64,000 bases of DNA from positions 15,570,001 to 15,634,000 of the forward strand of contig NC_058339.1 in assembly GCF_905475395.1 (NCBI RefSeq). Reading direction: 5' to 3'. Below are positions 1-64,000 of this stretch, in pieces. Within the stretch, counting starts at the first letter, position 1. The number at the start of each line of letters is the position of its first letter. The translations under genes and the position numbers were made by a program. The notes below the pieces were generated by a model that had not been told where the DNA came from, did not search any database, and saw only the letters and a program-made list of their open reading frames with translations. Source of the stretch: Chrysoperla carnea (lineage: Eukaryota > Arthropoda > Insecta > Neuroptera > Chrysopidae).

Positions 1-60
1 AAGTTTTAAGTGATTTTGTTGTGTTTAAATTAAGTTCTAATTTTTTTTTTGTAATTAAAA

Positions 61-114
61 ATGTCAAAGAGACCGTTAAATCTGGATGATGATCAATTGT
101 TTGCATTGATGAAG
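61..114 (+). CDS. SEC14-like protein, coding exon 1 (18 codons)
   Basis: The exon begins with ATG at 61 and reads MSKRPLNLDDDQLFALMK. It ends in phase 0 at AAG followed by the donor gttcgt (115). The next in-phase exon of the family is at 37747 and continues FKRVVHDVKKPHHDDYFLV. The join gives the N-terminal pattern usual for animal SEC14-like 2 type proteins: a short acidic start, then a 'F-A-L-M-K-F' helix before the CRAL-TRIO N-terminal domain. With this exon the protein is 397 aa, close to the roughly 400 aa usual for the family. The stretch 1-60 just before it, with a T11 run, would be 5' leader. The assignment across 37 kb rests on phase and family pattern only; a transcript would prove it. 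Confidence 0.75.
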
Positions 115-869
115 GTTCGTATATTATTTATTTATTATATTTGTAAACTAGAGCATCAAATTTTGTTATTTTAATTCATTGATTAATTATTTTGGTGAAA
201 TTTAATTCAATTTCTTTTAGAAATTTTATTTATTTTGTTAACTATTTTTAGTGAAATTTTATTTAATATTTGTATGTGTAACTTCTGAATTCTTGCATAT
301 AAATAAAACATCTATATATTTTTAGATACTTTAGGTTCCATGATCCGTTTCCTAAGCTCTACTTGCGCGCTAATAGAATAATCCATAGACTTCATCCAAT
401 TCCCGCACAAATTGAGTAGTGCCCATTTAACTTCTCCAGGGACACAAGTTTATATTAAGTTATTTGTTTACTTTGTATAGAGAACATATTCCTGAATTGA
501 TTAAGTTCTTCTAGCTTTTTAATTCCACAAAGATCTATTCTCGACACAGTTTGTTTTATATTGTTACAGGAAAAGTCGATTGTTAGAAATATTGACTCTT
601 ATAAGGCAGAGTAAACTTTTACTAAAAACATCAGTAACAGTTGATTAAAAATGAGTAAAAACACTTTTTCTAGGAAAAGTTAACAATACTGCTGTGGTTT
701 AAATAGTAACAGTTGAGTCACTGGGAAGTTTTACAGAGACTCGTGACAAATTTACTCGTAGTTTAAGTGTCAAGTTCAAAACTATCTACTGAGGTACCGG
801 CAAATTAAGAAAATCTCTCCTCTCCTAAATATCCTCTCTCCTAATAATATGTTTTATCTCCTGATAAAA

Positions 870-1100
870 ATAAGACAAACCTAAATTTAGCTTGTAGCAA
901 AATAGAACTTGCAAATGATGCTGATAATGTCGAATATCTTCTTACTGACCTGGACATATCTATTACGGACATCAAGATACAAAGAATTGATGCTTTCTAA
1001 CCTCTGGAAGAGATTGCAAACTAAACGCATGCTAAAAACCTCAGAACACATTCACCCGCCAGTAAAAAACGGAGATGCATTTGTAAGAAGAAAGGTGTGC
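870..1100 (+). other. Possible coding remnant of unknown origin
   Basis: One frame from about 876 gives a protein-like stretch (NLNLACSKIELANDADNVEYL, then LLTDLDISITDIKIQRIDAF) before a stop, with more lysine/arginine-rich sequence afterwards. Codon use looks less AT-biased than the surrounding intron. I do not recognise a family. It could be a decayed retrocopy or transposon gene, or chance. Confidence 0.2.
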
Positions 1101-1836
1101 TTTGCAATTCAAATCTTTTTCTTGTTATAACAAATGATTTCATAATTTACCACTCATTTTCAAGCTTATCGTACTGGCTACTGTCATAAAATATGCTCAA
1201 GGTCTACAAATGTACCGCATAGGAAAAAAACTGACTAGAGAAATAATTTGAACATTTAATTTTATTCACTATGTAATTTGTATATCATATCTGTAATAAA
1301 ATTGCCTATAAATAGATATAAAGTAAATTAATATTGATATTATATTATTTGTCTAGCCTATTTTTAGCCACGAGTATCGCACTAGTAAGATCGAGATAGT
1401 AAAAGGCTAATCCATAAAAATCAATGTGATTTTCTGTGCCTAAATAATGAATTTAATTTTACAAAAATAAAAAAGACCCAATTTTTTGTTTTCCATGTTC
1501 ATAAAAACAACTTTTTGAATATTTAACAAAGTTAATAATGCGTGTAAAAGACCTTGAATAGTGTTTATGAAATTATTTATTTGAAATGTATTTCATCAGA
1601 CCGTTAAACCAAAATTATTTTATAACATAATTCGCATAATCAAAACAATTATTAAAATTATTTTAATGCTGTTTTCAAAATTTATGCATATTATGACACA
1701 ATTGATTATTAGATTTATAACCTTCGTTAGCTTAATATTTTTGGTCATCTGATTTGTTTAAATTATTTTATTGCTGTATTTATTTTTATATGATCAATTA
1801 ATTTTAATAAATATGCATACAAAGTTTATTATTATT

Positions 1837-1967
1837 ATACCATGTATATGAAATAAATCAAGGTATACTAAGTTTAGTCCCAAGTTTGTAACGCTTCAAA
1901 ATATTGATGCTATGAACAAAATTTTGGTATAGGTGTTCATAAAATCACCAAATTAATCCATTTCCGG

Positions 1968-2012
<45 letters not shown>

Positions 2013-2590
2013 GTCTGTCTGTCTGTCTGTCGTCTGTCTGTCTGGTCTGTCTGTCTGTCCGTTAAATTGAAAACACTCCTTCTGTGATGTTATTTGTTTT
2101 TTACTAATAATCTAATGTTTTCTTGGAAAAATATAATAATAAAAAACAAAAAGTGGGAATTGACCAAACCAATGAAATAATATAATAGTTTTTTTTCAAA
2201 ATAATATAATCCAATTGAAATCAGTTCATATCCCTTCTTTAGTTAAATATTATTAAATGACATTTACTAATATCTACTGATTATCATTGGCTACTGGTTA
2301 TCGAATGATAGTCAGTGAATTTACCAATTTATCAATTTTTGTCATACCTGTAGCGCCCAAATTAGGGCTCAGATCCCAAATTGGTAAATAACTTTTCCTT
2401 CGTCTTTATGAGCTTATTCTGTAGGCCCACGATCTGCAGTTAATAACAGAACTCTCTGTATATTATATGGGTATATCAGTTATATGTGTGTGACATGACT
2501 ATATGTGTAAAGTGACAGAGTAATCAATACTGTCTAAACATGGTATTTCAATAATTAACTCCGTCAATTGTTTGTTTTTACTTGTTTTAT
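1837..2590 (+). repeat. Dispersed repeat family R1, copy 1 (with TCTG microsatellite)
   Basis: The copy starts ATACCATGTATATGAAATAA, continues AAGGTATACTAAGTTTAGTC and TTTGTAACGCTT..., and runs into a long TCTG microsatellite. The right part (2455-2590) has the typical 3' end of the family: GTGACAGAGTAATCAA, TACATGGTATTTCAA-type sequence, then an imperfect 23-nt palindrome (AACAATTAACTC-GTCAATTGTT) followed by TTTTTACTTG. The middle differs from the fullest copy (11516-12060). No protein is encoded. Confidence 0.75.
1969..2060 (+). repeat. (TCTG)n microsatellite inside R1
   Basis: About 90 bp of TCTG/TGTC units with occasional interruptions (GTCGTCTG, TGGTCTG). The same tetranucleotide sits at the same place in other R1 copies (11640-11695, shorter at 6935-6950 and 35760-35770), so it belongs to the element and not to the locus. 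Confidence 0.9.
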
Positions 2591-5500
2591 TTCGTAGTTA
2601 GGAGTATCTATTGTAAAAAATAATAAAGAAATATGGTAATCTACGCACTTTAAATGGTATAGAATAAATGAGAATTAAAGTATCTATTTAAAGATATAAT
2701 TTAAAATTTAAATTCACCAGAGAATCGATATGAGTCTTCAAAGTCCAAATGAGACATTTTTTTTTAAATATAACATCTGCGATATTAATTTTAATTAAAC
2801 AGATTGAGTCCAAAATGAATAGTAAATTCTAAACGTGTTTTTCCTGTCTTTAGGGGAATTGATTAACAAATGGCCGAAAACACGAAAATAGAAACCATTT
2901 CATAATTTTTTTTCATAATATTCGATTCTGGATGGACAAATAAACTTCTTCTTTCGTTTTTTATAAAAATTATCTTAATCCTAAAAGAAAGTGTGAATTT
3001 TGACTTCATTGTGAGCTCGTGGACTTCAAGGTTTTTTTTTTACTTTTTATTACTATTAAATCAAAAGACAGGTTTGATTTGTTCTTCGCATTCCGGCGAT
3101 TCATTAATTCATTAATAAAAAATTTTAAAATAATATGTACATGCCTGTAACTTTTCCATGTCTTCGTAGATAGCAAATATTTTATAACAATTATTTAATG
3201 ATTAATTGCATTTAATATATCAAAAAGCGGAAAAGTACTTTGCTACTAAATTAGATATCTCTGCGACATTTCTGTTCCGCCTCCAACAAATACCTCTACA
3301 TGTCGATTTAGATATCGAGGGAGAAGTTCAAATATGGTACCTAGAGAATTTTAGGTTTTACCCCTTCACCTCTGGTCAACTCAACTTTGAATTTTCAAAT
3401 GAAACTCCCTACCTTGCTTGTTATACCTCATTTAAAAGAGCATAAAATTTTCTATTCAACCATGAAAAAAAAATCGATCTATTGGTTCCCTAGAAAGACT
3501 ACCCAGAAGATGGAAGGCATCCACTCTTAATTACTCTTTACCTGATGTGATTATTGTTTTGAGTGGAAACACGTCGATTTAGATATCGACAGGAAAGTTC
3601 AAAAATGGTACTAATGGCACACAGCAGATAGAGTTCATGCCTTCCATCTTCTGTGTAGTCTATCTCAAGAACCAATCGAATGATTTCATTTCTTTTTATT
3701 ATGGTTAAAGAGATAATTTTATGCCCTTTGAAATGAGGTATCATAAGGTAGGAAGTGCTATTAGAAATTTAAAAGTTGGGGTGGGTGGTGTTGAATTGAT
3801 GGAAGCTGAAATTCTTTAGGTACCATTTTTAAACGATACTTATCTGATATGAGGCCGAATAGGTATGGGAAAAACAGGTGATCCAAAAGGATCAAACACG
3901 GTTGGTCTAGGCAATTAGATTTGAAGTGTATAATTGTCGTATATTAAGCAAAAGGTCAGGAAAGTTATGGAGCTGTGTACAAAAGGTTTATTTTCTTTCG
4001 TTACTTTACAGACACAGTTGATCTTATTAAGACTACAAGCACTACTGTATTGGCACCGTGTGTAAGTTTTTTTGGAGGCGTTTCCATGGTAACGATACAT
4101 TACTATAATTATAGGATTGTATGGATTGCATTTGTGATTTACATTGAAAATTTAATATTAATGTCTCACAAATTTAAATAAATAATTATGATAATTAACA
4201 TTTGAAAAAAAATATTTGTCCAATTTGATTTCTTTTTTTTCACAATTTTTAAAGCATTAAGTTTAATTAATTATTGTTTTTCAATAATTATAATTTGACA
4301 TTTACTATAAGATTAACATGTAAATAACTGCAAATTAGTCATAACAGCCTACTTTATCGCCAAAATTTTTCACTGGAAGCGCTGGCATCGATTTTATTGT
4401 CCCTACCATGACTACGCACACAACGAATAGAGAAATCTAAAACCGTAATGATTCGATGCAATAAATAATAAGTCAGGAGAGTAAAAAATATTGTCTCTTA
4501 CGTCAATCTTAATAAGTGTTTGCTAATCAAATAAATATGTCATTTAAAAATTCATGAGAAACAGATTTATTTATACCAAAAAAAAAAAGATTATTTTTAT
4601 AAACAATTTAAATTAAATGATACTTTCATTATTTTTGGTACTTTTCCTTGACTATTTGCGTATGTGCACTGTGCAAATCATTAAACATACCATCACGATT
4701 TCTTTCAATTCTATTTTTATATCTATCTAGGTACATACATCAGAAATAAATTTTGTTTTAATAATTGTTTTAATTTTTATATTTCTGACAGAAATCTATT
4801 GTATTCGATTCGAAATTTGAAACAAAAATTTAGCTTTTTGACCTCAGAATAACAAAAAGAGGTGTTGGAGGTTTAATGTACCTGTGTATCTGTGTGTCTG
4901 TCTATGGCATTGAAGCGGTTGAACCGATTTTGTGGTTTTTTTAAAGTTAATTCGATCGACAGTGTTTCTAGCTATGTTGTAAGTGTCAGATTAGGGTGTC
5001 GGACCCTATAACAACTTGAAAAAAAGGGAAAAATCTCGACTGAGCAGATTTTCTAGAAACATCTGGTTTAAAAAGATTGGTTCATCCGTTTAAAAGGTAC
5101 GATGGCATATCTGGTATTATTAATTTTCATTGATATCATCCACACGAACGTTATCAGATTTGGGGGATTTTCCCATTAATTTAGTGGATTTTAGACGGTT
5201 TGGTGAAAAATATCGGGAAAACTTTTTTAAAGAATTAGTAAACTTCCTTAAATTTAAGTTGGAAGTTACTTAAGTTACTTATATAGATGATTATTACATC
5301 AACAAATTATTAAAACAAATATGGTAATCGATATTCCATCTAGTGAAAAATTTCCATATTGACATGTCAATATCAATAAAAGTAGTGTCTACTCGTAGTA
5401 AGTCAGGTTAATGATAGAGTTATTATGTTTAGAATTGTTCAATTTTAAAAAACACGGACACTTTGTATGTTAAGTTTTTTAATTACTATACATTTTCATT

Positions 5501-5875
5501 TATTTAATTACTGTTTTTGCATTATGGAAATTTTTTCTGGTTTTTTCTTGCTGTTTGTCTACTACCACCCCCCTCCCTAAAAATAAGAACACGTATTTTA
5601 CTTATGATATTGTGCATGTCAATTTTTACACTCTTATAATTGTATACAGTGTACCATGTTCTGTCCTCGAAATCCGAAAGCTAAATCCAGACCGTAAGAA
5701 GTGCATAATTGAAAAAAACCGTTTCAATTTTTCATCAAGTTGAAAATTTACATATTTATGAAATTTTCGTGTAGAAATTTCTGCTCATCAAATGTAAATT
5801 TTATTTGCTAAACTTAAAAATATATTTTATTTATTTATTTTATTGACAATATATTCAGATAACAGTGAATCTCTA

Positions 5876-6252
5876 TCTCTATATATTATAAATGCTCAAT
5901 GCAATATAGCTCATACTTCAGAATAACACATGAGATATAATTTGTAAAGATTAATTTAATTTGACATTACCATAAATTACAGATTTCTGTAAAAGTAGTC
6001 ATTTGACATTACCATAAATTACAGATTTCTGTAGAAATATTCAATATAAAATATTTCACGGCCATCTTTTCTGATATACTCAATGAATAATGACGACTTT
6101 TATACAAAAAAAATAGAAAACCATACATATATTTTAAAGTATGTAAAACAATCCTTAACATACTTTCGACTGTTATAGAAAGGGGATAAGCGAGAGCAAT
6201 CTTTATCAATCTTTACTTTTAAATTCAGCGAAGCGGGTGGGTATCACTCTAG
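5876..6252 (+). mobile_element. Non-autonomous Helitron-like element
   Basis: The 5' end is TCTCTATATATTATAAATGC preceded by A, and the 3' end is CAGCGAAGCGGGTGGGTA...CTCTAG followed by T. Helitrons begin with TC, end in CTRR and insert between A and T without a target duplication; all three features are seen here. The 5' sequence resembles the one near 27855-28010 and the reversed one at 32330-32460. It is about 377 bp with no coding capacity. Confidence 0.65.
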
Positions 6253-6810
6253 TAAAATATTTATTGCACGCAACAAACATATTACTAAAAATGTTGTATC
6301 TACATCTATTATCTAATAAAAAATCAAAAAGATCAAATTAGCCGATTACGAAAATACACATATACCAAATTATTTGCCAACAATATTTACCCATACCATA
6401 TTTATTTTTTTTAAGTTAAAAAACTGACGGATAATCAAGGCTGTCCACTGTAAAACGATATTTGGTAATAAAATGTAATTATGTACAAAGTATCAATGAA
6501 AATATTCCATTATATTTTGGTATAAAAATTGTAGTAATCTGTTCGGTTAATTTTAGAAGACCTACATACATTCTCTCCACATCGTTCCACTTTTTTTTTA
6601 TTTCATCTTATTAATATTATTATTACTAATATAATAAATAGATACAATTGCTCAACACTAGGAAACTAAATACAAATTTAAAAAATTAATATAAAATAAT
6701 TTCATGATAGCGAAAACAAAAATTATTGAATTTTTATGTGTATTAAGGTAGTACGAGCGCCAAGACAAGTTTAGACTAGTGGTTGAAATTATTTATACCT
6801 TATTTTTATA

Positions 6811-7190
6811 CCATGTATATATGTAATATGCAAGGTATATTAAGTTTAGTTTGTAACGCTTAAAAATATTGATGCTACGAAAAAAATTTTGGTAAAGGTG
6901 TTCATAGAATCACCTAATAAGTCCATTTTGGTTGTCTGTCCGTCTGTCAATATCAATCTGAAATTTTTAAAGCGTACTCAGGACGTAAAAAGTGAGGTCG
7001 AGTTCGTAAATGAGCAATATAGGTCAATTGGGTCTTGGGTCCGTAGGACCCATCTTGTAAACCGTAAAAGATAGAACAAAAATTTAAATATAAAATGTTC
7101 TTCATAAAAAAATAAACAACTTTTGTTTGAAACATTTTTTTGTAAACATCACTGTTTACCCATGAGGGCGCTAATTAGGTGCAAACTTTA
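6811..7190 (+). repeat. R1 family, copy 2
   Basis: Begins ATACCATGTATATATGTAAT, shares TTTGTAACGCTTAAAAATAT, the 'GAGTTCGTAAATGAGCAATA' block, 'GGACCCATCTTGTAAACCGT' and 'AACATCACTGTTTACCCATG' with the copies at 11516 and 33440. The right end is cut or diverged near 7190. Confidence 0.7.
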
Positions 7191-7372
7191 TAACTTAACT
7201 ATTTAAAAGTGGATAACACATGCACATTTAAAAATACTTGTTTATTACGAAATCTTCAATCAGGAAACCTGATCTTCCCGCACTGACGCTCTTGCATTTC
7301 CGTCACAATATCCGTAAATAAAGTGAATATCGGCATATTCTTGATTTTCAAATGTATCCATTAAATTAATCT

Positions 7373-8262
7373 TAAAACAAGTAAAAACAAACAATTGACT
7401 GAGTTAATTGTTAGAATACCATGTATATACAGTGTTGATTACCTACGCATTCGTTTCTTTTTTACGTCATGTAAGTAAAGAAAGATAGCCACTCTTTCAC
7501 ACAAAGTAAAAAGATCATGACGTAAGCAACTTTGGAGTTAAATTGTGAAAAAGTTCTCTTAAGCTATGTCCATCGAGTCAGAGATTGACACCCTGTATTT
7601 TTAGATTTATTTCTGATTTTATGTTTATTAAACTAGAACATATTGGTTATTTTTTAAAAAACAAACCACTAACTGTCAATTTACTTCATAAATACTTACA
7701 AACACATAAAAACTTTTTCTTCTTATTAACCAATATTACTTTAATAGAAAGCAAAGAACTTGGACACAAAAAAACAACAATAGTTTATTCTTCAAAAAAC
7801 AACGTAAAAGAAAGATTAAGTTAATGCATATAGAAAGTGCAATAAAAAATATTATAAAATTTACGTTAATTTTCAATATCACAATGCATTTTATTTAGGT
7901 ATTGATTTGTATTTAAATATTATTGTAATAAGTGATTCATTTAGAGTTACCTACTTTTTCCATAACTAAAAAATTTAATTGTTGAAATTCCAAGTAAAAA
8001 CAGTGTTGATTACTCTATCACATTACACATACATACATGTCACACATACATAACTAATACATATTATAAAATTTGTGCTATCAGTATCAGGGTAAACAGT
8101 GAAGCCTACAAAAAAATGTTTTGAACAGAAGTTATTTATTTCTTTATAAGGAACATTTTTTACATTTAAACTTTTTTTCTATCTCTAACGGTTTACAAGA
8201 TGGGTCCTACGGACTCAAGATCCAATTGACCTATGTTGCTCATTTACGAGCTCGACAAGTGT
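7373..8262 (-). repeat. R1 family, reversed fragments
   Basis: 7380-7440 carries the reversed R1 3' palindrome (AACAATTGACTGAGTTAATT) and the ATACCATGTATATACAG end. From 7990 to about 8262 a second reversed segment runs through CAGTGTTGATTACTC, TTTACAAGATGGGTCCTACG and GCTCATTTACGAGCTCGAC. These may be one copy split by the AT-rich sequence at 7445-7990, or two copies. Confidence 0.6.
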
Positions 8263-8405
8263 TTCAACTTTAGGGTTCCGTACCCGGAACAGCTAAGAAA
8301 TAGGCGATGATCCTCAAAATCGGTTCGGTTTGGGGAAGGCTCTAAGGAAAAAGGTAATTTAATGGAGAGTGATCTTAGACATATGTTTCAAGAAGATTTT
8401 AAGCT
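8262..8405 (-). repeat. Dispersed repeat R2, fragment
   Basis: Contains AGGGTTCCGTACCCGGAACA, the 'AAAATCGGTT' block and GGTAATTTAATGGAGAGTGA. The reverse complement of the same blocks occurs at 15000-15215 and 35995-36200. The arrangement (CGGTTCATCTGTTTAGGCGC next to ACAGACAGACACACA) resembles 3' tails of common insect retroelements, but I cannot assign a clade. Confidence 0.5.
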
Positions 8406-9191
8406 CTAGGTGAATATTTCACTCTATTGCTTGAATAATTATATTTATAATAAATTGGTTGCAATTTTATTTGTATCTAATTATATTGTATTGTATGTAC
8501 ATACTATGTATGATAAATTACTTTTCCAGGTGAGATAAAGTAATTACAAGAATATAATTATACTCCAGTAAACGAGAAGAAAAAAACGAAATCACTAAAT
8601 TTTGATAGAAAACTGAGATTAAGCTTTGCTCACCCTCTAGATAAAAAGTTATATGGTACCGAGTGGAGCTTTTGTCTAGGGGATGGAAAAATATATGTTG
8701 AAAATGACAACGCGAGTTGATAAAGTGAATGCTAAGCAAAAAGTGCCATTTAAGTATATTGCAATACTTTCCAATACTTTCCAAAGTATTGCCAATTAAA
8801 ATTTTAATGTTAATTATCAGAAAGATTTGACGTGAGCACCACTAGGCACTATATAACTTTTTGTTTCTTAAGATCTTATCTACTCACCACCAAATTTTCA
8901 AATCGATTGGAGTTATAAAAAAGAATTTAGAGATTTAATCCTCTTTTACTGGAGTAATAACATAAATATAACGAGAATATTGAAATTGACTGACTTCTTT
9001 CAGTGTAATTAAATATAAAAGAGCTGTAATTAAAGTTCATGTTATTGTCAGCTGTAAATAAGAGTATGGAGAAACTAACAAAGTATTATACATTCGATAG
9101 TATAATACTTTCTTAGTAAACTCTAGGGACACGTATGTCCGTACCGAGCTAGTGCACCATAACACGGAGCGGTTATGATGCACTACCTCGG

Positions 9192-10010
9192 TACATTCTT
9201 GAAACCTATTTATGCTAGGTAAATTTTGACCACAAATTTGAAAAGTATGACGCAAATTTAGAAGGAATGCATACTTAGTTTTTCAAAATTGGATAAAATT
9301 TGGATGTGATAGAGCAAAATTAATTTTTTTGAATTCTAATGACGTCATAAAATTAAAAAATTCGATTTTTTTGATAACACAGGCAAATTTGATTCGATCT
9401 TATTGAAATTTTTTGTGAAACCCACTAATTTTGGGCCATTCTTTTCAGTTGTGATGCCAATTTTTCGCTAGCTATCACTTTTATGACTAATTCTAGGACC
9501 AAGACTCTACATTCTTGAAACCTATTAGAGCTAGGTTAATTTTGATCACAAATTTGAAAAATATGACCCCAATTTAGTGGGACTGCATACTTGGTTTATC
9601 AAAATTGGATAAAATTTGGATGTGATAAAGCAAAATTTAATTTTTTGGATTCTGATGACGTCATAAAGTTAAAAAATTCGATTTTTTTGATAACACGGGC
9701 AAATTTGATCCGATCTTAATAGAATTTTTTTTAAAACGCACTAATTTTGGGTCAAACTTTTCAGTTCTGATATCAATTTTTCGCTAGTTATCACTTTTAT
9801 GCTTTATTCCGGGACCAGTACTCTACATTCTTTAAACCTATTAGAGCTTGATTAATATTGATCACAAATTTAAAATGTATAACCAAAATTTAGTAGGATT
9901 ACATACTTGGATTATCAAATTGGATTAAATTTGGATGTGATAGAGCAAAATTAAATTTTTCGGATTACGTCATAATGACTGATGGCGTCATAAAGTTAAA
10001 AAAATTTAAC
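9192..10010 (+). repeat. Satellite-like tandem repeat S1, about 2.6 units of 316-327 bp
   Basis: The phrase GACGTCATAA recurs at 9341 and 9657 and, mutated to GGCGTCATAA, at 9984, giving periods of 316 and 327 bp. Each unit also carries 'ACATTCTTGAAACCTATT', 'TTTGATCACAAATTTGAAAA', 'GGATAAAATTTGGATGTGAT' and 'TTTTTCGCTAG'. Other copies are at 37215-37560 and, reversed, at 47420-48060. No open frame runs through the unit. Confidence 0.85.
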
Positions 10011-10300
10011 CCTTCCAGTGGCTGATCCAATACAACTGTATTAGAAAAAGTGTTTTAGTCTTTTGAGCTTATTGTGTTTAAATGTGTTTATTTTCAAATT
10101 TTTATTGCACCCAAAAAAATATTGACAAATAATAAATGACTAACAATCTTTTATTGCGCCCAAAATTTTTTATTGGGTCCAAAAAAATTTTGACAAGTAA
10201 TAAAAGACTAACAATCTTTATTCAATAATATAAAACTTTATTTACATTTTTATCTAAAAATATTTAAAGGTTAAATTTTAAATATATTTTGACAAGAAAA

Positions 10301-10601
10301 TCTAATATATAAAAATCTCGTGTCACGGTGTATGTGTTGAAGCGGCTTTACCGATTTTAATGAAATTTTTGTAAATTTGGTAGGTATTAGGTCGTAAGTT
10401 TATTACCCTTCTACCTTCCACTCTAAGGTGACCTACCTACCACTCTAAGGTGACGAAATAGGTAGAGGGCCTAAGCAATATAAATAGGTATTACTGAATA
10501 ATCAGAGCTGCAGGTGTTGATTTAGAATTAATAATCGCTGATCTAAAGTTATGATCAAATAAATTAATTATAGGAGAAACGAAGTTGACGGGGTCAGCTA
10601 G
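10301..10601 (+). mobile_element. Non-autonomous Helitron-like element
   Basis: The 5' end TCTAATATATAAAAATCTCG is preceded by A, and the 3' end ACGAAGTTGACGGGGTCAGC-TAG is followed by T. This matches the A|TC...CTAG|T signature of Helitrons. It is 301 bp, non-coding, and has an internal direct repeat (CTCTAAGGTGAC twice near 10420-10455). Confidence 0.65.
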
Positions 10602-11099
10602 TACCTTATTTTATATAATTAGTTTTTTATTCATTGAAAATTTAAAAACTGGATTCTGTTTATTATTAATACAAAATTTTGGAACTTTTTTTCTTAAAAA
10701 TTTCTTATCTAACTTGTTAGAAATATCTCATTAATTTTTTTAAGAGATTGACAAATAACTTAAACGTTCTTTTGAACTTTTTTTTTCCCACTGTTTTTGT
10801 CTCTCAAGTCTTCAATTTTTTGCTCAACTAACGTACCTAATTAGCGTATTGATTTATGGCTGTTTTACTAATTGGAACACGGTTGGAAGACTTGTTAATT
10901 AACAAGTCTTTAGACAAATGCGGTTTCTTAATCATAAAATGTTGGTGAGTTAATGTTTACCACGCTTACAATTAGTTATTTTATTGTTGCTTACATAATG
11001 GAACAAATACTAATTGTCTATTATTGTGTAGTATCATTAAATGAAAAAATATTTAATTTTATAAAACTCCATTAATATTTCACAAACTGGTCACAAGAA

Positions 11100-11236
11100 A
11101 TTTTTCTATCAAGATTTAAAGTATGAAAAAGTTCCACGCACAAATTTATATGTGCAGCAATTTGAATCGAACCCGCTATCCAAAGAATGCCGTGTACGGA
11201 ACCGGCTACACTTCAACCAACTGAGCCATTAGGGAA
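11100..11236 (-). repeat. tRNA-derived SINE family B, 5' head fragment
   Basis: On the minus strand it reads CTAATGGCTCAGTTGGTTGA (box A) ... GCGGGTTCGATTCAAA (box B), with a tRNA-like spacing between. The head matches that of the longer copy at 12508-12784, but the tail after box B has diverged or been lost. Confidence 0.6.
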
Positions 11237-11256
11237 TGATTCCCTGTTTAAAAAAA

Positions 11257-11515
11257 ATCGATTCTTGAATCGGAAATTTCCAATTCAACCAATCGGAATG
11301 AATCGGATTCAATATTAAAAAAAGTTTTGATTCATTCCAAGTGGAACCAAGCGGAATCGGGTTTAATTGGAAAAAAATTTCCAATTCATTCCGATTGAAT
11401 TCCGATTCAATTCAATAGAACTAATCGGAAATTTCCAATTGGTTGCAATTCATGAATGGGATCGAATTGAAAATTTCATATTGGGTTCTATTGGATTGAA
11501 TTGAAATTCATGTAT
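11257..11515. repeat. Degenerate short-motif repeat (AATCGGAA / TTTCCAATT)
   Basis: About 260 bp built from scrambled copies of GAATCGGAAT, ATTCCGATT, GGAAATTTCCAATT and ATTGGAATTGAA in both orientations, so the segment can fold on itself in many ways. No fixed period is visible. Confidence 0.7.
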
Positions 11516-12060
11516 ATGATTATATACCAAGGTATACTAAGTTTAGTCCCAAGTTTGTAACGCTTAAAAATATTGATGCTATAAACAAAATTTTGGTATA
11601 GGTGGTCATAAAATCACCTAATTAGTCCATTTCCGGTTGTGTGTCTGTCTGTCTGTTGTCTGTTGTCTGTCGTCTGTCGTCTGTCCGTCTGTCATCACGA
11701 TTACTCAAAAACGAAAAGAGAAAGCTGAAATTTTTATAGCGTGCTTAAGAGGCAAAAAGTGTGGTCGAGTTCGTAAATGAGCAATATTGGTCAATTGGGT
11801 CTTGGGTGGTAGGACCCATTTTGTAAACCGTTAGAGATAGAACAAAAAGTTTAAATGTAAAAACAGCTTTTTTTTGAAACATTTTTTCGTAAACATCACT
11901 GTTTACCCATGAAAGCGCAAATTGTATAGTATGTATTATATGGGAGTATCAGTTATACTTATATGTGTGACATGTATGTATGTGTATTGTTACAGAGTAA
12001 TCAACACTTTTTATACATGGTATTTCAACAATTAACTCGGTCAATTGTTTGTTTTATAAC
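11516..12060 (+). repeat. R1 family, fullest copy (about 545 bp)
   Basis: This copy shows the whole layout: ATATACCAAGGTATACTAAG start, TTTGTAACGCTTAAAAATAT, a TGTC/TCTG tract (11640-11695), 'ACTCAAAAACGAAAAGAGAA', 'GAGTTCGTAAATGAGCAATA', 'AACATCACTGTTTACCCATG', ATGTGTGACATGTATG, 'TACATGGTATTTCAACAATT' and the terminal palindrome ending near TTTGTTTTATAAC. It has no coding frame. A hairpin near the 3' end plus an internal microsatellite is reminiscent of Helentron-type non-autonomous elements, but no ends were proven. Confidence 0.75.
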
Positions 12061-12507
12061 TTTTAATTTAATATTTTTAATTCTTTACATGTAACTACTA
12101 CCTACTAAATTCAATTTAATTTATCCATTATATTTCTGTTTATTTATTTAATATATGTATTATAATTATCTAAATTTGTAAGCGCAAGGAAAATGTTTAA
12201 TTTACATTTAAAATAATATCGCAATAAACATTTCATGATGAATAAAACAATAGTTTTGTTGGTGATGTATTAAATAAAATGTGATATTATGTAATTTCAT
12301 CATTGTACAATACAAAATGACATTTTTTAACCGACATCAAATGTGAAAGGTGTATCTATTTAATCAGTTTTTTCTTTTTACTTATCCTTAGTGTAATTTC
12401 TCTCTACTTACTCCGTGAAAATAATGTGTTATCCTAGGTTATAAAAAGAACACGGAAGATACAGCCACAATTTTACTCCTTTGGAGCAATTTTATTTTGA
12501 GAAATTG

Positions 12508-12784
12508 GGTTAGGTTAGGTTATATTGGCTGTCCACGAAGGACACACTTAGGCTATAGAGCTCACTGTGATACCATATATGTGTTTTACCACCATTTCAT
12601 TTATCAGCTCCTCAATTTCAGAGGCTGAGTGCACCTCCTTCATGTATATACCATGCACTACACCAGCCCAGCACAACTTTAAATAAAATTAATTTTGTTG
12701 CGACGGCGGGAATCGAATCCGCTACCCTAAGTTTACCGCGGACGGAATTGGTTACGCCTTAACCAACTGAGCTAATAGTGCGAC
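12508..12784 (-). repeat. tRNA-derived SINE family B, near full length
   Basis: On the minus strand: a tRNA-like head GTCGCACTATTAGCTCAGTT...GCGGATTCGATTCCCGCC (boxes A and B), a body with 'GGAGGTGCACTCAGCCTCTG', and a 3' end CAATATAACCTAACCTAACC. About 277 bp. The last bases are repeats of AACCT, the complement of the TTAGG unit of many insect telomeres. Confidence 0.75.
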
Positions 12785-14265
12785 TTTATTTTAAGAAATA
12801 ATGGCAAAAAAAAAACCGCTGCTTTGGTAATTGTGGTCTTTATTTATACAGGGTGTTCTGTTATTGATAGCAGAAAATGATACCAGTACATTAAGCTTAT
12901 CAAGACAAATGGAAAAGCTCTTTACCAAATTTTGATCTGTGGCTTAATTCAGGAAATGTGGCTATGGAAAAAATAGAAAGATTCTTGAATTTACAGACCT
13001 ATCAAACTCATTAAATTAGTAGTTGTCACTTAGAAGGAATATAGAAGGGACTATCATAAAACAATAATTGATTGTAAATTGATTTAATTTAGAATACTAA
13101 AAAAAATATTTTTTTGTCGTTATTTATAAAATTAATACTGAATGAACTTATTATTTGAAAAAAAAAAAGCACTTTATAAACATTAGAAATCAAGACAACC
13201 TATTCATTTTATCTTGTAACAATAATAAACTTTCGTTTTTATGTGAGAGTGATCTCGGGGATCGATAACAGACTATTAAGAGCGTTATTAATCTTATATT
13301 ACTAGGTAGTAATTGTGTAGAATTATTATCAAATCCTGACAAATTCAGATTATATTCTTTTTTTTTAATGTTTTATTTTATTTGTTAAAAAGTGTTGTTT
13401 ATTACTAATACATCAGTTAATGATAATTATTATATACTACTACATACCTCCCTACGATGAAATTTTAATTAAACTATATAAATTGTTACACAGCAAGTTA
13501 ATACTTATTTTATTTTACAATTACTTTCAAAACAATTTTATTCGCAAGTTTTTGTATTATCATTATCTCTTTTGAATTATGACGCGGTCGTATAAAAATA
13601 TTATAAAAAGTTGATTTGAGCCAAAAAAATAGTGGCCAACCTCGGAATGAGAGATAATAAGCTGTAAACTTGTATGCACTTTTATTTTGGTAAAATTATT
13701 TCAAAAGTCTCATAAAATCTCGTATCTGCGCTGCGCTTTAAGTTATTCAAGGTACAAAAAAAATCAGTTTTTCGTGATTATCTTGGTTTTTATTGCTCCA
13801 ATGATGTTAACATTTAGTATGAAAATTGTAGCGATCAACCATACCGACTGTAATGCAAGGTCAACCGTGAATCTTTATGAATAATACCTTGTATAAAGTT
13901 ATTAAATCAGTAGAAATATCATTAATAATAAATAATTTGTATTATTTATTAGTTAATAGGTTATATTCAATAACATTATGCTATTAATAATATTTACCTA
14001 CTTTCTGCAATTAATATGACTAATCAAACATCACAAATTAATATATGAATCACTGGATGATATTCTAAGGCCCTTGCACAAAGGAGGGGTTTGGGGAATC
14101 AAAACCCCTCCCTTGACAATCTGTCTACATAAAAGATCTAACAATATAGTCCTGAAAATCCATCCATTTATGAAACGCATTTCCATTGACTAGTCAGATA
14201 GTCATGCGTATTTTGATCTCGGTACATTCTCCGACTTTGTCTTTAAGTCGAGTACTTCAAACCGA

Positions 14266-14464
14266 AAACATGGATCTTGGCGAGACTATCGAACTAGCTT
14301 AAGCTGCGAAACATATTTTGATTGAAAGAATTGAGGAAACGTTGGAGAAAAATTGAGGAATAGAAGTCAAGGTTCGCGTCATAACAGACCCAACGGTCGA
14401 ACGCTTTTACAATATTTTCACAAGCAGTACAGACATTGATCGATTTTATCAGCCTTTTTAACTA
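14266..14464 (+). pseudogene. hAT-like transposase remnant
   Basis: From an ATG at about 14270 the frame reads MDLGETIELA, stop, AAKHILIERIEETLEKN, stop, GIEVKVRVITDPTVERFYNI and ends at FYQPF. The pattern 'D-L-G-E-x-I-x-L-A ... I-E' resembles the region before the RQTxRSN motif of hAT/ZMYM1-like transposases, and the same family is seen at 42710-43220. Two in-frame stops show it is dead. Assignment is weak. Confidence 0.35.
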
Positions 14465-14999
14465 AAAAGCTTAATAAAAAAATAGAAAAATAAAAACTTG
14501 TTTTACATTTATTTGTAATAAAATTTTCCTATATTTTCTATTTAAAGAAAAACAAACACAAAAAGTAAGAAATCATTTGATACTTAGTTTATCATTAAAC
14601 ACAAAATAAAAAAGCACAGTACTTAGTTTGTATACAGCATTGGCCACAATGTATGAAACACTTTTTTTTCTTAGGCTATTTTCAAATTCCCAAAGCTCCC
14701 TCAAGTTATTTGAAAAATTTTGTTATTTAAATAAAGTTTGAAGCTTTGTGTTTAATAGCGTGAAAAGCTATGTTTATCATGCCCGATCTTTTTGTGTCGG
14801 GGATTGAAAGGGTACAAAAAAATTTTCCTTTTATTTTACGAACTTAAAAAGCGTAGACAGAGTGTGCAGAAAAAGCGTTGTTGTACGGTCAAACACGTCT
14901 GTGCGATCATTATTTCAGGATATACAATAAGTTAATGTCAAATATTAATATCTTGGTAGAAAAAATTAATAAAGCAATGTAATGTAGTAACGCAAAACC

Positions 15000-15215
15000 C
15001 CTACAAATTTTTCGTAAACGGGACCCTAAACTCGCACTTGCATAGCTAAGATCACTCTCCGTTAAATTACCTTTCAAATGAGGTCAAAAAAATTAAAATC
15101 GGTTCATCTGTTTAGGCGCTACGATGCCACAGACAGACACACATACATAGCGGTCAAACTTATCTGTATAACACTCTTTTCTTTTAGTTCGGTGGCTAAA
15201 AATGGAGAGATCTAC
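15000..15215 (+). repeat. Dispersed repeat R2, copy
   Basis: Shares CCTACAAATTTTTCG, AACTCGCACTTGCATAGCTA, 'TTAAATTACCTTTCAAATGA', CACAGACAGACACACA and 'TAGCGGTCAAACTTAT' with the copy at 35995-36200; reversed fragment at 8262-8405. Non-coding. Confidence 0.65.
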
Positions 15216-16084
15216 GGGCATTAGAAAAAAGTGTTCCATTAAATGTGACCAGTAGTGTAAACGGCTGTTTACTGTTTACTTCGCGGTTAGATGTATATAG
15301 ATACAGTACAGTTGTTACATTTTGGTTACTAAGTAAGTTATAAATGGTTCAAGATAAACTTAATCCTTGTCAATTTTATATGAAAACATTGTATATAATC
15401 ATCATCAACAACAAATTCTTACACATACCAGTCATACCACTACTTAAGATAACAGCAATGTGCAAATTTTCAAATATACATACCTAGGTCTGTCTCTACA
15501 TAGGTATCTACATATATACTAAAAATAACTACATACAAATATAAAGCATTAAAGTATATCTAATACTGGTATTATATTTCCTTAGAATACTTTAATTTTT
15601 TTATCACCAGTTATTTTTTTGTATCTATGTGATAAGATGCAAATTTTTTTTCGATAATTGTCTCGAAAAATATTTGTAACTTTTACATGAACTTTTACTT
15701 TTTTTAATAAAATTCTGTATGGAAAGCAGTGACACAAATTTGTAGCTCCTAGAGGAAAAAGTGAACTTAAAATAGAAAAAGATAACTTTCCATCACTGTC
15801 TTGAACACCATCATATTAATCCCCAAATACTTAATGATTAAGCATAAAATTTAGGCGAAGCTAGAAGTGGAAGTAAAACACTCAACATGTACATTTCTAA
15901 ACGACTATTAACATTCCTGTCGAACTTTTTCAATTTCTGGCATCCTGTACATTCGCTGTCCAAAGTGAAGAGCTGAATGTTAATATTTTCGAAATCATAG
16001 ATTTTTATAAAGAATTTTTGGTTTTTTTTTGTAAACCTTATAATAAATAAGTTTTTCAAATGGAGCCAACTAAAGTAGACACGC

Positions 16085-16372
16085 TGTACATGAAATATAT
16101 ATGAAGATATACTAAGTTTAATCCCAAGTCACGATGTCAAATGTTGTCAAAAACGAAAAGAGAAATTTTTAAAGCGTGCTCAAAACAAAGGCCAATTAGG
16201 TCTTGATTGATCCAGACCCATCTCAAATTTTAGAAAATACTTTCGAAAACCAAATAATTGTGTCCGCCATAATATAATTGTGTTGATTTTTTAGCTCTTC
16301 TAAAGCATCGGCATTCAACACTTTCTATACAGGGTATTTCAACAATTAAGTTAGTCAATTACTATTTTCGCT
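16085..16372 (+). repeat. R1 family, internally deleted copy
   Basis: Starts near 16090 with TGAAATATATATGAAGATAT and CTAAGTTTAATCCCAAGTC. It retains 'AAAAACGAAAAGAGAAATTT' and AAAGCGTGCTC, then jumps to the 3' palindrome (ATTTCAACAATTAAGTTAGTCAAT) at 16340-16370. The microsatellite and the middle block are missing. Confidence 0.6.
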
Positions 16373-16430
16373 TATATCTTATAATTTCCCTAAGGACTAC
16401 GTTTAACATTAAATTAAATTAAATTAAAGA

Positions 16431-16702
16431 GAGCCTAAATGGCCGAGTGGTCTAAAGCGCTAATTTTAGAACGTTTGGACTATTTAGACTTAGGTCGAAT
16501 CCAGGCAGCGACAGTGTGAACGATTTATAAATAATGGGAGTGCAGAATTTATCACAGTGTCGTCGCTTGGATAAGAACGAAGTAACCGATTCCACCCACA
16601 CCAAAAATGTATTTATAAATATGTTTGTAATGGAATATAGATTAATAAATAATGATGTGGGTGGCATCTGTGATAAGGCATGCGTCACAAAAACAGAGGT
16701 TA
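16431..16702 (+). repeat. tRNA-derived SINE family A, 5' part, interrupted by the palindromic element
   Basis: The head GAGCCTAAATGGCCGAGTGG...TTAGGTCGAATCCAGGCA is a serine/leucine-type tRNA relic with boxes A and B. The body (CAGTGTGAACGATTTATAAA, GGGAGTGCAGAATTTATCAC) and tail (GATGTGGGTGGCATCTGTGA ... CACAAAAACAGAGGTTA) match the reversed copy at 61829-62090. The copy stops at 16702, exactly at the border of the palindrome; its last bases resume at 23017. Confidence 0.85.
16697..16702 (+). repeat. Left 6-bp target-site duplication AGGTTA
   Basis: AGGTTA lies directly before the element's first bases AGTAGATAAGC and recurs directly after its last bases GCTTATCTACT at 23017-23022. Six-base duplications are the rule for Polinton/Maverick integrases. 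Confidence 0.85.
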
Positions 16703-19700
16703 AGTAGATAAGCTATACCAGTCCGGGCTCACTTTGGGTCATTTTTACATGTTATTTCTTATGGGAAATTCTAAGGTTCATTTTGCACTTTTTTGTTCCT
16801 TTTTATGTAATGTTGGTTGCCTAACCTTAACGCATACTTATTATTAATGTATGTATATTGTATTCAATTACAACTCATCTGAATCACACTTGTTAACACA
16901 CTTACATCATACTCTTTACTTACCATTATTTGTAATTTAGCATACGTAGCGTACGTTGGTATAATTGTCAACATAACTTCTTCATGTATTATCAACGAAT
17001 ATTATTAATATTATATGGATTGCTTAAAAAAATTTTACTTATTACTATGAGATTTGAACGCGGGCCCTCATGAGTGGAAGTCTACTATGCTAACCACTCC
17101 ACCACAAGACCTTGTTACAACATAGACAAAAAATGTTAATAACTTAAAAACGTTTTTACAAAAATAAGTTAAAATATTATATTCATGAAGGTCAACAACT
17201 GTATTAATTAATATTCAAATATATTATTTATACATAGTTTTCAATATAATCTTTTTGAATGTAATTTGATATTTAATTGTTTGTTACGTATATATTTAAA
17301 CATTTTAGTAGAAATCATTAATTTGATTCCCATTTCTTAACTTTTTCTCACATCCAAATGTATGTATGTATTATATATTTTTTATTTAAAGGAATATGAT
17401 TAATTTTTCCAATAATAAAAGTTGTGAATTATTATTATTTAACATTCACAACTATAAATGCAACTTATATAGGCTAATTCAAAGGTACCTCACCTACTAA
17501 CTTGGCATGACTGCATTTAATATACAGTTTTATATAATACTTATCGAATGTAACAGATACCAATAATACAGATAACAACAATTATGCAGCATTTTACAAG
17601 CGAGACCATCTGAACATAATTAATTTATAAAACTAATTGTGTATTATACAAACATCATAAAGATCATTACCAAATGTAATTAAAAGCATTTTTTCTCCAG
17701 AAACTTACCTGCAATAACATCTACATAAAAAATTAGAAGCTCATCTGTAATAATGTTTAGATACAAATTTGTATCAAGGGAATATTATTTAAAGTGTTTT
17801 GTAAAAAGAAACTCAATTATATTATTTAGATTTTTATTTTATTAGTAAACAATATTGATATACAGTATAATAATATTAATATATACTAAATTATAAATAG
17901 ATAGCTAATTTACAAGGTAATAATAATTCAATGGTTAAAGAAAACTAATACATTTTTAATTTATTGGTAAACAATTGATATACAATACAATAATATTAAT
18001 ACTAAATTATAAATAGATAATTAATTTATAAGATAACAATTCTATTGCTAAAAGAAAACTCTAATTAATTTGTTTAATTATATGTAAATAATTTAATATA
18101 TAAGTTTCTGCAAGTCCTATGACAAATTTTAAAACATACGATTTTTTTTTATAAATGAGCATATATTCAATTTGTTTTAGAGGTTATAAAAATTAATTTT
18201 ACGTTACACACACACACACAATCACACCTCAATGAGATGACATTTTAAAAATCAACAAAAAAACATTTTAACATAATATTAAATAGGTAATAATTAATTA
18301 ATTAATTAAAGTTTACACTGATTTTTTAATAATATTGAGATTATTGAGATAACTTATGAATTCAAGAATTTCACTATAAATGATATTAGTATTCAATGAA
18401 TAAGTGATATTGTCATGCTCACGAATTAACTATACATTTTTTCTTTTTGATACAAGATTCATCTATATATTCAGCTTTTCGTTTATAGGTTGTAGTATTC
18501 AAAGAATAGTGACCCCAGGGTAGTGTATCATAGGAACCAGGTATAATATATCGCTTATCATCATAAGGGCTTAGAGCAATTTTTGTCTGAGTTTGGGTGT
18601 AAAGCTTAAGTTTATCAGATTTTATGAGGTTTTGATCAACTGATATCTCTTTAAATTCCTCCAAACATTCAACATAATCTTCAAATGTTATTTTCGTACT
18701 AAGAACTGACCTTTTAACTCCCTTAGCTTTTTTTGTTAACCCAAGATTATTTGATTCTTGTTTAACATTCCCATGATTAAATATAGCATCATCAAGCGAT
18801 TTTGTTTGTTTTTCTAGAGGGGTTGCTATTTTTAATGTATATAATTTTGATCGTAATCCTACAAAATGAGTCATAGGAGTTCCATTGTTTTCATCCTTCA
18901 TCATACCAAGCACTTTCTTATTAACGCAAGGTATATTATAAACATTAGAAGGATGGTAATCACTGGTATCAAAATACTTGTGACAATCTCTTTTTATCAT
19001 TTCATAAGGATCATGGTTTTTAATTTCGTAAATAACCGAGTCAGTATCTGTATAGATAGCGGTAGAATCATCACCCAGCTGTGGAATCATATAGCCATAA
19101 TGAAAATCATAAATTGTAGTTTTAGCTAAATCTAAGATTGCCATACCAATATACAAAGGCTTATTGAAGAATATCTCCATCTTTTTCAACTCAATGGCCA
19201 CCAAGTTTGAATTGAAAATTGTACAAGAATGAAATTGGGGTTTAGATATATAAGCTTCTGCCCCATATCGACCCTCCCATTTTGTAACAAGCTTTACATT
19301 AGAATGTTTCCTAATATTTTCCATTGTTTTTCCAAAGACAGCATTGTTCATTAATTTATACAAATTTTTCTCAAAATCATTATTAGCATTCTTTCGTAGT
19401 TTGGTATTTAAATCAATATATGATTGAAGCCAAGGCGACTGTTTAAATTTTAAAACTTTATGAATTTTTTCTAATTTTAGCCCATTGTTTAATGCCTGCT
19501 TCAATGTTCTATAATGAATTACATATCGCTCTTTATCATGAAGAGTACCCATCAATTTACTCTGTTTAGAATTAGGTGCCGATCTATGTTCAGGGCAAAA
19601 AGGTAAATCCTTATGTTTATCATGAAGTTCTTCAGGATATTTGAGATCAACTTCTAAGAAATATCCATTATCGGCATCATCCGAAATCATTGAAACATCA

Positions 19701-19840
19701 ATATTTGTATCACACCACTCAAAACCACTGTAAGGAAGACACTGACTCATCGCCCATCCATATTGATTGTTAATGTCTAAATAAAGTAAATGCACTTCAG
19801 ACTTGGATGGATCAAATCCTGAAACGTATTTATTATTCGC
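16703..19840 (+). repeat. Left arm of the 6.3-kb palindrome
   Basis: Coordinates mirror those of the right arm with a constant sum of 39717 inside the CA run and 39719 outside it. At every place compared (the ends, 16741-16800, 17700-17730, 18181-18240, the whole ORF) the sequence is the reverse complement of the right arm except for the two differences given above. 16703-18418 is non-coding. Confidence 0.9.
17036..17110 (-). other. tRNA-like sequence in the left arm
   Basis: On the minus strand it reads GGTCTTGTGGTGGAGTGGTT then AGCATAGTAGAC...GCGTTCAAATCTC, so box A-like and box B-like blocks are present at tRNA spacing. The T stem (CCGCG against CTCAT) and acceptor stem do not pair, so I call it a relic and not a working tRNA. 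The same sequence lies in the right arm. Confidence 0.5.
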
Positions 19841-19870
19841 TGTGGAACGTCGTTTCATACATTGACTCAA
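18419..19870 (-). CDS. Truncated Polinton-type protein-primed DNA polymerase B (left copy)
   Basis: Palm and thumb part of a family B DNA polymerase of the viral/organellar, protein-primed type; such enzymes copy linear element DNA from a terminal protein. The open frame starts with a TTG codon at 19870; the first ATG is at 19858, inside the loop (MKRRSTANNK). An in-frame TGA lies just upstream, so this is the whole frame: 483 codons from TTG, 479 from ATG. Counting from the TTG, motif A is YLDINNQYGWAM (D32), motif B is KLMNNAVFG (172-180) and motif C is YTDTDS (273-278), all with the catalytic residues. The 3'-5' exonuclease and terminal-protein regions that normally precede motif A are missing; full Polinton polymerases exceed 1,000 aa. 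From TANNK onward it is identical to the right copy. Confidence 0.85.
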   Translation of the reverse strand: MSQCMKRRSTANNKYVSGFDPSKSEVHLLYLDINNQYGWAMSQCLPYSGFEWCDTNIDVSMISDDADNGYFLEVDLKYPEELHDKHKDLPFCPEHRSAPNSKQSKLMGTLHDKERYVIHYRTLKQALNNGLKLEKIHKVLKFKQSPWLQSYIDLNTKLRKNANNDFEKNLYKLMNNAVFGKTMENIRKHSNVKLVTKWEGRYGAEAYISKPQFHSCTIFNSNLVAIELKKMEIFFNKPLYIGMAILDLAKTTIYDFHYGYMIPQLGDDSTAIYTDTDSVIYEIKNHDPYEMIKRDCHKYFDTSDYHPSNVYNIPCVNKKVLGMMKDENNGTPMTHFVGLRSKLYTLKIATPLEKQTKSLDDAIFNHGNVKQESNNLGLTKKAKGVKRSVLSTKITFEDYVECLEEFKEISVDQNLIKSDKLKLYTQTQTKIALSPYDDKRYIIPGSYDTLPWGHYSLNTTTYKRKAEYIDESCIKKKKCIVNS

Positions 19871-19876
19871 ACCACC
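19841..19876. other. 36-bp loop between the palindrome arms
   Basis: The only asymmetric part of the element. It begins TGTGGAACG and ends CAAACCACC, with a 4-bp GTGG/CCAC match at its edges. It holds the only in-frame ATG near the 5' end of the left polymerase frame (19858) and the TTG-initiated starts of both frames, which overlap head to head by 9 bp (19862-19870). Confidence 0.85.
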
Positions 19877-21298
19877 GCGAATAATAAATACGTTTCAGGA
19901 TTTGATCCATCCAAGTCTGAAGTGCATTTACTTTATTTAGACATTAACAATCAATATGGATGGGCGATGAGTCAGTGTCTTCCTTACAGTGGTTTTGAGT
20001 GGTGTGATACAAATATTGATGTTTCAATGATTTCGGATGATGCCGATAATGGATATTTCTTAGAAGTTGATCTCAAATATCCTGAAGAACTTCATGATAA
20101 ACATAAGGATTTACCTTTTTGCCCTGAACATAGATCGGCACCTAATTCTAAACAGAGTAAATTGATGGGTACTCTTCATGATAAAGAGCGATATGTAATT
20201 CATTATAGAACATTGAAGCAGGCATTAAACAATGGGCTAAAATTAGAAAAAATTCATAAAGTTTTAAAATTTAAACAGTCGCCTTGGCTTCAATCATATA
20301 TTGATTTAAATACCAAACTACGAAAGAATGCTAATAATGATTTTGAGAAAAATTTGTATAAATTAATGAACAATGCTGTCTTTGGAAAAACAATGGAAAA
20401 TATTAGGAAACATTCTAATGTAAAGCTTGTTACAAAATGGGAGGGTCGATATGGGGCAGAAGCTTATATATCTAAACCCCAATTTCATTCTTGTACAATT
20501 TTCAATTCAAACTTGGTGGCCATTGAGTTGAAAAAGATGGAGATATTCTTCAATAAGCCTTTGTATATTGGTATGGCAATCTTAGATTTAGCTAAAACTA
20601 CAATTTATGATTTTCATTATGGCTATATGATTCCACAGCTGGGTGATGATTCTACCGCTATCTATACAGATACTGACTCGGTTATTTACGAAATTAAAAA
20701 CCATGATCCTTATGAAATGATAAAAAGAGATTGTCACAAGTATTTTGATACCAGTGATTACCATCCTTCTAATGTTTATAATATACCTTGCGTTAATAAG
20801 AAAGTGCTTGGTATGATGAAGGATGAAAACAATGGAACTCCTATGACTCATTTTGTAGGATTACGATCAAAATTATATACATTAAAAATAGCAACCCCTC
20901 TAGAAAAACAAACAAAATCGCTTGATGATGCTATATTTAATCATGGGAATGTTAAACAAGAATCAAATAATCTTGGGTTAACAAAAAAAGCTAAGGGAGT
21001 TAAAAGGTCAGTTCTTAGTACGAAAATAACATTTGAAGATTATGTTGAATGTTTGGAGGAATTTAAAGAGATATCAGTTGATCAAAACCTCATAAAATCT
21101 GATAAACTTAAGCTTTACACCCAAACTCAGACAAAAATTGCTCTAAGCCCTTATGATGATAAGCGATATATTATACCTGGTTCCTATGATACACTACCCT
21201 GGGGTCACTATTCTTTGAATACTACAACCTATAAACGAAAAGCTGAATATATAGATGAATCTTGTATCAAAAAGAAAAAATGTATAGTTAATTCGTGA
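19862..21298 (+). CDS. Truncated Polinton-type protein-primed DNA polymerase B (right copy)
   Basis: Mirror copy of the left polymerase fragment. The open frame starts with TTG at 19862 (478 codons) and lacks the loop ATG of the left copy; its first methionine codon is in the AMSQC stretch after motif A, so a product made from ATG would lose the motif A aspartate unless transcription or splicing supplies an upstream start. Motifs A, B and C are unbroken, with no frameshift or stop. The identical protein in both arms means either recent origin or homogenisation; selection alone would not keep synonymous sites the same. Confidence 0.85.
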   Translation: MTQTTANNKYVSGFDPSKSEVHLLYLDINNQYGWAMSQCLPYSGFEWCDTNIDVSMISDDADNGYFLEVDLKYPEELHDKHKDLPFCPEHRSAPNSKQSKLMGTLHDKERYVIHYRTLKQALNNGLKLEKIHKVLKFKQSPWLQSYIDLNTKLRKNANNDFEKNLYKLMNNAVFGKTMENIRKHSNVKLVTKWEGRYGAEAYISKPQFHSCTIFNSNLVAIELKKMEIFFNKPLYIGMAILDLAKTTIYDFHYGYMIPQLGDDSTAIYTDTDSVIYEIKNHDPYEMIKRDCHKYFDTSDYHPSNVYNIPCVNKKVLGMMKDENNGTPMTHFVGLRSKLYTLKIATPLEKQTKSLDDAIFNHGNVKQESNNLGLTKKAKGVKRSVLSTKITFEDYVECLEEFKEISVDQNLIKSDKLKLYTQTQTKIALSPYDDKRYIIPGSYDTLPWGHYSLNTTTYKRKAEYIDESCIKKKKCIVNS

Positions 21299-23016
21299 GC
21301 ATGACAATATCACTTATTCATTGAATACTAATATCATTTATAGTGAAATTCTTGAATTCATAAGTTATCTCAATAATCTCAATATTATTAAAAAATCAGT
21401 GTAAACTTTAATTAATTAATTAATTATTACCTATTTAATATTATGTTAAAATGTTTTTTTGTTGATTTTTAAAATGTCATCTCATTGAGGTGTGATTGTG
21501 TGTGTGTGTGTGTAACGTAAAATTAATTTTTATAACCTCTAAAACAAATTGAATATATGCTCATTTATAAAAAAAAATCGTATGTTTTAAAATTTGTCAT
21601 AGGACTTGCAGAAACTTATATATTAAATTATTTACATATAATTAAACAAATTAATTAGAGTTTTCTTTTAGCAATAGAATTGTTATCTTATAAATTAATT
21701 ATCTATTTATAATTTAGTATTAATATTATTGTATTGTATATCAATTGTTTACCAATAAATTAAAAATGTATTAGTTTTCTTTAACCATTGAATTATTATT
21801 ACCTTGTAAATTAGCTATCTATTTATAATTTAGTATATATTAATATTATTATACTGTATATCAATATTGTTTACTAATAAAATAAAAATCTAAATAATAT
21901 AATTGAGTTTCTTTTTACAAAACACTTTAAATAATATTCCCTTGATACAAATTTGTATCTAAACATTATTACAGATGAGCTTCTAATTTTTTATGTAGAT
22001 GTTATTGCCGGTAAGTTTCTGGAGAAAAAATGCTTTTAATTACATTTGGTAATGATCTTTATGATGTTTGTATAATACACAATTAGTTTTATAAATTAAT
22101 TATGTTCAGATGGTCTCGCTTGTAAAATGCTGCATAATTGTTGTTATCTGTATTATTGGTATCTGTTACATTCGATAAGTATTATATAAAACTGTATATT
22201 AAATGCAGTCATGCCAAGTTAGTAGGTGAGGTACCTTTGAATTAGCCTATATAAGTTGCATTTATAGTTGTGAATGTTAAATAATAATAATTCACAACTT
22301 TTATTATTGGAAAAATTAATCATATTCCTTTAAATAAAAAATATATAATACATACATACATTTGGATGTGAGAAAAAGTTAAGAAATGGGAATCAAATTA
22401 ATGATTTCTACTAAAATGTTTAAATATATACGTAACAAACAATTAAATATCAAATTACATTCAAAAAGATTATATTGAAAACTATGTATAAATAATATAT
22501 TTGAATATTAATTAATACAGTTGTTGACCTTCATGAATATAATATTTTAACTTATTTTTGTAAAAACGTTTTTAAGTTATTAACATTTTTTGTCTATGTT
22601 GTAACAAGGTCTTGTGGTGGAGTGGTTAGCATAGTAGACTTCCACTCATGAGGGCCCGCGTTCAAATCTCATAGTAATAAGTAAAATTTTTTTAAGCAAT
22701 CCATATAATATTAATAATATTCGTTGATAATACATGAAGAAGTTATGTTGACAATTATACCAACGTACGCTACGTATGCTAAATTACAAATAATGGTAAG
22801 TAAAGAGTATGATGTAAGTGTGTTAACAAGTGTGATTCAGATGAGTTGTAATTGAATACAATATACATACATTAATAATAAGTATGCGTTAAGGTTAGGC
22901 AACCAACATTACATAAAAAGGAACAAAAAAGTGCAAAATGAACCTTAGAATTTCCCATAAGAAATAACATGTAAAAATGACCCAAAGTGAGCCCGGACTG
23001 GTATAGCTTATCTACT
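19877..23016 (-). repeat. Right arm of the 6.3-kb palindrome
   Basis: Reverse complement of 16703-19840, ending GCTTATCTACT at 23016. Its 21299-23016 part is non-coding and AT-rich. It carries C22009 where the left arm implies A, and a GT run two bases longer (21498-21513). Confidence 0.9.
22609..22683 (+). other. tRNA-like sequence in the right arm
   Basis: Mirror of 17036-17110: GGTCTTGTGGTGGAGTGGTT ... GCGTTCAAATCTC. Box A and B blocks are recognisable; the stems are not intact. Confidence 0.5.
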
Positions 23017-23050
23017 AGGTTAAATCCCCATTATTATTATTATTAAATTA
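23017..23050 (+). repeat. Right 6-bp duplication and displaced 3' end of SINE A
   Basis: AGGTTA (23017-23022) repeats the left duplication. It is followed by AATCCCCATTATTATTATTA, which continues the SINE tail. The reversed copy in RpL10 intron 2 has the uninterrupted equivalent CGGGGGTTAAACCCACAATC. Removing the element and one duplication restores one continuous SINE. Confidence 0.8.
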
Positions 23051-23443
23051 ATTTAATTATATTTTCTATTTCTTTTTTTCAGGTAAGTGTAAAATTCCCG
23101 AGCATATCCTTTTTATATAAGAATATTTCAACCCAGCGCCGGCAATGAAAACACATGCTTTTAAAAGGTAAATAATATTTGTTTGATAACATTGTGTTCT
23201 GATAAAATTATTATATTTTTAGAGTAGTAGTGAAAAACTTTCTCTTTTTGAATAATTAATTGTATTGAATATTTTAAATGGAGTTAAAAGTGTAGTGCAC
23301 AAGTTTGACTTCAGTAACTCAGCCTTGAATTCCAATATATTGTAACAATATTATACATTTCATAATTTAAAATGCAAATTAATTATTGTGTAATTTTATT
23401 ACTAATAATTAAAAAAAAAAAAGAAGATATTAAACATGTAATT

Positions 23444-26356
23444 TCACTTCTTCTTTTCATGCTCTTCAGCAATTTTCGCCATAATAATTGCGTCTTCATC
23501 ATCCTCACTAAGCATTTCATCTTTATCGTCATACAAATGAAATGTTTCGGCTTCTAAAGCTAATTTTCGTATATTTTTTAAGCAACCAGCAGCAGCTTCT
23601 TGTAAAACTTCATCCTTTGCTGACACCGCTTTTAGTAAATATGGAACAACACCACTTTCATGCATCGTGATACAATTAAAAGCATTTTTCGATAAAGAAA
23701 ACAACGCTTGCGCGGTAGTTCGATGTATGGATGGAACATCATCAATCATATACGAAACTAATGATGGGATAGCACCACGACGACCGTATTCTTTACAATT
23801 ACCACCCCAACTACAACTATTCGCGATAACTGCACCTAATTGCTGTCGTAGATTTTTATCTTTTGTATCAACTAATTGGCATAATTTTTTCACAACACCA
23901 TGATCACTGATTACAGCTAAATTTTCTAAATCCTTTGCAATTACTGATAATGCTGCGCATACGGCTGCTAATACACCGGTATCTTCTGATGATAGTAAAC
24001 TAACAGTTAATTGTAAGCCTCCAACAAAACTTCGGCACATTTCACCGGATTCTTTAGCATGTTCAATACATGGACATAGTGCCCATGCTGCATTCTCTTG
24101 TACTCTTGGATCACTATTTTTTAGTAATGACCAAACTAATCGAACACCATCCAATTCTTCTATTTTATCCATACATTTAGAATCTCTTGCACATTGCATA
24201 ATTACTAATGGAACATTTCGTAAAAGTGGCACGTATGTCTCATTTAATAAGTTGACAACTAATTTAATACCACCAGTTGTAACCATTACAGCATGGTTAC
24301 TTGAATCTTTTAATAACTCTGATAAAGCTCCCGTAGTATTGGTTAAAACCTCCTCGTTGGTATCCTCTAAATGGCGCACAAGTGCGCTGACAGTTTGAAG
24401 TTGATTAAAACGTTCAATATTCTTGTGATATTTAGCACACATCCATACTGCCCCAGTTGTTCCAGCTAAAAGTTTTTTATTTTCAAATAAACTTTCTTCG
24501 GAAAGTATTTTAACTAATGGATCTAATCCTCCTGCAATTCGAATCAAATCTCGAGCTTTATCAGTGACTGCACACTTAAATATAGTTGTTGCACCGTTTG
24601 TTTGTAGTTTTTCATCGCCTTCCAGACTTTTTACAATATCGGGAATCATTCCTTCGGTAATAATACCTAAACTATAATGTGGTATACTTGCACTATTTGC
24701 GAGTACTGCCAGAGCTGGAGTTGTTACTCGTTCATGGATTGAATGAATACAACGTGCTAAAAGTGGAATTACTCCATATGAAGCCATAACATTACAGTTA
24801 TTACGCGAAGCTGATAAAGAACATAAAGCTTCAGCTCCCGCCATTGCTAGATTTATTGAATCTAATGCTTGATCATTCAATTCCTCTATATTGGTTGCTA
24901 AAATTTCTGGACTCACATCCAACAAATCAATAACTTTCGCTATACCATGATATTTTCGAACAATTTTTCTAGCTTTTCGTCGTAAACATACCATTGCCAA
25001 GCATTGTGCAGCTTTCATTTGTAAATCTTTTGCTGGATCATCTAGTAAAGCTACCAATATTGGTGTAATTCCTAAATTTATAATATTTATACGTATTTCT
25101 ATGTTTTCTGAAATGGTTTTCAAAACGTCCAAAGCACATAATTTTATTTTTAATTCTTTTGTCTCCAACACGTTTACAAGTACTTCTAAACCGCCATTAT
25201 CACGTATGGCCATTTGATTTCCTTCCAATGTTAAATCAAAATCTTGTATGCAACACAAACCAACTAATGTGGCTGTTTGATTTCCCGTTTTCATGTATCT
25301 TATTAATTTTTGTATTATCCATAAATCTGTCGTACTTGATTCACTCTGTAAATATATAAATAATTTTTAACAGTTATCAGTGAAAGTCCCAATCCGAATT
25401 TATCGAGCAAGCAAAAAAAGGAGTTGTATTGTGCAGGAGAATTTTGGGATGGAAAGTTTGACAGTTTGGGCTGGAAAGTTTTGAAATCTGTATCCTATCA
25501 TTAAACTAACCTGATTTTTACACTTTTTGGATCAAAATTACCCCTTCCACCGAGTTTCATCAAATTCCGAAACAAAAAATTTTTTTCCCGATTTTCTCGA
25601 TTTTTACAAAGGGGTTACCCCTTAAAAAAAATGCAAAAAATCGAAAAAAAATTTTCATCTCCAATTTGGATAAAGCTCTGTATATATGGTAATTTTGACC
25701 CAAAAAGTACAAAAATCGGGTCCATTTGTTGACTGGTTGAATAGTTTTTGAGATACGGACGAAAATCAATCCAATTTTACCGATATCTCAGAAACTCTGC
25801 ATCCAATCATTAAAATAACCTGATTTTTATAATTTTTGGGTCAAAATTACCCTATTTTCCGAGTTTCATCAAATTCCAAAAAAAAAGTTTTTTTTCCGAT
25901 TTTCTCGATTTTTACAAAGGGGTACACCAATTTACAAGGGGTACCCTTAAAAAAATTGCAAAAAATCGAAGAATTTTTTTATCTCCAATTTCGATAAAAC
26001 TCAGTATATAAGGTAATTTTTACTCAAAAAGTACAAAAATCGGCAGCATTTGATGACTGGTCGAATAGTTTTTAAGACACAGACTAAAATCGATCCAAAC
26101 ATTTCTCGAGAAATTCTGATCTAGAATTCTCGTTCCTCGAGAAATAATAATGGTCGAGAAACTAGAAATCCTATAGCTAAAATTGATTTTCTAGAAATTA
26201 AAATAATTTTACCTTTTTAGCATCCAGCCACGCTTCACCGTCTTCTTCTGATGTGGGAGGCCCACTTGAATCTGAATCACTAGGATCCAATTCCCGAACG
26301 TACACCACCTTTTGACTGCATTGTTGAGGGTCCTCTTCCCCATTTCGTGCACTCAT
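23444..26356 (-). CDS. ARMC4: Armadillo repeat-containing protein 4 (ODAD2; Drosophila gudu)
   Basis: Two coding exons. Exon 1 (26356-26213) starts ATG, encodes MSARNGEEDPQQCSQKVVYV... and 48 residues, and ends in phase 0 before gtaaaa. Exon 2 (25345-23444) follows the acceptor tttacag and carries the rest; total 681 aa, close to the fly gudu protein. Nearly all of it is tandem armadillo repeats, and the C-terminal blocks 'NLAVISDHGVVKKLCQLVD', 'RRGAIPSLVSYMIDD', 'RTTAQALFSLS', 'NCITMHESGVVPYLL' and 'LQEAAAGCLKNIRKLALEAE' are diagnostic of ARMC4. The family helps attach outer dynein arms to cilia and sperm axonemes; fly gudu is needed for male fertility. The gene lies within intron 1 of the SEC14-like gene on the opposite strand. 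Its intron (25346-26212) contains satellite S2. The acidic tail DEDAIIMAKIAEEHEKKK ends the protein. Confidence 0.9.
25480..26130 (+). repeat. Satellite-like tandem repeat S2, about two units of 309 bp
   Basis: CTGATTTTTA recurs at 25511 and 25820 (period 309). Both units contain 'GAGTTTCATCAAATTCC', 'CCGATTTTCTCGATTTTTAC', 'TATCTCCAATTT' and 'AAAAAGTACAAAAATCGG'. The array fills most of the ARMC4 intron. Another stretch of the family is at 34730-35135. Confidence 0.85.
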
Positions 26357-27844
26357 TAGGAAACTTAAACAAAAATTTATGAATAAGTACCTACAATTTA
26401 TTTTTAATTATTTGTCGGGCAGATTTTTAAGAATTGTATTTGTCTCATAATAAAGTGTCCCCCACACTAAAATTATGTGAGCAAAATTGTAAGAGTCTAT
26501 TTTAGATAATGACTATAGATTGATTACACCCGAAAATTTGTTGGTTACAACTGTTTTAAGGCCCCATAGTCAGTGAAACAGAAATGATTCAAACCCAAAA
26601 AAGCTAAAATATTTACATTTAAAAAAAGAAATTTGATTTTTAAAGTTCGCCAAGCGAATTCGTGCTCCTTGTTAAAGGACGTCTTTCGAAAGAAAAGAAA
26701 ATGCTTTAAAATTGAATTCGAATTATTTTCCAATGAATACGCCCATGCATGTCCTTCTAAGAAATGAAAGTTGGTTAATCATTGTTTTTGTTTTTCGTCT
26801 CATAATAAAGTTAGTTCATCTTAAAATTACAAAATCTGAAATAATTAAAGGAAACATAAAAACTAGTAGTTAAATAAATTATCATTAAATATTTCAAAAC
26901 AAAATTGCAGATTCAATTTTTTTTTTGATAAATTTACGAATATTTCATCGCAGAATATTTAAATTTATTTTGAATTTTTTTTTATAAAGTTCAAGTACAA
27001 ATTTTTAATTAATTACTTGTTAACCAATAAAAAAATTAGCAATAAATAAATAAATAATTAAATCCATCATTAAGAAATTACATTGTCTTATAATATATAT
27101 ATAATCATCAGATGTATTAAAGGAACCTAGAAAGGGGGTCTTATGTATTAAATTTCCAAACGCGTGCCCTTAGGCATGTACCTAGTTTGCATTACGGATA
27201 ATCCTCCTCAGAAGAAACATTTTTTTAGACAATATTTTACCAAAATTTCGATAACTGTTTCTCTGTGAAAAAATTATCGAATTCGTAACCGTTATAGCTC
27301 GTTTGAAAACTTGTATTTTCTAGTTTTGGAGACTTTTGATCAAAAATATTAATCACTTATTGCCGCTCTGTACGGAGGATTGACAGGATAAGAAATAATA
27401 TCCCTAAATTTTATATGAGAATCTTACCAAAATTTTAAAAATTATCTTAAATCATCTGTTAAGACCACTCGAAAGTTTGTGTCAATTTGTTTGCACCCCT
27501 AAAGAGTGCCATCTTGGTACCGCCTCTAAAAAATAATGTTTGGGTCAATAGAATAGGCCCATAGGGGCACAGTAAAGAAGATCTTGACAAGAATCTGCCT
27601 AGAGTCTTTTAATATTTTATATTCAACTTTCTTTTTTAAATGAATTGCACTTTATAATATTCTTATTTATTAAATATTTTGCAAATATTAATGTAATAGT
27701 CCAGTTATTGTGTTACACAATTTTTAAAATAAATATGTGGTAAGTAATTGTGAAGAAAAATAAGTATACAGAAATCACACATCTGGCTTAATTCTTTTGA
27801 AATTCCCAAAACGTTTCAAAATATTGTTATTGTCTCTTTTGAAT

Positions 27845-28025
27845 GTATACCTATATATATTATAAATGTGAAAGTAAGGATGTTTGTTTGTTTCTTTGTT
27901 TGTTACGCTTTCACACGAAAACTAGCGATCGGTTATTAATGAAACTGTACAGCAATATAGCTCATACATCAGAATAACACATGAGCTATAAATTAAAAGA
28001 TATAGATACTAAAAACGGTGAGCAT
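27845..28025 (+). repeat. Helitron-like 5' end fragment
   Basis: CTATATATATTATAAATGTG, AAGGATGTTTGTTTGTTTC and 'GTTACGCTTTCACACGAAAA' form the usual start of a class of insect Helitrons. The block 'CAGAATAACACATGAGCTAT' is shared with the element at 5876-6252 and with the reversed one at 32330-32460. No matching CTAG end was found. Confidence 0.5.
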
Positions 28026-29279
28026 GGAACATCCACTTATCATAGTATTATTGTAAAATCGAGATTCTAAACAGATTATCCGTCTATTTACGTCACTATT
28101 TTTTGCCGTAATTCCAGTTTTTGAAAATCGTAATGTACAATAATTAACCAGAGCAGAGAATTAAATATCAATACGAGCAAAATGTTAAGTATATTATTAT
28201 AATTATTTGAAATTTCTCTAAAAATATAAATACACATATATGTATTCTATTTTTCCACTTTTTGAGGAAAGCCAATTGAAAAATTATGAATTTTCCCGCA
28301 TATTTTCGTAAGAAATTCAATTTTTAACTATTTTTTCCTTTACCATTTTTCAGTAAAATTTCATACTTTCAACATTATGCATACATATATGTGATTATAT
28401 ATCTGAAATAGTTACTATATACTAATCGTTTTTCCCGCATGTAAGGAAAAACCGTTCGAAAATTAATATTTTTTGTCCCTTTAAGTATTTCAAGAAATTG
28501 CATTATAAAAAGCTGATATCTTGTAAAAACGCAAGATATAGATCAATTATAATCAAAAATCTAAATTTGTGTTAATTTTTTTTTAAATATATTTTGACTG
28601 CAGTATAATTTAGTTAGTTACCATAACATGACAATCAAAAATAAAATTCAATAACTCTTCAAGCTATCATATTTGATTATACAAAAAAATATATAATACG
28701 CGATGATAATTAAATCTACTTTTTTTCCAATTATTACAAAACTATTGTCAAAAGTTTATTTTTGTCTGAAAACTATTTTATAAAACATTTGCAAGAAATT
28801 CATTTTAATGTTCGTTCGTCTCATAAAAATTCGAAAGTCTTTGTCCGATTTCCTTTTTGATTAATCAATATGAATGTTTGATAATAATTAATTGTGATGA
28901 ATGCTCTAATTTACTTTGAGTCGAAACACGTATCTACCCATTTCCAATTTTATAAATTTTTTTATTAAAATAGCTTAAGAACGGATCCTTCTTTTCCCCT
29001 ATTAATTAATAGTGCAAGAGGTTACGTTAGTATTGTATATTCTACCTATACACAAGGAACTACGTAACTACCGTAAATTTTAAGGATGTTCCCAAAAAAA
29101 AGAATATATCAAAATATTTGAGGGTGGATTCTATTAGAACTTGGAAAAATTAGACGAATTTAAGAGTAAATTTTTTTCGATATATTCCATAGTTTTTAAA
29201 TATTGATGCCTTAAGATATAGAGAAAATTACTTATAGAAGTATTAACACACAAATGCCATTCATTTTATCAATTTTTTT

Positions 29280-29562
29280 GAAGTGAAAACTTCTTTAGGC
29301 GCGTTGAGCGTTTTGGTAGAGGGTAAAATCATCGGTTGGCGTCACCGACACCCTAATGATAATAGTATATCTATAGCTATGGTGAGCCAGACTAGCGCAC
29401 GCGCAGTAGCCTGTGTACACGTATACACTAATACATCGACTATTTCTGCCTGTATTATGTGCGCGTTGGACGCTTTTTAGGATAATAGGATAAAAAATTG
29501 CATATAATTTTTGCATATAATTTCAATTAGTCTTAATTTAATAGTTCCGTTTTCACTTCTAT
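29280..29562. mobile_element. MITE-like element with 11-bp terminal inverted repeats
   Basis: GAAGTGAAAAC at 29280 is mirrored by GTTTTCACTTC ending at 29562. The inside is unusually GC-rich for this window (GGCGCGTTGAGCGTTTTGGT, CGCACGCGCAGTAGCC). Overlapping open frames on both strands are a result of that composition and show no family match. No clear target duplication is visible. Confidence 0.5.
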
Positions 29563-29636
29563 CGGCAGTCCCTACGACTGCCTGAACTTTTTTTTTCAGT
29601 AATTCGTTTTATGATACCAATATTTCGCACTGTAGA

Positions 29637-29690
29637 TAGGGTATTTCAACAATTAACTCAGTCAATTGTTTATTTTCACTTGTTTTTCTA
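29637..29690 (+). repeat. R1 family, 3' end fragment
   Basis: GGGTATTTCAACAATTAACT-CAGTCAATTG followed by TTTATTTTCACTTG is the terminal palindrome of R1 without the rest of the element. Confidence 0.6.
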
Positions 29691-29993
29691 AAAAAAAATA
29701 GAAGATATTTCAAAAACATTTATTTTCACCTCAGTACTGTTCAGGTTGAGGGTTTTATCTTTCAGTTCGTCAATCAACTCTAACCACTACTTTTTTAGAG
29801 TACTTACTTTACTTATTATAGGTATTATTAATTACAAATCAATGCAATCATGTTAAAAAAAACTGGTTATGTTGAACTAAATTGAATGTTTAATGCAATG
29901 AACGATTCAACAAGGTTCATGGTCACTTTGCAATTCAAATTATATATAATTATTATTATTATTATATTTAACTAGGAAAGAAGTTATTCAATA

Positions 29994-30286
29994 CAGTGAA
30001 CCCGCGGTAATCCGACAAACGTTTTGCAAAGTGGTGTCGAATTATCGAATTTGTCGGACTATCGAGTACTGCTACAAACCTCTTGTAGTCCGGAACTTTT
30101 TGAAAAAGAATACCTTGTAATCCGACAAATTACATATCGAAGTGAAAAGATTTCAATCATTTTCTAATTTCATTCACGAAGAATTCCGGTATTTATAATA
30201 AATCTGCTTTGTGATTACCGTTATAGTTATGTCGGATTACAAGGGATGCCGGATTATGAAGGGGCCGGATTACCGCGGGTCTACTG
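29994..30286. mobile_element. pogo/Tigger-like MITE (293 bp)
   Basis: Terminal inverted repeats CAGTGAACCCGCGGTAATCC and GGATTACCGCGGGTCTACTG are flanked by TA on both sides (29992-29993, 30287-30288). CAGT...ACTG ends with TA duplication are typical of the pogo branch of Tc1/mariner. Internal copies of 'TAATCCGACAAA' and 'GTCGGATTAC' make it partly self-complementary. No transposase. Confidence 0.8.
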
Positions 30287-30422
30287 TATATATTTATGTT
30301 AATTTTTTTTTATATTTTACTTTTTTTCATAGTTTTAATAAATAGTAGAAGTATTTTTTATCAATTGAAAAAAAAATTTCATGCAATTGACAGTAATTAA
30401 AACAAAACAAAAAAATAGTAAC

Positions 30423-30578
30423 ATTAACAAGTTAAATTTTTAGGAGCCTTCAGAGAACTGAAAATCTGAACGTCCAGTTTTGTGAAATAAAATAAAATCT
30501 GTGATTTTCCATAAGGATCAATGTTAAAATATCTTTTTTTCAGTTCTCTGAAGGCGCCTAAAAATTTAACTGGTTAAT
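30423..30578. mobile_element. Hairpin MITE with about 40-bp inverted arms
   Basis: The left arm ATTAACAAGTTAAATTTTTA continues GGAGCCTTCAGAGAACTGAAA. The right arm is its reverse complement with two or three changes. About 70 bp lie between the arms. Such short, almost fully paired elements make strong RNA hairpins if transcribed. Confidence 0.75.
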
Positions 30579-31154
30579 TATGATATAATAATGGACAACT
30601 ATGCCAAGTTTCATTAAATTCTGAATTCAAAGTCTATTACCGATAGTACTATAAGGTACCTTAAGGATGGTTGAAAAAAATTTCACGTTTCTTAGGATCA
30701 TCTTTAAATCGTTTAAATATATTCTTATTAATGCCCTATGAGCAAATAAATTTTTTAGTACCCATTACGCTGTTAAATTTTTAGATTTGAGCTATTTTTT
30801 AATATAATATTGAAGTCTTTTAAAAGGAATGCTTTGTTATGTAACAAGGCTAATTTTCTTTAGCTTAATTTGGAAAACTAATATTCATTAGTTAAAAGCA
30901 TGACAAATATTTTCCTATTAAGAAAATTATAACCAGCGACAGTCGTTTTCCCATAAAATACATTAAAAGTGATGAAATTATTGGCATCTGTCTATTATTT
31001 CTTCTATAAGTGATTTTCTCTTCAGGCATCAATATTTCAAAAACTATGATTTATATCGAAAAGTATATTGTAAAGTTCAGTCTATCTAAATATGCCTACT
31101 TTTGAAATCAATTATTTATTCAAATAATCGGATAATACCTAATCAAATTTTCAA

Positions 31155-32735
31155 AGCCTGATCGACGATTGACTTGTTTCACAACTTTAACATGTAGGTA
31201 GATACACCCAGGGAAAGCCAGAATTGTTAAGTTGCTATAGTTGACAATAAAACAAAAAAATGCAACAATTTAATCCTTTTTTTCGTCTAATTTTCTCAAG
31301 TTCTAACAAAATCCATCCTCAAAATTTGATATGGAACGTCGTTAAGATGAACGCTTTCAACTATAACGAGTTGTTTTATGATGAATGTACTGTTCATAAG
31401 GAGTGCATCTTTTTCTCAAGTACTCAAAAACAAATACTCGATTGTCAGATCCTTCTTCCACCACCATATCCCCTCTGCTTCGTGAGTTTAAAATAGGTAA
31501 AAATAATCTTTGAAGCGGGTTGTATATCATATCAAAATTTGAGCTCAATCGATGCAAAATTTTTTGAGTTTTTAAGCATATACTGCTATAAAGCGTAATG
31601 TCAAATTCGATTTTTTCAAAATGCTTAGTTCCATACAACTGTACAAAATTTGTAGGAAAATCGGATTTGAACAATCGTATTTATGGAACGTCCTTAAGTA
31701 TAACATAAATAAAGTATGTTCTACTTTAATTTTATTAAAAAAAAACTTGTTTTTATAATATTTACAATTGTTATTTAATATTAAAATAAACTACATTTCT
31801 GTGGGGCAACTTTTTCTTAAACATTTTTAATTAAATTAACCCTGACCGTTGGTCGGCAAAAAAATTAGCACAATAATTATTCTTCAGCTATTATATGTAA
31901 CTAAATGAAACCTTTTAAGCCTTCTACATTCCCCTCGGGATTGAAGAAAATATATTTATATATGATAAATAAAACAAAAATACAATATCATAATAATTAT
32001 GATAATTTATTATCAACGTTCCATAACACTTGAAGGGATTGTTTTACGACACTATAATATGTATATGTACAGTTTTCAATTTTTTAAATTGTAAAGTAGT
32101 CATAATTCATTGAGTATATCAGAAAAATTAGCCATGAATTTTGATATTTACTATTTTTAATTTTTACAGAAATCTTTAATTTATGGTTCGAAATGATTAT
32201 CATAAATTTCCTTCATCTGTGGTCATCATTTTGAGCCATAAATTAAAGTTTTCTTTAAAACTTTAAAATAGTAAATGTCAGATTAAATTTTAAAAAAAAA
32301 ATTTTTTTTTGTTTTAGTTTCTATATCTTTTTAATTTATAGCTCATGTGTTATTCTGATGAAACTCATGTGTGTTTCATTAAAAACCATTAGCTAGTTTT
32401 TGGGTGAAAGCGTAACAAACAAACAAACATCCTTCCTTTCACATTTATAATATATAGGAATTGAGTGAAGAAATTGAAAGACTCAATCTCTTTCTTTAAT
32501 GAAAGTTGCTACCTATGAGCAGGGTTTTAAGCCTGATCGACGATTGGCTTTTTTCACAACGACAACATAAATATACACCCAACGAAAGCCAAAATTATTT
32601 AGTTGCTATAGTTGACAATAAAATCAGTAAACGTGATCAAAATATTAATTCAAACAACAAAAAATCAATCTATAATAATTTATACGCAATCTGTGTTCTG
32701 CGTTTACCAAAATACAACAATTTAATCCATTTATA
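31155..32735 (+). repeat. Diverged direct-repeat pair (31155-31275 and 32525-32735)
   Basis: Both places share 'GCCTGATCGACGATTG', a CTTxTTTCACAAC block, 'GAAAGCCA', 'GTTGCTATAGTTGACAATAA' and 'CAACAATTTAATCC'. The second copy carries about 90 extra bases. Between them lie a reversed Helitron-like start (32330-32460) and an imperfect inverted repeat at 32135-32280 (TTACTATTTTTAATTTTTAC against its mirror). Confidence 0.55.
32330..32460 (-). repeat. Helitron-like 5' end fragment, reversed
   Basis: On the minus strand: CCTATATATTATAAATGTGA, AAGGATGTTTGTTTGTTTG, 'TTACGCTTTCACCCAAAAAC' and CACATGAGCTATAAATT. Same family as 27845-28025. Confidence 0.5.
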
Positions 32736-33117
32736 ATAATTTAATTTAAATTAATTTGTAAATAACAAAACTTTCCATGTTCCTCCTAAAACTATAGCTG
32801 ATAGCTGGGTTGTTAGGCTGTAGGCAGCGTGCGTACATATATAGGAACATTATAATAATAAAATTATCAATTATAAATTATTTAAACATGCCGTCAAATA
32901 TTAATAATAAATGATATTATAAATTATTTATTAATATTGAATATTAATAAGTATATAAAAATAACTTATAGCATGATATATATATATGAACATTTTTAAA
33001 ATTTCGTCTCACCTAGCTCCGTGCAGAAAGTGTCGACAGCCTACCCGCTGAGATAAACGACGTTTCCGCTTCCTGCCTCCGTCAGGGAGAAAAATAGTAC
33101 ACACACCACGGAAGCAA

Positions 33118-33410
33118 GTAAAGAATGTACATCTCCCACGAGTATGCGAGAGTACGTATGTAATACATTAAGCAATGCGTACAAGAAGGAGGTGTTATGG
33201 GCATGTTTTCTTGCCCATGTGCTGAATATAGCTTCGATACACACAGCAGCAGTAGAACCATTGTACAGCTTAAAGGAAACCGAAACTTCAAAACTTACAA
33301 GAAAAAATATAACACCTCTTTCTTACACGCATTACTTAACGGATGTACTCTGTCATTCTTGTGAGGGATGCCTATGCCAAGATGTAAATTAAACATAGTG
33401 TATAATTTTT
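33118..33410. mobile_element. Fold-back element family F, copy 1
   Basis: The right arm (33308-33410) read in reverse is TATACACTATGTTTAATTTA, CATCTTGGCATAGGCATC..., ATGACAGAGTACATCCGTTA, AGTAATGCGTGTAAGAAAGA. The left arm (33125-33200) has GTACATCTCCCACGAGTATG and AAGCAATGCGTACAAGAAGG. Copy 2 at 33788-34117 has the same arms in better condition. Confidence 0.6.
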
Positions 33411-33439
33411 CTAAGCTAATTTGCTTTCTCACGTATAAA

Positions 33440-33735
33440 CAGTGATATTTACGAAAAAATGTTTCAAACAAAAGTTGTTTATTTTTTACGAGGAACATTT
33501 TTTACGCTTATGTCCTACGGATCCAAGACCTTGACCTATATGCTATTTTATGAACTCAACCTCACTTTTTACGCCTTGAGCACGCTATAAAAATGCTTGA
33601 TTTTCGTTTTTGAGTTATCGTGTTTATAGACAGACAGATGAGCAACCGATATACTAAAATTTTATTGGTAGCATCAATATTTTTAAGCGTTACAAACTTG
33701 GGGCTAAACTTAATATACCATGCATATATTTGATA
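33440..33735 (-). repeat. R1 family, reversed copy
   Basis: Reading the minus strand: ATATACCATGCATGG-like start near 33735, 'TTTGTAACGCTTAAAAATAT', TCTGTCTGTC, 'AAAAACGAAAATCAAGCATT', 'GCTCAAGGCGTAAAAAGTGA', and AACATTTTTTCGTAAATATCACTG at 33440-33465. It sits between the two copies of fold-back family F. Confidence 0.65.
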
Positions 33736-33787
33736 TATACGTGGTATAGAAAGAGTCAATTCATCTTTGTTTCGAATTACCAAAGAG

Positions 33788-34117
33788 TATATACAGAATG
33801 TTCGATTTACATCTTGGCATATAAATATCACGAGTATGACAGAGTACATGCGTTAAGCAATGCATCTAAGTAAGAGGTATTATAGGTGTCATATGAAATT
33901 GCAAAAGTGGCTTGTATCATGGCTTATCTGTTGTAGTTCATTTATTCAACTAAGAAACTCCTACTCTTCAAGCGTCTTACAACTATCTCAACGCATATCG
34001 AAGCTTCAACATATGTATATAATACCTCTCACTTAGATGCATTGCTTAACGCATGTATTCTGTCTTATTAGTGATATTTATATGCCTAAATGTACATCGA
34101 ACATTCTGTATATTGGG
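33788..34117. mobile_element. Fold-back element family F, copy 2 (about 95-bp arms)
   Basis: The left arm begins ATATACAGAATGTTCGATTT and runs through GGCATATAAATATCAC, GACAGAGTACATGCGTTAAG and CAATGCATCTAAGTAAGAGG-TATTATA. The right arm (about 34020-34117) is its reverse complement with roughly ten changes. Total about 330 bp. Confidence 0.75.
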
Positions 34118-34729
34118 ACAGAAAACTGTAAACACATATAAAACTTTTTTGTGAAAGAATGAGCGATACCATAAATTGAATTTAATATCTTTTCTAATGA
34201 TTGCACAGTAAATATAATCATTTGTAGATAGAACTGAATTATTAGCTTACGAGACGATAAATTAGAACTGCATGGTGCATAAAGAAAGTATTATTTATAA
34301 TATAACCATGCATATTAGTTGAACTATTATGTTTAAGTAGTATATACTTCTTTCTTACTTCATCTTTTAAATACCATCTGAGGTCAACAACTAAATCTAA
34401 TCTCATGATTTGTAAGACTGTAAGCGACTTAATATGTAAACGTTTATAGGAAAAGTGACTTTCTTACGATCACTTTCAATACGTAACCACAAACAACCAA
34501 CCAAGCAACACCAGAATAACAGGAATATTTAACTAGTATTCATTATTATTATTATTTTTTAATAAATAATGCTGGTAGCGCATCCAATTTCATCATTTAC
34601 CCACTTTTATGTAACTACTACACGATTTTAACTAATAAAATGAAAGCGTGTGTAATAATATGTATAAAATTGGACAAAGTGATCCGTTTTTGAAAATGAT
34701 GTTTTGCCCATGATACTCGCTGACTTTCT

Positions 34730-35135
34730 ATAGGTCCAATCATTAAATTAACCTGATTTTTATATTTTTTTGGATCAAAATTTAAAAAAAATGTCCACCG
34801 AGTTTCATCAAATACCAAAACAAAAATTTGTTTCCCGATTTTCTCGATTTTAACAAACCCCTTAAAAAATTGCAAAAAATCTAAAAATTTTTCTTATCTC
34901 CAATTTTCATAAAACTCAGTATATAAGGTAATTTTGACCCAAAAAGTACAAAAATCTGGTGCATTTGATGACTGGTTGAATAGTTTTTGAGATAAGGACC
35001 AAAATCGATCCAAATATTGTGATATCTCAGAAACTCCGCATCCAACCATTAAAATAACCTGATTTTTATACTTTTTGGGTCAAAATTACCCTATTTACCG
35101 AGTTTCATCAAATTTCAAAACAAAAAGTTTGTTCC
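34730..35135 (+). repeat. Satellite-like repeat S2, about 1.3 units
   Basis: CTGATTTTTA recurs at 34753 and 35059 (period 306). Sequence blocks are those of the array in the ARMC4 intron, including 'GAGTTTCATCAAAT' and 'ACTCAGTATATAAGGTAATT'. Confidence 0.8.
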
Positions 35136-35651
35136 CTGCATAATATATGAAAATATTGATAAATCGGATTGGACTAAAAAAAATTACGAAAAACTTGCTC
35201 CTAACTTATGGAACATCTAAAGTGAAGTACAAACTAAAGTAGTACACTTACTAATAGAAAAATTGTCTGATGGCGGTCGAACTAAAACAGATTGGCCAAT
35301 ATTTATCAGTTATCATAAAAAACATTATCATTGTTCATTTTATTCGCTAAAAAGTTTTTACACAAATTCTATAAATAAATTTCTATTTATCATTACACTT
35401 TCTAAATATATTTAAATATAAAGATGTTATTTGTTTACTAGATACCCACTCAAATGTCTTTTTCTTTATTTTGCACACAAAAAAAAAACACTTTTGCAAC
35501 ATAGAAAAATAAATCCTAACTACTTTGTTGTATTGTGAAAGTGTATGTCTTCTGGTCAAAAGGTTTGAACTAAAAATCAAGAGCCTTAATTAGTTTTCTA
35601 TGTTACATATTTCTCATATATATCTGGTTGATTTTTTGTCTTGCCTTTTCA

Positions 35652-35775
35652 TACCATGCATATATGAAATATATCAAGGTATACTAAGTTTAGTCCCAAG
35701 TTTGTAACGCTTAAAAATATTGTTGTTCATAAGATTACCTAATTAGTTCATTTCCAGTTGTCTGTCTGTCCAACC
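35652..35775 (+). repeat. R1 family, truncated copy
   Basis: ATACCATGCATATATGAAAT, AAGGTATACTAAGTTTAGTC, TTTGTAACGCTTAAAAATAT and a short TGTCTGTCTG tract, then breaks off. Confidence 0.65.
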
Positions 35776-35994
35776 GTGGTGTTTACCAAAATGGTAAAAT
35801 AAACAACCTTAGTATTCTAGAATCAAATTTATTAGAAAAATAAATTGTGACTGATACTACAGAACCAAACGTGACTGACACTATCGCCACTTGAAAATGG
35901 TTGTATTTTAAGTTATATTTTAAAATGCCAAAAGGTAGGAACTTCAAAACCATTTTAAGGATATAAAAATGAACTACAAGTGAAATTTACAAAA

Positions 35995-36200
35995 TTTAAA
36001 AAACACCTACAAATTTTTCGGGTACGGAACCCTAAACTCACACTTGAATCATAGCTAAGAATACTCTCCTTTAAATTACCTTTCAAATGAAACCAAAGAA
36101 ATAAAAATTGACGATAAAAAGATGACACAGACACACACACACACATAGCGGTCAAACTTATAATACCCCTTTTTTTAGTTCGAAGGTGTTAAAAATGCTA
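35995..36200 (+). repeat. Dispersed repeat R2, copy
   Basis: ACCTACAAATTTTTCGGGTA, CGGAACCCTAAACTCACACT, TTAAATTACCTTTCAAATGA, a CA-rich stretch and 'TAGCGGTCAAACTTATAATA'. Best-preserved copy of the family seen at 15000-15215. Confidence 0.65.
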
Positions 36201-37214
36201 TTTTTGAGTTTAATTTATAAGAATCAAAAAGTCTTAACATTTACGAAGAAATATTATTTAGACTCAAAGTTCTTTTTTTTCATTCATGGAACATTTTTTC
36301 ATGGAATCACCCATATTTTAAAATGATTTTCATATAAAATTAAAAATAGACGATGGAGGAATTAGCTTTCATCAAAAATTGAAAGTCTAGTAATAAATAC
36401 ATTTCGAAAATCACTAATGACGTCAATCAATCAGTATGGCAGTCATAATCAGGCTTGGAGTGATAAAGGAGTGGACTGTTTATTGGCATGGCAAAATGAT
36501 TTCCCCTGCAATAAAAAAATTTGGTGCTCGCATTCAGAATATGACAATCCGCCCGACTATTGCCCTAAAGTTGAATTATTACACATCTGAAGCATCATTC
36601 GCAACAAGATTTGAATAATTTTATATGATTCGAACCGTATGTAAAACAGTCTCGCAAATACTTGATATTATTTTTTTAATGAATGTTTATTTTGCTATGT
36701 AATGAGAATCATTTTCTATTAATTAACTATTTTCCAAGAGAACACAAGATAAAGATAAAAGTAATATTGTATACGGTTTATTAAAAAAGATATTTTCTTA
36801 TAACGTAGTTTTTTTTACTTCGTATATTATTGCATTTTTAATTAGAAAAATATTGATAGTTCAACTAAAATAAGAAGAAATATTCAGTAAAGCCAAGAAT
36901 AAATAATAATTCAATGTTTTTCTTCTGCATCTTTTATTATATTTGCTTTTTTAATAGGAGAGAATTGATCTTAAGAGATACAATCTAAAAAAGGAACATC
37001 AAATTATTTCAGATGTGATGAATTAGGAAAGTGCATTCCTATTATGTAAATAATTATTTATAATAAGATTTTATTGATATCGAGGGTCTCAAGCCAGCAG
37101 GTTCGTAACTAGGGCGTGGCAAAGGAGGCACCTGCCACCTGCGCAAAACAAAACGTATGTCTTATACGCAAAACAAAAAGTTAGTAAAGAATCATGTAAA
37201 AGGCGCTCATTAAT

Positions 37215-37560
37215 TTACATAACACAAGCAAATTTGATCCGATTTTATTGGAATTTTTTTTAAAACCCACTAATTTTGAGTCATTTTTATCAGCTGTGAT
37301 GTCTGTTTTTCGCTAGCTATCATTTATGTGCTTAATGCCGGGTCCAGGACTCCACATTCTTAAAATCAATTTTCGCTAGGTTAATTTTGATCACAAATTC
37401 GAAAAGTATGAATCCAAAGTAGTAGGATTACATACTTGGTTGATCAAAATTGGATAAAATATGAATGTGATAGAGCAAAATTAAATTTTTTGGATTCTGA
37501 TGACGTCATAAAGTTAAAAAATTTGATAACACAGGCAAATTTGATACGATCTTATTGGAA
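37215..37560 (+). repeat. Satellite-like repeat S1, about one unit
   Basis: AACACAAGCAAATTTGATCC..., TTTTTCGCTAGCTATCATTT, GGATAAAATATGAATGTGAT and GATGACGTCATAAAGTTAAA match the array at 9192-10010. It ends about 190 bp before SEC14-like exon 2. Confidence 0.8.
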
Positions 37561-37746
37561 TTGTTAAATAATTTTTTTAACAATGAAATCAAAGAATTAC
37601 TTCGTGACTTTCTACTATCTACACTTTTTTACACCTAAAAAATCCTGAATTGTACCTGAAATAATCCTAATATCAAATGTGTAACATTAAGTGTTTATGT
37701 GATATATCGGCCATCATGTATACTAATATTTTCTTTTCTTTTTCAG

Positions 37747-40700
37747 TTTAAGCGTGTAGTACATGATGTCAAGAAACCTCACCACGATGACTACTTTCTT
37801 GTAAGATGGCTTCGAGCACGTAATTGGAATGTAGAGGATGCTGAGAAAATGTTACGTGATGTAAGTTAAACATTAATATGCAAATTTTTTCCTAAACAAT
37901 TTAATCAATGCATTTCTAAACAATATTTAATAACACCTAATACCACCAATCGTAAATAAAGTACGTCAGGGGTATGACTCATAAAGCCCGGCCAATAACT
38001 TCCTTTTTTAAGTAAATAATTAGACATCTAATTCACTGTTTTTATCCGAAATAATTAAATAGGTCAAATTGAGATACGTAACCCATAATAACTTCCCGCT
38101 AACATATAAAACACGCTTCTGTGAACTTATTTGAAGCAAGAAATTGAAATTTATAGAATAAAAGCCACTAATCAACTATCAACTCATAATAACGGAGAAC
38201 AGATTTAAAAACATGTGAAAATAAACAATTGACTTAGTTAATTGTTGAAATACCTAATATTTACTAAAAATTTGACCACAAATCAGTCGACTGCGTCCCA
38301 TACAAATTAGATATACAAACATATACATTCGTTAAAATTTAAGATTTCCATTTTCAGGATGAATACATTACCTATCCAGAAATTGATTATATAATTAAAC
38401 CTTATTTGCATATCATTTATGCCAATTTTATATAGATTATTTCTAATTAGTAAACCTAAACTATAATAAAAACATACGGTTGATTGAATAATTAATTATT
38501 ACCAACTGTTCACGATTATATAGGAAATATGTCATAAAAACAAGTTGACGATAGCAACATAATTTTCTAAAAATTTCTTATTTTCAAAATAATTATAGAG
38601 CTCTTTACTATTATTAACATACGAAAATTAAAAATTAATATAAAGACAGTGTTAATTATAAACTTTAACAACAACTAGAGCATGGATTATTAAACATCGA
38701 GCAAGGTAACTCGTATATCAATGGTTCTGTACAACTACGCAACGGATTTCGATTCGGTTTTTTCTAATAGATACGAGTGATTCAAGAGGAAGGTTTTTAT
38801 GTATAATACATCCATAATATAATAGAGAAAAACAGATTTTAGAGGTTAAACGAAATTGTGAACAAAAGGAGGGTAAGTGACGACATATGAAGGGAGGTTA
38901 TAACACAATAATCTTTTTATTTAAAATTGAAGTTGCCCAGCGAAGCAGGTAGTTCATAGCTAGTTCACTATATTGTCTAAGAAATTGATCACTTAAACGT
39001 TTTTAAGTAACTGTCACTGAACCGTGCAATTTCTTCACGCACTGGAACAATTCTAGACTGTGATGTATGTCGTCATTACGCACATACCACGGACCACGGA
39101 GATTCACTAACTGCTCTTTTAACACCATTGTTTGAAAGAAACCATAATTGGATCTCATAAGACCACGCAAGTTTTAGATTAGTTTTATAGACAAGCACTT
39201 TAAGATAATGTTATTCTCTACAAAAATGTTTTCGGAATTTTTTCGCTAAAATCAACAGTGTAGCAGTTATTGCAAAAAAACAAACTGATCCCTTCAAATC
39301 AAGATGGTGGCCTTCTTTTTTAAACTCTATAGCCGCTGTACTTTTGTAGCCATGTACATTCCCTAGTCATCGGATTTGTAAAAAAGTGGTTTTGTGCACT
39401 AGACGATAGAACGATACTACTACTGTATCCTACATATGGATATAATTTACATATATGCATATATGTTTTACAAATTATAAATACTCCATTTTACTAATAT
39501 GTTGGTATTGTTGATAAATTATTTAATAATAAAACTTTCAATTTTATTACTCATACTACAAAACTACACTATTATTAAATCGAATCAATTTACTTTCCGC
39601 TTTATTATACCATTTAGTCAATAATATTAACGCGTATAAATAATATTAAGTATTCTATCCTGAACTTACACGATATGGCTCAAAACGCAAAAAAGGACAA
39701 GCAACTCTTCTTACATTTCAAAGAAAGTAGAATATGTAAGTAATATGAATATGAAATTTTCTTTTCTTTTACAGAGTCTAAAATGGCGTGAAAAATGGGA
39801 AGTTGATACCAAACTAGCCAATGGTTGGAAAGCTCCAGAACAATTAATAAAATATTATCCAAGTGGGCTAGCAGGTCATGATAAAGATGGCGCACCACGT
39901 AAGACAATATATTATACAGGGAATAAAGACATTTCACAAAAATATTCGCGGAAGGCTGGGTTTTTGGCGCGAACCTTCTGTTTGTGGCTCAAAACAAAAA
40001 TCTAAAAGTTTTTTCGACCAAAATTCGTTTCAAAGCATGTATATTACACAAATAAAATATCTACAAATTAACTTTTATGTACAATAAATTTTCGAACTTA
40101 AATAGGTAGATTTTGATTTTCGACCAAAATTCATTTTTCAAACATCATCTACATTCCAAAAACCATATCCACAAATTTTATGAATTAAAGAACAGAAAGA
40201 AAGCTACATATAATGAGAAAACATGATCTATATTTTAAGAAAACTGTTATTGCTTCTTTTTTTTTTTGTAATAAACAATTACCTAAAATTCGAAAATTTA
40301 CAATGACTTCTTAATCATCTATACATTAACTATCATTTAATTTCATACAAATCTTATAGCCACGTAGTTTTAAATTGAAAACTACTTAAAATTTGAATAT
40401 TCAATCTCATAAACACAATTGCATATATTTTTTAATTAATTATCAATATTATTAGATTTATTTAAAACATTAGCATGAGAGCGATTGAATAAATAAAATT
40501 TTTTATTTCTTACATTCATTCATTATTAATTAAGTAATACTTAACATAGTATCATTAAAAACACACACATAAATATCAGCCTCCATAGCTCAGTGGTTAG
40601 AGCACTGGTCTTGTAAACCAGGGGTCGAGAGTTCAATTCTCTCTGGGGGCAGGTGATTTTTTTTTTTAAACTAGTTTTATTTTTTTTTAGTTATTGTTAT

Positions 40701-43687
40701 TCCATTTTTGGAATTGGACATTTATGGACTTTTACATACTGCATCAAAAGAAGATATGATAAGACACACTATTCAATTGTTAGAATATTATTTAGATTTA
40801 GCTGCCAAATCTGGTGAAAATAAAGTCATGGGTATCATTGACTTAGAAGGTTTTAGACTTCGAGATTTTACGTATAAACCCGGTAAGCTTTTTTTTTCTG
40901 CCCTTGAATATTTTACAGCCTGAGATCTGTAATCTATATCATATTACTCATTTTTAATATAGTAAAAGCCAGTTGAGAGACAAAACATTTATCATTATTA
41001 ATTAATGTTATTGTATTGATTTTTTGTTTCTTTTTAGCTGCTGAATTTGCGATATCATTAATTCAAATATATGAACAAAACTATCCAGAAATTTTAAAAA
41101 AATGTTTCATTATCAACGGTATGTATTTGAATTGAAAGTAATTGTTTCTCAGTAATATCTATATAAAAAAATATTATTAAACCTGTTTTAGCCCCAAAAG
41201 TATTTGCCATTGCGTTTTCTATAGTTAAAAATTTCCTAAATGATTATACTTTAAGTAAAATTCAAATATATAAAGCAGACCCAAAAAAATGGAAACCAGC
41301 ACTTTTAGAACATATTTCAGCAGATCAATTGCCAGAAATATATGGTGGTACAATGGTGGATCCAGATGGTAATCCGAGATGTGTTTCCAAGGTGACTATA
41401 TACGAATTAAGGGGAGGGATGTTCAATCCATCCACGAGGAAATAAAAACGAAAAAACAGTCGGACCCAGGAATCGACTCCGGGCCAGTAGATTTTAATCG
41501 GAGCCGGTTGAAATAATTGTCTAAGTTTATTCAACAAAATCATATTCATGCGACCAAGTGTTTTTTCGATTTATGCCCATTTTCATCGCTCTTACGCAGT
41601 CCGCTTTTTTCCCTAAATTTATTTTTTTTTATATATATGTCTCCCTAAATATGATTGTTAAAAATCTAATTTTTTTCTGTTACTAAGGGAACTATGGCCT
41701 TTTGAAGAAATTTTCTTTTTAATGACTGTTGTATACTACCTTAATATATTTTTATTTTTATATTTTTTAAAGATAAAATTGGGTGGAAAAATTCCAAAAG
41801 AATTATACGCCAACAAAGAAGATTTACTTGATAACAATAATGATTATGTACACGCTACGGTTAAAAAAGGTGAAAAGTTAAAATTAGATTATATTTGTGC
41901 GGACCAAGGCTATATTTTAAGGTACAATATTTATATCATGGAGACTACTTTAAGGAGATTCAACTCCACGTAACCAAATATCTATCAAAAATAAGATGCC
42001 AGTAGTGTGCCTTTTGCACCGGATAGTGGAGCGAGTGTAAGACGGGAGTTTGATTTTAAAAATATGACGACGCATTTATGTAGTATTTTGCTCATATGTT
42101 CGTATGTGATCAAATTTTATTTCTTGCAATGCACTTCGGTGTAAAAGGAACACTATCGACGCTATAACTTCTGCCATTTCGATGACAAATTCTGTCAATT
42201 CTCCCATTTGAGTTGAATGTCCTTCTTTAGTGTCCATGATTTATATACTAAAAATAGAAAATTACAATTTTTTTAATAAATTATATTCATTTCTTTCTAG
42301 TTGGGATTTTAAAACCGATGGCCATGATATAAAATTTGCGATTAATCGTATCGATGAGGACGGAAATAAGGATAACGTTGTACCTAGTAAAAGAGTAAAT
42401 TGTAATTATGATAGTGAAGTTGGAGTTATTGAATGTGTGGCCCCATCAACTTGTAAGTTTTTTGCTCTTGCATAATCTCGATATCACGAGGGAGATTTCC
42501 AAAAATTGTATTCAAGTTTTTCGCCTAAAAAATCTTGAATTTCCAAGTTCTAATAAAATTTACCATCAATGTTTTTTTTATCATCAATAAACGCTAAATT
42601 TTAACTGTGTTAATTTATTGCTGCAAATTCTATCAATTTCGACATTTTTGCAAAAAACCGTACTTCACATGTACCCCAAGAGCTATCTAATTAAATCTGA
42701 CCCTGATGGTAAAGATTATATCATTTCAGATCTGTGCGCAGGAATCATCCAAGAAGGGAAGAAGTTTCACACTTTTGTCCATCATTTTATTAGGTAAAAA
42801 TGTGATATTCAGTCACGAAATCTGCGATGAATACGAAGGCTCCCGTCAAAATAGACCCAACGCTCGAATGTACAGACTGATTCACTAGAAAATTATTTCC
42901 GGATCTACAAATCGTACATCAATTTCTTTCTGACATATTTACAGGATCGACTTTTGAACCCAGAACCTTTTTAGGGCATCGAAATTCACTCGAATTACTC
43001 GATATTTTCAATGAAGATGCGTTTCCAAATGTCTACCAAATACTTCACGTTCTGGCAGTTTTACCTGTGACAATAGTAACAAAAGAACGCTCCTCTTAAA
43101 CTTTTCGTCGTCTCAAAACATACCTAGATCCACAATGTCTGAAGATCGGCTAAACAATTTAGCCTCACTCAGTATACATCGTGGTGTAAAGATGCACACA
43201 CAGTTTTGAAAAAGTTTATTTTTTACCTCGCAGAAGGATAAATAGTGACTGAATATCATATTTTGACCTAATAAATTGTTCTCTTACTCGAAAAAGAGTT
43301 TCTTGTTTTTATTTTATGACCTAACAATGATAGACAAAATTTTGAACCCCATCTTGAATGACTGCTACACATGGGCTGATGTCCGTAGACTACCTACGGG
43401 AGATAAATTCGACGATGTATTTAATTTTTTTTCAAATAATGGTTCAATTTTCCTGAATCAGTATTATTTGGTATAGAATTTATCCGATTATCTTATTATC
43501 TATAATTGTAAAAAAAATTATTAAACTTACCTGTAATTAAAAAATGTTTTTGTTTACAGATACTGTGATATTCGATAACACATACAGCTACCTCAGAAGT
43601 AAAAAAATTCAGTATAATATAAAATTAGTAGCACCAGCTATTGATTTAAAAATTGAAACATTACCAGAAAATGGAAACAACAATTAG
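37747..43687 (+). CDS. SEC14-like protein (CRAL-TRIO + GOLD), coding exons 2-9
   Basis: Exons: 37747-37860, 39775-39898, 40691-40882, 41038-41118, 41192-41391, 41773-41921, 42301-42452, 43560-43687 (TAG), all with GT-AG borders and matching phases. With exon 1 (61-114) this gives 397 aa. Order: CRAL-TRIO N-terminal helices (HHDDYFLVRWLRARNWNVED), the SEC14 lipid-binding fold (ELDIYGLLHTASKEDM, GIIDLEGFRLRDF, YEQNYPEILKKCFIINAPKV, 'ADQLPEIYGGTMVDPDGNPR') and a C-terminal GOLD beta-sandwich (KGEKLKLDYICADQGYILRSW...VVPSKRVNCNYDSEVG). The family binds hydrophobic ligands such as phosphatidylinositol, tocopherol or squalene in the cytosol and Golgi; the ligand here cannot be read. No signal peptide or membrane segment is evident. 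Best match is the SEC14L2/SEC14L1-type insect proteins. Confidence 0.92.
38930..38962 (+). repeat. Helitron-like 3' end
   Basis: GCCCAGCGAAGCAGGTAGTT ... ATAGCTAGT has the 'CGAAGC...CTAGT' ending seen at 6220-6253. The matching 5' end upstream was not found. Confidence 0.45.
40579..40651 (+). tRNA. tRNA-Thr (anticodon TGT)
   Basis: A perfect cloverleaf of 73 nt. Acceptor GCCTCCA pairs with TGGGGGC (one G-T pair), D stem GCTC/GAGC, anticodon stem CTGGT/ACCAG around loop CTTGTAA (anticodon TGT, reading ACA), T stem GAGAG/CTCTC with loop TTCAATT, and discriminator A. No intron. A run of T follows at 40658-40667, as for RNA polymerase III termination. It lies in SEC14-like intron 3, on the same strand as the host gene, just before the exon 4 acceptor. 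Confidence 0.95.
41440..41530 (-). repeat. tRNA-like relic, probably a SINE head
   Basis: On the minus strand it reads CAACCGGCTCCGATTAAAAT ... GGCCCGGAGTCGATTCCTGG, with a box B-like GAGTCGATTCC and little else of a cloverleaf. It lies in SEC14-like intron 6. It differs from SINE families A and B. Confidence 0.35.
41925..42249. mobile_element. MITE-like element filling SEC14-like intron 7
   Basis: The left end TATCATGGAGACTACTTTAA-GGAGATTCAACT is mirrored by AGTTGAATGTCCTTCTTTAG-TGTCCATGATTTATA at the right, roughly 35-40 bp with several changes. The element takes up most of the 379-bp intron between exons 7 and 8. Confidence 0.55.
42720..43215 (+). pseudogene. hAT-family (ZMYM1-like) transposase remnant
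   Basis: Lies in SEC14-like intron 8. Broken frames read TQRSNVQTDSLENYFRIYKS, then TFEPRTFLGHRNSLELLDIF, VYQILHVLAVLPVTIVTKER, and in a shifted frame RRLKTYLRSTMSEDRLNNLA-SLSIHR. 'RSN...DS..NY', 'LPVT...ERS' and 'RRLKTYLRSTM...RL..LA.L.IHR' are the conserved C-terminal dimerisation blocks of hAT transposases of the zinc-finger MYM type. Stops and at least one frameshift show it is inactive. Confidence 0.75.
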
Positions 43688-46426
43688 TTATTAAAATTTT
43701 GGATAAAAATTATTTAGTTAATATTTTAGAAAATTATACAAGTTGTATATATTACACATTGACATTTAAATTTCTAGAAAATCATTGTATTTTATTATAC
43801 AAAAATATAAGTTTGTTTTGTCAATAATATGTAACTATAGAGGGTGTTATTATAAAAGTGGGCCAAAGGTTATGGGGCAAAACCGTATAGTACCGTATGG
43901 GCGCTGAACGCCAAACGTGAAGATTTTGTTTTTTCAGATTCGGGAAAACCCTGACGACAGCATAATTTTTTATTTTATTCTTTACCTTTTTTTGGGAAAT
44001 TTGTAAATTCAGATTCTTTATCATTATAAATAAATTATTTAAATTTTTTTATCTTTTGTTTTGCAAATTTCGAAGATAAGTTGAGGGATTGCCATTTTTC
44101 GGGTATTTTCTTTAAAATATTTTTTGCGAATATTAAAAAGTCAAAATAATTACAATTCGTGATATGATAAAATATACACAGACAAGAAGAAATCGAGCTA
44201 CGAGCTGTTAAATTCAGACCAAGACCATTATCTTGACGGCTTCGCCAGTGATGTACTTAAAGTCTCCGGGGGAGGGGGCACAGGTACAAGTAACTATTAC
44301 ATTTAAATGTATTAATGTACTTTACACACGAGACAAAGTTATTTATTAGTTATGGAAGAAAAAAGTGAAAAATTCGACCATTTTGTTTCACGTTCATTTC
44401 GTCTTTTCATCTTTTGCCCATTTTTTAGTAGCTCTCTCTGCATAAAATGTACGAAATTACATAAGTATGTTTCTATAATCCATCCAGTTTACGTTGCCAT
44501 CTTAATCAAACAACATCTTTCAACGGTTGTAAGAAATGGAGCCGGGTAAAGATCAAAAGGTTGTAATTTTATGGAACAATATGATTTTGTAAGTGGCCAG
44601 GCGCAAAATGTTCGTATGATTGTGTAAAACACAGTCATATTGACTAGAAAGATTGATTATTATCGTATTTAATATTTTTCTTTGGTGATATTTTTATATA
44701 TTTTATAAAATGTTTTATTTTTGTTGCAACTGATAATCAAAAGATTTTATTAAAAAGAAAACAGAGTAATTGACTGATGCTAACTAATTCCAATGGTAAT
44801 AATATTAATTGAGACTGATTAATTTTTATTTCAATCCAATGTTCGAGTCCCTGTCAATTTTTCCAATCTGTTTTATTTAAAATTAATAATAGTTTAACTA
44901 CTATTAAATGACTCAAAATTCTGTTTCCAAATCAAAATCAATATTTTTTAAATATTGCGTAGACTCAAAATTATGTTTCCAAATCAAAATCAAATTCAAT
45001 ATTTTTTAGATATTGCTTATATGTACTTGTTACCATAAAAATAAATATTGTTAAATTATAAATGACGTTTTTATTACTATGCCTCATTCCCATGATACTG
45101 GATAACAATAACCCCCCTTCCCAAGGTGATTTTAAACGATATAACATTATTTTTTTACGTCTAGGTCAGTCCCATACTTCAAAGACTTCTAATTCACAAA
45201 CATATAATAGTATATCTTTCTTATACACATTTTATGTACGTACGAACTCTCTCATACTCACAATCAGAGATGTATCAAACGCACTGTATATATAATTTAC
45301 AAAAGCAGGATTTGGATTGGTTTTAAAAGTAGGGAAATATTTTCAAAAGAATAATCGATATAATTTAAAAAATATTTATATTTAAAATATGAATTAAATT
45401 CATGAATTTTTTTATATGCTGTCTTTTTTAGAAAATATATTTAAAATACGTATTCATGAATTTTTTTAAAATGTTGACTCCAAAAAATGTTTCATTGTAG
45501 ACCTACATTACAATCTTATGGAAGCAATGACCCTGACTCACCATCATTTTCCACAATTATTGACTCTTAAATATTAAAAAGGAAAACAATTTATTATTAT
45601 ACAAAAATAATTAACTAATACACAAATTTTTCTTATGTTTATGACCAAAGACTATAGGATAGACAAGAAGCAGAAGTATAATTATAAGTGACATCTGGAG
45701 TCTGAGGCGATCAACTATTAAGTTTGTCGGCCTTTGCGGGTATGGCTATTAAGTTTAACTACTTTGCGGGGGTGACTATTAACTATTAAGTTTGAAAGCC
45801 TGACTCGGTAGAGGCGCTGAAACTCGTATACTACGATTTTACATTAGCTCATATGGGCTGCTTCTCCTCTATCCTATGCTCTTTGTTTATGACGTTCAAC
45901 TTCGTATTTTTATAGTGTGAACGATTTAGTTTTTTTTCCTATTGCATAGTTCGACACTATCAATCTTTTTCACGGGAAAGGTCTATTTTACTTCCTTTCT
46001 GACTAAAAGAACCAGGCAAATTTTCTTGAGGTAAATAGTAGACCTAGGTAAATAGAACGACATTATTCGAATTGATCTAAAATTGTTTAAACAATATTTG
46101 AGATTAATAAACTCCTTCACGATAGATTCAATAAGCACCTTGATGGAAAAGTGCAAACTATTTTTTAAATTCCGATCTTTACCCTTCCCTTTTCTTTTTT
46201 AAGTTCACAGTTTTACGAACGTATTGTATTTAGTGTCGCTGCGTCTGCTACAGTAGAATATGTTAACGGATGTGAAGAACAATGGCCACGTAACGGTCTT
46301 TCGATGCTTGAAAGTCACCTTAGATAATAGGTAAAATATAGCCGGGACCACAACGGCTGTCTGTATGGTCGCCAAAATGACGTTGGGTTAAGTAATCAAA
46401 AGTTTTCGTATTATATTTATTGCAAA
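43688..46426. other. Intergenic region between convergent genes
   Basis: Separates the 3' ends of the SEC14-like and TXNDC17 genes. It is AT-rich with no convincing gene. 44525-44650 (GGTTGTAATTTTATGGAACA...) recurs reversed at 57840-57960 in MGRN1 intron 9. At 44925-45010 two copies of a segment (AATCAAAATCAATATTTTTT-type) are tandem. At 45715-45800 CTATTAAGTTT occurs four times with GCCTTTGCGGG-like spacers. Confidence 0.5.
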
Positions 46427-47137
46427 CTAACAAAGCTCGGCACAATGGTATATACTTACAGCAGTGGGAATAGGAGTCTGAACATCGACTTTCACATTTT
46501 TAAAATCAGCACTATCTTCGATGTCATCAGTAAACATCATTTCCACCAAATCAGGATTTGCTAATTGTTCACCTTCTAATCTATGTGGTGATTTCCATCT
46601 AATTAAAGTTGGTATAACCATCAACTTAAACCGCTTATCAGTACGAAATGGATTTTTAGCATCTTTCCAACTGGAAGCAACAATCATTAAAATATTAATT
46701 AAGTCTTATACTGAGAATTCTCAACATATAATTAAAATTCTTAAGCTATTAAAAATTTACTTACGTTGGTCTATCTCCAACAATAGAAATTATAAAATGA
46801 GAATTTTCTGGCAACAATGATAAATGGGATTCTATGATTGGGTCAGCTAAAACAAATTAAAAGTACACGTGTTTTTCATTAGAATTTACGGGGTTTACTA
46901 CCATGTACAAATATTTGAAAATCAGATAAATAATTAGATTTGGTCTGGAGACAGGCCAATAACAATTTAATAAAACTTTTTTAACATACCTTCCACACAA
47001 TCAGAGCACCAACTTTGTTTAGTCACCGGGTCGACTGCCCCTTCAAATAAAATATGTACCACTTGTCCTTTTGGATCAAATTTGTCCATAAATGTACAAA
47101 AATCTTCATAATTTTCTGTATGATGTTTTATTACCAT
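46427..47137 (-). CDS. TXNDC17: Thioredoxin domain-containing protein 17
   Basis: Three exons: 47137-46990, 46846-46765 and 46670-46427 (TAG), phases consistent, 157 aa. The start is the ATG at 47137 (MVIKHHTENYEDF); the frame is open further up but has no earlier ATG. The active site is WCSDC in place of the WCxxC of thioredoxin and matches the WCPDC of human TXNDC17 (TRP14), a cytosolic disulfide reductase that works with thioredoxin reductase. Other family blocks are 'VGDRPTWKDAKNPFR', 'VIPTLIRW' with the cis-proline, and 'LVEMMFTDD'. The human protein has 123 aa and stops after this last block. Here about 32 residues follow; alternatively a donor (gtaagt) at about 46461 splices to a last exon I did not find. 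Confidence 0.92.
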
Positions 47138-47419
47138 TTTTAAGCAAACAAAGAACAATTGTTCTCGACTTATCAATAAATGCAGACTAATCTTTTGTAA
47201 GATGATGTTCTTCTTATCACAAAATAGTTGTTTATTTCAATTTTGACATATGTCATGCGGTACTTCAGATTATTTAAATAAAAAATCCTGTAGGTGTCAG
47301 TAATTTACAGAGCCTATTTGGTGACATGATGGAAATATGAAATTACGCGGTTTAAATAAAAATTATTACTTTGTCGAGCGTGGTTGTACTCTAATATTTT
47401 ATCATCAGAACCGTAACGA

Positions 47420-48060
47420 GGGTACATTAATTTTGGTCATATTTTTCAAATTTGTGATCAAAATTTATCTAGCTCTATTAAATTTCAAGAATGTGCAGTC
47501 CTGGTCCCGGAATGAAGCACATAAGAGATAGTAAAGAGATAGCGAGCGAAAAACTGCCTATGTTATCCAAAAAAATAATTTTTTTACTTTATGACGTCAT
47601 CAGAATAAAAAAATTAAATTTTGCTCTATCACATCCAAATTTTATCCAATTTTTATAAACCAAGTATGTAATCCTACTTAATTTGGGTCGTACTTTTCTA
47701 ATTTGTGATCAAAATTAACTTAGCTCTAACAGGTTTCAAGAATGTGGAGACCTAGTCCCGGAATGAAGCACAAAAGTGATAGCTAGCGAAAAACTGACAA
47801 CACAGTTGAAAAGAATGACCCAAAATTAGTGGATATCAAAAAAATTCCAACAACATCGGATTAAATTTGCCTGTGTTATCAAAAAAAATAGAATTTTTTA
47901 ACTTATTGACGTCATCAGAATCCAGAAAATTTAAGTTTGCTCTATCACATCCAAATTTTATCCAATTTTGAGAAACTAAGTATGTAATCCTACTTAATTT
48001 GGGTCATACTTTTCCAATTTGTGATCCAAATTAACCAAGCTGTAATAGGTAGAGTCCTGT
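47420..48060 (-). repeat. Satellite-like repeat S1, reversed, about two units
   Basis: Reversed blocks TTTGTGATCAAAATTTATCT, CACATCCAAATTTTATCCAA (twice), ATGACGTCATCAGAAT and TTGACGTCATCAGAATC, with GCTAGCGAAAA between. It lies upstream of TXNDC17, between it and the YIPF3 3' end. Confidence 0.8.
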
Positions 48061-48539
48061 GTCACAATACTGAGTAAATAAAAAACATTCATTGTAGAAA
48101 TTTTTATTCAGTTCGATTGGTTTGAATAATACAATAATTAACTACATTTTCAACTTAATATTTAAATCATTAACAATTAATATTTCAACCATTTTTAAAA
48201 TATATTTTAAATTTGACAAATCATTTTTTACATTTCTAAATAAAAAACGTTAAAGAAATTCATTCTGTCGAATAATTCACTCAATTCACTCAATACTATT
48301 TATTTCAATATAAATAAAAGCCTCAAAATGAATACATGAAAATTTGGTATACCGGAAATTTTATATAGGGTGTACGTACAAAATGGATCGCCTGCTGAAA
48401 ATGCATTATGCAGTTAGTTAACACTTAGTAATATAACATTCCGGAGTGAAAACTTCATTTCTATTTATAATAATTATCAAAAATTTATACTGCCTTAACA
48501 ACTACAAGTTAGCGCAATATTAACGTCATGATTTAAATT

Positions 48540-48700
48540 CTTTATACAGGATGGCCATTTAAATGTTTTAACAGTTCCAGATAAACGGAACTTTCTCTTT
48601 TGTCTTTTCTTTCAATGGAAAAATCAGTGGAGTCTAACAGGTATGGTTTACATTTTTTACTCGTGGCGTTGAAATATTAGCGTTAAAATTCCGTAACTAA
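48540..48700 (+). repeat. Dispersed repeat R3
   Basis: AGTCTAACAGGTATGGTTTA-CATTTTTTACTCGTGGCG and AATATTAGCGTTAA recur reversed at 57370-57470 (TTAACGCTAAGATGTCAGCG, CATACCTGTTAGACT). One copy is just 3' of YIPF3, the other in MGRN1 intron 9. Confidence 0.6.
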
Positions 48701-48718
48701 CAAAAGAACGTTTTGAAA

Positions 48719-49384
48719 CTAAAGATGTTTATGTTTTGCAACAGAATTTCCAGCTATTCCATATATAAACGTTTTATGCATATACGTAAAATGTATAAAT
48801 ATGAGAAATAGTAAGTGTAATGTAGCAATTAAACTGCAAACAATCAATCGTGCAGCAGGAAGTGGTATCGACATAAGAAATACCAAAGCAATTCGAAGTG
48901 CACTCAATCCACCAAATATCAAAAAACAAACAAAGAAAAACACATTACTTTTCTCTTGATACAACAGCAACGAAACACTCAATGTTAGAACATGTCCAAA
49001 TAAACTGTAACCAATTAACGAGACTGTTTCTAAAAATGTATTTTTCGATTTACCGATTCGGCTAACTGCATAACATAATATAGGCATTACAATTGAATAA
49101 ATTAATAAAGTTTCAGTAGGCGATACTTGAGAAGCTGCGTACGAAACTTTCGATGAATGGCCATAATGTAATATTGCAGCCATAAATAATAATGCTAATG
49201 ATGGACCTAAGAGATCAACATAAATTTTACAATATTTACTTCCTGCTATCGGTGGGACAAACGATCCTAAAATTCGATACGGTAACTCTCTTGGATTTAC
49301 CCAAAATAATTTTAAATATTTATTTTTACGATTACTAGAGTAATCGTCATTACCAATGAAAATCACTGAAGTATCTCTCGCCAT
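48719..49384 (-). CDS. YIPF3: YIPF3-like Golgi Yip1-domain membrane protein
   Basis: Single-exon frame of 221 aa starting ATG at 49384. The cytosolic N-terminus (MARDTSVIFIGNDDYSSNRK...FWVNPRELPYRILGSFVPP) is short for the family; human YIPF3 is about 350 aa. Five hydrophobic segments follow, at roughly residues 55-73, 90-107, 120-140, 147-170 and 180-200. 'SLIGYSLFGHVLTL', 'FGGLSALRIALVF' and 'LIVCSLIATLHLLFLIFIHF' match the YIPF3 core ([35 protein letters not shown]). YIPF3 pairs with YIPF4 in Golgi membranes. The gene is the last of a tight minus-strand run: only 89 nt separate it from the NCBP2AS2 stop. Confidence 0.88.
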   Translation of the reverse strand: MARDTSVIFIGNDDYSSNRKNKYLKLFWVNPRELPYRILGSFVPPIAGSKYCKIYVDLLGPSLALLFMAAILHYGHSSKVSYAASQVSPTETLLIYSIVMPILCYAVSRIGKSKNTFLETVSLIGYSLFGHVLTLSVSLLLYQEKSNVFFFVCFLIFGGLSALRIALVFLMSIPLPAARLIVCSLIATLHLLFLIFIHFTYMHKTFIYGIAGNSVAKHKHL

Positions 49385-49473
49385 TATAGAAAATTGTTTA
49401 AATGCTACATTAATTTTATTTTAAAATTTAATACAGAATTTAAATATTGAGATAAATTTTATGTGATCAATTA

Positions 49474-49719
49474 TTATTTTTTAAATTTATCTTTTGCATC
49501 TTGAATTTCTTCTTTAACATTGCTAGAAAGTCTTTGTAAAAATGATTTTATATCGAATTTCGAGATTTTTTTCACGGTTTCTGTTTCAGTAATCTGTTTT
49601 CCTCTATTCATAAACTCCACAGTTATTTGTGCAGCTCGCCGAATTGGATACGATTCACTTAATCGTTCAATCAACTTCTCATTGTTTGACAAATATCGAA
49701 ATATAAAACGAAACACCAT
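49474..49719 (-). CDS. NCBP2AS2: NCBP2AS2-like small protein
   Basis: 81 aa, ATG at 49719. The N-terminal block 'LSNNEKLIERLSESYPIRRA-AQITVEF' matches the conserved 'LVERLSESRPIRRAAQLTA' of the human NCBP2AS2 (KRASIM) microprotein; the rest is lysine-rich and predicted helical, ending QDAKDKFKK. The function is poorly known in any animal; human work links it to mitochondria and to KRAS. Its ATG lies just 7 nt after the MED9 stop, in another frame, and the next gene YIPF3 starts 89 nt after its own stop. It could be translated from a shared transcript. Confidence 0.85.
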   Translation of the reverse strand: MVFRFIFRYLSNNEKLIERLSESYPIRRAAQITVEFMNRGKQITETETVKKISKFDIKSFLQRLSSNVKEEIQDAKDKFKK

Positions 49720-49726
49720 ATTAATT

Positions 49727-51843
49727 TTATGCTTTAATTGAATCTAATGAACACATGTGACGATACTTTTGTAATAATTCTTGTTTTAAACGTAGTTGAG
49801 TTTTTAATGCTTCCAATCTTTGTAATTGTTGTTCACGGCTAAATTCAATACCAGGCAAACGTCGTATCTATAAAATATTTAGAATAGGTAATTAATTTTA
49901 ATATTTTTAAAATAAAAACCATGGTAACATGGTTTTGGTAAATTTCGTATGCTTAGGAATATAATCCACAGACTATATAGTCTAAGATCCCAATTAGGAT
50001 CGACCTTCACCCATCTGTTTACCGGATGAAAGTTACTTTTTATGAAATATAAAATGTTAACAAATATCCCTGCAATGGGTTGCCTAAAAAAATGTGGTCC
50101 AGACTACTTTTAGTGAAAATATCAAGAGTAAAATTTTTAGAAATTTTTCACTGACTTGCATATCTTACGAATTTTGATCTACTCGAAAGTAAAAGCCATA
50201 AAGAATATGCAGCAGCTATGTTGTCTGCCTTTTTTCGTTCACTATTATCGCATTTATACAAGTTGAAAATAGTAATTACGTGCATCTGTTAATTCATTGA
50301 CTCGCATATCTAAATAAAGATAATTTTGTTACAATTACGGTGGCATATGATTGGCCACAAAATATTGGTCAAAAATAATGTTTACAAGCTTTCCAAGTTT
50401 TGATATTTATATTAAAAATGGTCTGGACCATATTTTTAAAGGCAACCCGTTACAGGAATATTTGTTAATATTTTACATTTCATAAAAAATAACTTTCATT
50501 CGGTAAACAGATGGGTGAAGGTCGACCCTAATTCGGATCTTGTACTAATAGTTTTTAATTTAAAACAGATCTGCAACTCCCTGTAAAAATTTTACTATTT
50601 TGGTTCTCTAAAGGTGTCTTTCTCCAGGTACTTCCTCTACACGTTATATTCGTGTAGGGCCATCTATTAGTTTTGATAATAATTTATCCATTTCAATGGT
50701 TGTTGGGGAAACAATATTTTATATATTTTTAAATAAATAAACAATACGTCTTTCAAAATTCGTTTGCTTGTCATTAAAATTCGTTAAATTTCTTTGTGTG
50801 TATTCTCAATTGATTGTCTTAATTAACATTTTGTGGATTATTTGAATAGTGACATTATTTAAGTATTTTGGCCGTTTTCATTGTGCCCTGTTCATTAACT
50901 AATTAGTGTAATTTAGTCGTTTTAGATGTGTTTATATTATTTTCCGATTTTTTTATGGCTGAGTTTACTATATAAACTACCGGACTTGTTTCTTTCAGAT
51001 TGTATTTAACGCAGTCGGGTTTTTGATTTTTTAATTATTTATATTATTTAGAAAATGCTTTTTAGATGTATGCGTAAAAGTAGTTCTAAGCAGTGTTGGT
51101 AAAGTTTTATTAATATATTCTTTTTAAAGTTTAATTTCGCAAGTATCCAATTTTCTTCTTTGTCTGTGTACAAATTGGTTAAGAATCTCGAAACAGAATC
51201 CGTAAAAGGGCATTATTTATATAAAAACTCGGAATAATATGTAGATTGTGCTGGTTTACGTCTAAATTAAACTAAATTTATAACTAGGTGAACAAGAAAA
51301 ATGGTCAAGTAAATGATAAAACTCTTGCACAAACAGGCTTCGATACAGAGAAAGATTTCGAAAAAATATATTTATTTTCATTTTATTTCTATAGATGCTT
51401 TTAAAAATAACAATACAAAGAACAAATATCAATTAATTTTGAAAATTTTTAAAAGAAAGAAAGGAAAGTTTTATTATTTTGAAAGATCGATTAACACAAT
51501 TCTTAAGACTATATAACTAAAAAAACACTGGTAATTTACCTGTGCTCTCGCTTGATCAAGTTTCTTTTGCAATTCTAATACTTTTTGTGAACAATCTTGC
51601 GATTCCCGTGCTTTTGCTGCGTTATCGTGAGGATCTCTTTCTACACTACAATAATTACGAAATAGGTTATCCAAAAATATATCAAATATACGTCATTTCA
51701 ACTATAGACAATAAACTCAAAATATTTTATAAATACCTGCGAATGATTTCGTAAATAACGGGCAATATTTCAAAATCTAATTCTTCAATATTTATTTGGG
51801 TAGTGTTTCTATTATTGAGCTCATTGGATTCGGAAACCTCCAT
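49727..51843 (-). CDS. MED9: Mediator complex subunit 9
   Basis: Three exons: 51843-51737, 51645-51540 and 49867-49727 (TAA), giving 117 aa. MEVSESNELNNRNTTQIN is a variable head; 'EELDFEILPVIYEIIRSVER' and 'KVLELQKKLDQARAQIRRLP-GIEFSREQQLQRLEALKTQL' followed by 'RLKQELLQKYRHMC' match the MED9 C-terminal coiled-coil domain (human 'LPLVHNII', 'MPGIHLSPEQQ', 'NELLQKYKSLC'). The family is part of the Mediator middle module, which links transcription activators to RNA polymerase II in the nucleus. Intron 2 (49868-51539) contains a large fold-back element. The start is head to head with MGRN1, about 860 bp away. Confidence 0.92.
49972..50551. mobile_element. Fold-back element with about 140-bp arms in MED9 intron 2
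   Basis: The left arm AAGATCCCAATTAGGATCGA, CCTTCACCCATCTGTTTACC ... GGGTTGCCTAAAAAAATGTG, GTCCAGAC is mirrored at 50405-50551 (GTCTGGACCATATTTTTAAA, GGCAACCC ... CAGATGGGTGAAGGTCGACC). About 280 bp lie between the arms, without a coding frame. Confidence 0.8.
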
Positions 51844-52704
51844 TGTAACATCTTTTTCTTATAAATATTAACGAATAAAGGAAACAATGTTAAGTTCCCT
51901 GCAGTTTCTAAAATAAAATTATGAGAGAAGATATAATTTAAGCATATTATATAAAATTTATTCGAAACTCTTAAAATTTAACAAATTGAATCAACAAATT
52001 TATCAATTATTCATCAATATTTTGTATTTTTAAAATAATTAAGAAATAAGAACTAATGGCTACCTAAGATAAGGGTGCGTTCAACGACTCATTAAAACGA
52101 ATTAGGAACCAATCTACCAACAATATTGGGCTTGTACAAAATAACAATGCGCATTCACCTTTGCGGTCGGCCAAAAAGAGCTTTTCTGCTTAACATCGAT
52201 CATATTATCTTTATTCAGATAACCATGCTGCAATTAGAATATTAGATGCATAGTGTCAAAGGTGGTACATATGTCCATTCGATGAGGATGAAAGAAACGA
52301 TGACGATGTTTTCTAAATGGTCTAGAAAGACTAAACCTGACTGAACTTTGAGAAAATGATGACCTTTGCTAAGAGCTGAATAAAGCACAAATGAAATCTT
52401 CAAATACTCCTCAGTTAGTGAAATCTCTGCTAACCAAATCCTTTAATTTAACTACATACTACAATTAGCATCTATTATATTTATAGATCTATGGTTACAG
52501 TCCAATATCAGACTAGCGAGTTCATGATTTACTGACATATTCGAGAACATTATACAGACAGGATAAATACAAGATTATTAGACATGTTATGACAACTGAC
52601 ATGTAAATATCTATATTAATTGTGAATCGTAATTTATTGTGAAAATTAGTTTATTGTAAGTTTGTACATAAAATTAATTGGTTAAAGTTATCGAAATTGT
52701 ACCA
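51844..52704. promoter_or_regulatory. Shared upstream region of MED9 and MGRN1
   Basis: The 861 bp between the two start codons must hold both promoters and leaders, unless leaders are spliced. It is AT-rich, with more balanced sequence at 52060-52400. I see no clear TATA box or known factor site; a short T-rich block precedes MED9, and AATTGTACCAATGGG is a reasonable start context for MGRN1. Confidence 0.45.
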
Positions 52705-55700
52705 ATGGGTGCGTTGACAAGTCGTCAAAATGCTGGTGCAGATAATGAAGCAGATAATGTATCAAATCATGCCTACAAATATCCACCTAGATCTGGTAAG
52801 TAAATTGAAAGTAATCGAGAATATTATGTATAACTAACTTAATTTAATAAATACAGGAAACTATTTCGGGAGTCATTTTATCATGGGCGAAGAAAAATTT
52901 GACACACCTCAACCAGAAGCTTACTTATTTGGTGAAAATGCAGATTTAAACTTTTTGGGAAGTCGACCTACACCTTTCCCATATCAACAACCCCAAGGCA
53001 ATGAACCTACTAAAACATTAAAAAGTCTGGTAAATATTCGCAAAGAATCTTTAAGATTTGTTCGAGCTCCGTCCGATATTGGTAAAATATCAGCTGTTGG
53101 ATTGCAAGGTGATGTTGAAACCACGAAAGGAGTATTATTTAATATTGAATTCATTTTTGATTGTGATGCTCGATGCGCAATTACAATACATTATTTTTGT
53201 TCGGAAGAAGTCACTCCAAATGGATTAGTGTGAGTATAAATATATATTTCAATCATGTATGCAAAGAAAATTTAGGAATCGTTTGATATTTCATAATTTT
53301 GGATGGTTAACTAGTGGAATCTTATAACGTATGGTAGCTAACTGACCCAAAATAAGGATTGACAGTTTGTTTAATTGATCTAATTTGATTAACAGCATAA
53401 ATCTTTGATATAATTATGTTTTGCAGTTTTTTTGCAACTTTATCATGTGTTTCCAAACCCGTTATTTTTCTGAAATGTGTAAATATTTTACAAAAGACCA
53501 AAATTAACAATAGGGTATTCCACTATTTTTGAAAAAGTACTTTAAAATGTTGATTTTGCTAATAAAAAGGCACCAAAGATTTATTTCGGAAAAATACACA
53601 CCCTTTCTTGCCAAAAACTTAAATTAAATTTTAAACCTTTTTTAAACTTTCAAAAACGCGGGCATCCAATTTGATGACGTAATATGGGTATCACTATACG
53701 AAATAACACAAATAATTTTGACAGATGTATTCATAGACATCTGATTATTATAAATATTAATACTTATTATCTACGTATATATTATACCCAGCTGTCTACA
53801 CTGAACTAACTGATGGTCTATGACTCATACCGCTATGACATCACAGCAGGGCTTACCCGCGTTTTAGGTCACTTGATATACAGTTTAAAAATTTCGATTT
53901 TTAATTTTAATATTTTACAAGAAAAATGTGCTTTTATGACTCGAAATCAGAACATTTAAGTAAATTTTTACATAAATTTTAACTTTTTTCAAATTTCATG
54001 ATTTATTTTTGACGATAATACCCTATTATTGGTAAAAAGAACGAAAAGTCCTAATCAATTAATTACAAACGCTTTTTATTTTCATTTATAGTTATACACC
54101 CAGAGATCCTTATATGAGCTCAGAAACATTCCACTATAAACGAGGCGCTAATCAACAATTTTGTCAACCAATGCATGTATTCAATCCAACAAAATATACA
54201 GAAGATGAGCTTCTTTACAATCCAGATAAAGAAATTATTCCCATCGCTATTCATTGTGTTGCTGAAGAAGGATCTGATGGTAATTTAATTTTCTTAAGTT
54301 AAAAAACTTAACTTTCATCAATAATTTTCAACAAGGAATAAAATTTATTGTTTTCTTTTAGAACCAAAACAATCTCATACTACAATTGCAGTAGTGGAAA
54401 AACACACAGATGGTTCATATGTTTTGAAAGGTTTAAAACAAAAGTTGTTTGTCGATGGATTATGTTATTTGTTACAAGAAATTTACGGGATAGAGAATAA
54501 AAATATGGATACTAAGGTATATTTAAAAAATATATTCACTATTATAGACGCTAAGACAGGCCCATGCGAAATTCGTCATGTTAAACATTTAAAATTTAAC
54601 ACTCATTTCACTTTTTGTTTTGCATACGCTTGCAATTAAGCCGTGGATTGTGGTTCGTAAATAATTGATTTACGTAAATAAATTATACCTCACATACATA
54701 TTTTTTTTGCAGAATAATTGCGATGATGAAATGGAGGATAATGGATCTGAATGTGTAATATGTATGTGTGATGTTCGCGATACTCTAATATTGCCGTGTC
54801 GTCATTTATGTTTGTGTAATTCTTGTGCTGATGCATTGCGTTATCAAGCAAGCAGTTGTCCAATTTGTCGAGCCCCATTTAGAGCATTGTTACAAATTCG
54901 TGCACTTCAAAAGAGTATGAGTATTATTCAAGCTCCAGCAAGTCCACCAGATGTAAGTTAACTATAAATCATTCTAATAAATTTTATTTGTATCATTTTA
55001 AAAAAATACCGTGGACAAAGATACCAATTCGTAATTCAAATTCCATTTCGATTTTTTTTCTTCATCTCCATATACCTACCGGTATTGTTAACTAATTCAT
55101 TTTATCATTTATTTTGTTTATTAGGGTAGTTGTGCCAATATTCCTGCAGGTTATGAAGCCGTATCTTTAATTGAAGCTTTAAATGGGCCATGTGTTCCAA
55201 GACAACCACCATCTGCACCCTGTGAACTAATTGAAACTCCTGAAAATGAATCGTCAATTCAAGCAGCTGAAATTCTTAATCGGTAAGATTATTATATTAA
55301 CTTCTTTTGGATTTTGAGAGGTGTTATCGAAGATTATGAAAAAGTAGAATGCCGGTTTGTGTTAAAAATATATCCTTCTCCTGACGGGGCATAAAATTTT
55401 GAAAATGTAATCTAAGTTACTAATTTTTTAGATCAAATTTGGATCGTACTTCAATAAAAGGTAGTCCAAAAGATTCGGAACTAAAACAAAATCGTGAACG
55501 ATCTGGATCCAGCCAAACACCAGAGGTATTTTAGATAATTTATTTACAAAAAATTATATTAAAATGATGATAATTTTCATTTATAGTTTCGAATGTCAGT
55601 GTTAATGCAACGCGATGAAGATAATAAAGAAACATCTCATTCACCATTGCTTGCACCCCAAAAATCACAATCCAACAATAAATTGACTGATACACGAAAT

Positions 55701-58700
55701 CAAAATTCTAGATCAAATAAATGTACAAGACCACGAGATTCACTTCGTTTAGTTAATGAAAAAACAAATTTGGAAAAAGAGGATGTAAGTATTTATCATT
55801 TTTCATTCTTTTATTCACAGTTACTGTCAAACTCGACTTAAATCATTTATGTAAGTACAATTCAGATTAGCGAGTCTTCTGACTGGACTCTGCTTCCATT
55901 TCTTCTTTTTTAAAGAGAATCTTTATACGTTCTGTGTCACCAATAACCTCGTAGAATCTTGTAACTTCATTATGGCTATCAAGAATTATCGTGATCATAA
56001 AGAATTCTTCCTTTCAAGAGACAGGTTACTATTTAATGGAGAACTGAGAATCTAGGTGAATACATATAATTTTTGTTCGAAACTTTTTCTCCAAATTCAG
56101 TATTAAATCAATCCTAAAATGATATATGTCGGAAGTTAATGAAACTTTAGGATGTTGTCAATGCCAATTTTACATATACAAACCATTTACGGTAAAATTG
56201 AACAAGAGAAATCGTAAGATCCCGCGTATTTTTGCATAATTTTCATTAATTATATCTCTTAAAGGGTGCAAATCTAAATGTTTCCTTTTTAATGTAGGAA
56301 AACTATGACCTTTTGAATAAATTTTTAAAAAAATAGTAGTTAACTGTGACCCATGATGCTGCCATACTACTTCAAAAATAAAATAAGACTTTGTATATCA
56401 CAGTTCATCCTAAATGAATTCTTTTACATATTCATTTATTTATGTTCCATTATTAAATAAAAGGTACAAGATGATGATAGCGAGGGAGAGAAAATGTCAC
56501 CATTATTGGACAATTCAATTGGATTACAATTTAATTCATCAGCACCACCATTACATATGGCAGCTGTTATTGAACCAATTGATGATACTGATACTGAACA
56601 TGATGATAATAACACCATGACGATGACTACTACATCATCAAGTGCATATGTTGATAAAGGTACTAATTGAAATGTTTTTCTTAATATATTTTTTTATTTT
56701 TGTACATAAACAAACAATATAATATTATGTTTTATAAATAATAATCATTGGTGTTATTGTGTATTATATTAAATATTATATATATTTTATTTTATTATTA
56801 TTATTTATTAGAGTTATTCCTGCATATTTTATCAATGTCTTCCAATATAAGAGGCTACAATTCTAAAACATGAATCATAGAATATCATTTACACAGGGTG
56901 CTTTTTTAACTTGACATATGACGCGTGAAACTCGAAAAATAAGTTTAATCGAGGCAAATGCTTCAAACAACAAATATTAATTTCAAAGGCACACATCTTT
57001 TGTGGATATTAAATCCAATCTAAGTTTTCCGGTTCAATTAAATTCACACTCTAATTCATAAAGCAAGCATTAGACACTTTAATGATTATGCTAAGTACAC
57101 TTTAAATTAGAAAGTAGATCTTTATAAAAATGCACACATTTTTTGCTTGAAACATTTCTTTGTAAACCGAATAGTTTAGACAGTAATTGATAGAAAAAAT
57201 ACCCTATAAGACACTACATGTCATAGCTTTTTGCATGTTTCTTCATTCAATTTGAACAAAAATAGAAAGTATTTATAGAAAAACAAACCGTTTTTATTGC
57301 AAAATTTTTCAACTTAAAAAAGACACCCTGTATATAAATGAAGGTTTCATAACAACGCTTTTAACGCTAAGATGTCAGCGCCATGAGTAAAAAAATGTAA
57401 ACCATACCTGTTAGACTCAGCTAATTTTTTCATTGAATGAAAAGGCAAAAGGTACTTACTGTTTTATACATTTTAATGTACTGTGCCATATTTGCTCCTA
57501 TAGTCTTTTACTTAAACGGTATAGTGACCCAATGAAAAATAGTCTAACGACAAAAGTTGTTTAAAATGTTCCAAAATATGAGATCCAATAAGTTTCAAAT
57601 CAAATATTTGATCTAAAGCTCACATTAAGACATTGAGGGTTAATTTCAAACATATTAAATTTTCGTCAAAATTAGGATTTTTCTTCTTCAATAACCTGTT
57701 GTTCAAAAACGATGAGTTTTAGGAAAAAAGTGACAAAAAATGCTTATATTAGCGCAAAATATAAAGTTTAATGACCGTTTTCTCAAATTTCATAATTTTT
57801 CAGCAGAAATTGATTGGGTGAATTTCTAAGCGCTTGTGAAATCATAGTAAAAGCACTATTCAACATGACTTTGTTCTACACACTCATACGAAAAATCATA
57901 TTGTTCCATAGAATTGCAACCTTTTGACCTTTATCCGACTTCATTTCTTAGATTATTAGTATTAGTTGAGATCATTGCTTTGAAATTATTTTGATGTGCA
58001 TGTGTTGAAGAAAGCTGTTTTTCATATGGTAAAGGATAAAATACATTATTATACTGGCTTTTTAAATCAATTATTTTGTGGAAATAAAAACAATTGTGTT
58101 GATAATTGTAAATAAGCTTTTTTTTCTTGATTTAGAATGAAAATGTGAACAACAAAAGTTGTTTAAATGTAAGCAAAAATTTTAAAATACACGTTTTTTG
58201 CTACATATTAGGTTTTCGAATTCAATTTTTTGGAAACTGTAGATTTGTTATTAACAAATTTACATTTTTTTAGAGGCTTAACACAACATTTTAAATAATT
58301 TTTTTATAATAATTAACTTTTTAGCAATTATTAGACTGGAAGATGGTGACAAATTTCACTCTACAATTTTCTTCTTGGAAGCTTACGCTTTTCAAGAGAA
58401 CTGAAAGATAACTAAAATCTAGTTATTATTGGTGAAAAATTATGAGAAGTTTCCGGGTGATCATGATATCGAAAATTTCATTTTAAATTGATTTAATTCT
58501 ATTTTCCTGCTTGCTTTGAGTGTTAGTTTCAAAAATAAATTTTAATATTTAATTTTAAAAAATCATAAATGATTATCAATCGCTTAATATGATGACATTG
58601 TTTTGGTTTATTTAAAAAATCTTTTGTTTATTAGTCACAAAAAATCAACCATTGAAAAAAGATGAAGGTACTCTTACAACACGAGAAGAACAACATGGTG

Positions 58701-59008
58701 ACGATTCTGATTATTATACACCCGAAGAACCAGCTCCAGCTGTATTGAGTCCACTGTATAATGAAAAAGAACGTCCTAGTACTGCTCCTCCATCAGCAAC
58801 GACAATTACAAACAATAGTAGTTTATGTTCCATAGATAATACTCCATTACGACATCCACTTGGTGCTTCTCTTCCAGGAACTCCATTGAGTCATTTAAGT
58901 GCTCGGAGTAGTGGCGATAGTTACAGTAGTAGTAGCTCAACTCGACAATTACTCACTGTTATACCGAATAATGATTCACAAGATACAGATACTGATGTTC
59001 ATATTTAA
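52705..59008 (+). CDS. MGRN1: E3 ubiquitin-protein ligase MGRN1 (mahogunin)
   Basis: Ten exons: 52705-52795, 52857-53229, 54092-54279, 54362-54516, 54713-54952, 55125-55282, 55432-55525, 55587-55784, 56464-56659 and 58635-59008 (TAA); all phases fit and give 688 aa. MGALTSRQN carries a glycine at position 2 suited to myristoylation. 'HFIMGEEKFDTPQPEAYLFG-ENADLNFLGSRP' and 'YKRGANQQFCQPMHVFNP' form the MGRN1 family domain. Exon 5 encodes the C3HC4 RING finger CVICMCDVRDTLILPCRHLC-LCNSCADALRYQ...CPICR, then 'IPAGYEAVSLIEALNGP'. A P-S-A-P motif in exon 6 (near 55209-55220) fits the known binding of MGRN1 to TSG101. The tail is long, serine- and acid-rich. The family ubiquitinates TSG101 and others in endosomal sorting. 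The exon 9 start after AAAAG is the least certain junction. Confidence 0.93.
53505..54027. mobile_element. MITE-like insertion in MGRN1 intron 2
   Basis: AACAATAGGGTATTCC at the left and GATAATACCCTATTATTG at the right are inverted. The pair brackets about 500 bp with no coding frame. Ends and target duplication are not clear. Confidence 0.35.
56660..58634 (+). other. MGRN1 intron 9, repeat-containing
   Basis: Nearly 2 kb between exons 9 and 10. It contains reversed copies of R3 (57370-57470) and of the segment shared with 44525-44650 (57840-57960). The rest is AT-rich. No further exon was seen. Confidence 0.5.
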
Positions 59009-60988
59009 TTTTTTCTATGCAATTTTATGAAATTTAATTTACATTCCCAAAATATACAATTGTATTCCTTAAAATATTGTTTAAAGAAAATCGAGATTAT
59101 TATTTTATAATAATGAAAAATTATTAAAAAACGAAATTCTAATTATGCATTCATAAATGAAGAGTCTTCGAGGAAAATGAGGCAAATAATTGAAATAATC
59201 ATATTTGTAAGGTCAATAATTTATATTTACTTAACATTTATATTCCAATTTTTTAATTTAAATATATGGGGAAAGTGGAACCCAGTAAAAACAAAACTTA
59301 AGAGATAATTTTTTTAAACTAATGTTATTGGCACTTTAGAAATTATATTTGCTGTACTAAGACCCAGGTCAGCCAGTGTGAGTTTGGAAAATTGTTATTA
59401 CTACCTTTTATAAAGTAGATAAAATTTTCTATGAAGTAAGTCTTATCTCGTTTTTTTAAGCCAAATAGTTACAGAGATATGGCTCTTAAAATATCGCAGT
59501 TATTGTCTAAAAAGTAAAATTTTTTTTTTTTTTTCATTTTTCATAAATTTATTACTGACAGGTAAAATTTTTGGTCAATGTGGGTAGATCTTAGGGTTTG
59601 TTAGCACTTTGTGAAAGTAAAGATGAGCAGAGCAATTATTTTAGCAATTTTTTGCCACAGATAAGGATCACAATCATCGAACTATTTTTTAAATAAAAAT
59701 TGGATTTATTCGCAATAATGTTAGGTATTTACTAAAAACTATCAAAATTTGTAATAAACATGAAACATATGCTAGAATACAAAACAAAAAGTTCAAATAT
59801 GGAATGAGCTTATAAACAAATGTATTAAATCTATTTCAGTGGTTATCTAATATTATTTTAAATTTATTTACTCATTACTTTTAATATAATATTATATTTT
59901 TTCAAATTTTATCAATATGTGTATACTACAATACATAATAAAAACATTATATTTAAAAATTATTCTTCATTTCTGGAACCTTTTATGTAGTTTATTCCCG
60001 TTTCTTATAAAACACAAAAACCATTTGTGGATTAAAAGAATATTATTCTATGGAATAATATTCTTAGGTTATATTATTCTATGGAATATAATGGTTTTTT
60101 GTTTGTTTATACCGTGGAGATAGATGTTTATACTCTTTTCAACCACCATTACAGTGCCCCATATTCTAAATTTTTATATCAAGGATATTATAATACAATT
60201 GCCATAAAAATTCGATTAACGTCTCTAGCTCGAGATAAATTTAATTAAAGTTCGGATACCTAATAAGGAGGGCATAGAAGAATCGGTCCTTTAAAAAGTT
60301 TTTTAATTCTAGAAAAAAACTAACCTTCAGGTATTTTCAAAAAACTAACTGAATCAATGATATATTTGTCATGAGTTTAAAAAAAAAAAAAAAAACCAAA
60401 ATGATTAATATCGTAAAGTTAATGAATTTTATTGTTGAACAAAAAGGCTAGAGTATTGGTTGAAGAGAGATAATTATATTAGCACAGAACTTGGTACTCA
60501 ATATTTATTATGACAAATAGTCTCGCGGTACATTAGAGTTAAAAATAAGATATTATTTGACTGCAAGCGAGATAGAGAGAGACTTCTGCTCAAATCAAAT
60601 ATAAATGCTATATAAAATATACATTAATAATTATTTAAAAAAATAGTAATAATTAGTAAATTGTTACTACTTCGTTTTGCAATTTGATCCCTATTAAAAC
60701 TTGATTAAAATATACATGATAACTATGTCCTAAAATCTATTCAAAATTTGATTGAAAACTGAAAGAATTGGGCAAAATTGAACCTTTTGGTTTTTGTTTT
60801 CTTCCATATTTATTTCTGAATAAATAAAACGTATGCTTAATTAAATTAAATAATAAAAATTTAAATAACAAAATTTTTGAATAAATTGATTGGAAAACTG
60901 ACCGATAGATGGTATTAGATACGTAGTAACTAAAGTTGGTAAAACTGTGTTTCGTGTCATATTTGACTAATATCATTCTTATAAATAT
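59009..60988. other. Intergenic region between MGRN1 and RpL10
   Basis: Very AT-rich. A short palindromic stretch lies at 60040-60090 (TATTCTATGGAATAATATTC). 59517-59535 is a T-run and 60378-60396 an A-run. I see no gene or recognisable element. Confidence 0.5.
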
Positions 60989-61019
60989 CTTTTTCGTTGA
61001 GTCCTATTAACGGCATTAG
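60989..61019 (+). promoter_or_regulatory. Probable RpL10 transcription start with 5'TOP and non-coding leader exon
   Basis: CTTTTTCG at 60989 has the form of a terminal oligopyrimidine start, used by nearly all ribosomal protein mRNAs for growth-dependent translation. A donor (ATTAG|gtaggt, 61019/61020) follows, and the sequence just before the RpL10 ATG has an acceptor (AAATTTCAG|CCAAGATG, 61161). This suggests a leader of about 31 nt plus 5 nt. Inferred, not proven. Confidence 0.5.
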
Positions 61020-61166
61020 GTAGGTTAAAAAATTTATCCATAATCATCACGAAAATTACGTATAAATAGTGTGATTTTCTTCCAAAAACTAGTATTAATA
61101 TTCGAATTATATAAAATTACGTTAATATTACTTTAATAAATATTATATTTATAAATTTCAGCCAAG

Positions 61167-62868
61167 ATGGGTCGACGTCCAGCAAGATGGTAAGTACCTG
61201 TTCTTTTATGTTTTTACATATTTCTATTTTATTTCAATTGCAATTAAAGTTTTTTCAAATTAAATTTTAATATAATTTTCAAATTAAATTTTAACATGAT
61301 TAAAAATTGTTTTGTTGTAAAATTAGTGATTCAAGTGTTAAAATAATCGCTGGATAACATGTGACTTTTCGTAATATTGTGCAATAACCGTATTTTCTCT
61401 TTTAGTTACAGATACTGTAAAAACAAACCATACCCTAAATCACGGTTTTGTCGGGGTGTACCAGATCCAAAAATTCGTATTTTCGATTTGGGTAAAAAGA
61501 AAGCAGCCGTAGATGATTTCCCACTATGTGTACATTTAGTGTCAGATGAATATGAACAACTTAGTTCAGAAGCTTTAGAAGCTGGTCGTATTTGCTGTAA
61601 TAAATACCTTGTCAAAAATTGTGGTAAAGATCAATTCCACATTCGTATGAGATTACATCCTTTCCATGTTATTCGAATTAACAAGATGTTGTCCTGTGCC
61701 GGAGCTGATAGGTAAGTTCGAAATTATTATTATAAATTTTTGTTTAATGAATTAATGGTAATGTTTAATGAATTGCATCTTTTAAAATGAAAGTATAAGT
61801 AGTTTTATCCAAGAAAATCAATCAATAATGATTGTGGGTTTAACCCCCGTTTTTGTGACATAAGTCTTATCACAGAGGCCATCCACATCAATATTTGTTA
61901 AGTTAATCTTTACTTATTCAATTTTAAACATATTTTTACAATTACAAGCGACGACAATGTGATCAATTCTGCACTCCCATTAATTATAAATTGTTCACAC
62001 TGCCGTTGCCTGGATTCGAACCCGCAACCTAAGGCTAAATAGTCCAACGTTCTAAGACAAACGCCTTAGACCGCTCGGCTATTTAGGCTCTAATCAATCA
62101 ATCAAAATTTCTTGAGTTTTAATAACGTAGAAAACTTCCCAATAAATATTCACCAAAAAAGTGATAAATTGATTTGTGATAGGTAACAGAAAGGTACAAT
62201 TGATGAAAACTGATACACTAGTTTAGAGGAAACGTTCGAAATTTCGTATAAAGAAACTAACGTATAAATAATCTTTAAATCCTTAATGCCTTCGTTATCT
62301 CTACTCATACAATTTATTGTAAATTGGCTCGAAAATATTATCGATAAGTTTTTGATTTATTAGAAACTAATTGTTAGATATATAAGGGCGAAAATAATTA
62401 AAAATTCTAGATAAGTTGTTTAAATCACATAATTATTAAATTATCATTTGTTATTAGGCTCCAAACTGGAATGAGAGGAGCTTTTGGAAAACCACAAGGA
62501 ACAGTAGCTCGTGTAAACATTGGTCAACCAATCATGAGTGTACGTTCAAGTGAACGTTACAAGGCCGCTGTTATTGAAGCTTTACGTCGTGCCAAATTCA
62601 AGTTCCCAGGTCGTCAAAAGGTAATTTTCTTCAATTATGAATACTTACATTAAAAAGTTTAGTATGTAAACATTATTTACGTTTTTTCTTTTTGTTATAG
62701 ATCTATGTATCCAAAAAATGGGGCTTCACAAAATACGACCGTGATGAATATGAACAATTGAAAGCTGATGGACGTTTAGCTCAAGATGGATGCAATGTCC
62801 AATATCGTCCAGAACATGGTCCATTAGATAAATGGAAGAAAGTGCAGGAAGAAATTGCTGCCTTATAG
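61167..62868 (+). CDS. RpL10: 60S ribosomal protein L10 (uL16)
   Basis: Four exons: 61167-61189, 61406-61711, 62458-62620 and 62701-62868 (TAG), 219 aa, as long as other animal L10 proteins. It reads [37 protein letters not shown], '[40 protein letters not shown]', then '[14 protein letters not shown]'. uL16 joins the large subunit last, in the cytoplasm, and shapes the peptidyl-transferase and tRNA sites. The first coding exon holds only 23 nt. Intron 2 (61712-62457) contains a SINE. Less AT-rich codons than the surroundings fit high expression. Confidence 0.97.
61829..62090 (-). repeat. tRNA-derived SINE family A, intact copy in RpL10 intron 2
   Basis: Read on the minus strand: GAGCCTAAATAGCCGAGCGG (box A) ... 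GGTTGCGGGTTCGAATCCAG (box B), then CAACGGCAGTGTGAACAATT, GGGAGTGCAGAATTGATCAC, 'GATGTGGATGGCCTCTGTGA' and the tail CACAAAAACGGGGGTTAAAC-CCACAATC. The head has the long variable arm of a Leu/Ser tRNA. It serves as the uninterrupted reference for the copy split by the palindromic element. Confidence 0.9.
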
Positions 62869-62902
62869 ATTTTTTTTGTACATCAAAAATGTGATTTAAA
62901 AA

Positions 62903-62908
62903 AATAAA
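62903..62908 (+). terminator. RpL10 polyadenylation signal
   Basis: AATAAA lies 35 bp after the stop codon and is the first such hexamer; the 3' untranslated region would be very short, as is usual for ribosomal protein genes. Confidence 0.7.
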
Positions 62909-63348
62909 AAGTTTTAAATCGAAAATTCGTTTCTTTATTTAACCAATTTGCAATAAATTATTAAATTATTTTAAAATTCTACCCAACTAAATGACCATAA
63001 AGTACCTTTGAATTTTGAGGATCCGATGTAACATAAACGAAGTATGGATTCGTTATTTATCATTTGTTATCTTCGAATTTCTCTCATGAATATTAATCAA
63101 ATTGAAGTTTTTATGATTCATTTTGACAGATTGGAAAATAAAATGAACTGTAATTTACCCTTTCAAAATATTTTATCTGACTTTTTAAAACAGGTTTCAT
63201 TTTATTCGATAAGAAAAATTCTGAAAATGTGCGTTTAGCATAAAAAAAACAGTTTGCTATAGGAAATTTAATGGTATTTGATAAAAAATTTCATTTTACA
63301 TTGATTTGCAGACTCAAGTTAAAAGTTGCTTATTTATTAATTTTTTAA

Positions 63349-63972
63349 GGATGTATGAGCATGACAACAATGTTTGATTTAAAGGCTCAAAATTTGTTTG
63401 TAGGTAGTCTTTTACTCAAAGAATATGTGGTTAAAATTTCAGCTTAGGTAACCGTGCAAATTTTTAAGAAAAAAGTCATTAAAAGTCGATATAAAATACA
63501 TTGGCTCTTATGGAGGAATCTCAAAAAACGACATATTTTGGAAGTTTTTGATAATTTTCATTTGGAATGAATGAAACAAATTTAAAAAAAAACTTTTAAT
63601 AGAAAGTAAACATATTAGCAATGAATTAGAAAAGAAAAAAACTAAGTGTCACCGTGCATATAAGGGATGTAAGAGCAGGGTAGATTAAGGGTTGAAATTA
63701 TTTTTATCTTATTTTCAACTTTGATGATGAATTTTGTTATAACTTCATGAATGTAGACGAAAAATAAGAATAAAATTTTTCGATATGGTTTTCGAAATAT
63801 CGAAAGCTAAATAATTAAACAAAATTTTCGATATTTTGAAAATTAAGCCAGATATCGAAAAATTTTATTCTTACTTTTCGTCTTATATCGTCAAGTAATA
63901 ATATAAATTTATCATCAAAATTGAAAATATCTATTTTTAAATTTGTGCCCCCACTACCATGCTCATACACCC
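63349..63972. mobile_element. TTAA-flanked (piggyBac-type) non-autonomous element
   Basis: TTAA at 63345-63348 and 63973-63976 bracket inverted ends GGATGTATGAGCATG and CATGCTCATACACCC. Exact TTAA target sites mark piggyBac-type insertion. A second, inner inverted repeat at about 63758-63885 is built from CGAAAAATAAGAATAAAATT-TTTCGATAT and its mirror. No transposase. A stretch GGGTTGAAATTATTTTTATC (63690) resembles 6780-6805. Confidence 0.55.
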
Positions 63973-64000
63973 TTAATACCTAGATTAATTGTTTTATTCA

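Follow-up and report, generated by a model that had tools for sequence, protein, structure and literature searches.

A palindromic Polinton derivative inserted into a SINE of the lacewing Chrysoperla carnea

The inserted palindrome

The window, i.e. the whole 64-kb stretch of Chrysoperla carnea DNA that was analysed, contains a 6,314-bp palindrome at positions 16703-23016, and this palindrome makes up the whole of an inserted element. The adjoining gene (23447-25366, minus strand) matches the C. carnea armadillo-repeat protein gudu with 100% identity across 99% of its length, and the next match is at 56%. The features of the element and its flanks are as follows.

16430-16702, plus strand: SINE with a tRNA-like head, split by the insertion (the name SINE was assigned by eye)
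16697-16702: left copy of the target-site duplication, AGGTTA
16703-16713, plus strand: element terminus AGTAGATAAGC, which starts AGT, as many Maverick ends do
16703-19840, plus strand: left arm, 3,138 nt
17710, plus strand (partner at 22009): lone SNP between the arms, T versus C on the plus strand (G in the left arm's orientation)
18206-18220, plus strand (right-arm partner at 21499-21511): CA microsatellite, 2 nt shorter in the left arm than in the right
19841-19876: loop, 36 nt of unique sequence, native PolB-coding on the minus strand only
19877-23016, minus strand: right arm, an inverted copy of the left arm, 3,140 nt
23017-23022: right copy of the target-site duplication, AGGTTA
23023-23038, plus strand: split SINE, resuming into its ATT-rich tail
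61824-62091, minus strand: second SINE copy without the insertion, which serves as the empty-site comparison

A preliminary description of this DNA reported a 6.3-kb palindrome of two near-identical arms around a 36-bp loop, and this architecture is confirmed. One SNP and one 2-nt CA step are the only differences between the arms; because there are two such places, the right arm is not merely a copied string. A repeat search gives a gap of 26 nt by extending through a mismatch, and the perfect arms stop at 19840 and 19877, so the loop size of 36 bp is correct. The window is free of any N, and a blastn comparison of the left arm plus loop with the window (E <= 1e-3) returned the two arms only. 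If the arms do not convert one another, one SNP per ~3.1 kb corresponds to an age of about 5 x 10^4 generations, a figure that uses a mutation rate taken from general background knowledge; inter-arm conversion would mask a greater age.

A unit with Polinton-type ends was inserted at this site. A perfect 6-bp duplication, AGGTTA, which the preliminary description did not mention, directly abuts both element ends, and a chance 6-mer match between random pairs of window positions has a frequency of 0.089% (500,000 draws). Additionally, the same window holds an empty-site copy of the SINE, likewise absent from that description. When the flanks are joined (with the element removed and one AGGTTA kept), they align to the SINE copy at 62091-61824 with 73% identity over 298 columns, 39 of them gaps; the alignment extends 16 nt beyond the junction, and the uninterrupted copy has a single site, GGGTTA. 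Therefore, the insertion took place close to the tail of a SINE, and six bases were duplicated in the process. The possibility that two unrelated fragments were juxtaposed by the assembler was rejected, since the uninterrupted SINE copy shows that the flanks belong together.

The element ends read AGTAGATAAGC...GCTTATCTACT, i.e. the AGTAGATAAGC terminus is present at both ends in inverted orientation. The terminus starts AGTAGA, and the (AGT)2 motif of vertebrate Mavericks is not fully matched. The intact vertebrate Mavericks reported in one source are 12.7-24.6 kb long with 6-bp duplications and ends that commonly start with AGT, and their terminal inverted repeats (TIRs) measure 46-1,447 bp with a mean of 402 (PMC8097293); three dinoflagellate elements are reported with TIRs of 232-858 bp (PMC12721341). 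Each arm of the lacewing element is thus more than twice as long as the longest TIR reported for the intact vertebrate elements (1,447 bp; PMC8097293). In comparison to animal Polinton/Maverick elements, including the adintoviruses, the lacewing element is alike in its protein-primed PolB, 6-bp duplication, AGT terminus and identical inverted ends, whereas it is unlike them in its length of 6.3 kb (12.7-24.6 kb in the vertebrate elements) and in a PolB that is truncated and mirrored twice.

PolB apart, the element contains just two open reading frames of at least 80 aa, each 90 aa long and antisense to PolB. No frame for an RVE-type integrase, capsid, packaging ATPase or protease is present in the element among the open reading frames of this size. 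The 6,314-bp element is a Polinton derivative, not a complete Polinton. Judged from its sequence, it would not be expected to move or act by itself, because it has neither the integrase end nor capsid genes and retains no front part of PolB.

At the left boundary, an 86-aa frame of the flank overlaps the first 10 bases of the element.

The PolB fragment and its relatives

The polymerase fragment occupies the inner part of both arms and crosses the loop in each direction.

18419-19882, minus strand: C-terminal part of PolB, on the native strand, which continues across the loop (homology to native PolB ends at 19882; the stop codon is at 18419)
19835-21298, plus strand: second copy of the C-terminal part of PolB, in which the reading of the loop is not PolB-like

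The frame comprises 491 codons from stop to stop in each arm and is identical in the two, which bears out the earlier claim that both arms carry the same PolB fragment. The first methionine codons fall within the PolB fragments. Two C. carnea PolB proteins, both encoded on one 38.6-Mb C. carnea contig on which LOC123302932 and LOC123302552 lie, were found by a protein search with an alignment query that had a longer second row. P0242 (1,276 aa) is identical to the fragment at 429 of 482 aligned residues (89%). P0247 (1,115 aa) is identical at 384 of 391 residues (98%), and its last residues differ. When these two proteins were compared with the window by tblastn (E <= 1), only the element was matched. 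The preliminary description listed PolB among the parts that survive, and a PolB is indeed present in both arms, but only as its C-terminal polymerase part: the first 794 residues of P0242 are missing. A complete PolB was rejected, as 794 of the 1,276 residues of P0242 have no counterpart.

The assignment of the fragment to protein-primed PolB, polymerase part only, is supported by its fold and by its sequence relatives. In profile searches of Pfam-A, the fragment matched no polymerase, even at an E-value of 10, and the Pfam family DNA_pol_B_2 scored 6 of the 26 rows of the PolB alignment. Similarly, sequence searches of the PDB with the fragment gave no polymerase match. In the viral_contigs collection, PolB and its alignment produced 3 and 31 pattern stretches, respectively, with zero relatives among them; in the genome_contigs collection, the PolB alignment produced 58 pattern stretches, again with zero relatives. 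The 30-nt terminus had no match in either collection.

The turn point inside PolB

At the centre of the palindrome, the sequence turns within the polymerase gene, and four short motifs mark the turn.

19835-19840, plus strand: ATTCGC, left half of the inverted repeat at the turn point
19842-19845, plus strand: GTGG, within the native loop sequence; pairs with CCAC in register
19872-19875, plus strand: CCAC, the partner of GTGG
19877-19882, plus strand: GCGAAT, right half of the inverted repeat at the turn point; the I-R codons on the minus strand

Identity to native PolB, as represented by P0242 and P0247, starts at an isoleucine at position 19882 on the minus strand; the loop is therefore native PolB-coding sequence, on the minus strand only. 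The VFI that precedes this isoleucine is the reverse complement of the far side, and homology to native PolB ends exactly at the turn of the palindrome. When the frame of the opposite arm is followed, the loop encodes RCGTSFHTLTQT, a non-polymerase sequence. The sequence G-I before RGG is present in 157 of the 178 relatives in which the pattern found the site (214 were listed and 36 missed).

The turn coincides with an inverted repeat that is short and imperfect, which is what priming by fold-back would need. The 6-nt repeat consists of ATTCGC, which encodes I and R, and of its reverse complement GCGAAT, which lies 36 nt further on and encodes A and N. Inside the loop, and separated from the 6-nt repeat by one mismatch, GTGG and CCAC pair in register; these pairs sit in unduplicated sequence and thus are not products of the palindrome. 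At least four of the five end pairs are formed by 3.3% of the 57,649 36-mers of the window outside the element, and by 1.6% of 100,000 shuffled loops. The 48-nt turn folds only slightly better than shuffled sequence, with z-scores of -1.70 and -1.85 and, respectively, 11 and 9 shuffles out of 200 that were equal or better. Inverted repeats of 6 nt with a spacing of 10-100 nt start at 74 of the 1,416 positions of the PolB strand of the arm, so chance offers many potential turn points. By itself, the inverted repeat is weak evidence for fold-back priming, and the turn as a whole is moderate evidence.

Four Rfam matches across the centre (19746-19932) were below their gathering scores and were taken as products of the palindrome.

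Origin of the palindrome and its possible consequences

Protein priming is the presumed mode of replication of animal Polintons, on evidence that consists mostly of gene content. Protein-primed adenovirus is known to form symmetric snap-back genomes, in which one genome end is duplicated around a short centre. The hallmark of such molecules is present here: one genome end is doubled as inverted arms, and the short loop is unique and native on one strand. The junction matches what snap-back predicts: the strand that encodes native PolB continues across the loop, and its turn falls on a short inverted repeat. The preliminary description had interpreted the element in this way. Polinton-type ends, a 6-bp duplication with an empty site, the fold of a protein-primed PolB and the asymmetric junction now lend that interpretation partial support; a fold-back before insertion, its occurrence during the element's own protein-primed replication and an integrase acting in trans are inferred. 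On this evidence, the element is probably a snap-back product of the protein-primed replication of a Polinton that was inserted in trans.

The steps of this mechanism are all reconstructed from the inserted product, which is the part that is observed. A strand started at the PolB-side end would run for ~3.18 kb and halt inside PolB with GCGAAT at its 3' end. This 3' GCGAAT could pair with the ATTCGC located 36 nt behind it, assisted by GTGG and CCAC in the loop, and the folded 3' end would then prime synthesis back to the strand's own 5' end. Replicated once, this hairpin would become a duplex that carries one and the same terminus on either side, and the integrase of a complete copy could insert it in trans, duplicating 6 bp.

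Other routes to the same structure were also considered. A complete Polinton may have inserted first, and its far half may later have been replaced in the chromosome by the inverted PolB half, through fold-back at the 6-nt inverted repeat of the turn followed by a switch back via the homologous right TIR. Such a history gives the same duplication, ends and loop, and chromosomal fold-back at short interrupted inverted repeats is on record (PMC4689423), but it requires a second switch within the right TIR together with the loss of most of the element, and no far-half remnant is present among the frames of at least 80 aa inside the element; it is thus considered unlikely. Two copies or sister molecules that were broken in PolB and end-joined head to head at GCGAAT, before or after insertion, would make use of the 6-nt repeat at the turn, which could equally act as joining homology. 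However, this requires two breaks 36 nt apart, and a single SNP and a single repeat step separate the arms over ~3.1 kb, in contrast to 7 of 391 residues in the nearest other copy found, which makes joining rather improbable.

Alternatively, the parent Polinton may already have had 3.1-kb TIRs that included the end of PolB and that were brought together by an internal deletion. A deletion between long TIRs yields the same junction sequence, yet the published TIRs of vertebrate (PMC8097293) and dinoflagellate (PMC12721341) elements are much shorter, and a parent of this kind is quite improbable. It is very improbable that the second arm is an assembly artefact derived from a mirrored or chimeric read, given that the arms differ at two places and that the flanks differ from one another, jointly align to the insertion-free SINE copy and carry an exact duplication, whereas a mirrored read should have produced a mirrored flank as well. 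In favour of an artefact, long-read libraries are known to go wrong by producing long perfect palindromes.

A snap-back origin would place the element beside several known products of fold-back. The symmetric adenovirus forms differ from it in that they are free defective genomes in infected cells and lack a chromosomal, duplication-flanked insertion. Kikuchi et al. reportedly described, in 1985, a yeast hairpin linear plasmid derived from a protein-primed killer plasmid. Like the lacewing element, this would be a perfect hairpin derivative of a protein-primed linear replicon, but the plasmid is said to be free and without integration. In populations of adeno-associated virus (AAV), snap-back genomes of one moiety are reported as a major category of defective particles (PMC8235507). 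These are similar in that one moiety of a linear genome is doubled, with unpaired loops in the asymmetric forms; in contrast, AAV is a single-stranded parvovirus that is not protein-primed, and its products are packaged while the lacewing element is chromosomal. ODIRA and tandem inverted duplications are attributed to fold-back at short interrupted inverted repeats in chromosomal replication (PMC4689423). As in the lacewing element, the turn lies on a short inverted repeat whose spacer is below 70 nt, but these duplications arise in host chromosomal replication without mobile-element ends, and are described in that yeast study with 7-bp repeats (PMC4689423) as opposed to the 6 perfect pairs observed here. 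Among the literature matches listed, as judged by titles and the starts of abstracts, there was no palindromic Polinton. The 'new class' of non-autonomous Polinton put forward in the preliminary description is unproven and rests on a single known copy.

If the snap-back reading is correct, the element would be the chromosomal fossil of a replication accident that is known from small DNA viruses, and its insertion would have recorded a linear, end-primed intermediate in the chromosome. Two further consequences would follow: the machinery of integration tolerates a molecule whose two ends are the same, and the germ line can be reached by defective genomes of this kind. RNA transcribed across the centre is predicted from the sequence to form a long hairpin. 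A broader and rather doubtful proposal is that Polintons, in the manner of other linear DNA replicons, shed defective interfering snap-back genomes, which would enter the germ line by means of the replication and integrase proteins of a complete copy, and that transcripts crossing the centre would form a 3-kb hairpin RNA, nearly identical to the polymerase gene of the parent, and thereby establish an RNAi locus against the parent. If so, an error in the replication of a mobile element would have turned RNAi on the element itself. In Drosophila, hairpin loci are reported to feed the siRNA pathway (PMC10317233).

tRNA-like sequences in the palindrome and in SINE copies

Each arm of the palindrome carries one tRNA-like stretch with words resembling an A-box and a B-box, as judged by eye, and both stretches went unreported by ARAGORN and by Rfam. 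This tRNA-like stretch is older than the duplication of the arms. A tRNA-like head, likewise recognized by eye, is present in SINE copies at two positions.

17048-17112 and 22607-22671: tRNA-like stretch, one per arm
16430-16702: SINE copy, broken by the palindrome
61824-62091: SINE copy without the palindrome insertion

Relatives of the polymerase fragment

Among the PolB relatives aligned in A1, a stretch that appears nuclease-like by eye precedes the polymerase part, and it is absent from the window's PolB fragment. Endonuclease_7 was also matched in three of the 26 scanned members of this alignment. P0252, a polymerase from the search for PolB relatives (65% identity) that belongs to the same insect family, is filed under Rickettsia endosymbiont of Ceutorhynchus assimilis, a bacterial record that possibly contains host DNA.

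Other repeats in the window

9192-9929, 37214-37652 and 47427-48050: repeat family, direct and inverted, many copies at 316-nt spacing
25484-26103 and 34798-35157: separate repeat family with local inverted pairs
49978-50547: inverted pair, arms 148 nt, 87% complementary, spacing 274 nt

The second family, in which one local inverted pair (25602-25937) has 154-nt arms that are 71% complementary, is perhaps a small fold-back element, and the inverted pair at 49978-50547 is a possible MITE.
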